Shown one piece after another: positions 1 to 33,715 of a stretch of DNA of 33,715 nt (the stretch's first letter is position 1; every line of letters begins with the position of its first letter). The position numbers were made by a program, and so were the translations under genes. Origin of the DNA: a virus; the IMG/VR virus record IMGVR_UViG_3300025941_000068, positions 1 to 33,715 of that record. One strand, given 5' to 3'. A model generated the notes under the pieces. It ran no database searches. It worked only from the letters and a program-made list of their open reading frames with translations, and had not been told where the DNA came from.

Positions 1-120
1 AGAAGATATGTAAGCTGTAGATAAGACTGTGGATGAGGTTAGTGATGTAGTTGCCCACATTGAAGACGCAGCTTTACCACATGCTTAGTAACAAGTTTTA
101 TTTGTTTTAAGTCATTGATT

Positions 121-160
121 TTGCAGTGGTTAAATGGGTTTTCCACTGCAATTTCTCGCT
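121..160 (+). terminator. Hairpin, possible terminator of an upstream gene
   Basis: A 9-bp perfect inverted repeat, TTGCAGTGG (121-129) with CCACTGCAA (143-151), has a 13-nt loop and is followed by a pyrimidine-rich TTTCTCGCTC run. It sits between the end of whatever lies upstream and the lysozyme start at 206. The T-tract is weak for an intrinsic terminator, so it may instead be an mRNA-stabilising stem. The rest of 1-205 has no convincing complete gene. One short reading frame ends in TAG at 86-88 but carries an in-frame TAA at 11-13. Confidence 0.5.
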
Positions 161-205
161 CAATAACTATAATAAGATTAGAATATATATATTAATTATT
201 ATTAC

Positions 206-646
206 ATGGACTGTAATATGCCTGATTCACAGCTGGAAAATTGTATAGTCAAGCATGAAGGAATAAAGAAATCTGTTTATAAAGATTCCCTTGGCTATGA
301 CACCGTTGGCATAGGTTTCTGCGTGGATGCCAGATTGGACTTAGGATTGTCAGTTGAAGAATGCATGATGATTCTTCGTTCGCGAATCGCGAATCTAGAA
401 TCTAGGTTGTCGCAATATCCTTGGTATAACAATCAAGATGATGTTAGGAAAGATGTTCTAACAGAACTCTCATACAACCTTGGTGTTAATGGGCTTTTGA
501 AGTTTGCGAAGTTCTTGGCGGCCATGGAAGCCAAGGATTATCTAAAAGCTGCTAATGAGCTACGTGATTCCAAGTGGAGCCAGCAAGTCGGTAAAGAGCG
601 TTTCAATGATATTTGGAATCGGGTTCGGTTAGGCAGGTATGCTTGA
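206..646 (+). CDS. Endolysin, T4-type lysozyme (GH24)
   Basis: A peptidoglycan muramidase for host lysis, 146 residues. The T4 lysozyme catalytic triad spacing is visible: Glu18 in KHEG, Asp27 in YKDS and Thr33 in GYDTVGIG, that is E-x8-D-x5-T exactly as E11/D20/T26 in T4 lysozyme. The C-terminal half has the usual helical features (LSYNLGVNGLLKF, later W-S-Q-Q-V-G-x-E-R). No signal peptide or N-terminal membrane segment is seen, so export would need a holin, and none is recognised in the window. The ATG at 206 lacks a strong Shine-Dalgarno; the alternative ATG at 218 is no better. The stop overlaps the probable start of the nuclease gene by 4 nt, implying coupled translation. Confidence 0.88.
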   Translation: MDCNMPDSQLENCIVKHEGIKKSVYKDSLGYDTVGIGFCVDARLDLGLSVEECMMILRSRIANLESRLSQYPWYNNQDDVRKDVLTELSYNLGVNGLLKFAKFLAAMEAKDYLKAANELRDSKWSQQVGKERFNDIWNRVRLGRYA

Positions 647-1008
647 GATTGGGTGCTGAGCAAATTATCCAGATACAGGTAGTAGAGTTTATTCGACAAA
701 CTACTGACATTCCTGTAATCCATATAGCAAATGAACGTCGTACAACCCCTCAACATGGCGCAATCCTAAAGCGTATGGGCGTACTTGCGGGCGTTAGCGA
801 CCTCTTCTTCCCCAGAAGCAATGGACGCTACCCAGGCATGTTTATGGAGCTTAAAGCCCCTAACGGAAAGCTATCTATAGCTCAGGCACAATTTTTATTA
901 GACAGAACGAATGACGGGTATTATTGTATTGTTTGTTACAACGCAGAAGATGCCATTAAAACTATCCAAGATTTTTATAATTTAGCACCATTAAAGTTAG
1001 TCGAATAG
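643..1008 (+). CDS. VRR-NUC domain nuclease
   Basis: A small PD-(D/E)XK-type nuclease of the VRR-NUC family, about 121 residues. The core is visible: an N-terminal Gln-rich helix, PVIHIANERR, then GVLAGVSDLFF (metal-binding Asp), then MFMELKAPNGKLS (the E-x-K catalytic pair), then A-Q-A-Q-F. Phage VRR-NUC proteins are thought to resolve branched DNA or act in recombination and packaging. The frame is open from a TTG at 613, but the TTG at 643 forms a TTGA overlap with the lysozyme stop and has an AGGCAGG ribosome site upstream, so 643 is preferred; a TTG at 649 is also possible. It converges with the helicase gene, overlapping 12 nt at the 3' ends. Confidence 0.8.
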   Translation: MRLGAEQIIQIQVVEFIRQTTDIPVIHIANERRTTPQHGAILKRMGVLAGVSDLFFPRSNGRYPGMFMELKAPNGKLSIAQAQFLLDRTNDGYYCIVCYNAEDAIKTIQDFYNLAPLKLVE

Positions 1009-2685
1009 CTTCTTGATTAACTTATAGGTTCCATCGGGGTTCATTGTAATGACAATCGAATGTGGTGTCTTAACGCCTTTTTCTAGCATCAGCTGCATTT
1101 GCTTGTAATCATGAAGCTTCATATACCATTCGCTGGGCTTATCAATATGGGTACGCACAAATTTTGCATAGCATACATTCTTTGATTTATCTGTATTTGT
1201 GAAATACAGCTCAGCGAAATTTGATTGTGAATCAGCGGCATAATATCGGCAGTTGATAATTGGAAATCCTCCTTTTTGTGCTGTTATCCAGTATTCTCCT
1301 CTAGATAGACGGACAATATTAGGCTTGTACAGCTTGGCATTTGGGTCAATTAACTCCGCATCACACGAACGACAATGGCGACTAGTAATATCATTTTGTG
1401 TCTCACAAACGTGGCAAGCTTTAAAATCAAAATAGAAAGAGCAACGTTTATTATCGTGAACACCCACGCAACGGCGAGCAGTAACCAAATTAAGAGTATT
1501 GCAGGTGTAGCAAGGAATAACAAAATCTTTTTCATTTTCTGGCCTTGGTTGAAGAGCTTCGTTAATAATTGGATCGTCTACATCCCCATGTCTATCTAAA
1601 TTGCCGGCAAAATCCAGAATAATCGCGGATAATTTGCCTGTATGAAGCCTAAGCACACGTCCGATTCCTTGTGTATATAGAACAAGAGATTCTGTTGGTC
1701 GCAGCCAAGCACATACATCAAAAGAAGGTATATCAATGCCGACTGTAAGCACATTAACATTAACCAAATAACGAATAACGCCCAATTTGGCGAGCTCAAT
1801 AATTTTTTTGCGTTCATCATGCGGCGTCTCTCCAGTTATTATGGCAGCCTGCCCTTCTGGTAAACTCTTTATGCATTCTAAACAGTGTTTGCGCGTAGAT
1901 GCAAAGATAAACGCTCCTGTATGCCCAGCTTCGACTATACGAGTGACTTCTCGCATTATCTCACCTGTTAGACGTTCATTGGCATCAACAATATTAGCTA
2001 ATTGTTTTTGGTCGAATTTGCCGGTATTCTTTACTCTGAGTTGGCTGAAATCGAAACTCTCTGTATCAGGGATGCCAAAAATGGGTTTTGTTAAATATCC
2101 ATTTTCGACCAGCCAGCTTGTGGAGATTGAACATGCTTTTTCTTTAAATAACTGTTCTGGACCGACAATTGAAATTCCCTTCCCACGATACGGTGTACCC
2201 GTTAGACCTATAAGTTTAAATTTATATTGCTCTATCTGAGCCTTCATAGAATAATGATTAATAATACGCATGTACATGGAGTTTGAATCATGTGGATTAA
2301 TATTATGGCACTCATCCGTAACTATCAGCTTAAATGGCTGCCTGCTGATATTGCCGTCATTACTGATATCTTTGCAAACGGAGTGTGGGGAAGCGAATAT
2401 TACAAATTGTTCGAAGTCTTTGGAATTGAGGCCAGCACAGTAAATGCCTGGATTTCCGCCCTGCAGCTTATACGTGTTGGCGTTTTGTTGTATCAAGGTG
2501 CTATTGAGCGTCAAGCACAGAGCGCGCCATCCGGCTTGCTCAATCATCAGCAAGATGTCAGCGATAATAAGTGATTTGCCACTACCCACCGAGGCATCGA
2601 CTAGGATTGGGTCATCTGATTCTCGGAGACATCTTTTTATTGTGTTAACTATAGTTTGCTGGTAAGGGCGCAGAATCTTGGTCAT
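997..2685 (-). CDS. radD: RadD-like superfamily 2 DNA helicase
   Basis: A 562-residue SF2 ATPase of the DECH type. Visible motifs are Walker A GSGKS (34-38), Walker B DECH (124-127), motif III-like LTGTPYRG (161-168), motif V region LTVGIDIP and motif VI QGIGRVLR (339-346). A C-terminal zinc region has cysteines at 392/395, 406/415, 424/427 and 438/441, ending in HCRSCDAELIDP. The order of motifs, the stretch around RYLVNVNVLTVG, LRPTES and LDFAGN, and the double zinc module match bacterial RadD (YejH), which is about 586 residues. Known for RadD: it binds SSB and aids RecA-dependent recombination. It is last in the leftward operon and overlaps the previous gene by ATGA. Assignment rests on layout, not a search. 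Confidence 0.82.
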   Translation of the reverse strand: MTKILRPYQQTIVNTIKRCLRESDDPILVDASVGSGKSLIIADILLMIEQAGWRALCLTLNSTLIQQNANTYKLQGGNPGIYCAGLNSKDFEQFVIFASPHSVCKDISNDGNISRQPFKLIVTDECHNINPHDSNSMYMRIINHYSMKAQIEQYKFKLIGLTGTPYRGKGISIVGPEQLFKEKACSISTSWLVENGYLTKPIFGIPDTESFDFSQLRVKNTGKFDQKQLANIVDANERLTGEIMREVTRIVEAGHTGAFIFASTRKHCLECIKSLPEGQAAIITGETPHDERKKIIELAKLGVIRYLVNVNVLTVGIDIPSFDVCAWLRPTESLVLYTQGIGRVLRLHTGKLSAIILDFAGNLDRHGDVDDPIINEALQPRPENEKDFVIPCYTCNTLNLVTARRCVGVHDNKRCSFYFDFKACHVCETQNDITSRHCRSCDAELIDPNAKLYKPNIVRLSRGEYWITAQKGGFPIINCRYYAADSQSNFAELYFTNTDKSKNVCYAKFVRTHIDKPSEWYMKLHDYKQMQLMLEKGVKTPHSIVITMNPDGTYKLIKKLFD

Positions 2686-3059
2686 TTGTTCTCTAAAGTC
2701 TTAATTGCCTTAGCGCATGTATCCATAACTTTTTTGGCCGCTTCTTGGGCTTCAGCAAAAGTAGCGACTCTTCTTTTTGCATGCAATTTTTCCCAAATCA
2801 ATTGAGCCTCAATAGCTTCTTCAACGGTGTCATAAATTCCAACATAATGAAGAACTTTTTTCATCCCCATGACGCGCTCTACAAGAGCCTTGTATTTTTC
2901 TTTGTCACCTAATTTGTATATATTTCTTGGTAGCTTACGGCCATCAGTTGTCACGCGATTGGGGGTCTTCTTTTTTTGAGCTCTTGCACCTGTAGATTCA
3001 GCCCAACTTAAGCGCGTATTAAGATAGTCATCCCAGAAATTAATTGGCTTCTTGGTCAT
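2682..3059 (-). CDS. Hypothetical protein, basic N-terminus
   Basis: 125 residues, not recognised. The first 50 residues are basic (KKPIN, RAQKKKTPNR, GRKLPRN). Then comes a segment VLHYVGIYDTVEEAIEAQLIWEKLHAKR, reminiscent of the AP2-type DNA-binding strand pattern of phage HNH-associated proteins (a G-x-F/Y-x-T-x-E-E-A-A-x-A pattern). The C-terminus is an alanine/lysine-rich helix. A DNA-binding role is therefore possible but unproven. It overlaps the 81-residue gene upstream by 20 nt and the helicase gene downstream by 4 nt, so it is translated as part of the recombination operon. Confidence 0.7.
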   Translation of the reverse strand: MTKKPINFWDDYLNTRLSWAESTGARAQKKKTPNRVTTDGRKLPRNIYKLGDKEKYKALVERVMGMKKVLHYVGIYDTVEEAIEAQLIWEKLHAKRRVATFAEAQEAAKKVMDTCAKAIKTLENK

Positions 3060-3285
3060 GTTGCGTGTAAATCTCCCTGTCCAAAGTAGCGACCTTGACT
3101 TTTAATTGCTCTATTTCAAATTCAGCTCGCCTTAAAGCTGCAGAATCAGCGACAACATCCTTAGCTTTTTGATATTGTTTATAAACCATTCTAAAATGGT
3201 AACGCATTATTAACATCAAGGAAGCGCCCCCACAGAAGCCTCCAATAAGACAGGTTAAAAACAAATCAACCTCATAACTGTCCAT
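3040..3285 (-). CDS. Small membrane protein with coiled coil
   Basis: 81 residues. Residues 7-27 (LFLTCLIGGFCGGASLMLIMR) form one transmembrane helix, followed by a charged coiled-coil stretch (QYQKAKDVV, LRRAEFEIEQLKVKVATLDRE). The start has a good ribosome site, AAAGGAG 7 nt before the ATG. The topology (N-terminal anchor, cytoplasmic or periplasmic coiled coil) resembles i-spanins, but the gene lies in the recombination operon and not beside the lysozyme, so a lysis role is only a guess. Function unknown. Confidence 0.7.
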   Translation of the reverse strand: MDSYEVDLFLTCLIGGFCGGASLMLIMRYHFRMVYKQYQKAKDVVADSAALRRAEFEIEQLKVKVATLDREIYTQHDQEAN

Positions 3286-3297
3286 GCATTTACTCCT

Positions 3298-3870
3298 TTA
3301 CCAAGGGATGTCTTGGTTGTCATATTTTGGAGGAACATCACTAATAGTAACTTTAGGAGTTTCACGCTTTATTCCAACTTCAGGTACAAAATTTGGCCCA
3401 ATTTCATGCACTTCAGTGATATTATTACCTGTCATAAATAAGGATTGGTCAGGCTTGGGGTTCTCACGTTTCATCGACCATTCCCCAATTTTAATACCCA
3501 TGTTTTTACCAACTAATGATGCATGGTCTTCGTCGGTAGGAACACCTGAATGTTTCGGAATATGCTTAGCTATTGTATAAATAAGTTTCAACATATTCAG
3601 TGCGCGTTGACATGTCACTGGCTTTTCATCGAACGCTTTAATCTTTTGGGTGATTTCACGGTTGCGGAATGGGCCGTCCGTTATTTTCCATACAATCTCA
3701 TATTGATCAATATCCTTGCCAGCTATATTTTTGGAAACTAGCTTGAAGGATTTGATTCTTGCTATGGCGGTGGTGTTGTGTGGAATATTTTCAAATTCAG
3801 GCAACAATACATCTTGAAGCATTCCAGTAATTGTTTGCCCTTCTATCCTGCTTTCCCAAAAATTTGTCAT
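3298..3870 (-). CDS. SSB-like phage protein with SSB-type C-terminal tail
   Basis: 190 residues. The N-terminal 120 residues contain beta-rich segments (IARIKSFKLVSKNIAGKDIDQYEIVWKI, then GPFRNREITQKIKAF) like the phage single-strand-binding families that accompany annealing proteins. The C-terminus is disordered and ends KYDNQDIPW. That matches the acidic-plus-hydrophobic tail of bacterial SSB (DDDIPF), which docks SSB partner proteins. The gene follows the Sak4-like gene with a TAATG overlap. Known: Sak4 of the related phage HK620 works with a cognate SSB. Inference: this is that partner, and the tail may recruit the RadD-like helicase three genes downstream. The fold itself is not proven from sequence reading. 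Confidence 0.66.
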   Translation of the reverse strand: MTNFWESRIEGQTITGMLQDVLLPEFENIPHNTTAIARIKSFKLVSKNIAGKDIDQYEIVWKITDGPFRNREITQKIKAFDEKPVTCQRALNMLKLIYTIAKHIPKHSGVPTDEDHASLVGKNMGIKIGEWSMKRENPKPDQSLFMTGNNITEVHEIGPNFVPEVGIKRETPKVTISDVPPKYDNQDIPW

Positions 3871-4520
3871 TACTCATCCCCGTTAAAATATTCAATCATC
3901 CGCTCGCGGACAAATTGAAGGTCGTTGTCAATATACATGTCAGCAAACATGTCTATACTTGTTTTAGCCATATGGAGGCCGTCGAATTGCGTGAGAAACC
4001 TAAACTTACCCTCTACTACCCTTGCGTGTAAAACTGTGCTAATTCTTCCCTCAATAGATACTTTATCATCAACCATCTTACCAACTGTCTTAGTTTTGAT
4101 AACCCCGGCATGGCTAAGCTCAGTGTGAGACATAATAAAACAAATCAAGTCTTCACGAAGAAGCTTAAGTTCTTCTACAATTTCAAAAGTGTGCTTACCA
4201 ATATCTACAAAACGCTCAAAAGATTTTTCACTTGCTCGATGCATAAACTCGTTAGCTAATACAAAGTTAAAATCATCAATTATCAAATTCTTAATGTTCG
4301 GCAACCGTTCATTAATAGCTTTGATATACGAAATGATTTCTTTATAACAGTCAGTCGAGTGATAGTTTTTTAATTCTTTGTTGTATTTGTTTTTGTAGCC
4401 CTTGAATGGCAATGGCTTGTTCAGTACATTAATTATAAATGTTTCTTCTGGGTTTAATGTGCGGATGCTGGTTGATTTTCCAGTTCCTGATTCGCCTAAA
4501 ATTAATACAATATTACTCAT
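3870..4520 (-). CDS. Sak4-like recombination ATPase (AAA_24 family)
   Basis: 216 residues from the ATG at 4520; a TTG two codons earlier is less likely because GGAG lies 7 nt before the ATG. Walker A is GESGTGKST (9-17) and Walker B is NLIIDDFNF. The central LLREDLICFIMSHTE is typical of the phage nucleotide-binding (AAA_24/Sak4) group, RecA-like core proteins that anneal single strands. It is single-domain and short, as usual for Sak4. It sits between a coiled-coil protein and the SSB-like gene, supporting a recombination module. A generic phage ATP-binding protein is the fallback reading. Confidence 0.75.
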   Translation of the reverse strand: MSNIVLILGESGTGKSTSIRTLNPEETFIINVLNKPLPFKGYKNKYNKELKNYHSTDCYKEIISYIKAINERLPNIKNLIIDDFNFVLANEFMHRASEKSFERFVDIGKHTFEIVEELKLLREDLICFIMSHTELSHAGVIKTKTVGKMVDDKVSIEGRISTVLHARVVEGKFRFLTQFDGLHMAKTSIDMFADMYIDNDLQFVRERMIEYFNGDE

Positions 4521-4522
4521 TT

Positions 4523-4951
4523 TCAAACTCCAGGCGAGACCTTCACGTGTAATTTAGACGGCTTCGCAGTAACAAACTTCCTCATAAGTTCCTTTTCTTC
4601 TTCAGAGCCATATTTTTCACAAGCCTTTATAATGTTTTTGTTCAGTTCGAACTTTTTAACTTCGGTGACTGGGTTAAAGCCTTTAGGAAGGAAGTGCCCA
4701 ATAGTTTTGTATTCATCAATATCTAAATTATATATATATCCACTTTTTACAGTCACTTTCCAGCGACCATAAGTATACGTTTTTTGGCAATCATCACTAT
4801 GCTCAAGCAATGCATTTAATCTTTTCTCAAGCTCTTCTTTTATTCTTAATAATTCAGCAACTTGTAAACTAATTGTGTGCAATGTTAATGCTGTTTCCTG
4901 TATTCTTTCTTCGCGTAGGACTTGAGGATTGGGTTCTGGGAAATCGTTCAT
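4523..4951 (-). CDS. Hypothetical coiled-coil protein at head of the leftward operon
   Basis: 142 residues, not recognised. Residues 13-50 form a strong predicted coiled coil (ALTLHTISLQVAELLRIKEEL and onward), followed by a beta-rich section, YGRWKVTVKSGYIYNLD, and a conserved-looking KPSKLHVKVSPG end. It is the first gene of the operon that goes on to Sak4, SSB-like and RadD-like genes, so a role in recombination or replication is likely by context only. The ATG has little Shine-Dalgarno. It faces the Cro-like gene across a 106-nt control region. Confidence 0.72.
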   Translation of the reverse strand: MNDFPEPNPQVLREERIQETALTLHTISLQVAELLRIKEELEKRLNALLEHSDDCQKTYTYGRWKVTVKSGYIYNLDIDEYKTIGHFLPKGFNPVTEVKKFELNKNIIKACEKYGSEEEKELMRKFVTAKPSKLHVKVSPGV

Positions 4952-4967
4952 TGTATTAGTACCTATT

Positions 4968-4998
4968 CAATTGCGACGGCATTGTCGTAAGGCAATTG
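4968..4998. promoter_or_regulatory. Operator-like nested inverted repeat in the divergent control region
   Basis: CAATTGC (4968-4974) and GCAATTG (4992-4998) form a 7-bp inverted repeat. Inside it a second one, CGAC (4974-4977) with GTCG (4984-4987), is present. The element lies between the leftward recombination operon and the rightward Cro-like gene, where lambdoid phages carry early operators. I see no convincing sigma70 boxes at normal spacing on either side, so the promoters themselves are not placed. A binding site for the Cro-like protein is the simplest reading. Confidence 0.5.
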
Positions 4999-5057
4999 TA
5001 TGTCACCATTATAGACATAGTCAAGCATCTTTGTTAATATATTTTTGGAGGTAACTT

Positions 5058-5267
5058 ATGACACTAGATGAAGTTAAGAAATTTTTTGGTTCTTCTTACA
5101 ATTTCAATTTATTAACCGGATGGACTCATAGTTGTTATAACAACTGGGCGAAGAAAGGTTACATCCCAATTAAGTCGCAATTTAAAATACAAGAATTTAC
5201 AAAGGGTGAGCTCAAGGCTCGCATTGAAGATTTGGGGTACAATAATGACACTGCAAGAACAAGCTGA
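5058..5267 (+). CDS. Cro-like helix-turn-helix regulator
   Basis: 69 residues. The opening LDEVKKFFGSSYNFNLLTGW, then NNWAKKGYIPIKSQFKIQEFTKGELKAR, follows the pattern of short Cro proteins such as P22 Cro: an N-terminal DV-x-x-FG helix, recognition helix, W-x-K-x-x-x-IP, and a hydrophobic C-terminal stretch ending in T-x-G-x-L-K. The ribosome site is GGAGG 6 nt before the ATG. It is the first rightward gene beside an inverted repeat and divergent from the recombination operon, as expected for an early switch. No CI-like partner is visible nearby. The final residues overlap the next gene by 23 nt. Confidence 0.68.
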   Translation: MTLDEVKKFFGSSYNFNLLTGWTHSCYNNWAKKGYIPIKSQFKIQEFTKGELKARIEDLGYNNDTARTS

Positions 5268-5448
5268 ACTAGAAGCCTTACGAGAGTTTAAAAGACAACA
5301 TGAGCTCCAGCCATTAGATATTGCATTTAATCGATTAGAAGGGCTCCTAGATAAGCCGTATGCCAAAGGATTTGATGGGGTGATGTCTGTTGTGGCTTTT
5401 AGAACTATTGCAGAATGTCTTTTGTTAATAAGGGAGAAATTAAAGTGA
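5245..5448 (+). CDS. Hypothetical early protein
   Basis: 67 residues from the ATG at 5245, which starts inside the end of the Cro-like gene; the frame is open a little further upstream without a good start. It is helical and charged (LQEQAELEALREFKRQHE), then has a segment FDGVMSVVAFRTIAECLLLIREKLK. Not recognised. Its stop overlaps the GTG start of the following gene (GTGA), so it belongs to the rightward early operon. Confidence 0.62.
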   Translation: MTLQEQAELEALREFKRQHELQPLDIAFNRLEGLLDKPYAKGFDGVMSVVAFRTIAECLLLIREKLK

Positions 5449-5777
5449 CTATGATAGATGATTGTGAGCACAGATACTCCATTAGGGAGAATGGAAGATA
5501 TGTGTGCGAGCTATGTAATAAGGTTGCTGGAGTTTTAGAGGATAACGATATGAACACATTAGCTTTTTGTGCATTTCGTTATGGTTTAGGGCGAAAGACT
5601 TATGTGGTAAGCAATATCGTACAGGCTTTGATTAATAACAAATATCGTATTAGAGCTGATATCAAGCTTAGAATATGTACTGAGATTCAAGAAGCAATAG
5701 ACTTGGATAAAGCTGGAATGGATTGCGATATCGCAGAATGGCAACGTGTTGTTGAGGAGTTTAAATGCGCCATATAA
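5445..5777 (+). CDS. Hypothetical early protein with zinc-ribbon N-terminus
   Basis: 110 residues from a GTG at 5445, chosen because AGGGAG lies 8 nt upstream and the GTGA overlap couples it to the preceding gene; an ATG at 5451 is the alternative. The N-terminus has C-x-H followed about 13 residues later by CELC, a metal-binding pattern repeated in other small genes of this phage. The rest (AFRYGLGRKTYVVSNIVQALINNKY, then a Trp-containing C-terminus) resembles a widespread phage protein type of unknown function. No activity is assigned. Confidence 0.68.
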   Translation: MTMIDDCEHRYSIRENGRYVCELCNKVAGVLEDNDMNTLAFCAFRYGLGRKTYVVSNIVQALINNKYRIRADIKLRICTEIQEAIDLDKAGMDCDIAEWQRVVEEFKCAI

Positions 5778-5962
5778 AGGATTTTGAAGAATTACGGGAA
5801 CATTTGTGGGAAGAGCGTTATGACTCTATGGAATCTCTTGCTGACAGGATTGAAGAGCTCACAGAGTTTCAGAGAGGTAGTTATCACGGCGAGATTATGG
5901 CCTACGATAATATGATTTCTCTTTTACGAGATATTTTAAAATATGGAGAAGATACACCTTAA
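5765..5962 (+). CDS. Hypothetical acidic early protein
   Basis: 65 residues, ATG overlapping the end of the zinc-ribbon gene by 13 nt. It is strongly acidic and helical (FEELREHLWEERYDSMESL, RIEELTEF). Not recognised; small acidic early phage proteins sometimes mimic DNA or inhibit host enzymes, but nothing here shows that. It is the last gene before the structured gap upstream of the replication initiator. Confidence 0.6.
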   Translation: MRHIKDFEELREHLWEERYDSMESLADRIEELTEFQRGSYHGEIMAYDNMISLLRDILKYGEDTP

Positions 5963-6157
5963 ATCTTATGATATATTGAGCGACATGGCCGCTATTTGGC
6001 GTAGCAGCCCGTCGTGCGCGTAGCGCAATGACATAACCATGCTTGTTTAGGAAGCAGATTATGCATGTATTTTAAACATGTCTGACCTTCTATGCAAGCC
6101 TTTTTGTTGGAGAAAGTAGTACTTATTCACGGAACATATTAAAAGGATATTTAATAT
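5963..6157. other. 195-nt gap with inverted repeats upstream of the replication gene
   Basis: No gene is seen on either strand. The first part has a GC-rich patch with the 7-mer GCGTAGC or near copies repeated (around 5999-6024). The second part has GCTTG (6041-6045) pairing with CAAGC (6095-6099), enclosing CATGT (6064-6068) with ACATG (6076-6080). The outer stem is followed by CTTTTTG, so a weak terminator, attenuator or antitermination-type RNA is possible. The initiator's ribosome site AAAAGGAT follows at about 6141-6148. Confidence 0.4.
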
Positions 6158-7000
6158 ATGAGCATAGAAGCGATCAACTGGGTATTGGAGATACAAGAGT
6201 TATTACCATCTGAAAAATTTGTATTGCTTGCGTTAGCCAATAGAGCCAATGACAAGCATCATGCGTGGCCATCATGGACGCGACTAATGAAAGACACATG
6301 TCTAAGTAGAAAATCTATTTATAGAATTTTAGACTCTCTTATTCGCAAAGGATATTTAATCAAAACAGGCGACACTATTCGGCAAGTAAATGTTTACAAA
6401 ATATGCGGCGTCTTGTCAAAAGAAAATTTAACCAAATTAAAATCTACCAATAAAAAGTTATCCACAACCAGTGTCACCATGACACTAGTGTCACTAAGAA
6501 ACCAGTGTCACCATGACACGGGTACTAGTGTCACCATGACACCCCCACCCGTGTCACCACGACACCTAGAACCATTAATTGAATCCAAAAAGGAATCATC
6601 AGGGAAAAATTCGATTTTTTTAAACACTAAAACCCAAATTCAAAACCAGTTAACAAAGAGCGGTATCGAGCCAATTGAAGATATCGTGGCACAAATGGCA
6701 TACTACGTTGATTCAAAGCCAAGCCAACCCCAAGATCAAACCATACGCGTAGCGGTGAGCAAATACAGAAAAGGCCAATGGAGAACACCTCATGGATATA
6801 ACGGGATTACATCTAAATCAATTGCTGAAAAAGAAAAGGCTTATGAAGAAGAAAAAAAGATAATGTATAAACAAGAAGCTGAAGCTTATAAAAATATTGT
6901 GAAAGAGGCCAGCAACAGAGAAGTAGCTAAAGGCCATTTAGCAGAATTAATGAAATTTTTAAAGCCTACTTATTTAAAAACCGGAGAAAATTGTGAGTGA
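6158..7000 (+). CDS. Replication initiator with winged HTH (phage O-like)
   Basis: 280 residues. Residues 14-72 are a helix-turn-helix of the HTH_36 type (PSEKFVLLALANRAND, AWPSWTRLMKDTCLSRKSI, IRKGYLIKTG), the standard DNA-binding domain of phage replication proteins. Residues about 100-140 are a Thr/Ser/Pro-rich linker whose DNA carries the iterons and DnaA box. The C-terminal part (IEDIVAQMAYYVDSKP, VAVSKYRKGQWRTPHGYNG, then a charged helix) is the probable helicase- or loader-contact region. The arrangement of an origin inside the initiator gene is that of lambda O. No DnaB-type helicase or loader is seen in the window, so host helicase or a gene outside is needed. Its end overlaps the next gene by 8 nt. 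Confidence 0.82.
   Translation: MSIEAINWVLEIQELLPSEKFVLLALANRANDKHHAWPSWTRLMKDTCLSRKSIYRILDSLIRKGYLIKTGDTIRQVNVYKICGVLSKENLTKLKSTNKKLSTTSVTMTLVSLRNQCHHDTGTSVTMTPPPVSPRHLEPLIESKKESSGKNSIFLNTKTQIQNQLTKSGIEPIEDIVAQMAYYVDSKPSQPQDQTIRVAVSKYRKGQWRTPHGYNGITSKSIAEKEKAYEEEKKIMYKQEAEAYKNIVKEASNREVAKGHLAELMKFLKPTYLKTGENCE
6458..6466 (+). promoter_or_regulatory. DnaA box
   Basis: TTATCCACA is an exact match to the consensus DnaA box. It lies 4 nt before the first iteron, inside the initiator coding sequence. Chance occurrence of one exact 9-mer in 34 kb is not negligible, but the position makes function likely. Confidence 0.65.
6471..6565 (+). repeat. Iterons, palindromic GTGTCA-N3-TGACAC array
   Basis: Three exact copies of the palindrome GTGTCACCATGACAC lie at 6471-6485, 6505-6519 and 6528-6542. 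A fourth copy has one change (GTGTCACCACGACAC, 6551-6565), and a half-site GTGTCACT lies at 6488-6495. Start-to-start spacing is 17, 17, 23 and 23 nt. The copies fall in different codon contexts of the host gene, so the repeat is selected as DNA and not as peptide. Expected ligand: the initiator encoded by the same gene. Confidence 0.9.
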
Positions 7001-7232
7001 AGAATTAGAAAATACCAGGAAAAATTTGCAAAATGAAATAATAAATTATTATTCTCAGCTTGCTATTTTTAAACAACTCTTGGCTAGAAAAATAAATCAA
7101 ATTGAAATAAATCAAGAAGCCACTTTAATCAAAACAATGATGCAGTTAAGTGATATTCAGATTGAATTGAAAATAATGCAGTCTTACGCTCAGTGTATTT
7201 GTAGTTTATCTGAACATTTAGCCGATGAATAA
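6993..7232 (+). CDS. Hypothetical coiled-coil protein
   Basis: 79 residues from a GTG at 6993, with GGAG 6 nt upstream; it overlaps the initiator stop. It is almost wholly helical with heptad-like spacing (LENTRKNLQNEIINYYSQL, LARKINQIEINQE). Not recognised. Position right after the initiator suggests a replication accessory role, but a helicase loader would be much longer and carry a P-loop, which is absent. Confidence 0.6.
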   Translation: MSEELENTRKNLQNEIINYYSQLAIFKQLLARKINQIEINQEATLIKTMMQLSDIQIELKIMQSYAQCICSLSEHLADE

Positions 7233-7443
7233 GCTAACAGAGCAACAATGCAAATCAATTTTATTCAAATTAGGCATAAAATACGGAATAAGCCCTAGGA
7301 AGCTCTCAGAGCAACTTTTGTCTCAAGATGATAAGAACGATATGCTTGAGGGTAGAACGTCGCTAGAAACGCTTAATTTGCACGTTAAACTGTGGATAGA
7401 GCAGGGTTGTCCAGATTTAGTTAACATTAAAGGGAAAAATTAA
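7225..7443 (+). CDS. Hypothetical protein, possible small HTH
   Basis: 72 residues, ATG overlapping the previous stop by 8 nt. The segment SILFKLGIKYGISPRKLSEQLLSQDDK has the look of a helix-turn-helix with a G-I-S turn, and a following helix LETLNLHVKLWIEQG. Not recognised as any named family. It ends 1 nt before the cold-shock gene and is probably co-transcribed with it. Confidence 0.6.
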   Translation: MNKLTEQQCKSILFKLGIKYGISPRKLSEQLLSQDDKNDMLEGRTSLETLNLHVKLWIEQGCPDLVNIKGKN

Positions 7444-7444
7444 G

Positions 7445-7675
7445 ATGAGTGAAAACACAGTTATTGGGACTACGAAATGGTTTAATAATGACAAAGGCTA
7501 TGGATTCATAACCTACAATGAAAAGGACTTCTTCGTCTATTACAGCGACATTATAGGCGAAGGATACAAAACCCTTGACGAAGGCCAGAAAGTTAAATTT
7601 GTGCCTTCCCAGGGGGCTAGAGGAGGGATTGCTAAGGATGTGGAGGCTCTCTCAATGACTTCTGGTAATCGATGA
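7445..7675 (+). CDS. Cold-shock domain protein (CspA family)
   Basis: 76 residues, one cold-shock domain and little else, the usual length. The nucleic-acid-binding motifs are visible: KWFNNDKGYGFI (11-22, RNP1) and DFFVYYSDI (28-36, RNP2, usually VFVHFSAI). The basic G-A-R-G-G stretch before the last strand replaces the usual G-P-Q-A. Family role: binds single-stranded RNA or DNA, melts mRNA structure or prevents termination. It is the last gene of the rightward early operon and its 3' end overlaps csrA by 44 nt on the opposite strand. Confidence 0.88.
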   Translation: MSENTVIGTTKWFNNDKGYGFITYNEKDFFVYYSDIIGEGYKTLDEGQKVKFVPSQGARGGIAKDVEALSMTSGNR

Positions 7676-7823
7676 TACGTTGTATTTCTTTGCGATAGAC
7701 TGGGATGTCTTTAGGGGCTTCGATGCCTAGATGTACTTGTGGCCCATCTACTCTTAGGACAGTTACGACGATATTGTTGTTAATGATGATTTGTTCGCCT
7801 GGGTTTCTGTGTAGTATTAGCAT
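7632..7823 (-). CDS. csrA: CsrA/RsmA-family RNA-binding regulator
   Basis: 63 residues, normal CsrA length (61 in E. coli). It opens MLILHRNPGEQIII, continues through VTVLRVDGPQVHLGIEAPKDIPVYRKEI and ends in the C-terminal helix with a short basic tail. The residues known to contact GGA in RNA, Leu4, Arg6 and Arg44, are all kept; position 5 is His instead of Thr. CsrA dimers bind GGA motifs in mRNA leaders and block or stabilise translation. The ribosome site AAGGATG (7828-7834) sits 4-5 nt before the ATG. It is the last gene of a leftward accessory operon and may regulate phage genes, host metabolism or both. Confidence 0.92.
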   Translation of the reverse strand: MLILHRNPGEQIIINNNIVVTVLRVDGPQVHLGIEAPKDIPVYRKEIQRIIDYQKSLREPPHP

Positions 7824-7832
7824 GGCTCATCC

Positions 7833-7973
7833 TTATTTACAAAATTCCGTAATGCTTAGCAACTCTTCATGTAGTTGCTGAATTTGATAGTTTGTTAATA
7901 CATTGGACATTCCCACTGAGATACATGTTATGAGTATCGTAGTGGCAATCCATTTCGGTAATGTGTAGGACAT
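7833..7973 (-). CDS. Small single-pass membrane protein
   Basis: 46 residues from the ATG at 7973. This start is preferred because GGAG lies 6 nt upstream and its A is shared with the stop of the 39-residue gene (TAATG); the frame is open to an ATG at 8021. Residues 7-25 (KWIATTILITCISVGMSNV) are one membrane helix, followed by a polar tail of about 20 residues. A small holin or inhibitor is conceivable; no family is recognised. csrA begins 9 nt downstream and its ribosome site starts at this gene's stop. Confidence 0.6.
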   Translation of the reverse strand: MSYTLPKWIATTILITCISVGMSNVLTNYQIQQLHEELLSITEFCK

Positions 7974-8092
7974 TACAATCTCCAGTATTTGTTGCAGCGT
8001 TTGCAGAAGGCGTGAGGCCATCCGTAATGCTGCAAAGTGTTCTCGAAGTCTAAGTCATGGCCAAATAAGTAGCAATAGATGCGTTTGAACAT
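7973..8092 (-). CDS. 39-residue zinc-ribbon-like protein
   Basis: A short gene, ATG at 8092 to TAA at 7973. It begins MFKRIYCYLFGHDLDF and ends FCKRCNKYWRL, so it has C-x5-H in the first part and CxxC near the end. That is a common plan in tiny phage proteins (C/H knuckle plus CxxC). GGGGA precedes the ATG by 4 nt, and the stop overlaps the next start as TAATG. These couplings and the metal-ligand pattern argue that it is real despite its size. Function unknown. Confidence 0.62.
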   Translation of the reverse strand: MFKRIYCYLFGHDLDFENTLQHYGWPHAFCKRCNKYWRL

Positions 8093-8093
8093 G

Positions 8094-8147
8094 TTATCCC
8101 CAGATGTGGATTGCTGTGGCGCAGACTATTAAGGTTAGGTTGGTCAT
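8094..8147 (-). CDS. 17-residue hydrophobic micro-ORF
   Basis: The reading frame MTNLTLIVCATAIHIWG starts at 8147, overlapping the upstream stop as ATGA, and stops 1 nt before the ATG of the 39-residue gene. It is hydrophobic enough to insert in a membrane. It could equally be a coupling leader that carries ribosomes across the gap between two genes. Evidence is only position and overlap. Confidence 0.3.
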   Translation of the reverse strand: MTNLTLIVCATAIHIWG

Positions 8148-8383
8148 TCCAATCCCTCATATGAGACGCAAGCACATTTGTTGCATCTAAACTCTGAAAC
8201 ATTACAATCAATGCAATGGTATTTAGGCTTTCCATATTCATGCTCGCAATAGTTATCAATCATGGATTGGACTCTATTCACTAAAGATTGCAAAGCATCA
8301 TAAGATGAAAGACAATACCTTTCCATTCCATGTTCCATTAGCCTTTGGATTATCTTTAACTCTTCTTTCGTGAAGTCATTCAT
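8144..8383 (-). CDS. Hypothetical protein with zinc ribbon
   Basis: 79 residues. The N-terminus is helical (FTKEELKIIQRLMEHGMERY, LVNRVQSMIDNY). The C-terminus has C-E-H-E-Y then HCIDC and FRCNKCACVS, that is a C-x-H plus two CxxC pairs, likely one or two zinc sites. The start codon follows GGAGAATTCTACAG, the same leader found upstream of the next gene in the operon. It overlaps the preceding gene by 8 nt. Not a named family. Confidence 0.68.
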   Translation of the reverse strand: MNDFTKEELKIIQRLMEHGMERYCLSSYDALQSLVNRVQSMIDNYCEHEYGKPKYHCIDCNVSEFRCNKCACVSYEGLE

Positions 8384-8645
8384 CTGTAGAATTCTCCACT
8401 AATTCATAGGTAGCTTCAAATATATCTTGCTTACATGGATATATTTCCCCCTTTATTCCCTTAATTATATAGTTGCCTGGATTGGCTAACATGTCTCCTT
8501 CCAGAGTCCTAATTAGACATCCATTTTTAACAGCAACTTGTGATAAAATTTTATTGTCATAGTTGTTCTTTAAAAACCATTCTGGGAAATCATCAATTCC
8601 AAGCCTGAAGGCTTCAACCACAACTGGTTTTTTTCTGTATTTCAT
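8376..8645 (-). CDS. Conserved phage protein, MKYRKKPVVVEA family
   Basis: 89 residues from the ATG at 8645; the frame is open 9 codons further, but the MKYRKKPVVVEAFRLG opening is the usual N-terminus of this widespread phage family. The later GDMLANPGNYIIKGIKGEIYPCKQDIFEATYE is its hallmark (PGD-x-I-I-x-G-x-x-GE-x-Y-P-C-x-P-D-I-F). The family is common in phages of many hosts and its function is not established. GGAG lies 10 nt before the ATG within a 19-nt segment repeated at the downstream gene. Confidence 0.78.
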   Translation of the reverse strand: MKYRKKPVVVEAFRLGIDDFPEWFLKNNYDNKILSQVAVKNGCLIRTLEGDMLANPGNYIIKGIKGEIYPCKQDIFEATYELVENSTDE

Positions 8646-9220
8646 CTGTAGAATTCTCCGCATTTTTTGCATCTATTCATCGAAAAACTACCGCCCCCAT
8701 CCATTATGACGTGCTCTATGCCGTCTGACTCGTGGTGACATTCTTGGCTAAAGCCTTTAATGTCACCTTCGAATTCAGGTTTGTATTGATTAAGCATGCA
8801 TTGCATTTTCAACTGATGCCAGTACGCTATTTGCTCTTCGATTAATTCTTCTTTTGATGCGTAGACATCTTTTTGTAGGAAGCTGCCTTTTCCTCGGGCA
8901 CACTTTAGCTCTACTCTGTAGTCACTGCTTTCTTCTTCCCAGTTAATGGTGTCAACTAGCCATTGCTTTATTTCTTCGTGGAAACATGTCCAAACCTTGT
9001 CGTTTGGCTTGAATTTTGGTTCTGGATAACAACATAGTTTTTTAAGTTGTATGATTAGATTATCTAAATTATCAGTTAATCCTATCGATTTGTGGGGGCC
9101 ATTTTTTACCTCAAATAATTCAATATAGATTTTATCTTCCCAACCAAATTCTACTTGAAATGTATAGTCTGATTGGTTGCATAGCTCATGTGCTATTTTT
9201 AGTTTTTCGTAATCAATCAT
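8642..9220 (-). CDS. Hypothetical protein with C-terminal zinc ribbon
   Basis: 192 residues. The middle has an SH3-like strand set (FKPNDKVWTCFHEEIKQWLVDT) and a helix with EELIEEQIAYW. The C-terminus has CHHES and then MNRCKKCGEFYR, a C-x-H plus CxxC zinc pattern. Not recognised. It overlaps its neighbours by 4 nt on both sides, so it lies in the csrA-terminated operon. Confidence 0.65.
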   Translation of the reverse strand: MIDYEKLKIAHELCNQSDYTFQVEFGWEDKIYIELFEVKNGPHKSIGLTDNLDNLIIQLKKLCCYPEPKFKPNDKVWTCFHEEIKQWLVDTINWEEESSDYRVELKCARGKGSFLQKDVYASKEELIEEQIAYWHQLKMQCMLNQYKPEFEGDIKGFSQECHHESDGIEHVIMDGGGSFSMNRCKKCGEFYR

Positions 9221-9438
9221 TCCATTTCCTCAAGCTCATTTTGAATCCGCTCATCAACTGATATTATCTGCTTTGCGAAGTAGACAAGGCTCTCCCAAGC
9301 TGCCATATGGCTGGTCTCGTTATAAACTGCTACATCTAGTTCGTCTTGGATTTCTATATTGACATGCTTGTTGTCAACAAGTTTTGCCCAGATTGTCATG
9401 TCTTCGGACATTAGTTCGTATAGAGTTAGGTCAGTCAT
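9217..9438 (-). CDS. Hypothetical acidic protein, first gene of the csrA operon
   Basis: 73 residues from the ATG at 9438, chosen over an upstream in-frame start at 9489 because AGGAGAG lies 5 nt before it and because the promoter would otherwise be inside the gene. It is acidic, opening MTDLTLYELMSEDM and ending IQNELEEME, with one aromatic patch (WESLVYFAKQ). Not recognised. It is directly downstream of a near-consensus promoter. Confidence 0.68.
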   Translation of the reverse strand: MTDLTLYELMSEDMTIWAKLVDNKHVNIEIQDELDVAVYNETSHMAAWESLVYFAKQIISVDERIQNELEEME

Positions 9439-9460
9439 TTGTCTCTCCTGTTTTTTAGAT

Positions 9461-9489
9461 ATTATGCCTTGTAACAAGACACATGTCAA
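9461..9489 (-). promoter_or_regulatory. Strong sigma70 promoter of the csrA operon
   Basis: Read on the minus strand: a perfect -35 TTGACA (9489-9484), a 17-nt spacer and a -10 CATAAT (9466-9461), one change from consensus. The start would fall near 9454, about 15 nt upstream of the first gene's ATG at 9438. An 11-nt palindrome CTTGTAACAAG (9468-9478) lies in the spacer and may be an operator. This is the best promoter in the window. Confidence 0.8.
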
Positions 9490-9513
9490 GCAATGAGGTG
9501 TAACATTATTGTG

Positions 9514-9542
9514 TTGTAGGCTGCGTGTGGGTTTGGTATACT
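9514..9542 (+). promoter_or_regulatory. Extended -10 promoter for the rightward gene set
   Basis: -10 TATACT (9537-9542) is preceded by TGG, forming an extended -10. Exactly 17 nt upstream is TTGTAG (9514-9519), a partial -35. Transcription would start near 9549, just before the small gene at 9562. It diverges from the csrA-operon promoter, with only 24 nt between the two -35 boxes, so one regulator could control both. Confidence 0.6.
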
Positions 9543-9561
9543 TCTTTCAATATATATCAGG

Positions 9562-9675
9562 ATGCTTATGTATAAATACGAGCCATACAAGGGAAGTTTA
9601 GATGCTCTTGATGCGATCACCTTGTACTTAGATTTAGTATGGGCTAAGATTAAGGCATTAAAAGATGCAATGTAG
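9562..9675 (+). CDS. 37-residue hypothetical protein
   Basis: ATG at 9562, or ATG at 9568 with AGG 6 nt before it; stop TAG at 9673-9675. The product opens MLMYKYEPYKGSLDALDA and continues as one amphipathic helix ending IKALKDAM. It lies right after the extended -10 promoter and overlaps the next gene by 11 nt. Not recognised. Codon use and coupling support a real gene, but the length keeps confidence moderate. Confidence 0.55.
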   Translation: MLMYKYEPYKGSLDALDAITLYLDLVWAKIKALKDAM

Positions 9676-9853
9676 TCGATGTGAGAATTGCCAAGGAAAG
9701 GGTAAGATGCTTGGCCTTGGATGTATGTTGAAAGAGTGCACTTCATGTGCTGGGGTTGGGTATGTTAGTAAAGAGCCTGTTCCGAAGAAACGGACTCGGC
9801 GCCCTAATGTAGCTAAAAATTTGCAGGAACAGCATCTCGATCCGAAGTTTTGA
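9665..9853 (+). CDS. DnaJ-type zinc-finger mini-protein
   Basis: 62 residues. It carries CENCQGKGKMLGLGC and CTSCAGVGYV, that is two CxxCxGxG half-sites as in the cysteine-rich domain of DnaJ, on a protein that has nothing else but a basic C-terminal tail (PKKRTRRPN). There is no J domain. Such stand-alone DnaJ-zinc-finger proteins exist in bacteria and phages, with no settled function. It may act as a small RNA or protein chaperone. Its start overlaps the preceding gene. Confidence 0.66.
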   Translation: MQCSRCENCQGKGKMLGLGCMLKECTSCAGVGYVSKEPVPKKRTRRPNVAKNLQEQHLDPKF

Positions 9854-9930
9854 GCCAACCTCTAGAAATGGAGGAGCAGATATGGTCGATGTCTTATATC
9901 TCTCGTTAACTTAAATGTTAACTTGGCTCA
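9851..9930 (+). other. Inverted repeat enclosing a 64-nt loop, possible structured RNA
   Basis: TGAGCCAA (9851-9858) pairs perfectly with TTGGCTCA (9923-9930). Inside is a repeated GTTAAC (9905-9910, 9917-9922). The element fills most of the 96-nt gap between the zinc-finger gene (its TGA is part of the left arm) and the 54-residue gene. It could be a terminator-independent mRNA fold or a small RNA. No T-run follows beyond GTTTAATT. Confidence 0.35.
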
Positions 9931-9949
9931 GTTTAATTAAGGAAGGGTA

Positions 9950-10114
9950 ATGGAAGTAGAAGTAGAAATTAAGCAGCTTCAGGAAATAGTGGTTAAGCTA
10001 GCTAACATGTTGCATTCTAATCAAGAAGCATTAGCAGAACTTCGAGAAGACCATGTGCGGTTGCGTAATATGTTTTCTTGTGGAAAGGTTGTTGGCGTTC
10101 CGTCTGCGGAGTAA
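9950..10114 (+). CDS. 54-residue coiled-coil protein
   Basis: ATG at 9950 after a good ribosome site (GGAAGGG, 2-8 nt upstream), TAA at 10112. The product opens MEVEVEIKQLQEIVVKLANM and stays helical with heptad leucines through ELREDHVRLRNM, then ends with a small Gly/Val segment. Not recognised. It lies 3 nt upstream of the next gene, so the two are co-translated. Confidence 0.6.
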   Translation: MEVEVEIKQLQEIVVKLANMLHSNQEALAELREDHVRLRNMFSCGKVVGVPSAE

Positions 10115-10117
10115 TGT

Positions 10118-10309
10118 GTGACTGAGCATGATTGGATAGCGCTATATACACTTCTTCAGCATCTAGAGGTATGGGTTAGGTTGTTTCGTGGTGAAGATGC
10201 CATAGTCATGCAACGAGATATTAATAGATTAAAAAATACATTGGGCCATCATGTTGAAAGGCTTAGAAAATTAGAAGATGAGCCTGGGTATTTATACGGA
10301 AATGATTGA
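10118..10309 (+). CDS. Hypothetical protein upstream of the small terminase
   Basis: 63 residues from a GTG at 10118 with GGAG 6 nt upstream. Helical: DWIALYTLLQHLEVWVRLF, then INRLKNTLGHHVERLRKLED. Not recognised. Being directly upstream of the terminase pair suggests late expression, but no role is assigned. Confidence 0.62.
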   Translation: MTEHDWIALYTLLQHLEVWVRLFRGEDAIVMQRDINRLKNTLGHHVERLRKLEDEPGYLYGND

Positions 10310-10330
10310 GTCCTATGTTAGGAGTAACTT

Positions 10331-10774
10331 ATGTCTAAAGAAAGAAAGGAACCTTTCGGACGACCTACTATATATTCCGAAGAGTTAGCTGATAAAATAT
10401 GTGAAGTTGTAGCCACTCATCCCCATGGTTTGCCTAAGCTTTGTAAAATGTTTGATTTCATGCCCTCTCATGAAGCAATTAATGTTTGGAGATGGAAAAA
10501 CAAAGACTTTGCTGATAAATACACGCTAGCAAAACAACAACAAGCTGAATTAATGGCCGAATCGTCTGAAAGTATTATAGATGAATTAGGCTCTTATGAG
10601 TTCGTTGATAAAGAGGGTGCAACTCGAATTGATTCTGGAATGGTGGCTAAAGCTCGTCTTTTAATTGATACGCGTAAATGGCATGCGTCTAAGTTAGCTC
10701 CTAAGATTTATGGGGATAAGCAGCAAACTGACATTACTATTAAACATGAAGATGACCTCAAAAGCCTGGAGTGA
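10331..10774 (+). CDS. Terminase small subunit (Sf6 gp1 type)
   Basis: 147 residues. It recognises phage DNA for packaging and regulates the large subunit. The opening FGRPTIYSEELADKICEVV, the central N-V-W-R-W-K-x-K-D-F-A-D-K-Y and the later MVAKARLLIDTRKWHASKLAPKIYGDK follow the Sf6/P22-like small-terminase pattern: an N-terminal HTH and then the oligomerisation region ending in K-x-Y-G-D-K. AGGAG precedes the ATG by 6 nt. The gene is immediately upstream of the large subunit, overlapping the in-frame GTG there by 4 nt. Confidence 0.85.
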   Translation: MSKERKEPFGRPTIYSEELADKICEVVATHPHGLPKLCKMFDFMPSHEAINVWRWKNKDFADKYTLAKQQQAELMAESSESIIDELGSYEFVDKEGATRIDSGMVAKARLLIDTRKWHASKLAPKIYGDKQQTDITIKHEDDLKSLE

Positions 10775-10779
10775 TTTTA

Positions 10780-12360
10780 ATGACTCCAGAAGATAGGGTC
10801 ATCAAGCAAAGGCTCAAGGATGACTTTGTTCACTATGCTTTAAAATGTTTAAAGATTCGCACTAAATCTGGCGCCATTGAAAGCTTTGTACTTAATAAAG
10901 CTCAAACATATATTCATAGTGAACTTGAACGACAAAAAGGGGAAACAGGAAAAGTTCGCGCTTTAATTCTTAAAGGACGTCAGCAGGGTTGCAGCACTTA
11001 TGTAGGCGGAAGATTTTATCATAAAGTAAGTCATCATTTTGGAACACAGGCGTTTATATTAACTCACGCTTTAGATGCAACTCAAAATCTATATAAAATG
11101 GCTCAACGATATTATGAAAACACTCCTGTTCCAGTAAAGCCTCAGGTTACAACTTCAAATGCTAAAGAACTAATATTTGGCTTATTGGATTCTGGTTATA
11201 AGTTGGGAACAGCAGAAAACAAAGCTGTGGGCCGTTCAGCTACCATTCAATTGCTTCATGGTTCTGAAGTTGCATTTTGGAATAATGCTCCAGAGCATGC
11301 TAAAGGGGTTATGCAAGCGGTACCGAATGCCCCTGGAACAGAGATTATATTAGAATCTACAGCTAATGGGATTGGCAACTACTTTCATCAGGCGTGGCAA
11401 CAAGCAGAATCTGGATTTTCAGATTTTAGGGCTATTTTTGTCCCTTGGTTTTGGCAGGATGAGTACAAAGTCCCTGTGGACAAGAACTTTGTGCTCAGTT
11501 TAGAAGAGGAAGAATTAATTCATCAATATAATTTAACATTGGAGCAATTAGCTTGGCGTCGTTTAAAAATAAGTGAATTATCTGTAAACGGGATTGATGG
11601 TGAAAAATCATTTAAACAAGAATACCCTTGCAATAGCACAGAAGCATTCCAGCTTACTGGAGAAGATTCTTATATCAATTCAGATTTAGTAATGCGTTGT
11701 CGAAAAGAAAAAGCTGAACCTTATGGTCAATTAATAATCGGTGTAGATCCAGCTCGTTTTGGGGATGACAGAACTGGTATTGTAAGAAGAAAAGGACGTG
11801 TTGCATTTGGCTTAGAGAGTTATATTAAAAAAGATACAATGGAAATAACAGGTATAGTGCACAATATTATTGAACAAGAAAAGCCGTTTAAAGTATTTGT
11901 TGACATAGGCGGTTTAGGAGCTGGTATTGTAGACAGATTGAATGAATTGGGACATAGAGAGATCGTTGTTGGTGTGAATGCTGGCTCTAGCCCATTAGAA
12001 TCTCGGAAATTTTCAAATAAAAGGGCAGAAATGTGGGCAGCATGCAAACAATGGATGCTTGATGAACCTTGCGAAATACCTGATAATGATTCCTTGCATG
12101 CAGATTTGTGTGGCATTCGATATAAGGTCGATTCCAATTCAAGATTGGTAATGGAAAAAAAAGATGAAATGAAGAAAAGAGGTATTCGTTCTTCAGATTT
12201 AGCGGATGCTTTATGCTTAACGTTTGCTTATCCTGTGTCAGCCTTAGATGGAGAGATGGTTTCATCGAAGAAAGCTGCTACAATACTTCAAAAGCAAAAG
12301 TCAATACTAAGAACTAGGAGTTCGCTGTATGGCGGTGATAAATCGAACGGTTTCGGATAA
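10780..12360 (+). CDS. Terminase large subunit (packaging ATPase and nuclease)
   Basis: 526 residues from the ATG at 10780, chosen because TGGAG lies 8 nt upstream; an in-frame GTG at 10771 would add three residues. The ATPase loop reads KGRQQGCST (65-73), with Cys where the P-loop Lys normally stands. ESTANG (192-197) is the coupling region. The nuclease half has acidic residues in IIGVDPARFGDD (Asp323), FVDIGG (Asp375) and DLADAL (Asp476), the RNase H-like triad. It drives DNA into the procapsid through the portal and cuts at the end. The 3' end overlaps the portal gene by 32 nt. Confidence 0.9.
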   Translation: MTPEDRVIKQRLKDDFVHYALKCLKIRTKSGAIESFVLNKAQTYIHSELERQKGETGKVRALILKGRQQGCSTYVGGRFYHKVSHHFGTQAFILTHALDATQNLYKMAQRYYENTPVPVKPQVTTSNAKELIFGLLDSGYKLGTAENKAVGRSATIQLLHGSEVAFWNNAPEHAKGVMQAVPNAPGTEIILESTANGIGNYFHQAWQQAESGFSDFRAIFVPWFWQDEYKVPVDKNFVLSLEEEELIHQYNLTLEQLAWRRLKISELSVNGIDGEKSFKQEYPCNSTEAFQLTGEDSYINSDLVMRCRKEKAEPYGQLIIGVDPARFGDDRTGIVRRKGRVAFGLESYIKKDTMEITGIVHNIIEQEKPFKVFVDIGGLGAGIVDRLNELGHREIVVGVNAGSSPLESRKFSNKRAEMWAACKQWMLDEPCEIPDNDSLHADLCGIRYKVDSNSRLVMEKKDEMKKRGIRSSDLADALCLTFAYPVSALDGEMVSSKKAATILQKQKSILRTRSSLYGGDKSNGFG

Positions 12361-14518
12361 CCTTGAGCGAGTTCGTAAGAACGTAGCTTCTTCCTACATA
12401 TACTTCAAAGACAACGCTGTTCGCTTTCGGGAGTTTCGACAATATGTCTTCCGCGAATCGATTAACACACAACAAAAAACAATTCTTCAGCAGCTCAATC
12501 GACCAATTGTTGAATTCAACATGCTCGAGGCTTATATTAGTCGGTTACTTGGTGAGTTTTCTAAGCATGAGCCAAGCATCGAAGTTTCACCAGCCGAAGG
12601 TGTCCCTATCGACCAGTCAGTGCTGGATATTGTCGAAGGACACATCCGACATATCTTCCATCAGGCAAATAAAGACTCTTTTGCATATGAAATCTATAAA
12701 GATTTGCTTTCTGGTGGATTTTCAGTAGCTAAAGTATGGACTGATTATGCTGGCCCCATGAGTTTTAATCAGCAGATATTCTTGAGCAGGGTATTCGATC
12801 CAACATTGGTAGGTTTTGACCCGCTTGCTCGGGCGCCCCATAAAGGAGATGGGCAGTTTAGTTTTGAAATATATCCCATGCTGGAAGAAGATTTTAAACG
12901 TGAATTTCCAAAAGCGTCTGTGTCGAATATTGGCTATATGCGTGATATTGAAGGCTTTAATTGGTCATACAAAGACATTCTTAATCAAAATATAGTCTTG
13001 GTTGCTGATTATTATGAGAAGAAGAAGCGCAGAGTTAGAATTGTGAAGCTTGCCAATGGCCGTGTCATGACAGCCAAAGACTATGAGAAGCTTCAGGAGT
13101 ATTGGCAGAAGGAACAGTTTATTGAACAGATTCCTGTGATTGTTGGCAAACCTCGATGGACTGAGCTTGAGATTATTTGTCAATATAAATTCGTTGAGAA
13201 TGAAATTCTTGAATACAAAGAAACGGATTATACTTATTTGCCGCATGTATTCTTTGATGGTAATTCAATCATATTGACTCAAGGAACACAAAATACCACT
13301 TACCAAATGACTCGTCCTTATGTTTATCATGCTAAGGGCGTGCAAGATATGATGAATTTTGCTGGCCAAACCATGTGCAATAGCATGGAAAATTTGATTC
13401 AGCATAAATTTATTGTAATGAAAGAAGCTATACCTCAGGAACAGGATTATCTTGAGGCGCTAAATGATATTCAGCGCGCTAATACAATTGTTGTTAATGC
13501 CTATTCTGAGAACAATCCTGACAAACCAATTCCTACACCAATTCGTGAAGTACAAAATGTTCCATTGCCTCCTGAAGTAACGGCTACTTTCCAAATGACT
13601 GGCGGAGTAACTCAAACTATTCTTGGTTCTTATGCTAGTAATTTAGGCAAGAATGATAATGATCTTTCTGGAAAGGCTGTAATAGAATCTTCTAGTGTTG
13701 GCAATGCTGCTGCAATGCCTTATGTTGTGGGTTATTTGCAAGGGCTGACCCAGATTGGAAATATTATTGTGGATTTGATGCCTAAGTATTTGGTTGGCAA
13801 ACGCTCTATCCCTATTGCTAAAAAAGATGGCAAGAAAGATTACCAAGGCGTTAATCAACCTGGAAGTCCTTTCCTTGATTATGATGAAAAAGCAATTAGA
13901 GTAAATGTTGATGCTGGTGTTAATTTCCAAGTACAGAAGAACCAGGCAGTTGAGCAAATTATTGCATTGATGCAGGCTAATGAGAAGTTGGGCCAGTTCT
14001 TTAATGACGAAGATGGCGGCCTGCCAATTCTTGTTAGAAATTTAACTATTTATGGAGCAGATGAATTACCAGAAGCAGTTGAGAGATGGTCTGCTAAGAT
14101 ACAAATGCAACAACAACAAATGCAACAGCAACAGCAGCAAGCCATGATGATGGATCCAAGAATGCAAAGAGTTGAGGTCGAAAAACAAAAAGTTCAATTA
14201 GATGCTCAGCAACAAATGCTTGACCAACAGCAAAGACAGTTTCAAAATCAAATTGAAATTGCCCAGCTCCAAGTGGATAAAGAAATTTCTGATGCCAAAA
14301 TATTAGAAAGCGAAGCCAAGGTTAGTCAGGCTCAAATTGATAGTGCGATTAAATTAGAAGAATCAAATACTTCGCATTTCAATCACGCTATTGATGCTTC
14401 CGTAAAATTGGCAGAAATTAAGTCAAGAGAACATAACGACCATTTGGCTACGCATAAATTAGTTCATGAGATTAATAAAACTAATAAGGATGATAACGAT
14501 GACAACGCCGAAATATAA
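12329..14518 (+). CDS. Portal protein, P22 type
   Basis: 729 residues, close to P22 portal (725). The body is a typical portal (DNLERVRKNVASSYIYF, FNMLEAYISRLLGEFSKHEPSI, a clip/stem section around 350-500). From about residue 590 the chain turns Gln-rich (QMQQQQMQQQQQQAMMMDP) and then a long coiled coil, matching the C-terminal barrel of P22 portal that senses head filling. It forms the dodecameric DNA channel. AGGAG lies 8 nt before the ATG, which sits inside the terminase gene. The last residues are acidic (DDNDDNAEI). Confidence 0.88.
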   Translation: MAVINRTVSDNLERVRKNVASSYIYFKDNAVRFREFRQYVFRESINTQQKTILQQLNRPIVEFNMLEAYISRLLGEFSKHEPSIEVSPAEGVPIDQSVLDIVEGHIRHIFHQANKDSFAYEIYKDLLSGGFSVAKVWTDYAGPMSFNQQIFLSRVFDPTLVGFDPLARAPHKGDGQFSFEIYPMLEEDFKREFPKASVSNIGYMRDIEGFNWSYKDILNQNIVLVADYYEKKKRRVRIVKLANGRVMTAKDYEKLQEYWQKEQFIEQIPVIVGKPRWTELEIICQYKFVENEILEYKETDYTYLPHVFFDGNSIILTQGTQNTTYQMTRPYVYHAKGVQDMMNFAGQTMCNSMENLIQHKFIVMKEAIPQEQDYLEALNDIQRANTIVVNAYSENNPDKPIPTPIREVQNVPLPPEVTATFQMTGGVTQTILGSYASNLGKNDNDLSGKAVIESSSVGNAAAMPYVVGYLQGLTQIGNIIVDLMPKYLVGKRSIPIAKKDGKKDYQGVNQPGSPFLDYDEKAIRVNVDAGVNFQVQKNQAVEQIIALMQANEKLGQFFNDEDGGLPILVRNLTIYGADELPEAVERWSAKIQMQQQQMQQQQQQAMMMDPRMQRVEVEKQKVQLDAQQQMLDQQQRQFQNQIEIAQLQVDKEISDAKILESEAKVSQAQIDSAIKLEESNTSHFNHAIDASVKLAEIKSREHNDHLATHKLVHEINKTNKDDNDDNAEI

Positions 14519-14681
14519 AATCACCCCAACAGACCTTGAGACCCCCGGGAATATTCAAAAGCTTGAAAGAGATGGTCATAGCAATCAAGCCATCCATCAG
14601 GCTTTATACAAGCATACTCAAGGCGCTTCGCAGCGTTATCGTGAACAGCTTATGTCTAAACTCTATGATAGGAGGAAATAG
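14499..14681 (+). CDS. Small hypothetical protein after the portal
   Basis: 60 residues from the ATG at 14499, with AAGGA 8 nt upstream; the frame is open from 14466 without a good site. It starts inside the portal gene. The product has a short Pro/Thr lead (MTTPKYKITPTDLETPGN) and a basic helical rest (QALYKHTQGASQRYREQL). Not recognised. It is first of five short genes between portal and scaffold. Confidence 0.6.
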   Translation: MTTPKYKITPTDLETPGNIQKLERDGHSNQAIHQALYKHTQGASQRYREQLMSKLYDRRK

Positions 14682-14684
14682 ACC

Positions 14685-14894
14685 ATGGCAACTTTATCAG
14701 CAAAAGCCCGCAAAGCCATACCAAAGAAAGAATTTGGACTGCCTGGTGAAAAAAAGTACCCGATGCCTGACCGCGCTCACGCCGCGAATGCTAAAGCTCG
14801 TGCCAGTCAAATGGAAAAAGCAGGGAAATTATCGGCATCTAGTAAGTCTAAAATAGATGCGAAGGCTAATAAAATATTAAAAAAGGGGAAATAA
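14685..14894 (+). CDS. Conserved small phage protein, LPGE-x-x-YP-x-PDRAHA type
   Basis: 69 residues. The motif FGLPGEKKYPMPDRAHAANA, followed by A-K-A-R-A-S-Q, belongs to a short protein type seen in many phages and some bacteria. Its function is not established; in larger proteins the same module occurs near prohead or phage structural parts. It is Lys/Ala-rich with a basic C-terminus (NKILKKGK). AGGAGG precedes the start. Confidence 0.72.
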   Translation: MATLSAKARKAIPKKEFGLPGEKKYPMPDRAHAANAKARASQMEKAGKLSASSKSKIDAKANKILKKGK

Positions 14895-14896
14895 TC

Positions 14897-15064
14897 ATGA
14901 TGGGAAATGATAAGAAATCAAAAGCTAAGTTGAGTGAACAGCGTAAAAGCAGCAAAGCTGACGAGATGAAAGCTTCTAAACCTGGCAAGAAAGACTTGTC
15001 TTTTGAGAAAGCCGCTAAGATAAAAGTTAAATCTAAACCGATGATTAAGAAGGACCGCATGTAA
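14897..15064 (+). CDS. 55-residue highly basic protein
   Basis: ATG at 14897 with AAGGGG 7 nt upstream, TAA at 15062. The product opens MMGNDKKSKAKLSEQRKSS and is about one third Lys plus Arg (later KPGKKDLSF, KIKVKSKPMIKKDRM). It overlaps the next gene as TAATG. It has no recognised domain; the composition suggests nucleic-acid binding. Part of the Lys-rich cassette between portal and scaffold. Confidence 0.62.
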   Translation: MMGNDKKSKAKLSEQRKSSKADEMKASKPGKKDLSFEKAAKIKVKSKPMIKKDRM

Positions 15065-15213
15065 TGCCGCTGAAAAAAGGTGCTCAGCCTGGCAGCAAAG
15101 ATTTCGGTAAAAATATTAGCGCCGAAATTAAAGCTGGCAAACCTAGAAAACAGGCTATTGCCATCGCCTACTCTGAAGCTGGCGAAAAACGTAAACCTAA
15201 AAAAAGGAAATAA
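15064..15213 (+). CDS. 49-residue basic protein, KNI-x-x-EI-x-AGKP-x-KQA type
   Basis: ATG at 15064, TAA at 15211. The core KNISAEIKAGKPRKQAIAIA with the opening MPLKKGAQPGSKDFG is a short motif common in phage and bacterial mini-proteins (the DUF6496 type, as far as I recall). Function unknown. It ends in KRKPKKRK. Coupled on the left by TAATG and followed 2 nt later by the next start. Confidence 0.66.
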   Translation: MPLKKGAQPGSKDFGKNISAEIKAGKPRKQAIAIAYSEAGEKRKPKKRK

Positions 15214-15215
15214 TC

Positions 15216-15383
15216 ATGGCATTAGTCAAAAAACCAGCTCCAAAAGATACCAGGCTTAAGGTTGGCGCAGATGACAACTACAAGTCTGCTGTAGTTAAAG
15301 GGAAAGGTCCAAGTAAAAAACAAGATATTAAAGCCGCTATTAAAAATGAAGGCGGATTAGGCGGCAAGAAGAAAAAGAAGTAA
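15216..15383 (+). CDS. 55-residue basic protein
   Basis: ATG at 15216 with AAAGGAAA upstream, TAA at 15381. The product opens MALVKKPAPKDTRLKVGADD and ends with a glycine/lysine tail (GGLGGKKKKK). Not recognised. It is the last of the Lys-rich set and ends 10 nt before the tRNA-like element. DNA condensation in the head or prohead-associated roles are possible but unshown. Confidence 0.58.
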   Translation: MALVKKPAPKDTRLKVGADDNYKSAVVKGKGPSKKQDIKAAIKNEGGLGGKKKKK

Positions 15384-15393
15384 ACTATTATCC

Positions 15394-15481
15394 CGTAGAT
15401 TAGCTCAGTCTGGTAGAGCATTAGCTCCTAGAGCCCTGCCTGTTGTGTGGGAGGTCGATGGTTCGAATCCATCATCTACGG
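15394..15481 (+). tRNA. tRNA-Asn(GTT)-like gene with a 14-nt duplication of the D arm
   Basis: Acceptor CGTAGAT (15394-15400) pairs with ATCTACG (15474-15480), extended outward by CC/GG. T8-A9 are present. The D arm is GCTC-loop with TGG-GAGC (15403-15419). The anticodon arm CCTGC-CTGTTGT-GTGGG (15435-15451) has two G-T pairs and anticodon GTT. The variable loop AGGTC and the T arm GATGG-TTCGAAT-CCATC (15457-15473) are canonical. Between position 26 and the anticodon stem are 14 extra nt, 15421-15434, that repeat the TTAGCTC...GAGC frame of the D arm. CCA is not encoded. The insertion makes function doubtful: a decayed tRNA, a tRNA-like regulator or an unusual tRNA. Confidence 0.5.
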
Positions 15482-15560
15482 GTTTTCATAAGGTCGTCAG
15501 GCCTCTGCTGACTGCGGAACCCTACCGCTTTAGAACAACATGCACAAATTGGCGACCGCT

Positions 15561-15761
15561 TTAACTTTTCATATTCATTCTTTCTTTAAACCAGCTATCA
15601 GTTTCAACTAATGGGTAAAGTACGCGCCCATTATCTGTTATTTGAACAAACTTTGGCCCAGTTCCGTTAGCTCTGGCCTTTAGAAACCAGGACTGCGAAT
15701 AACCATATCTCTCTGAGGCTTCTTTGTCCGTTATAAATTGCTTTCCTAACATATTTATCAT
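15561..15761 (-). CDS. AlpA/excisionase-type HTH protein
   Basis: 66 residues from the ATG at 15761 with AAGGA 5-6 nt upstream; a longer frame to 15803 would run into the tRNA-like element. The core FITDKEASERYGYSQSWF, then KFVQITDNGRVLYPLVETDSWF, is a MerR-like winged HTH of the AlpA/HTH_17 group. These are small regulators or recombination directionality factors of prophages and islands. Here it is on the minus strand inside the rightward late operon, isolated from any integrase, and flanked by structured RNAs. Confidence 0.72.
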   Translation of the reverse strand: MINMLGKQFITDKEASERYGYSQSWFLKARANGTGPKFVQITDNGRVLYPLVETDSWFKERMNMKS

Positions 15762-15779
15762 GCTATTCCTTGGTGAGGT

Positions 15780-15911
15780 GGAAGCAGGATGGAATCGCAC
15801 CATCTACGGACCGCCTTAGAGTGCTGTGTTATCTATCCTATCCAGGTATCGGACCGGTCCATTCTGAGCCTTAGCACTACCGAGTGTTTCACTGTCAACA
15901 CCGCTACTTCC
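15780..15911 (-). ncRNA. Second tRNA-like fold, enlarged central region
   Basis: On the minus strand GGAAGTAG (15911-15904) pairs with CTGCTTCC (15787-15780) through one G-T wobble that would be a mismatch on the plus strand. Next to the acceptor is a T-arm-like GATGG-TGCGATT-CCATC (15804-15788). GTGTT...AACAC (15901-15884) resembles a D arm, and AGTGC/GCACT (15878-15874 with 15824-15820) a further stem. A 10-nt palindrome GGACCGGTCC lies at 15851-15860. The element is about 132 nt, far longer than a tRNA, and lacks T8 and a clear anticodon loop. Possibly a degenerate tRNA or a tRNA mimic. Confidence 0.35.
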
Positions 15912-15970
15912 ATATAATTTTATTACTATATAGTACAACCATACATCTATCTTTGCAATCCTTCTGTTAA

Positions 15971-16087
15971 ATGCGTAAATTCAAAACATACGTCGCCACA
16001 CGAGAACTTGGCCGAATCTTTGCGCGATATGCATTGTTATTTACGGTGACACCGAAAAACGTCAAGAAGAAGGGTTTAAATGACTGA
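15971..16087 (+). CDS. Possible 38-residue basic protein upstream of the scaffold
   Basis: ATG at 15971 to TGA at 16085, overlapping the scaffold start. The product opens MRKFKTYVATRELGRIFARY and ends TPKNVKKKGLND; it is basic with a hydrophobic centre. No Shine-Dalgarno is seen before the ATG. The only support is an open frame in an otherwise empty 200-nt gap and the overlap with the next gene. Confidence 0.33.
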   Translation: MRKFKTYVATRELGRIFARYALLFTVTPKNVKKKGLND

Positions 16088-16808
16088 CATGGAAGAGATT
16101 GAAAACCAGGGTGAAGTTGCTCCTGTTGAGCAAGCTCAAGAATCGGCACCAGATGACAATAGCCCGCTTGCAAGAGATGTGGTCTCAAAGATTGTCGAAC
16201 GTGAACGAAAGAAAGCTTACGAAAAAGGACAAAAGGACGCTCTTATGCAATCACAGCAAGAACCAGTACCACAAGCACCACAAGCATCGCAACCAGCTAT
16301 GCAGCCCCAAGGTCAGCAAAGTCTTGGAGGGATGCAGCAATTATCACCAGCTGACATCGAAAGAATGATTGCAGAAAAAGCCCCTCAACTTTTACACGAA
16401 CATGTTCAGAACTTGAAGAATGAGCATACGATTAATTCGTTTGTTTCAAAGATGCAAGCTGCTGAACAAAAGCATCCTGGACTGGAAGCAAAGCTAAATG
16501 AGTTGGATTATTCACAAATGGCGCCTTTAGTGCATCTTGCGAATGATATGGAAAATACTGGTGACATCATGAAAGAGCTTGTCGACAACCCGATGAAGCT
16601 TGCAAATATGATGGCGCTTGCTCAAATGCAGCCTGGCATTGCTAAACGCCAGATGATGGAGCTTAGTAATTCCATTAAAACCAACCAAGAAGCTTTGGCC
16701 CAAGAAAAACAAGCTCAAGACCCCATGGCTCAATTAAAACCTTCATCAAGTGCTGGGATGGATAATGGCACAATGTCGGTGACTGATTTTAGGAAAATGT
16801 TCCGTTAA
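16080..16808 (+). CDS. Scaffolding protein (P22 gp8-like)
   Basis: 242 residues, acidic at the start (DMEEIENQGEVAPVEQAQES), then a Gln/Pro-rich disordered section (QQEPVPQAPQASQPAMQPQG), then helices (LSPADIERMIAEKAPQLLHE, NELDYSQMAPLVHLAND), and a short terminal helix ending TDFRKMFR. It directs coat assembly and leaves before DNA enters. The extended helical form and position directly before the coat gene match P22-type scaffolds. It is shorter than P22 gp8 (303). GAAGGG precedes the ATG by 5 nt. Confidence 0.78.
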   Translation: MTDMEEIENQGEVAPVEQAQESAPDDNSPLARDVVSKIVERERKKAYEKGQKDALMQSQQEPVPQAPQASQPAMQPQGQQSLGGMQQLSPADIERMIAEKAPQLLHEHVQNLKNEHTINSFVSKMQAAEQKHPGLEAKLNELDYSQMAPLVHLANDMENTGDIMKELVDNPMKLANMMALAQMQPGIAKRQMMELSNSIKTNQEALAQEKQAQDPMAQLKPSSSAGMDNGTMSVTDFRKMFR

Positions 16809-16867
16809 GTTATCGGTGTTGATGTCAGTGACCCCTCCTCTAATTTACTTTTTTGGAGTACATCATT

Positions 16868-18193
16868 ATGGCATCAACACCTGTCAATATTCTCCAGACC
16901 GTCCAGACTTATCAAAAAGCTGAACTGGCCTGGTTGTTAAACTCTTTCTGCGGTATTTCATTATCTAACAAGAAGTTTAAAGACTTCAATGATTTAACTG
17001 CCAACCTAGGTGACACAGTAACTTTCGATACAACTCCTCGTTATATTTCTTATGCAGGTCTTGTAATTACTGAGCAACCTTCTGTTCAACGTGTTCAATC
17101 GCTGATTTGCTCTCAAGCAGCTAACGTTGCAGCAGCTTACACTGATCAACAGTTCATATTCAACGTTCGTGATTACATGGACCGATTTGGTATGGCAGCT
17201 ATGAAAGAATTGGGTTCATTAGTTGAATCCGACATTCTTCGTAACTTCATTTCAGGTGTAGTTGTTAATGATCCCCAAAATGCTAACTTTGGTTCTGGTC
17301 AAGTTAACTCTGGTCCTTTCCGTTTCTATGGTGACGGCGTTACTCCAATCAATAGCTTCACTCAGCTAGCACAAGCTGTTGCTAACTTTGAAGACTTCGG
17401 CGCTGCTACCCATAAAATGATAGGTGTCTTGCCTGTAGCTAACATTCCTGCAATCGTTGGAACTGGTTTAAACCAATTTGCAATGACTCGAAACAATGAA
17501 ATTGCATACTCTTGGGAATTGGGACGTTTCAGCAATACTGACTGGTATGAATCAAATCTATTGCCTGTTCATGTTTCTGGAACAATTGGTAATACTGCTG
17601 CTCCTAATAACATTATGACCGTAGTTTCCACTAATGATTCTACTGGCGCTAACGTTACTCAGATTACATTCACTGAGCCCACAGGTGGAACCGATGCAGA
17701 TGCTGTTAAAGCTGGCGATTTATTCCAGTTTAATGATGGTGTTTCTGGGCAACCTAACATGCGCTTTTTAACCTTCATTGGTCATAGACAATCACAACAA
17801 CCTGTTCAGTTTCGTGCTACTGCCGATGCTGCGTCTGTTGCGGGTTCGATTACTGTGTCTATCCAAACCATTAATGGTGTAGGTTTAGTTTCTGCTCAAA
17901 ATCAGAATCAAAATATAAACAACGTTATTGCCGCTGGTATGACTGTTACTCCAATTCCAAGTCATCGCGCAGGTTGCTTGATGTCTGGTGACCAGTTCTA
18001 CTTGGCTATGCCACGCCTTCCTGATGAGTCTCCATTCACTACTGTGAATATGACGGATCCTGATTCAGGCGCGTCTATTAGACATTATTTTGGTTCTCAA
18101 TTCGGTATGAATAACCGGGCTTATGTCAGAGACGTAATTTTCGGCAGTACGCTGGTCTCTGAGAATTGCATGCGGTTAATCTTCCCACTTTGA
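16868..18193 (+). CDS. Major capsid (coat) protein
   Basis: 441 residues from the ATG at 16868 with GGAG 10 nt upstream; the frame is open to 16853. Close in size to P22 coat (430). The N-terminal part has LGDTVTFDTTPRYISYAG and FNVRDYMDRFGMAAMKELGSLVES, like the coat E-loop and spine helix of this group. A central domain of about 100 residues (FTEPTGGTDADAVKAGDLFQF and around) is probably the inserted domain. It ends in VIFGSTLVSENCMRLIFPL. Context, following the scaffold and preceding a hairpin, fixes the assignment more than any single motif. Confidence 0.82.
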   Translation: MASTPVNILQTVQTYQKAELAWLLNSFCGISLSNKKFKDFNDLTANLGDTVTFDTTPRYISYAGLVITEQPSVQRVQSLICSQAANVAAAYTDQQFIFNVRDYMDRFGMAAMKELGSLVESDILRNFISGVVVNDPQNANFGSGQVNSGPFRFYGDGVTPINSFTQLAQAVANFEDFGAATHKMIGVLPVANIPAIVGTGLNQFAMTRNNEIAYSWELGRFSNTDWYESNLLPVHVSGTIGNTAAPNNIMTVVSTNDSTGANVTQITFTEPTGGTDADAVKAGDLFQFNDGVSGQPNMRFLTFIGHRQSQQPVQFRATADAASVAGSITVSIQTINGVGLVSAQNQNQNINNVIAAGMTVTPIPSHRAGCLMSGDQFYLAMPRLPDESPFTTVNMTDPDSGASIRHYFGSQFGMNNRAYVRDVIFGSTLVSENCMRLIFPL

Positions 18194-18204
18194 TGTCGAA
18201 TTGT

Positions 18205-18220
18205 AGCCCCTTCGGGGGCT
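18205..18220 (+). terminator. UUCG-tetraloop hairpin after the coat gene
   Basis: AGCCCC (18205-18210), TTCG, GGGGCT (18215-18220): a perfect 6-bp stem with an ultra-stable tetraloop. No T-run follows (TTAACCC), so it is more likely an mRNA stabiliser or partial terminator that sets coat expression above downstream genes. Confidence 0.55.
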
Positions 18221-18244
18221 TAACCCAATTAAGAGGATAAAATC

Positions 18245-19036
18245 ATGTCAGTAGTCAATAATGAAGTCTCAAAAGCTTTCCCTTATAGCTCATACATTCC
18301 TTTCTATTTCAATGGATTAGGAATTAGTAACAATGTCGCACTTCCTTTGGTTAAATTAGATGTAGCCGCTGGTTCTTGCCTAGATTCTACAGGTACTTTC
18401 CAAATCGGTTTATCATCTTCTGTAACCATTAGTATCGCTAACAATGGATTAAATGGTTTAGATACAGGCACTATTGCTGCTAGCACAATGTATGCTGTGT
18501 ATTTAGTGGCAGACCCAGTGACTCAGCAAGCTAGCGGTTGCATGCTTTCTCTAGCATCTAACTCTGTTCCATTGCTTCCTTTTGGATATAGTGCTTATGC
18601 TTTAATCGGCTATGTAGCTATCGATGCTAGCTCTCATATTCTTCCAGGATACTGGTCAGATAATGATTCTGCTCGTCGTTTGTTTGTGTACGATGCCATC
18701 CAAGCAACTGCTATTACTGCTGGCTCTTCATCTACATATGCAAATGTGAACTTAATTAGCTTAGTTCCTAATGTTAACAATACTTTGGTTAAAGTTTATA
18801 CTGACTTTAATGCAAATGCTGCTGCGGATGTATTGGGTTTGCAAGCAGGTAATGCAACAGGCGATGAAATGCTTATCATTGCTCCAGTTGCTGGTAGCTC
18901 TGCTCATACAGCTACAATGAGTGAAATATTAGCTCAGCCAGTGACCATTTCTTCTGTTTCTTCCCCAGTTATTAACTATAAGGTTAGTGCTGGCACTGTT
19001 GCAGTTGACGTTGCTGGTTATTATTTCGACCTTTAA
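18245..19036 (+). CDS. Putative virion structural or head-decoration protein
   Basis: 263 residues, not recognised as a family. Composition is beta-rich, Ser/Ala/Val/Asn-rich and without charge clusters (PFYFNGLGISNNVALPLV, MYAVYLVADPVTQQASG, ALIGYVAIDASSHILPGYW). Two beta domains seem present, with the break near residue 150. It lies between coat and the tail accessory factor, where several phages carry a head fibre or decoration protein. AGGAT precedes the ATG by 7 nt. Confidence 0.55.
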   Translation: MSVVNNEVSKAFPYSSYIPFYFNGLGISNNVALPLVKLDVAAGSCLDSTGTFQIGLSSSVTISIANNGLNGLDTGTIAASTMYAVYLVADPVTQQASGCMLSLASNSVPLLPFGYSAYALIGYVAIDASSHILPGYWSDNDSARRLFVYDAIQATAITAGSSSTYANVNLISLVPNVNNTLVKVYTDFNANAAADVLGLQAGNATGDEMLIIAPVAGSSAHTATMSEILAQPVTISSVSSPVINYKVSAGTVAVDVAGYYFDL

Positions 19037-19057
19037 TCTAAACGGAGGTAGTACGTC

Positions 19058-19765
19058 ATGGCTTATACAGCGTTACAGCTCATAACTAGGGCGTATTACC
19101 TTTCTCAGGTTGTTGCACGACAACTTGAGACCCCTGATGGAGAACAAATAGCTGATGGATTATATCTCCTGAATGCGGATTTGCAGTATAAAGCTACCGA
19201 TATTAGGCTAATACCTTATTTTGTTAGATATGAATTTCCAACCATTCAAGGCGTTGAAGAGTATTTTATAGATAATTTGCTCTATGTTGACTCAATGACC
19301 TTTAACTTAGGTGATGTGCGATATTCCATGAATGAACTTACGCGTAAACAATATTTTGATTACGCGCGTATTGATAATGTCCAGGCTTTACCCTTTAGCT
19401 ATAGAGTTGAGCGTGAATTAGATGGCTCGAGAATATTTCTGTATTTCCTTCCGGACCAAGTTTATGATGTTAAGCTTTCAGGTAAGTTTGGCTTTACCAC
19501 CGTAACATTAACCACAGATTTATCAACTATTTACGATCCTTTTTATATTGAATATTTACGCTATAGCTTGGCTATCAAAATTTGTGAGGAGTTCGGATGC
19601 ACGGTTCCAGATGCAACTTTATCCAAATATAAAGAAATGCAGAAAAAACTAATGGAAGTGTCACCGCCTGATTTATCAATCCAAAGTCGAACTTACTTCA
19701 ATAGTCGTCCGCCATCGATGGACTGGCAACAGGTGAATATCGGAAAAGGATGGTACCCTGGATAG
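19058..19765 (+). CDS. Head-tail connector, P22 gp4-like tail accessory factor
   Basis: 235 residues. It opens AYTALQLITRAYYLSQVVAR with LYLLNADLQYKATDIRLIPYF, then a beta section and DPFYIEYLRYSLAIKICEEFG with a helix KYKEMQKKLM, the plan of gp4/adaptor proteins that bind beneath the portal. P22 gp4 is 166 residues and Sf6 gp7 similar, so this one is longer by a tail (PDLSIQSRTYFNSRPPSM). In P22 gp4 also has muralytic activity; no catalytic residue can be pointed to here. GGAGG precedes the start. Last gene of the rightward head operon. Confidence 0.72.
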   Translation: MAYTALQLITRAYYLSQVVARQLETPDGEQIADGLYLLNADLQYKATDIRLIPYFVRYEFPTIQGVEEYFIDNLLYVDSMTFNLGDVRYSMNELTRKQYFDYARIDNVQALPFSYRVERELDGSRIFLYFLPDQVYDVKLSGKFGFTTVTLTTDLSTIYDPFYIEYLRYSLAIKICEEFGCTVPDATLSKYKEMQKKLMEVSPPDLSIQSRTYFNSRPPSMDWQQVNIGKGWYPG

Positions 19766-19852
19766 ATTTACTTATTGCAGGAAAAATCACGAGAGATTGC
19801 ATGTCATTGTAATGATAGAATAAATAACATGACTTGTGGAGAGACACAATAG

Positions 19853-19880
19853 TTGACAAATAATAAGCACAGTGTTAAAT
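19853..19880 (+). promoter_or_regulatory. Possible promoter upstream of a 21-residue ORF
   Basis: Perfect -35 TTGACA (19853-19858), 16-nt spacer, -10-like TTAAAT (19875-19880, four of six). It points rightward into the 3' end of the leftward ejection operon, so it could also make an antisense RNA. Confidence 0.42.
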
Positions 19881-19910
19881 TAGTGGTTCTTATAGGTGTG
19901 GGGATTGATT

Positions 19911-19976
19911 ATGGGTTGGTTATGTATAGCAATAGTATGTGGACTTCTTGCAGCAGGGCTAGACGATCGTCGTTAG
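19911..19976 (+). CDS. 21-residue hydrophobic micro-protein
   Basis: ATG at 19911, TAG at 19974. The product MGWLCIAIVCGLLAAGLDDR (plus one Arg) is a single short membrane helix with a charged end. GGGG lies 6 nt before the ATG and a promoter-like pair lies about 30 nt further up. Its last 4 nt overlap the convergent ejection-protein gene. Real small membrane proteins of this look exist in phages, but none is recognised here. Confidence 0.45.
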   Translation: MGWLCIAIVCGLLAAGLDDRR

Positions 19977-20824
19977 ATACGTCTAGCTATTCCCAGCATA
20001 GCCCTTAAGCTACTTAAGCCTGATACATGCCTAAGTCCTTCAGTTAGCAACTCTCTTAATCTTGCAGATCGTCTATAATGTTCATCTGCATGACGCGCGT
20101 CTTCATAAGTTCTATGGAAACCACCACGTTGTAGCTCATCTAAAATAGAATTTCCTAGATCAGCATGTAGATTTTGAGCACCAATTTGTGCACCACCTGG
20201 TAAGCTTCGATCTCGTGATAACTGCCCTAGAGTGGTCCTTACCTGTCTTGCTCCGCGATGCTCTCCTTCTAACATTCTTTGCAATCTAGTTCCCATAGGC
20301 ACGTTATGTTGCTGCAAAAATTGTATTATTTGATCCGTCAATTCTGCAGGATGAGATAATCCTCCGGCACCTTCTTCGATAACTGTTCTTAACTCTCTTG
20401 CGTAAGGAGCTTCCATTCCTCTTCTAGTAATAGAGGGTATATTTCTTAATGCGCCTTGAATTGCTTCTGTACCACGCAAGGCATTTAGTCCACCTAGAGC
20501 TAATGGAGCATATTCACCAGCTTTTTGTAAGAAATTTCCTGCAGGAGAAGGATTTGGAGACTTTATTTTATTTATTACTTCATTGATATCAGGCTCTTTA
20601 TTCCCAGAGGCCTCAACAAACTGTTTTTGAATAGGACTAATAAACATGGATTCCAAACCACCAACTGCTCCTTTTGTAAGTCCATATCCAATATCTCGTA
20701 AGGAATCAGATATCCCTCTTTTATACTGCTGTGAGTAGTCAGGAGAACCAGAAGATTGCTCTGATTTCTTGGCCGCAATTAATTTAGTCAACTGTTCTTC
20801 GCTTAAGTTTTCAAGTTGATTCAT
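19973..20824 (-). CDS. Putative ejection (injection) protein, C-most gene of operon
   Basis: 283 residues. An N-terminal helical and polar part (LSEEQLTKLIAAKKSEQSSG) is followed by a Gly/Ala section with weak membrane character (GYGLTKGAVGGLESMFIS, APLALGGLNALRG) and a long Arg-rich helical half (RQVRTTLGQLSRDRSLPGG, RELLTEGLRHVSG). The composition and operon position suit the DNA-ejection proteins of P22-like phages (gp7, gp16, gp20), but no direct similarity can be claimed. AGGAG precedes the ATG, which overlaps the stop of the 443-residue gene. Confidence 0.55.
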   Translation of the reverse strand: MNQLENLSEEQLTKLIAAKKSEQSSGSPDYSQQYKRGISDSLRDIGYGLTKGAVGGLESMFISPIQKQFVEASGNKEPDINEVINKIKSPNPSPAGNFLQKAGEYAPLALGGLNALRGTEAIQGALRNIPSITRRGMEAPYARELRTVIEEGAGGLSHPAELTDQIIQFLQQHNVPMGTRLQRMLEGEHRGARQVRTTLGQLSRDRSLPGGAQIGAQNLHADLGNSILDELQRGGFHRTYEDARHADEHYRRSARLRELLTEGLRHVSGLSSLRAMLGIARRI

Positions 20825-22152
20825 TTTTTGGCTCTCCTACGTTTTTCGGCTAGTTGTTTCTCTAAATCTTCGAGGGAGTAATTCTTTAATATTTTTTGTT
20901 CAGTATGAGAAAGTTCACTTGTTAGTCCCTTGTCTTTAGGATTATAGTCACCGGTTTCTTTTATTGCATTAATTGCCTCTGGAGTTAAATAACGTGCCCA
21001 GTTATTTGGCTTGTATTTATTTAATGCTAATGTTTTTGCATCAGCAACTATTGGATGATGTTTTTGATAGGCAGACCACAATCTGTCCGCCATATTAGAA
21101 GAGATTCCAGTGCTTGGATTGGATGCTAATTGGTTAAATCTAGCGTGCTCATTAAGCCTTTCATTGAACGCTTTAAACCTTTCGGTATATTCATGTCGCG
21201 CTTCCGGAGTCCAGGATATATCTGGTTTTCTTGCAGTTGCTGTTTGAAGGTCTAAATTAGAAAATCTAGCAGAACCCATTGCATTTTTTAATTCTTCGAT
21301 GCCGCTTAGGATCATATCCCTTGAAAGAGCTTGAATTTCTTGTCTATGAGCGGTTGGGATCTTAACTTTTGAACCAAAAGGACCAGATAAAAACGTATCA
21401 TCCATTAATTGATTATACCTATCCAATAGTTGACCGTGTTTATTGGATGCTGCTAATTCATTATCAATACCTTGTGATTTTTTAGAGTATTTATCCCTTT
21501 CTTCTTTTATTTGGTCAATTGCTTGTTTTCTTGTGTCCCCATAAGTATCAATGTTAAATAACATTTTACTTGCTAAATCTTTGGAAGTTGGCTGAGGTAT
21601 CTGAATACCATAAGGAGTGCTTTCATTTGCTTTATGCATTTGAGCTATTTGTAAAAATGGCTCTGTTATACCGGAAGTATTAGGTTGTTGCGCAAGTGAA
21701 TTTTGCATATTTTGAGCATATGGTGGCAAGCCATTTCCAGGCGATACTTGGACATTGGAAGATGATTGCGGTTGACTAAAATATGCATCTTGCATAGCTT
21801 TTTTAAAATTTGTTTCTCGTTCTGCTTGTTGAACTTGCGCTGCCCTTAAAGCCATTTCGGATTCAATATTTCGGCCATAATATTTTGATTGCTGATTGGT
21901 GTAACCTGTATTAGCCTCAGTATTTCCAATACGCGCTTCTTCGCTTTGAGGCAAGTATTTATTAATGATTTGGTCATGTTTATTTTGTAATTGAGCCTGC
22001 AAAAGAGCTTCAGCCATATTTTTAGGCTTATAAGCAGTATCATAAGAACCCTGAACATTCTTGAATACATCTTGCAGTGCTTGTTGATAATTAGGGGCAC
22101 CCATATCCTGAGCATCCAATTTCATATTAGGCATTGTAGGCGAATAAACCAT
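20821..22152 (-). CDS. Putative ejection protein, Gln/Asn-rich helical
   Basis: 443 residues, mostly helical and rich in Gln, Asn, Lys and Ala (ALLQAQLQNKHDQIINKYL, MALRAAQVQQAERETNF). There is a Ser/Pro/Gln-rich low-complexity stretch near residues 120-170, and a C-terminal KYKPNNWARYLTPEAINAI followed by a basic end. This is the look of phage proteins that are carried in the head and leave with the DNA. It lies between two other candidates of the same type. No enzymatic motif is visible. Confidence 0.6.
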   Translation of the reverse strand: MVYSPTMPNMKLDAQDMGAPNYQQALQDVFKNVQGSYDTAYKPKNMAEALLQAQLQNKHDQIINKYLPQSEEARIGNTEANTGYTNQQSKYYGRNIESEMALRAAQVQQAERETNFKKAMQDAYFSQPQSSSNVQVSPGNGLPPYAQNMQNSLAQQPNTSGITEPFLQIAQMHKANESTPYGIQIPQPTSKDLASKMLFNIDTYGDTRKQAIDQIKEERDKYSKKSQGIDNELAASNKHGQLLDRYNQLMDDTFLSGPFGSKVKIPTAHRQEIQALSRDMILSGIEELKNAMGSARFSNLDLQTATARKPDISWTPEARHEYTERFKAFNERLNEHARFNQLASNPSTGISSNMADRLWSAYQKHHPIVADAKTLALNKYKPNNWARYLTPEAINAIKETGDYNPKDKGLTSELSHTEQKILKNYSLEDLEKQLAEKRRRAKK

Positions 22153-22154
22153 GA

Positions 22155-22871
22155 TTAAGCTCCTTTACCTTGTCCACCAAAAACATTCATAAGAGCTGAC
22201 CATGCAGAGCCAGCTGCAGGACCACCAAAAATACTTGCTCCAGTTGTTCCTAGGCCTGTAAATAAATCGCTTAATCCTTGTGATTTTCTTTGATTTTGTC
22301 CTTGCTGACCCATGAATCCATAAGCGCCTTGTTGGCTTAAAACATTTCCCAAGGTATCTGCCATTCCTCGGCTTGCATCAAATCCCTGACTGTTTATACC
22401 TTGTTCGCCGCCATAACCAAGCCCATATAAGCCTATTTGATTTTTCAGATAGTCATTGTAGTCTTGTGAAGCTATATCATTAGCTAATTGCATGCTTTGC
22501 TGTTGATGCATTGGAGTGCCAAGAGTGCCGCCAGCTGCTGCAGCATTATTGCCTGCACCTAGAGCTTGGCGTAATTTAAACTGATATCCAGGGCTTTCTT
22601 TATATCCTGCTCCTAATTGATTTTGAATACCACCAGATAACAAACTTTTATTTTGATTCTGTAAATCACCCAAAGCGCCTTGTCCAGCTTGCATATAAGG
22701 AGAATAGTATTGTTGAGTCTGTCCCGGAATCTGACCGATTGACTTATTTGCTATATCAGCGGGATTGGGCTGATGGCCAAATATATTCCAAAGTCCTCCT
22801 GCGGACTGGCCCAAGCCACCTCCTATACCTAGGGCGCTTGCCAACCACTCTGGCATTTGATTGTTATCCAT
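22155..22871 (-). CDS. Putative DNA ejection protein, Gly/Gln-rich
   Basis: 238 residues. It shows the pattern of a common phage injection-protein type: a Gly-rich membrane-like start (LGIGGGLGQSAGGLWNIFG), then ESPGYQFKLRQALGAGNNAAAAGG, then ASQDYNDYLKNQIGLYGLG with a G-x-x-G-rich repeat, and a hydrophobic Gly/Ala end. The SPGYQF...AAAAGG...Y-N-D-Y-L order is the main clue. These proteins are thought to form part of the channel that carries DNA across the cell envelope. AGGAG precedes the ATG by 6 nt. Confidence 0.7.
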   Translation of the reverse strand: MDNNQMPEWLASALGIGGGLGQSAGGLWNIFGHQPNPADIANKSIGQIPGQTQQYYSPYMQAGQGALGDLQNQNKSLLSGGIQNQLGAGYKESPGYQFKLRQALGAGNNAAAAGGTLGTPMHQQQSMQLANDIASQDYNDYLKNQIGLYGLGYGGEQGINSQGFDASRGMADTLGNVLSQQGAYGFMGQQGQNQRKSQGLSDLFTGLGTTGASIFGGPAAGSAWSALMNVFGGQGKGA

Positions 22872-22885
22872 AATAATCTCCTAGA

Positions 22886-23254
22886 TTAGGTTAAGGTGAC
22901 TGTTTTAAATACAGGTATCCCGCTAGAAAGAGGGTCTTCTACAGCTATTTTAACTTCAGCTGTTGTTGAATCATATAGCATTGTTCCAAAAGCGCAGGTA
23001 TAAGTTGTCACAGATGAGCCTGAATTGCCAATGGGGGTTTCTGTGGTAGCGTCCTGTATTGTTGTTATGTTTGCGGTGGTTTGTTGGGGCATCACCAACC
23101 CTTCATTACCTGCAAGTTGCTCCAGAAGAGTTAATAAGGCTTGACGAAAGGTCATTTCCTCATCAGTTGCCTTTCCATTGGCATCAACAATTTGTCCCAT
23201 TGGAAGATTGGGAATACGGACTGTATTTCTTTGGATTGGGACATCTGTGCTCAT
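22886..23254 (-). CDS. Small hypothetical virion-associated protein
   Basis: 122 residues. The N-terminal half has RIPNLPMGQIVDANGKATDE and FRQALLTLLEQLAGNEGLVMP, a pattern found in small proteins encoded near tail genes of short-tailed phages. The C-terminal half is a Thr/Ser beta segment (TYTCAFGTMLYDSTTAEVKIAV). No function is known. The ATG overlaps the stop of the gp10-like gene by 4 nt. Confidence 0.6.
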   Translation of the reverse strand: MSTDVPIQRNTVRIPNLPMGQIVDANGKATDEEMTFRQALLTLLEQLAGNEGLVMPQQTTANITTIQDATTETPIGNSGSSVTTYTCAFGTMLYDSTTAEVKIAVEDPLSSGIPVFKTVTLT

Positions 23255-24873
23255 TGATATATCTCCACTATTCCATCAGTAACTACAAATCTAGTGGGCC
23301 CTACAAATCTTAATTGAAAAGTAGTATCATTTGCTTGCCCTAATCTTTGGTAAATGAATCTATTTTTAAACTTACCTGTGGGGTACATGGGCTTGGGCAA
23401 GAAGTTTCCAAATGATTGGGCTCCGTTTCTAGAGACCGCTAAATACACATATGCATCTGAAGTTGTGTAGGTTGCTAACACAGTAGCCGTACCTTCTTCT
23501 TCTGTGCCAATCAAATCGTCGTTTTCAGCAGCAATATCGATATCATCTTCTGTTGCCAATATAGTTTCTTCTGTGTCAACAACAGTGTGTTCAGTGACTG
23601 TATTTGGTTGTCCTTGTTCTATTGTAAAACTCAAGCTTTTAATTATGAAATATCTTTGTGTGGGCAATCTTAATGGGGCCGTTATACGAATCCTAGGTAT
23701 TTTCTTGATGTCGTCCGTACTGTATTCGGCATCTGGAAATGTACTGCTGAATTGATAAATATTGCCGCCATTCAATGATACAAAGTAATAATTATTAGTT
23801 GGAGCAAAATATACCACTTCCCTAGCAATATGGTAGCTTAAATTTTCATCAGATATACTGAAAAATAATTTAGTTTCAAAATCATAGGCATAACTTATAT
23901 TGTCGTCTGGAAATGTAAATTGATATATAACATGACCATCTTGTTGGAATAAAAATCCTGTACAATTACTTGGATTTGAAAGATTACCAATCGTGTAATC
24001 TATGCCATCTGTAGAAATAGATTCAACTTGGTTGCCTATCATTAGCATTAATACTGGGCCGGATTGTTCATTAACTGCTATCCAGACTATGTAATTTTTT
24101 AATGATGCAATCGTGGATGGGTTGATGCAACCAAAGTCAGAATTGAATGTACTATTTCTTTGATACGGAAATAATGCATTCCCAACGTCTTGCCACAGTT
24201 CGGCAACATTTCTACCTAAAACCAATAAGTTATTAGCGCCTCCAGGAACTGGAACTGCTGCCTGTACATAATCGGGTTTGGTTTGCAAGCTGCCTACTTG
24301 AGCAGGATTTGTGTCCGACCAATCAGTGGCATCATTAAATCCAGATAAAACCCAGTTCGTTGTATTCTCGCAAGCAATAATTAATCGCCCATTTTGAAAT
24401 GATATATAGCCTGGGTCTTGAAAAGGAAATGAAAAATCAGTGGCAGAAGATAACAAGACTGGAGAAGTAGGTGTTAACCAATTATAAACATAAACATATA
24501 GCCCGTCGGTGATCGCTATTTCATTGTTATTGTTTTCATTTATGTACACATCGCCTTGATTTGTGGCTAACTCTCCAATTAATTGAGAGCTAAATATCCC
24601 TGTGGTTGAAGAGTAATTAATTCTCTGCACATTTGACCCAAGAACAGCTATCATGAAGCCGCCTCGAGAACTTGAATGCAATCCTCGTCCTTTGTTTGTA
24701 GGGTTAACTGTTAGGATATTTTTATATCCAGCATAAGGAACCAAGAATCCATCACTAACAATCATATTCCAAGTTTGTTCATCGCTAATTTTGGGGTAAC
24801 GACCATAATGTGTGCCGCCAGCTATTTGCAGCGGGATTTCTTGAACATTGTATTGCGTGTTAGGAGCCGGCAT
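23251..24873 (-). CDS. P22 gp10-like tail factor (packaged DNA stabilisation)
   Basis: 540 residues. The start PLQIAGGTHYGRYPKISDEQTWNM and VPYAGYKNILTV, repeated W/Y-containing beta blades, and the end FIYQRLGQANDTTFQLRFVGPTRFVVTDG follow the plan of P22 gp10 (472 residues), a beta-rich protein that closes the tail below gp4. An acidic insert around residues 430-460 (DTEETILATEDDIDIAAEND) is not expected in that family. It is first in the leftward ejection operon. A TATAAT lies about 35 nt upstream. Confidence 0.76.
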   Translation of the reverse strand: MPAPNTQYNVQEIPLQIAGGTHYGRYPKISDEQTWNMIVSDGFLVPYAGYKNILTVNPTNKGRGLHSSSRGGFMIAVLGSNVQRINYSSTTGIFSSQLIGELATNQGDVYINENNNNEIAITDGLYVYVYNWLTPTSPVLLSSATDFSFPFQDPGYISFQNGRLIIACENTTNWVLSGFNDATDWSDTNPAQVGSLQTKPDYVQAAVPVPGGANNLLVLGRNVAELWQDVGNALFPYQRNSTFNSDFGCINPSTIASLKNYIVWIAVNEQSGPVLMLMIGNQVESISTDGIDYTIGNLSNPSNCTGFLFQQDGHVIYQFTFPDDNISYAYDFETKLFFSISDENLSYHIAREVVYFAPTNNYYFVSLNGGNIYQFSSTFPDAEYSTDDIKKIPRIRITAPLRLPTQRYFIIKSLSFTIEQGQPNTVTEHTVVDTEETILATEDDIDIAAENDDLIGTEEEGTATVLATYTTSDAYVYLAVSRNGAQSFGNFLPKPMYPTGKFKNRFIYQRLGQANDTTFQLRFVGPTRFVVTDGIVEIYQ

Positions 24874-24901
24874 TGTCTATCCCAGACTAATGGTTACCTC
24901 A

Positions 24902-24929
24902 TTGCATTATAGTAAATAAAGAGTAAAAT
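24902..24929. promoter_or_regulatory. Overlapping divergent promoters between tail and fibre operons
   Basis: Minus strand: a perfect -10 TATAAT (24911-24906) with a poor -35. Plus strand: TTGCAT (24902-24907), a 16-nt spacer and TAAAAT (24924-24929). The elements share sequence, so the leftward tail/ejection and rightward fibre operons may compete for polymerase. Weak -35 boxes are typical of activator-dependent late promoters. Confidence 0.5.
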
Positions 24930-24961
24930 ACATAGCATTGCTTTGACGATTGGAAGAATCA

Positions 24962-27139
24962 ATGGCCGTTCCGCAACGAAATGCGAATGTTGTAGCATTA
25001 TTTCCGTTACAAGAGACAATTTGGGACAAAGATGGCACAGGTGCTCTTGGAAGCGGCGTTGTATCTTTTTTCAGCGATCCTTTGTTTAGTGTTCCCAAAG
25101 ACGTTTATCAGGAAACAGATGACCCAGTAACGGGTGATGTTACTTATGTGAACTTAGGCTCAGTACTAATTCTAAGTGGAATTGGAAGTTTTGTTGATGG
25201 AAATGGTCATAATTTTATTCCTATGCTGTACCCTTATGAGGGCGCGCCTACAGATACTGTAGTTGGGGATTTTGAGCCCTATTACATAACGGTGTATAAT
25301 AGCTCAGGCATTTTCCAGTTTTCCACTAACGATTGGCCTCCTAATACTTTTTCTCAATCAGGCTCAACTCAAGCACAAGAAGCATTAACACCGAATCTAA
25401 TAACCAATCCTCAGTTTTCAGTGGTTTCATTTATTCCAGACCCTGCAACTGGGAAGCATATTTATACTGTATCTGGTACTGAATCTAACTTTCTGGCTCC
25501 GGGATGGACATTGGAAACAGAAGGAACCGGGACAGTCACCGTTTCTCAATTGTCTTTAAGTGCATCCATACCTTCAGAAGCACCATATGCACTGCAATTA
25601 GAATGGTCAACTGGGTTAACAGAACTTCGGGTGGTTCAACAATTAACAAATAGCCCAAGAATAATTGCAGGTAGTAATGCCTCAGCTTCTTTGGTAATTG
25701 CATCTCCAACGGGAGATGATGTGAATGTGCAGATTCATTATATTGCACCTGCTCCTACCGCTATTGATGTTTTGATTGTTGATGATGACACCACTGGTAC
25801 GAGCACATATACTACAATTAGCGGCACCGAAGCTATCCCAGCTACCAATGCACAGACAGCGGATGGATATGTAAATTTCGTTATTGACATTCAAAGTCTT
25901 GCTTCAAGCTCTTCTATAGATATTACAAGCGCTCAATTAGTTGCTGTTGAAACTTCATCTATTATTGCTGATTACATTCAGCAGACTACCCAGGAAAATC
26001 TTAATGGGTTGATGTGGTATTATGAGCCTTTATTAGCTTACAAGCCTATTACAAATTATTTGATTGGTTGGGATTTTAAGAATAATCCCGATCAAGCAGG
26101 TGCGATAAGTGGAACATCTGGATTAGGTGATAACTTATCAAGATATATTGCCGATCAAACCATTTCATTTGAATCTGTCGGAAACGTTATGACATTTACA
26201 CTTTCCAATGGAGGATTAGGCTTTACCACTACATCCGCAACACAATTTGCAATTATTCAATATCTGCCCACATCTCTTGCTTATGAATTGCTAGAGCCAG
26301 CTTCTGAAAATTCTCTTGCGGTGCAGCTATCCGGGGGAAGTAATTCGTCCTTACAAGGATATGTAAATTTATACTGGACTAATAATGCATCTCTTCCTGA
26401 TATAACAAGTGGGTCAAATTTATCTGTCGTTACTTCTTTAACCGCAGGGGTTCCAACGGTTGCTAGTGGATGGACGCTTTTAGATAATACAAATGCTGAA
26501 TCAGGACATGTGCCATTCGTATTGAATGGAGTAGTTAATCTTAATGGTTGGGATACTAGTGGCCTGGTAATTGGGGGCGTTCAATGGTTTGCTGTGGTAA
26601 TTAGCTTCAAAGAAGTGCCCACTACTGCTGCAGATAACATTAATTACGTCACACTATGTGCTGGATCGATTGCAACCAAACCTGCTCCTATGAACGATGC
26701 GCAAACTTTACAAGCACTGCAATATTATTATGAATCATCTTACCCATTGGGAATTGCACCTGGAACAGCAAGCACTGCAGGTGTCGTAGCTGTACAAAAA
26801 ATAACCCCTGTTAATGAAAACCCAGCAAAATTAATACCTGCGTATTTTTCTATTCCTTTTATGGCTCCTAAAGTTGCGGCTCCTACAATGACTTTTTATT
26901 CTCCTAATTCTGGAACTGCAGCTAATGTATATGGAATAGTTTCGCAGAATGGTGCCAATGCTGCTACAGCAGATATTGCAATAACTAATTGGACGGCTGT
27001 TAGTGTTAATACTAAATGCGCTACATATTCCCCTAATACTGCTACTGGGTTTGTAAGCACGGGAGCTATAACTATAGATTCAACCCAGGCCTACATAGAA
27101 ATACAATACACCGCCGATTCTAGGCTAGGCACTTTTTAG
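24962..27139 (+). CDS. Tail appendage / fibre protein with beta-sandwich modules
   Basis: 725 residues from the ATG at 24962, with TTGGAAG 5 nt upstream; the frame opens at 24950. The first 130 residues (NANVVALFPLQETIWDKDG, FFSDPLFSVPKDVYQETDD) look like a virion-attachment domain. Two jelly-roll-like regions follow, one at about 150-330 (LITNPQFSVV to SAQLVAVE) and one at about 360-560 (LIGWDFKNNPDQAG to WFAVVISFKE), each with the layout of carbohydrate-binding modules. A beta C-terminus is typical of fibre tips. First of the rightward appendage operon. Receptor unknown. Confidence 0.7.
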   Translation: MAVPQRNANVVALFPLQETIWDKDGTGALGSGVVSFFSDPLFSVPKDVYQETDDPVTGDVTYVNLGSVLILSGIGSFVDGNGHNFIPMLYPYEGAPTDTVVGDFEPYYITVYNSSGIFQFSTNDWPPNTFSQSGSTQAQEALTPNLITNPQFSVVSFIPDPATGKHIYTVSGTESNFLAPGWTLETEGTGTVTVSQLSLSASIPSEAPYALQLEWSTGLTELRVVQQLTNSPRIIAGSNASASLVIASPTGDDVNVQIHYIAPAPTAIDVLIVDDDTTGTSTYTTISGTEAIPATNAQTADGYVNFVIDIQSLASSSSIDITSAQLVAVETSSIIADYIQQTTQENLNGLMWYYEPLLAYKPITNYLIGWDFKNNPDQAGAISGTSGLGDNLSRYIADQTISFESVGNVMTFTLSNGGLGFTTTSATQFAIIQYLPTSLAYELLEPASENSLAVQLSGGSNSSLQGYVNLYWTNNASLPDITSGSNLSVVTSLTAGVPTVASGWTLLDNTNAESGHVPFVLNGVVNLNGWDTSGLVIGGVQWFAVVISFKEVPTTAADNINYVTLCAGSIATKPAPMNDAQTLQALQYYYESSYPLGIAPGTASTAGVVAVQKITPVNENPAKLIPAYFSIPFMAPKVAAPTMTFYSPNSGTAANVYGIVSQNGANAATADIAITNWTAVSVNTKCATYSPNTATGFVSTGAITIDSTQAYIEIQYTADSRLGTF

Positions 27140-27148
27140 GAGAAACAA

Positions 27149-27508
27149 ATGTCAACTAAATTTAATATGATTCGTGATATCTCCGGATACAACGGCTTTG
27201 GGATAATTCCAACATACGATATTCAAGGATGCTCCTTAGCTGAAAGTGCTGCGCAAACATTTACTGTGCCAGACAATTATTCTAACTGGATTGCGATATT
27301 TAGTTACACTCCTGGTGCAAATATATTCATAAGATTTGATGGCTCTACAGCAACTGTTCCTGGCGCAACAGAAGGTGCAATACATGTTGTATTAAATCCA
27401 TCTGCTCGCGCAGTTGCTGGCGGCTCTACATTTAGTGTAATTACTCCAGATTCAACAAGCCCTTATATTACTGTTGAGTACCAAATTGTAGCTCCATATC
27501 AAAATTAA
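27149..27508 (+). CDS. Small virion-type hypothetical protein
   Basis: 119 residues, beta-rich, with AAQTFTVPDNYSNWIAIFSY, ANIFIRFDGSTATVPG and the final YITVEYQIVAPY. The size and fold impression suit a small structural or fibre-adaptor protein. Ribosome site AGGAG 6 nt before the ATG. It lies between the first fibre and the short ITE-repeat protein. Not recognised. Confidence 0.6.
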   Translation: MSTKFNMIRDISGYNGFGIIPTYDIQGCSLAESAAQTFTVPDNYSNWIAIFSYTPGANIFIRFDGSTATVPGATEGAIHVVLNPSARAVAGGSTFSVITPDSTSPYITVEYQIVAPYQN

Positions 27509-27516
27509 GGTGAATT

Positions 27517-27702
27517 ATGGGGATTTTACAAAATGCATTAGGAATTAATTTAACCGATCACGATCCGTTGACTGATTCGCCTTTTGTAAATACTCGCGAC
27601 CAAGGAGAAGGGTTTCCCCCTCCTGGAAGCGAAAGAATGATTACAGAAACTGGGATATTTATGATTACCGAAGCATCATTAAGCTTCATGATTACGGAGT
27701 AA
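27517..27702 (+). CDS. 61-residue protein with MITE repeats
   Basis: The last third contains MITE three times, at residues 41, 49 and 58 (MITETGIFMITEASLSFMITE minus its last residue spans the repeat). Short Ile-Thr-Glu repeats of this sort recur in small phage proteins next to fibre genes. Function unknown. The start has a weak AAGGTG site and the stop is 4 nt before the next ATG. Confidence 0.55.
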   Translation: MGILQNALGINLTDHDPLTDSPFVNTRDQGEGFPPPGSERMITETGIFMITEASLSFMITE

Positions 27703-27706
27703 TATA

Positions 27707-29176
27707 ATGGCAGATATTAAATGGAGTGCGTTTCCCACGACCGCAGCAGGTGCTGCAAGTGGCGATGTATTGGTAGGCCTCCATTCGGCCGCTAACTATC
27801 AGTTCACGTTATCTCCGTCAGCTGTTGCATTAGCTGTTATGCAAAGAGACGCTAACAATAATGTTTCTGCCAACAACTTCTTAGAAGGGTATGCCACAAC
27901 TGCAACTGCCGCGGGAACTACAACACTGCTTGTTGGAAGTGCTTATTTTCAATATTTCACAGGCTCTACTACGCAAACGGTTGTAATGCCAGTTACTAGC
28001 ACCTTGGCGTTAGGTCAATCCTGGATGATAGTAAATAATTCTTCAGGCAACGTTACCGTTAACTCTTCTGGAGGCAATGCCATCCAGGTTATGGCCGCTA
28101 ATACGAGCTTATTGATTACTTGTATTTTGACTTCTGGTACCAGCGCAGCGAGCTGGAATGCTTCTTATATTTCAGATGCTGGTGGTTCTGTAGGAACTGG
28201 AACAGCGAATCAATTGGCTTATTATGCTTCTGCTGGAAATGCTGTATCTGGCGTTGGACCAGGAAGCTCCGGTCAATTGTTTCAATCCAATGGCTCAGGT
28301 TCTGCGCCAGCCTATACTACAGCTACTTATCCTTCGACTACAACTGCAAATCAAATACTTTATAGCTCCGCTACTAATACGATTTCGCAAATAACAACTG
28401 CAGCCGGAGGCGTGCTCATTACTAACGGCTCTAGTGTTCCCAGTATTCTTGCAAATCCATCTGCAACAGGAAGATTTTTGCAATCTGTAAGCGCTGGCGC
28501 GCCTATTTGGTCTACAGCTGCGTTCCCAACTTCGGTTGGCGCTACAGGAACTATTTTACGCTCAAATGGTACTGATTGGCTGGCTACCACATCTACATTT
28601 GCTGATACTTATGCTGCAAGTAGCTTATTGTATTCAAATGGTGCCAACATTGTTACTGGATTATCTACCACTAATCGCGCATCATTATCTACAAATGCAA
28701 CGGGAGTCCCTACGTGGCTTGCATTGACAGATGGCCAAATAGTTATTGGCTCATCTGCTGGCGCCCCTGCAGCAGCAACTATATCTGCCGGGACTGGCGT
28801 ATCAGTAACTAATGCTTCTAATTCAATTACCATCGCAAGTACTGGTGTAGGGTCTTTAGTTTGGAATGATGTTTCTGGAACATCTCAAGCTGCTGTTGTA
28901 AATAATGGATATGTTATTTCTAACGCAAGCCAAACAACGGTTACAATTCCTGCTACTGCAGCCGAAGGAAGCGTGTTTGGGGTTGTAGGTAAAGGTGCCG
29001 CTGGCTGGATATTGCAAATGAATACAGGGCAAGTAGTTCATTACGGGAGCTCTGCTTCGTCCTCAGCAGGAAGCCTTACCAGCACCAATCAATGGGATTC
29101 TGTGCAAATTGTATGCGTTACAGCTAATACGACTTTTGCAGTTATTGCCTCTCAAGGTATATTAACTGTAGCTTAA
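27707..29176 (+). CDS. Tail fibre-type protein, repeat-rich
   Basis: 489 residues, Ser/Thr/Gly/Ala-rich with almost no charge. The centre is a string of short beta repeats of the type NQLAYYASAGNAVSGVG, QILYSSATNTISQ, GVPTWLALTDGQIVIG. The C-terminal 110 residues, from VWNDVSGTSQAAVVNN to the end ASQGILTVA, form a separate beta domain that reappears in the 448-residue gene downstream. Such repeats are common in phage and metagenomic fibre proteins and probably form trimeric beta-helical shafts. The first 30 residues likely attach to a partner. Confidence 0.7.
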   Translation: MADIKWSAFPTTAAGAASGDVLVGLHSAANYQFTLSPSAVALAVMQRDANNNVSANNFLEGYATTATAAGTTTLLVGSAYFQYFTGSTTQTVVMPVTSTLALGQSWMIVNNSSGNVTVNSSGGNAIQVMAANTSLLITCILTSGTSAASWNASYISDAGGSVGTGTANQLAYYASAGNAVSGVGPGSSGQLFQSNGSGSAPAYTTATYPSTTTANQILYSSATNTISQITTAAGGVLITNGSSVPSILANPSATGRFLQSVSAGAPIWSTAAFPTSVGATGTILRSNGTDWLATTSTFADTYAASSLLYSNGANIVTGLSTTNRASLSTNATGVPTWLALTDGQIVIGSSAGAPAAATISAGTGVSVTNASNSITIASTGVGSLVWNDVSGTSQAAVVNNGYVISNASQTTVTIPATAAEGSVFGVVGKGAAGWILQMNTGQVVHYGSSASSSAGSLTSTNQWDSVQIVCVTANTTFAVIASQGILTVA

Positions 29177-29186
29177 GGAGAATTTA

Positions 29187-30017
29187 ATGGCCACCAATAA
29201 CAGTGTGAACACAGGTCTTGCAGGTGCGAGTGGTACTGGAAATTTTGCAGGGAATGTGTCACCAAGTTTTACAACTCCCGCACTTGGAACTCCATCTTCT
29301 GGCGTTCTAACAAGCTGTACAGGATTACCTGTTTCTACTGGTATTAGCGGGCTTGGGACTGGCGTTGCAACGGCATTAGCCGTTAATACTGGCTCTGCTG
29401 GTGCAGTTGCCGTAACATCAGCAAACAACACGTTCACCGTTGCGCAGCGTTTTGCATTCGTGACCTTGACTGACGCAGCAACCGTTGCGGTAGATTTAAG
29501 CACGTCGAATAACTTCAACTTAACGCTAGGCGGCAATAGAACGCTTGGAACGCCGACGAATCCTGTAGCAGGCCAATCAGGTGTTATTAGTGTTAGACAA
29601 GATATCACTGGCTCAAGAACATTAGCCTATGCTTGGCCTTACATGTTTGTAGGGGGCGCAGCACCAACGTTATCAACGGCCAAGTTGGTTTTTGACCAAC
29701 TGATGTATATCGTTAATAGCTACAGCACTTCAACGGTTACCGTAACAATTGCAGCGCCTGCAGTAATGACCTGGACTGGTCATGGTCTTGTATCTGGACA
29801 ACGTATTCAGTTAACTACCACAGGCGCTTTGCCAACAGGATTGTCGACAGCTACAACTTACTGGATAACTGTAATAGATGCTAACACATTTAATTTATCT
29901 ACCTCACTTGCCAATGCCCAGACAGCAACATTTATTACAACAACAGGTTCTCAGTCAGGAACGCACACGGCAACTAATTTCAGTATAACCCTAACTATTA
30001 ATCCAGCGGTGGCCTAA
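29187..30017 (+). CDS. Tail fibre-type protein with TPALGTPSSGVL repeat
   Basis: 276 residues. The N-terminus has FTTPALGTPSSGVLTSCTGL, a motif repeated across fibre proteins of many phages. A middle domain has TDAATVAVDLSTSNNFNLTL and RTLGTPTNPVAGQSGVISV, typical of appendage tips that follow such shafts. The C-terminal 80 residues are Thr-rich beta (GLSTATTYWITVIDANTFNLS). GGAG precedes the ATG by about 6 nt. Ends 1 nt before the next gene. Confidence 0.68.
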   Translation: MATNNSVNTGLAGASGTGNFAGNVSPSFTTPALGTPSSGVLTSCTGLPVSTGISGLGTGVATALAVNTGSAGAVAVTSANNTFTVAQRFAFVTLTDAATVAVDLSTSNNFNLTLGGNRTLGTPTNPVAGQSGVISVRQDITGSRTLAYAWPYMFVGGAAPTLSTAKLVFDQLMYIVNSYSTSTVTVTIAAPAVMTWTGHGLVSGQRIQLTTTGALPTGLSTATTYWITVIDANTFNLSTSLANAQTATFITTTGSQSGTHTATNFSITLTINPAVA

Positions 30018-30018
30018 T

Positions 30019-31002
30019 ATGTTAACAGCAACCATGCATCAAGATACATCTTTTGTATCTACATGGAATACCGAAAATGCAGGTTCTGCGACAAAAACTA
30101 TTGTGATTCCAACCAACGCTGGCGGCTCGTATGGATGCCAAATCGATTGGGGCGATGGCACCTCAAATACTATGTCTGTTTTTAATGATAGCGGCTTTAC
30201 ACATGTATATGCCTCCACTGGAACCTACACTGTTAAAATATACGGTAAATGTCCTTTTTCTTTCGCCAATGCTGGCGACAGACTTAAATTTCTCACCATT
30301 ACAAAATGGGGAAGATATACTTTTGGAGGTATTTCAAACACCTATCGGGGATGCGCCAATCTTCTTATTACCGCAACAGATACTCCTATCACAGGGCTAG
30401 CGCAATCCTTTGGGCAAATTTTTAGAGGATGTACTGCATTAACAACTGTTCCCAATATGGGGCTTTGGGATATGAGCAAAGTCACGTCACTTACCTTAAT
30501 GTTTCAAACATGCACGAATTTTAATCAGGATATTAGTGCATGGAACATCGGTAGTTGTACAAGTCTAAATGCCATGTTTACAGGTGCTTCTTCGTTCAAT
30601 AGCCCCTTAAATTCATGGAATACATCTAGCGTAACAGATATGACGAGCGTGTTTCAGACTGCGACTGCTTTTAATCAAAGCCTGTCATCTTGGAACACAG
30701 CGTCAGTTACCTTATTTACAAGTATGTTTAATGGAGCAAGTGCTTTTAATCAAGATGTCAGTACATGGTCAATTGCAGCATTAACTGCCGCAACGACTAT
30801 GTTTACATCCTCTGGCTTTAATATCACAAATTACGATAAGTTGCTTAATAATACGACAGGCTGGCCATCACAAGGTACGATTAACAATGGCGTGGTATTC
30901 AGCGCAGGTTCCGCACATTATAGTGCTGGAGCACCTACTACTGGTCGCGCAGTGCTCACAGTGACTCATACTTGGACAATTACTGATGGAGGAACACCAT
31001 GA
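30019..31002 (+). CDS. PKD plus BspA-like (DUF285) repeat adhesin
   Basis: 327 residues. Residues 35-75 fit a PKD domain (QIDWGDGTSN, then FTHVYASTGTYTVKIYG). Residues 160-262 are BspA-like leucine-rich repeats of exactly 25 residues: FNQDISAWN at 168, FNSPLNSWN at 193, FNQSLSSWN at 218, FNQDVSTWS at 243, each followed by T-S-x-x-x-M-F-x-x-A. This repeat (DUF285) is typical of cell-surface adhesins of bacteria such as mycoplasmas and Bacteroidetes and of some protists, not of P22-like fibres. It has no signal peptide, so a virion location is likely. Probably laterally acquired receptor-binding module. Confidence 0.78.
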   Translation: MLTATMHQDTSFVSTWNTENAGSATKTIVIPTNAGGSYGCQIDWGDGTSNTMSVFNDSGFTHVYASTGTYTVKIYGKCPFSFANAGDRLKFLTITKWGRYTFGGISNTYRGCANLLITATDTPITGLAQSFGQIFRGCTALTTVPNMGLWDMSKVTSLTLMFQTCTNFNQDISAWNIGSCTSLNAMFTGASSFNSPLNSWNTSSVTDMTSVFQTATAFNQSLSSWNTASVTLFTSMFNGASAFNQDVSTWSIAALTAATTMFTSSGFNITNYDKLLNNTTGWPSQGTINNGVVFSAGSAHYSAGAPTTGRAVLTVTHTWTITDGGTP

Positions 31003-32345
31003 CAAGTATTAAAATCAGTAATTTACCGCCCGCTCCTGCTGGTACAGGTACCGGCTCGAGCCAAGGGACCGATTTATTTCCTGCAACTGATACTACAGAT
31101 ACTACTTCGTCTTCTTCAGGCACGACTAAGAAATATACTTTGTCTGAGATATATAATTGGATGCTGCAGGCTCAGGGGCTAACTGTTTATGACGCCGTTT
31201 TGGTGGCCACTACTGGCGCATTAACTGCCACTTATTCTAATGGCACTTCAGGCGTTGGTGCTACGTTAACAAATTCTACTACTCAAGCGGCTTTGAGTAT
31301 TGATGGCGTTACATTGGCGGTTGGCAACAGAGTTTTAGTTTGGGAGCAAACCGACCCTGTTGAGAATGGTATTTATGCCGTTACAAATATTGGGTCTAGT
31401 TCTACAAATTGGGTTCTAACTAGAGCAACTGACTATAACGAGCCAGATGACATTGTTCAGTATGGCGTTATGTTGGTCAATCAAGGAGATACGTACGCTA
31501 GTAAACTTTTTCAAGAAACTGGTGCAGGCCCATTTACTATTGGTAGCACGTCGATTACTTTTGCATTATATACCGCGGGGACATTGCAAGTTCCTGTGCT
31601 GCTTTCTCAAGGCGGCACATCAGCATCTCTGACAGCTAGCGACGGCGGTATATTTTATTCAACGGCATCTGCTGGCGCTATTCTTGCGGGAACGGTTACT
31701 GCGAATCAAATACTACAATCTGGCGCTGGCGCTGCACCAAGTTGGTCAACTACCACCTACCCTTCTACAAATGCTATCAATACTATTATGTATGCTAGTT
31801 CTGCAAATGTACTAGGGGTAATCAGCCCGGTTAATGATGCTGCACTTGTGTCAAATGGCTCTGGTGTTCCCTCTTGGCAAGCCATGTCCGCTGGACAAAT
31901 ATTAATTGGAACTACATCAGGTGCGCCTGCCGCTTCTGCTATAAATTCAGGCACCGGTATTGTGGTTGCTAATTCTTCAGGCTCTATTACTATTTCAGCA
32001 ACTGGCGGTGGATTAGCCACTGTATCTATTTCAGGAACTTCCCAGGCTGCTGCGGTTTCAACGAAATATATTGCATTGAACTCAGGACAAACTACACTAA
32101 CATTGCCTTCTACTTATGCGGTTGGAGATGTAATAGTTTTAATTGGTGCAATCACAAATACTGGTGGATGGGTTGTGCAAGCAGCTTCAGGTGATACCAT
32201 TAGAGTTAATAATGCAACTACATCATCTGGCGGCTCCGTAACTTGTACAGCAGTAGCAGGGCAATGCATAACCTTGGTTTGTGATATTGTTAACACTTCT
32301 TGGGTAATGATGAGCACTTCTAGTGTGCTACTAACAACGGCTTAA
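30999..32345 (+). CDS. Tail fibre-type protein, paralogue of the 489-residue fibre
   Basis: 448 residues. The N-terminal 180 residues are a distinct beta domain (YDAVLVATTGALTATYSNG, RVLVWEQTDPVENGIYAVTN, as in phage proteins with a V-L-V-x-x-Q-T-x-x-x-x-NGIY signature). Then shaft repeats (ANQILQSGAGAAPSWSTTTY, GVPSWQAMSAGQILIG) and a C-terminal domain SISGTSQAAAVSTKYIALNS onward that matches the end of the 489-residue gene. Overlaps the adhesin gene by ATGA. Likely a second shaft or tip of the appendage. Confidence 0.7.
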   Translation: MTSIKISNLPPAPAGTGTGSSQGTDLFPATDTTDTTSSSSGTTKKYTLSEIYNWMLQAQGLTVYDAVLVATTGALTATYSNGTSGVGATLTNSTTQAALSIDGVTLAVGNRVLVWEQTDPVENGIYAVTNIGSSSTNWVLTRATDYNEPDDIVQYGVMLVNQGDTYASKLFQETGAGPFTIGSTSITFALYTAGTLQVPVLLSQGGTSASLTASDGGIFYSTASAGAILAGTVTANQILQSGAGAAPSWSTTTYPSTNAINTIMYASSANVLGVISPVNDAALVSNGSGVPSWQAMSAGQILIGTTSGAPAASAINSGTGIVVANSSGSITISATGGGLATVSISGTSQAAAVSTKYIALNSGQTTLTLPSTYAVGDVIVLIGAITNTGGWVVQAASGDTIRVNNATTSSGGSVTCTAVAGQCITLVCDIVNTSWVMMSTSSVLLTTA

Positions 32346-32354
32346 GGACTTATT

Positions 32355-33715
32355 ATGACTGCGATAAATTCAGTAGGAAATGCGTTGACTAGTAGCACTG
32401 GGAGTGGGGCTTTTGTTGGGGCCACATCGCCTACGATTACGACTCCGGTTATTGCTCAAATTAATGATGTGAATGGTGTTGCTGAATTAGCATTTAGTGC
32501 TACTTCAACCGCTGTTAACAATTTTCAAATTACCAACAATATAACAGGCTCCAACCCTATCCTATCGTCTATAGGTGCTGACGCAGATATTGGAATTAAT
32601 TTTCTAGCAAAAGGTGGCGGCACGTTTCTACTTAAAACTACCGCTTCCGATACGGCTGTAAGATTTAATACAGGTACTGGGTATCAGCATTTAACGTACT
32701 TTACCTTTGCAAATACCGCAGCTACGAGAACCGTTACATGGCCAGATGCCGATGGGACTGTCGCGTTTACTTCTGGCGCATCTGGAATAGTAAACAGCGG
32801 AACCATAAATCAATTAGCCTATTATGCTTCTAGTGGGACCACGGTTAGCGGTCTCGCTACTGCTGCTTCTGGTGTCCTGGTTACGTCTGCAGGGTCAGTT
32901 CCAAGCATTAGTAGTACATTGCCTGCAGGTTTAACAATTCCCACGCCTAAGATTGCCCAAATTAATGATACTAACGGCAATGCGATGCTAGCATTTAGCA
33001 CCACCTCCAGCTCGGTTAATTATTTACAGATTAACAACAATAGTACCGGGCTCTATCCAGACATGGCTGCTGTAGGCTCTGACTCTAATATCGGGATTAA
33101 TTTTACAGCTAAAGGAACTGCTCCAATTGGCTTTCAGTCTGCGCTAACAACTAACCAGATAATTTTCAATATAGGGACTTCGCTGGTTCATACTGCAAAT
33201 TTTTCATTTCCGGTTACATCAGGAAGCACAACGTATACTTGGCCAGATGCCTCAGGCACAGTTGCTTTAACATCTGGGGCTTCAGGGATAGTAAACTCGG
33301 GATTAATCAACCAATTGGGTTACTATGCTTCCGCGGGAACTACAATTTCAGGATTGAGCATCGTTAACAACGCAGGACTTTTAACGAACGGATCAGGACT
33401 TCCAGGATGGGTTGCTTATACTGGAAGTGGGGCGCCAGTGCTTGGTACGTCACCGACTATTACAACGCCTAAGATTGCTCAGATTAATGATGTTAATGGG
33501 AATGAAATCCTAGCTTTGACTCCTCTCGCATCTGCTGTAAATTATTTTACAATTACAAACCAGGCCACTGGAGTTCCTCCAGGATTGTTTGCTTCAGGTT
33601 CTGACACAAATATATCTGTTAATATATATCCAAAGGGCACTGGAGCATTACAGCTGATTTCTCAGGCACTCACTTCCCCTTTGGTAATTGAAAACGGGAC
33701 AAGTGCCCAGCATAT
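32355..33715 (+). CDS. Tail fibre-type protein, partial (runs off the window)
   Basis: ATG at 32355 after AAGGA; the frame is open to the last base, at least 453 residues. It begins MTAINSVGNALTSSTGSG and contains three copies of a block of about 170 residues that starts (T)P-x-IAQINDVNG, each with the order IAQIND, a V-N-Y/N-x-x-I-x-N strand, then GINF and a TWPDA-GTVA-TSGASGIVNSG link. The link joins to shaft repeats N-Q-L-A-Y-Y-A-S like those of the 489-residue fibre. An array of this size suggests a long fibre. The C-terminus, and hence any tip or chaperone domain, is not seen. Confidence 0.75.
   Translation, partial: MTAINSVGNALTSSTGSGAFVGATSPTITTPVIAQINDVNGVAELAFSATSTAVNNFQITNNITGSNPILSSIGADADIGINFLAKGGGTFLLKTTASDTAVRFNTGTGYQHLTYFTFANTAATRTVTWPDADGTVAFTSGASGIVNSGTINQLAYYASSGTTVSGLATAASGVLVTSAGSVPSISSTLPAGLTIPTPKIAQINDTNGNAMLAFSTTSSSVNYLQINNNSTGLYPDMAAVGSDSNIGINFTAKGTAPIGFQSALTTNQIIFNIGTSLVHTANFSFPVTSGSTTYTWPDASGTVALTSGASGIVNSGLINQLGYYASAGTTISGLSIVNNAGLLTNGSGLPGWVAYTGSGAPVLGTSPTITTPKIAQINDVNGNEILALTPLASAVNYFTITNQATGVPPGLFASGSDTNISVNIYPKGTGALQLISQALTSPLVIENGTSAQH

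Follow-up and report, generated by a model that had tools for sequence, protein, structure and literature searches.

The viral genome analyzed here very probably carries, to judge from sequence comparison, a replication origin of the lambda type inside the gene for its own initiator protein. The window, by which we mean the entire stretch of 33,715 bases, is a whole virus record with a P22-type portal. A first-pass annotation of this DNA had proposed that an origin composed of palindromic sites lies within an HTH initiator gene, and this core idea is well supported by a comparison across relatives. We favor the origin reading because of the sites themselves, their conservation at the DNA level across distant phages, the link between the recognition helix of the protein and the repeats, the AT-rich element 3' of the array and a natural chimera found in Edwardsiella phage GF-2. 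The gene and its elements are as follows:

6158 to 7000, plus strand: initiator gene, 280 aa, with an N-terminal HTH_36, a disordered linker and a C-terminal helical region
6197 to 6358, plus strand: HTH_36 domain, aa 14-67 (Pfam match)
6305 to 6349, plus strand: recognition helix with N-cap S50, aa 50-64 (helix 51-64 in the AlphaFold2 model)
6458 to 6466, plus strand: perfect DnaA box TTATCCACA, starting 13 nt before the first iteron
6471 to 6485, plus strand: iteron 1, exact GTGTCACCATGACAC, reads SVTMT
6488 to 6502, plus strand: degenerate half-site GTGTCACTAAGAAAC, two arm mismatches
6505 to 6519, plus strand: iteron 2, exact GTGTCACCATGACAC, reads CHHDT
6528 to 6542, plus strand: iteron 3, exact GTGTCACCATGACAC, reads SVTMT
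6551 to 6565, plus strand: iteron 4, one change, GTGTCACCACGACAC, reads VSPRH (T>C, an in-frame TGA being avoided)
6566 to 6645, plus strand: AT-rich stretch, candidate DNA unwinding element, local AT 0.70-0.75
6626 to 6961, plus strand: C-terminal helical region (helices 157-268 in the AlphaFold2 model)

The DnaA box, the three exact and one near-exact iterons and the half-site in the linker of the HTH initiator were all confirmed where they had first been reported. The iteron unit is a 6+3+6 inverted repeat, GTGTCA-N3-TGACAC; the sites initially called palindromes are thus real inverted repeats, but their centre is non-palindromic and none is a perfect palindrome. The DnaA box at 6458 is the sole perfect copy within the window, and no further copy of the iteron with up to one mismatch was found in the whole record. 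When two mismatches are tolerated there are five matches, all of them the five units listed above, versus 1.0 expected from shuffling of the 33.7 kb, and three exact 15-mers in a span of 72 nt greatly exceed what chance would produce. The starts of the five units are indeed 17, 17, 23 and 23 nt apart, but the two spacing classes that had been read from these values do not stand. The nearest relatives, L052 and L049, preserve the 34-23 spacing of their full sites but not the half-site at 6488, without which the intervals in the window become 34, 23 and 23. This half-site is probably a decayed iteron, and a separate 17-nt spacing class was rejected in favor of one decayed site inside a 34-nt interval.

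The initiator protein matches PF13730 (HTH_36) with E=1.3e-14 and 54 bits, the cut-off being 25, and PHROG 6643/1032 (“replication initiation”) with E of about 2e-21, in the latter case with a coverage of about aa 1-160 only; its N-terminal HTH_36 domain and its PHROG initiator match together place it among the HTH_36, O-like phage initiators. The AlphaFold2 model has a mean pLDDT of 76. It is confident for residues 1-70 (94-97) and for about 155-210, and the iteron-coded linker, about residues 100-150, is predicted to be disordered (about 50). No Pfam family above cut-off and no characterized helicase-recruiting domain was matched in the C-terminal region, which is a candidate for the part that would recruit a helicase or a loader. 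The fold neighbors of the model include the Rep-DNA complex 5kbj (plasmid) and the initiator 4pt7, with a weak E of about 0.015, and among viral models they include the O protein of phage Min27. The first two are a likeness, in the winged-helix fold, to the RepA_N initiators; that plasmid family of low-GC Gram-positives has, however, no significant sequence match in the window, and RepA_N is absent among the Pfam matches of the initiator up to E=1, which places the protein outside it. A scan for relatives with the single protein found none, and relatives were gathered via DNA patterns and tblastn.

The association of such repeats with initiator genes is recovered when the protein is ignored. 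When IMG/VR was searched at the DNA level alone for pairs of GTGTCANNNTGACAC separated by 2-30 nt, 60 viral stretches matched; in 51 of them the pair falls within an ORF that encodes an HTH_36-type domain, directly 3' of that domain. In three further matches the sites come 9-94 nt after an HTH_36-type ORF, and in two others (L033 and L034) they lie in other HTH genes that resemble initiators. The control scan with the same letters reversed (ACTGTGNNNCACAGT) gave no matches. The same pattern was matched by 62 stretches in GTDB genomes, of which 33 belong to tandem arrays of 41-bp units in Alicyclobacillus and a single Bacillota bin; 17 of the remaining 29 are HTH_36-type ORFs from many phyla, the organisms including Novosphingobium, Corynebacterium, Actinomyces, Synergistaceae, Polyangia and Kiritimatiellia. 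The tandem arrays of Alicyclobacillus sp. ALC3 (L065-L123) and of the Bacillota bin YS1 (L074, L076, L110) hold GTGTCA-N3-TGACAC within TAGGTGTCAAATTGACACTTA and occur in hundreds of copies, chromosome-wide and apparently outside such initiator genes. Two further DNA-only scans, for GTGACANNNTGTCAC twice and for TCCCNAAANNGGGA twice, also reach HTH_36-type genes (25/46 and 74/120, respectively). In the opposite direction, 20 relatives were chosen by protein similarity alone and then searched for repeats, and most of them carry, in the corresponding linker, palindromic or repeated units of their own. The arms in relatives differ, and include TCCCAAAA..GGGA, GTGACA..TGTCAC, TGCCA..TGGCA and AGGTCA..TGACCT.

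Several observations indicate that these repeats are maintained as DNA. In 42 non-redundant families, exact iterons are found in two reading frames, with 62 and 45 copies. In the third frame an exact copy would read TGA, and the iterons there always have one change, which in 15 of 16 copies falls on T10, next to the spacer, and not on a more distal base; the window copy at 6551 (CCACGACAC) is of this third-frame type, with CGA instead of TGA. A Fisher test on the avoidance of TGA in frame 0 was set aside as circular, since an exact frame-0 copy would end the ORF. On the sequences compared, the occurrence of frame-0 copies at regular spacing, and at the cost of one base, is evidence pointing to selection at the DNA level. 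The iterons encode different peptides in different frames, even within one gene. Between the window and L052, which are 61% identical over the full length, synonymous changes are seen in 1/18 iteron codons versus 56/138 other codons (p=0.003). The spacing in the family is dominated by 22-23 nt, followed by 33-34 and 44-45 nt, values consistent with an arrangement along one helical face, and the 34-23-23 spacing of the window is identical in L052. The initial claim that the repeats are out of register with the codons, so that selection acts on DNA, is thus borne out by the use of several frames and by the suppression of synonymous change in the iterons, and the comparison of homologous genes that had been proposed as a check finds the DNA repeats kept while the frame and the sequence of the peptide vary.

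These results bear directly on the contrary idea that the repeats are selected as protein, with Thr/Pro-rich linker peptides that perhaps bind a partner and with the DNA repeats as a by-product of duplication. The peptides VTMTP and CHHDT do recur, and in some phages (L127) the repeat unit comprises a whole number of codons, as such an explanation would have it. Copies within one gene, however, lie in different frames and yield different peptides, their synonymous sites are conserved, the linker that holds them is predicted to be disordered, and the GTGTCA arms persist across phyla whereas the encoded peptide varies; we give selection for the peptide almost no chance of being correct.

The class of iteron goes with the residues of the recognition helix. 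In the GTGTCA-class families S50 is present in 41/43 and R56 in 43/43, and R52, found in 12 of these 43, occurs in all 20 GTGACA families (p=2e-8). The TCCC families have D or N at position 50 (10/11) and K52 (11/11), and R56 is mostly absent from them; the combination of S50 and R56 is thus found in 59/63 of the GTGTCA and GTGACA families taken together versus 0/11 of the TCCC class. Assignment to the nearest neighbor by helix residues separates GTGTCA from GTGACA correctly in 53/63 families, versus 40/63 by the rest of the domain, which is below the majority guess of 43; the tree of this short domain is poorly resolved, so that the association is given without phylogenetic correction and its independence rests on this comparison of the helix with the rest. 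Independent pairs based on the tree were dropped, the support for the tree being too weak. Sequence comparison thus points to a strong association between helix and iteron, as would be expected of an HTH domain that recognizes the iterons of its own gene. An alternative in which the array is some other phage DNA site, for example one for partition or packaging or a recombination enhancer, bound by a different protein, does not account for this association, in which the helix is encoded by the gene containing the sites, nor for the unwinding-type element on their 3' side. Palindromic arrays do occur in such sites, and the 41-bp arrays of Alicyclobacillus share the same core and apparently are not in such genes; we nevertheless regard this alternative as very improbable.

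The AT-rich flanks reported initially are real in the window, where AT is high on both sides of the array, but across the family they are consistent on the 3' side only: the 40 nt that follow the last iteron show a rise in AT of 12.5 +/- 1.5 points, versus about 3 points on the 5' side of the first. The rise is largely synonymous, with third codon positions 3' of the iterons gaining 19 points of AT over 60 nt (p=3e-9) and positions one and two gaining 5. In lambda the 40 nt after iteron 4 are 77.5% AT, and the AT of third positions is 75% versus 48% for gene O. Both systems hence have a synonymous AT-rich stretch of the same polarity, directly 3' of the iterons, which is a feature of the lambda-type, self-encoded origin.

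The other likeness to lambda is that multiple initiator-type palindromic repeats, about 20-24 nt apart and read in several frames, occupy the linker portion of the initiator gene. The lambda iterons, 18-bp inverted repeats inside gene O, are spaced 20, 24 and 23 and occupy all three frames; the view that full palindromes and mixed spacing would be unusual must consequently be given up. In lambda the iterons are bound by O dimers and a 40-bp AT-rich region opens (PMC5043065). There are also clear differences. Lambda O is a PF04492 protein (Phage_rep_O, E=6e-36) and not an HTH_36 protein, the window protein has no match to PF04492, and BLASTP found no similarity between the two. The iteron arms are ATCCC in lambda and GTGTCA in the window. 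The O-like, P-binding C-terminal domain is absent from the window protein and present in GF-2, and the window, unlike lambda, has no P gene next door.

Phage GF-2 provides what is, on homology, the best functional evidence for the origin reading. Its protein has an HTH_36 domain, its own iterons ATCCCAAAATTGGGAT and then a lambda O-type C-terminal domain, which is 62% identical to that of lambda O over 144 aa, and a P homologue lies downstream. This chimera implies that an HTH_36 cassette took the place of the DNA-binding domain of lambda O and its iterons, with retention of the portion that interacts with P. A natural chimera of HTH_36 domain, iterons and lambda O C-terminal domain is seen at 1501-2340 of L132, and also in L215, L256 and L302. 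Known HTH_36, O-like initiators (PHROG 391/1032/6643; Edwardsiella GF-2, Acinetobacter AB1, phiV10, mEp010) resemble the window protein in their N-terminal domain and linker iterons, mEp010 with an exact GTGTCA site, but mostly differ in iteron class and recognition helix, and in several of them a helicase or P gene follows immediately.

The same chimera, in which this domain and these repeats are fused to the C-terminus of lambda O, is difficult to reconcile with the repeats being an operator at which the HTH protein represses or tunes its own transcription while replication starts elsewhere. HTH_36 does resemble the DNA-binding domains of transcription factors, and a protein bound within a gene can obstruct elongation. 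The motif, however, has no copy near the promoter of the gene or elsewhere in the record, a synonymous AT-rich element directly follows the iterons, and helicase or P-like genes adjoin in relatives. An operator alone is therefore improbable in our view, although autoregulation and origin function could coexist.

A further difference from lambda, in which no perfect DnaA box occurs within 2.1 kb around O, is the perfect box that abuts this array. It had been described as mixing phage and plasmid designs, and of that description the box has proved real and recurrent, a genuine minority variant, whereas the palindromes and their spacing are not unusual. Of the 42 GTGTCA families, 7 have a perfect TTATCCACA no more than 200 nt from their iterons, versus 0.11 expected from dinucleotide shuffling. 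It is also the commonest of 1680 permutations of the same letters across 74 zones of the three classes, with occurrences in 8 zones (mean 0.20, next highest 4). A start offset of -13 is common to the window, L052 and the unrelated L037. In L037, whose gene is on the minus strand, three perfect DnaA boxes lie within 44 nt upstream of the first iteron. The window shares with DnaA-dependent iteron origins a DnaA box that is placed at the putative origin and retained in relatives.

Many relatives have a replicative helicase or a P-like gene next door. In a post hoc, detection-dependent comparison, the 3 kb downstream contained a recognizable helicase, loader or P-like gene at 26/55 box-free loci (those with 1 kb or more of sequence) versus 0/7 box loci (p=0.035), the window and L049 being related members of the seven. 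No phage helicase (DnaB-type) or loader gene was detected adjoining the window initiator. Directly 3' of it, at 6993-7443 on the plus strand, are two small genes of unknown family (79 and 72 aa), which overlap by a few bases in an operon-like manner and occupy the position of the helicase or loader in other phages; the 79-aa product matched no Pfam family. They are followed by a cold-shock domain protein (7445-7675, plus strand; PF00313, E=4e-19). A leftward cluster at 997-4951, on the minus strand, encodes a RadD-like helicase, an SSB-type protein and a Sak4-like annealing protein, and the GC skew changes sign near 5 kb, but the gene orientation changes there too, so that the skew does not decide where replication starts. 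From these comparisons a role of DnaA at the box-bearing origins is possible, but we hold it tentatively and at somewhat less than even chances.

The following course of events may be envisaged. Dimers of the HTH_36 initiator would bind the four GTGTCA-N3-TGACAC iterons, which at intervals of 34, 23 and 23 would be disposed roughly on one face of the helix, so that the array could wrap the DNA. The AT-rich stretch just 3' of the array would then melt and the C-terminal region of the initiator would bring in the host replicative helicase, the loading of which might be helped by host DnaA on the adjoining box.

Parts of such an arrangement are already known, both as in-gene palindromic iterons (lambda) and as origins inside rep or replisome-organizer genes (pSK41, SPP1). 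In the RepA_N plasmid pSK41 the Rep boxes are central in the rep gene and the peptide that they encode is a dispensable linker; no DnaA boxes were detected in the staphylococcal plasmids (PMC5703833). The origin repeats and the AT-rich element of SPP1 oriL lie inside the gene of the replisome organizer gp38 (PMC6316719), but in that case the repeats are direct and the phage encodes its loader (gp39) and helicase (gp40). P1 oriL lies in the initiator gene repL and has DnaA boxes, both of them dispensable in the assay used (PMC9948254); in contrast to the window, no iterons are described there. Iterons adjoin a DnaA box in iteron plasmids such as P1 oriR and pMOS7, the latter a Paracoccus plasmid with the same TTATCCACA as the window (PMC3832669), but in such plasmids the iterons, for the most part direct repeats, are located outside the rep gene and are bound by initiator monomers (PMC5043065). 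Repeats have been noted in an O-like gene of Pseudomonas phage MD8 (PMC8508860), and in the case of mycobacteriophage RepA an origin was suspected upstream of or inside the gene and no repeats were found (PMC7157519). In an incomplete coverage of the literature, we found no paper on the GTGTCA class, its spread over phyla, its association with the helix or the adjoining DnaA box.

Most phage origins are unmapped. HTH_36 initiators with linker iterons might constitute widespread, modular and self-encoded origins, in which a few helix residues set the iteron and in which host DnaA, recruited via a box next to the iterons, replaces lambda P in phages that lack a helicase or loader of their own, the present one included; taken as a whole, this generalization is one that we would sooner doubt than accept. 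If the origin reading holds, wherever a phage has an initiator of this kind its origin could be read from the linker of a single gene, and its iteron class would be predictable from a few residues of the helix. These genes would provide a natural data set for protein-DNA recognition, and the replacement of the phage helicase loader by host DnaA would become testable. The single textbook case of lambda would then become a class, with many natural variants in many bacterial phyla.

Follow-up and report, generated by a model that had tools for sequence, protein, structure and literature searches.

The window, i.e. the whole stretch of DNA analysed here, is a virus record of 33.7 kb (IMGVR_UViG_3300025941_000068) with 40% GC, and represents an incomplete fragment. 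Searches with its open reading frames (ORFs) and with protein families place it among the P22-like short-tailed phages (portal protein, phrog_156, 4e-64), and further phage genes encode the terminase subunits, the head closure protein Hc3, a DNA ejection protein, an O-like replication protein, Sak4, SSB and a helicase. A leftward operon that ends in csrA separates the rightward replication genes from the terminase genes. Since the O-like replication, Sak4, SSB, terminase and portal genes flank it, csrA is located inside a phage genome and not in host DNA. A gene with a cold-shock domain (7445-7675, plus strand, 3.8e-19) forms the end of the rightward early block and is convergent with csrA. 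No tyrosine integrase was matched in the window, nor in 38 of the 40 records of terL relatives, which may be fragments. The phage is probably a lytic podovirus, with a temperate cycle possible given the incomplete record. The late region carries, at positions 15393-15803, a gene for tRNA-Leu and, behind it, an excisionase/AlpA-like ORF (phrog_66), although no integrase was found in the window.

The preliminary description of this DNA had proposed a leftward operon of seven to eight genes ending in csrA, and direct reading of the sequence indeed gives eight closely packed genes on the minus strand (9438-7632), one of them with only 17 codons. Their starts and stops overlap or touch, the sole exception being 9 bp before csrA. 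The first gene, opA (9217-9438, 73 aa), starts with the ATG at 9438 behind AGGAGAG, while a TTG at 9489 falls within the -35 box of the promoter discussed below; it is without a Pfam or PHROG match and has relatives in the loci L175, L180, L195, L197, L211 and L216. It is followed by opB (8642-9220, 192 aa), which represents an undescribed phage family with no significant match in Pfam, PHROG or INPHARED. OpB is predicted to possess an SH3/Tudor-like middle part and a zinc-ribbon-like C-terminal end (CxH...CKKCGEFYR). A function could not be derived from this fold, as the comparison returned only SH3/Tudor-like proteins and phage proteins of unknown role, and no solved structure matched below 0.001. 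The OpB-like end CKKCGEFYR/K is encoded by TGCAAAAAATGCGGAGAATTCTACAGATGA at 8642-8674 (minus strand) and at 25 other sites in relatives, and coincides with a gene end in 24 of these 26 cases; the last codons also hold the ribosome site, and the following gene starts within them through an overlap of the ATGA type. GGAGAATTCTACAGATGAA is repeated in the window before opC and opD.

The remaining genes are opC (8376-8645, 89 aa), opD (8144-8383, 79 aa), which begins with MNDFTKEE, has a cysteine-rich C-terminal end and recurs in relatives, and an ORF of 17 codons (8094-8147) that overlaps the opD stop (ATGA) and may or may not be a real gene. These are followed by opE (7973-8092, 39 aa), with a weak match to DUF1660 (Pfam 0.0042, below the cut-off) and phrog_2670 (2.1e-4), by opF (7833-7973, 46 aa), which has one hydrophobic stretch and lacks a family match in Pfam and PHROG, and by csrA (7632-7823, 63 aa) as the final gene. 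The earlier characterization of the companions as uncharacterised small proteins holds for most of them, which have no Pfam family. The suggestion that the whole operon may be a host-takeover cassette is less well supported for every companion, since opC is a member of phage families that are widespread and whose function is unknown (phrog_419/4502, 3.5e-29).

Ahead of this operon the near-consensus promoter reported previously is present on the minus strand at 9489-9461, with the sigma-70 type sequence TTGACA-17-CATAAT (11 of 12 consensus matches). Only one other site in the window reaches at least 11 of 12 matches (5037-5008, minus strand), and it stands before a leftward recombination/replication operon. 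Taken alone such a match is weak, as a promoter with one mismatch arose by chance in 37 of 100 shuffles (0.44 expected per window). What makes it convincing is its position, the -10 box lying about 23 bp before the first ATG of the operon, together with its recurrence in the relatives L083 and L080, where TTGACA-17-TACAAT occupies the matching place, flanked by the first leftward gene and by a divergent gene of zinc-finger-like type. Similar sites were found upstream of csrA in L174 (TTGACA-17-CATAAT), L197 (TTGACA-17-TATCAT), L166 (TTGACA-16-TATCAT), L178 (TTGACA-17-CATACT) and L082 (TTGACA-17-GATACT). A strong sigma-70 promoter is thus credible on this comparison. Use of the host sigma-70 polymerase would in turn imply early expression, a timing suggested only by the type of promoter and by the resemblance to the second leftward promoter.

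The product of csrA, the only such gene in the record, is assigned to the CsrA family with confidence (PF02599, 3.7e-21, 75.3 bits against a cut-off of 27). It matches Pseudomonas RsmE (2jpp) with 46.8 bits, and alignment to E. coli CsrA bears out that the protein is complete and retains the RNA-binding residues Leu4, Arg6 and Arg44. An AlphaFold2 model of the monomer displays the expected strands and C-terminal helix with a pLDDT of 80.7 and a pTM of only 0.49, the latter plausibly owing to outer strands that would pair across the dimer. All top PDB matches obtained with this model in Foldseek are CsrA or RsmA proteins (5.2e-4, TM 0.58). The protein hence resembles the members of the CsrA/RsmA family, such as E. 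coli CsrA and Pseudomonas RsmE, in length, predicted fold and the three residues mentioned, with about 44-52% identity to solved members. It differs from them in being encoded by a phage, in a short Pro-rich tail, and in the replacement of Arg7 by Asn, Arg31 by His and His43 by Tyr (numbered as in E. coli CsrA), changes that may alter affinity. Judged from these features, the phage CsrA is apparently functional.

To place the locus among related phages we used both terL and OpB. The terL relatives amounted to 80 loci, and among the 40 records that were searched for CsrA only L083 and L082 encode it; like the window, both carry the gene upstream of the terminase and on the minus strand. The closest relative by terL, L080 (82%), possesses the leftward operon and its promoter and lacks csrA. 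OpB, which identified 21 contigs when searched with the single protein and 35 with a profile, proved to be a better guide than the terminase to related csrA loci: 15 of 37 opB-bearing records contain CsrA. Its absence from L080 and from about 22 of these 37 records implies that csrA is dispensable. Where opB lies opposite the late genes (terminase/portal), csrA is present in all of 11 contigs and always on the opB strand, whereas it occurs in only two of 12 contigs with opB on the late strand, and still opposite the late genes there. Orientation of opB and presence of csrA are thus associated (Fisher 6.7e-5, or 1.0e-4 with the near-identical L169 and L212 counted once, shared descent being ignored in both values), and all 13 contigs with csrA have it opposite the late genes. 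This fixed place across the phage group suggests that the gene is useful to these phages.

A cold-shock gene converges on csrA in eight contigs, but the 44-bp overlap of the two genes is restricted to the window, with a gap of about 81 bp in L083 and of 240-500 bp in the others, so that the idea of a conserved antisense overlap was rejected. Conservation of a structured RNA or of a terminator between the two genes was likewise rejected, since the gaps of several relatives hold small genes and the window has no gap. In several relatives one further small gene follows csrA, which is the last gene in the window and in L083 and not always elsewhere. The gene after csrA encodes a Fis-family HTH protein in L208 (about 3970-4215, plus strand, 6.5e-8) and a Cro-like HTH protein in L082 (2790-2975, minus strand). 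In L082, long low-complexity RGRGRG/SRSRSR repeats (1440-2270) are situated between the replication genes and the leftward operon. The terL ORF of L083 (9983-12517, plus strand, 844 aa) contains near its end an intein-like insert (CFEAGTLIHTPTGKKPIEQL...YYANDILVYNC), and stretched terminase matches suggest inserts in L116-L122 too.

Conservation of the protein itself was surveyed by aligning 17 operon-type phage CsrAs with E. coli CsrA. Where measured, the phage proteins share 33-49% identity with that of the window. Nevertheless, Arg6 is kept in 17 of 17, Leu or Ile at position 4 in 17, Arg44 in 16, and Ala36, Pro37 and Glu46 in 16 each; on average 10.8 of the 17 sequences are identical at positions 2-7 and 40-47, versus 6.4 at positions 8-39. 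The persistence of Arg6 and Arg44 across such divergent proteins suggests that RNA binding is under selection. Two variants of gene content were also observed, namely two different csrA genes on a single phage contig (L181, 6969-7121, plus strand, and 14140-14289, minus strand), and a second, partial CsrA domain fused ahead of the complete one in L005 and L060 (around 6001).

The preliminary description had also proposed a phylogeny of the protein against host and island-borne CsrA. In our tree the columns were too few for origins to be resolved, and the window protein groups weakly with the other operon CsrAs; as a set, however, the operon CsrAs cluster beyond shuffled labels (7 changes versus 15.8) on long branches. 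Recent capture from a host is disfavoured by this clustering, by the long branches and by the closest bacterial CsrA in our genome collection, which shows only 63% identity over 50 aa. A long residence in phages is more likely on these comparisons. With regard to the host, tRNA comparison gave no useful match. A terL with 75% identity was found on one 13 kb contig, in a single genome out of 143 from the order to which a Tatlockia (Legionellaceae) MAG belongs, and terL genes with 56% and 51% identity in two of 369 gammaproteobacterial genomes. This suggests a host in Legionellales, as judged from a single and possibly misbinned contig. A Legionellaceae MAG of the order of this bin (G076) yielded seven CsrA matches.

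An intact csrA, its operon, the recurring promoter, the conserved place of the gene in the phage group and the retained RNA-contacting residues are the observations on which an explanation can be built. In the one that we consider best, host RNA polymerase would transcribe the leftward accessory operon from the strong sigma-70 promoter without a phage activator, csrA would yield a canonical dimeric CsrA, and early in infection this protein would supplement or replace the CsrA of the host. By binding GGA motifs in the 5' leaders of host mRNAs it would keep the cell in a growth-type translation programme that favours replication, with glycolysis on and with genes for glycogen, biofilm and stress, possibly cas as well, turned down, to the presumed benefit of the phage. 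We give this explanation as a whole, a phage CsrA from an early, host-driven operon that steers host translation through host mRNAs, an even chance of being correct. In Legionella, CsrA governs the replicative-phase switch. For this reason, and provided that a host in Legionellales is right, a phage CsrA that keeps the host in the replicative phase would be an attractive idea (for CsrA and this switch see also PMC6853998).

A CsrA that mainly timed phage genes would be expected to leave its binding motifs enriched around their starts. We compared AnGGA motifs near gene starts, outside the ribosome-site zone, between 16 csrA-bearing loci and 31 relatives without csrA, using a crude gene caller, and found no enrichment in the former (mean ratios 0.83 versus 0.80, Mann-Whitney p = 0.71). 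Genome-wide self-regulation is therefore rejected, and the earlier suggestion that CsrA times the genes of the phage itself is left without general support. It follows that host mRNAs, or only few phage mRNAs, are favoured as targets, and for host mRNAs we hold the probability to be roughly balanced; a host-directed role fits best. That CsrA would chiefly time a few phage mRNAs, such as those of its own operon, of the cold-shock gene convergent with it or of a switch gene, is rather unlikely and nevertheless has a local basis. The csrA leader carries GGA at -25 and -9, in the motifs ACGGA and AAGGAUG, 16 nt apart and directly before the start, so that local feedback on csrA is possible; ACGGA or a second upstream GGA recurs in several relatives, and through the tight coupling of the small operon genes one site could control several of them. 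However, the GGA at -9 doubles as the ribosome site, the leader in the window has no convincing hairpin with GGA in its loop, and the lack of a general AnGGA enrichment in csrA-bearing phages weighs against this reading too. GGA is densest, at 9 per 150 nt, in stretches at 5700 and 33280 on the plus strand. A CsrB-like decoy RNA in the window was considered and rejected, as Rfam gave only a tRNA.

Instead of regulating mRNAs directly, the phage protein could disturb the Csr system of the host, either through mixed dimers or by titrating CsrB-like decoy RNAs, and the output of host CsrA would then shift either way. Proteins of the CsrA family act as symmetrical dimers with swapped strands, residues 7, 31 and 43 are changed in the phage protein, and several CsrAs are possible in one gammaproteobacterium, as the seven matches in the Legionellaceae MAG illustrate. 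By contrast, the essential RNA-binding residues are kept across the phage group and would not be needed by a pure poison subunit; we consider such interference quite improbable. Serratia RsmA is known from published work to repress cas genes and flagella, and for phage RsmA/CsrA a manipulation of the host or an anti-CRISPR effect was put forward by Campa et al. 2021 (PMC8450108). Following this, a phage CsrA that represses cas or other defence mRNAs at the level of translation can be envisaged, but the published work on phage CsrA is at the stage of proposal and no defence-related gene was matched in the operon, the sole match being a generic cold-shock domain, so that we assign counter-defence a small probability. 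A neutral passenger gene (moron) that currently plays no part in infection would agree with the patchy presence of csrA in 15 of 37 opB contigs and two of 40 terL relatives. The fixed place and strand of the gene and the conservation of functional residues at an overall identity of about 35-50% render this highly improbable. More speculatively, and in our estimation doubtful, csrA, the cold-shock protein (in relatives also a Fis-like or Cro-like protein) and partners such as OpB could constitute an immediate-early hub for a post-transcriptional reset of the host.

Phage csrA genes as such are already known, and PHROGs contains CsrA-like families. Sobrero and Valverde 2020 (PMC7366521) list 30 csrA-bearing phages, including VvAW1, Bcep22, F116 and PTXU04, while Campa et al. 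2021 (PMC8450108) reported many such genes in GenBank and IMG/VR, preferentially in phages whose hosts carry csrA. The genes listed in these works (PMC7366521, PMC8450108), for none of which a role is shown in that literature, are like ours single-copy and apparently intact in dsDNA phages, and VvAW1, Bcep22 and PTXU04 are likewise short-tailed. Their settings differ, however. In VvAW1, csrA belongs to a nuclease operon on the strand of the late genes, whereas in the window it ends a leftward opB operon of small genes opposite the late genes; in phi297 it is found near repressor, ParA-like and RecT genes; and in the podovirus JC1, where CsrA is possibly present in the virion, the gene is placed between the portal and capsid genes. 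The Vibrio phages 431E45.1 and 219E41-like come closer, with a related terminase (38%) and csrA upstream of the terminase among small genes, but their csrA is on the terminase strand and opB has no match in INPHARED. Legionella integrative conjugative elements also carry a CsrA paralogue, CsrT, on a mobile element (PMC7366521), whereas the window is a phage: no conjugation or type IV secretion genes were recognised among its annotated genes, and the neighbours that could be assigned are phage structural and replication genes only.

For the leftward opB operon with its fixed link to csrA we found no published description; the operon also brings an undescribed OpB protein family co-occurring with csrA. 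Phages in which csrA has a fixed place and strand and retains its RNA-binding residues are well suited to the question of whether phages direct their hosts through the hosts' own post-transcriptional regulator, and via which mRNAs. Two INPHARED records classed as phage seem to be host chromosome, namely CAKLQH020000034.1 (L165), with csrA beside alaS and thrA, and AGRM01000002.1, a Salmonella record of 691 kb; their csrA matches therefore probably do not belong to phages.
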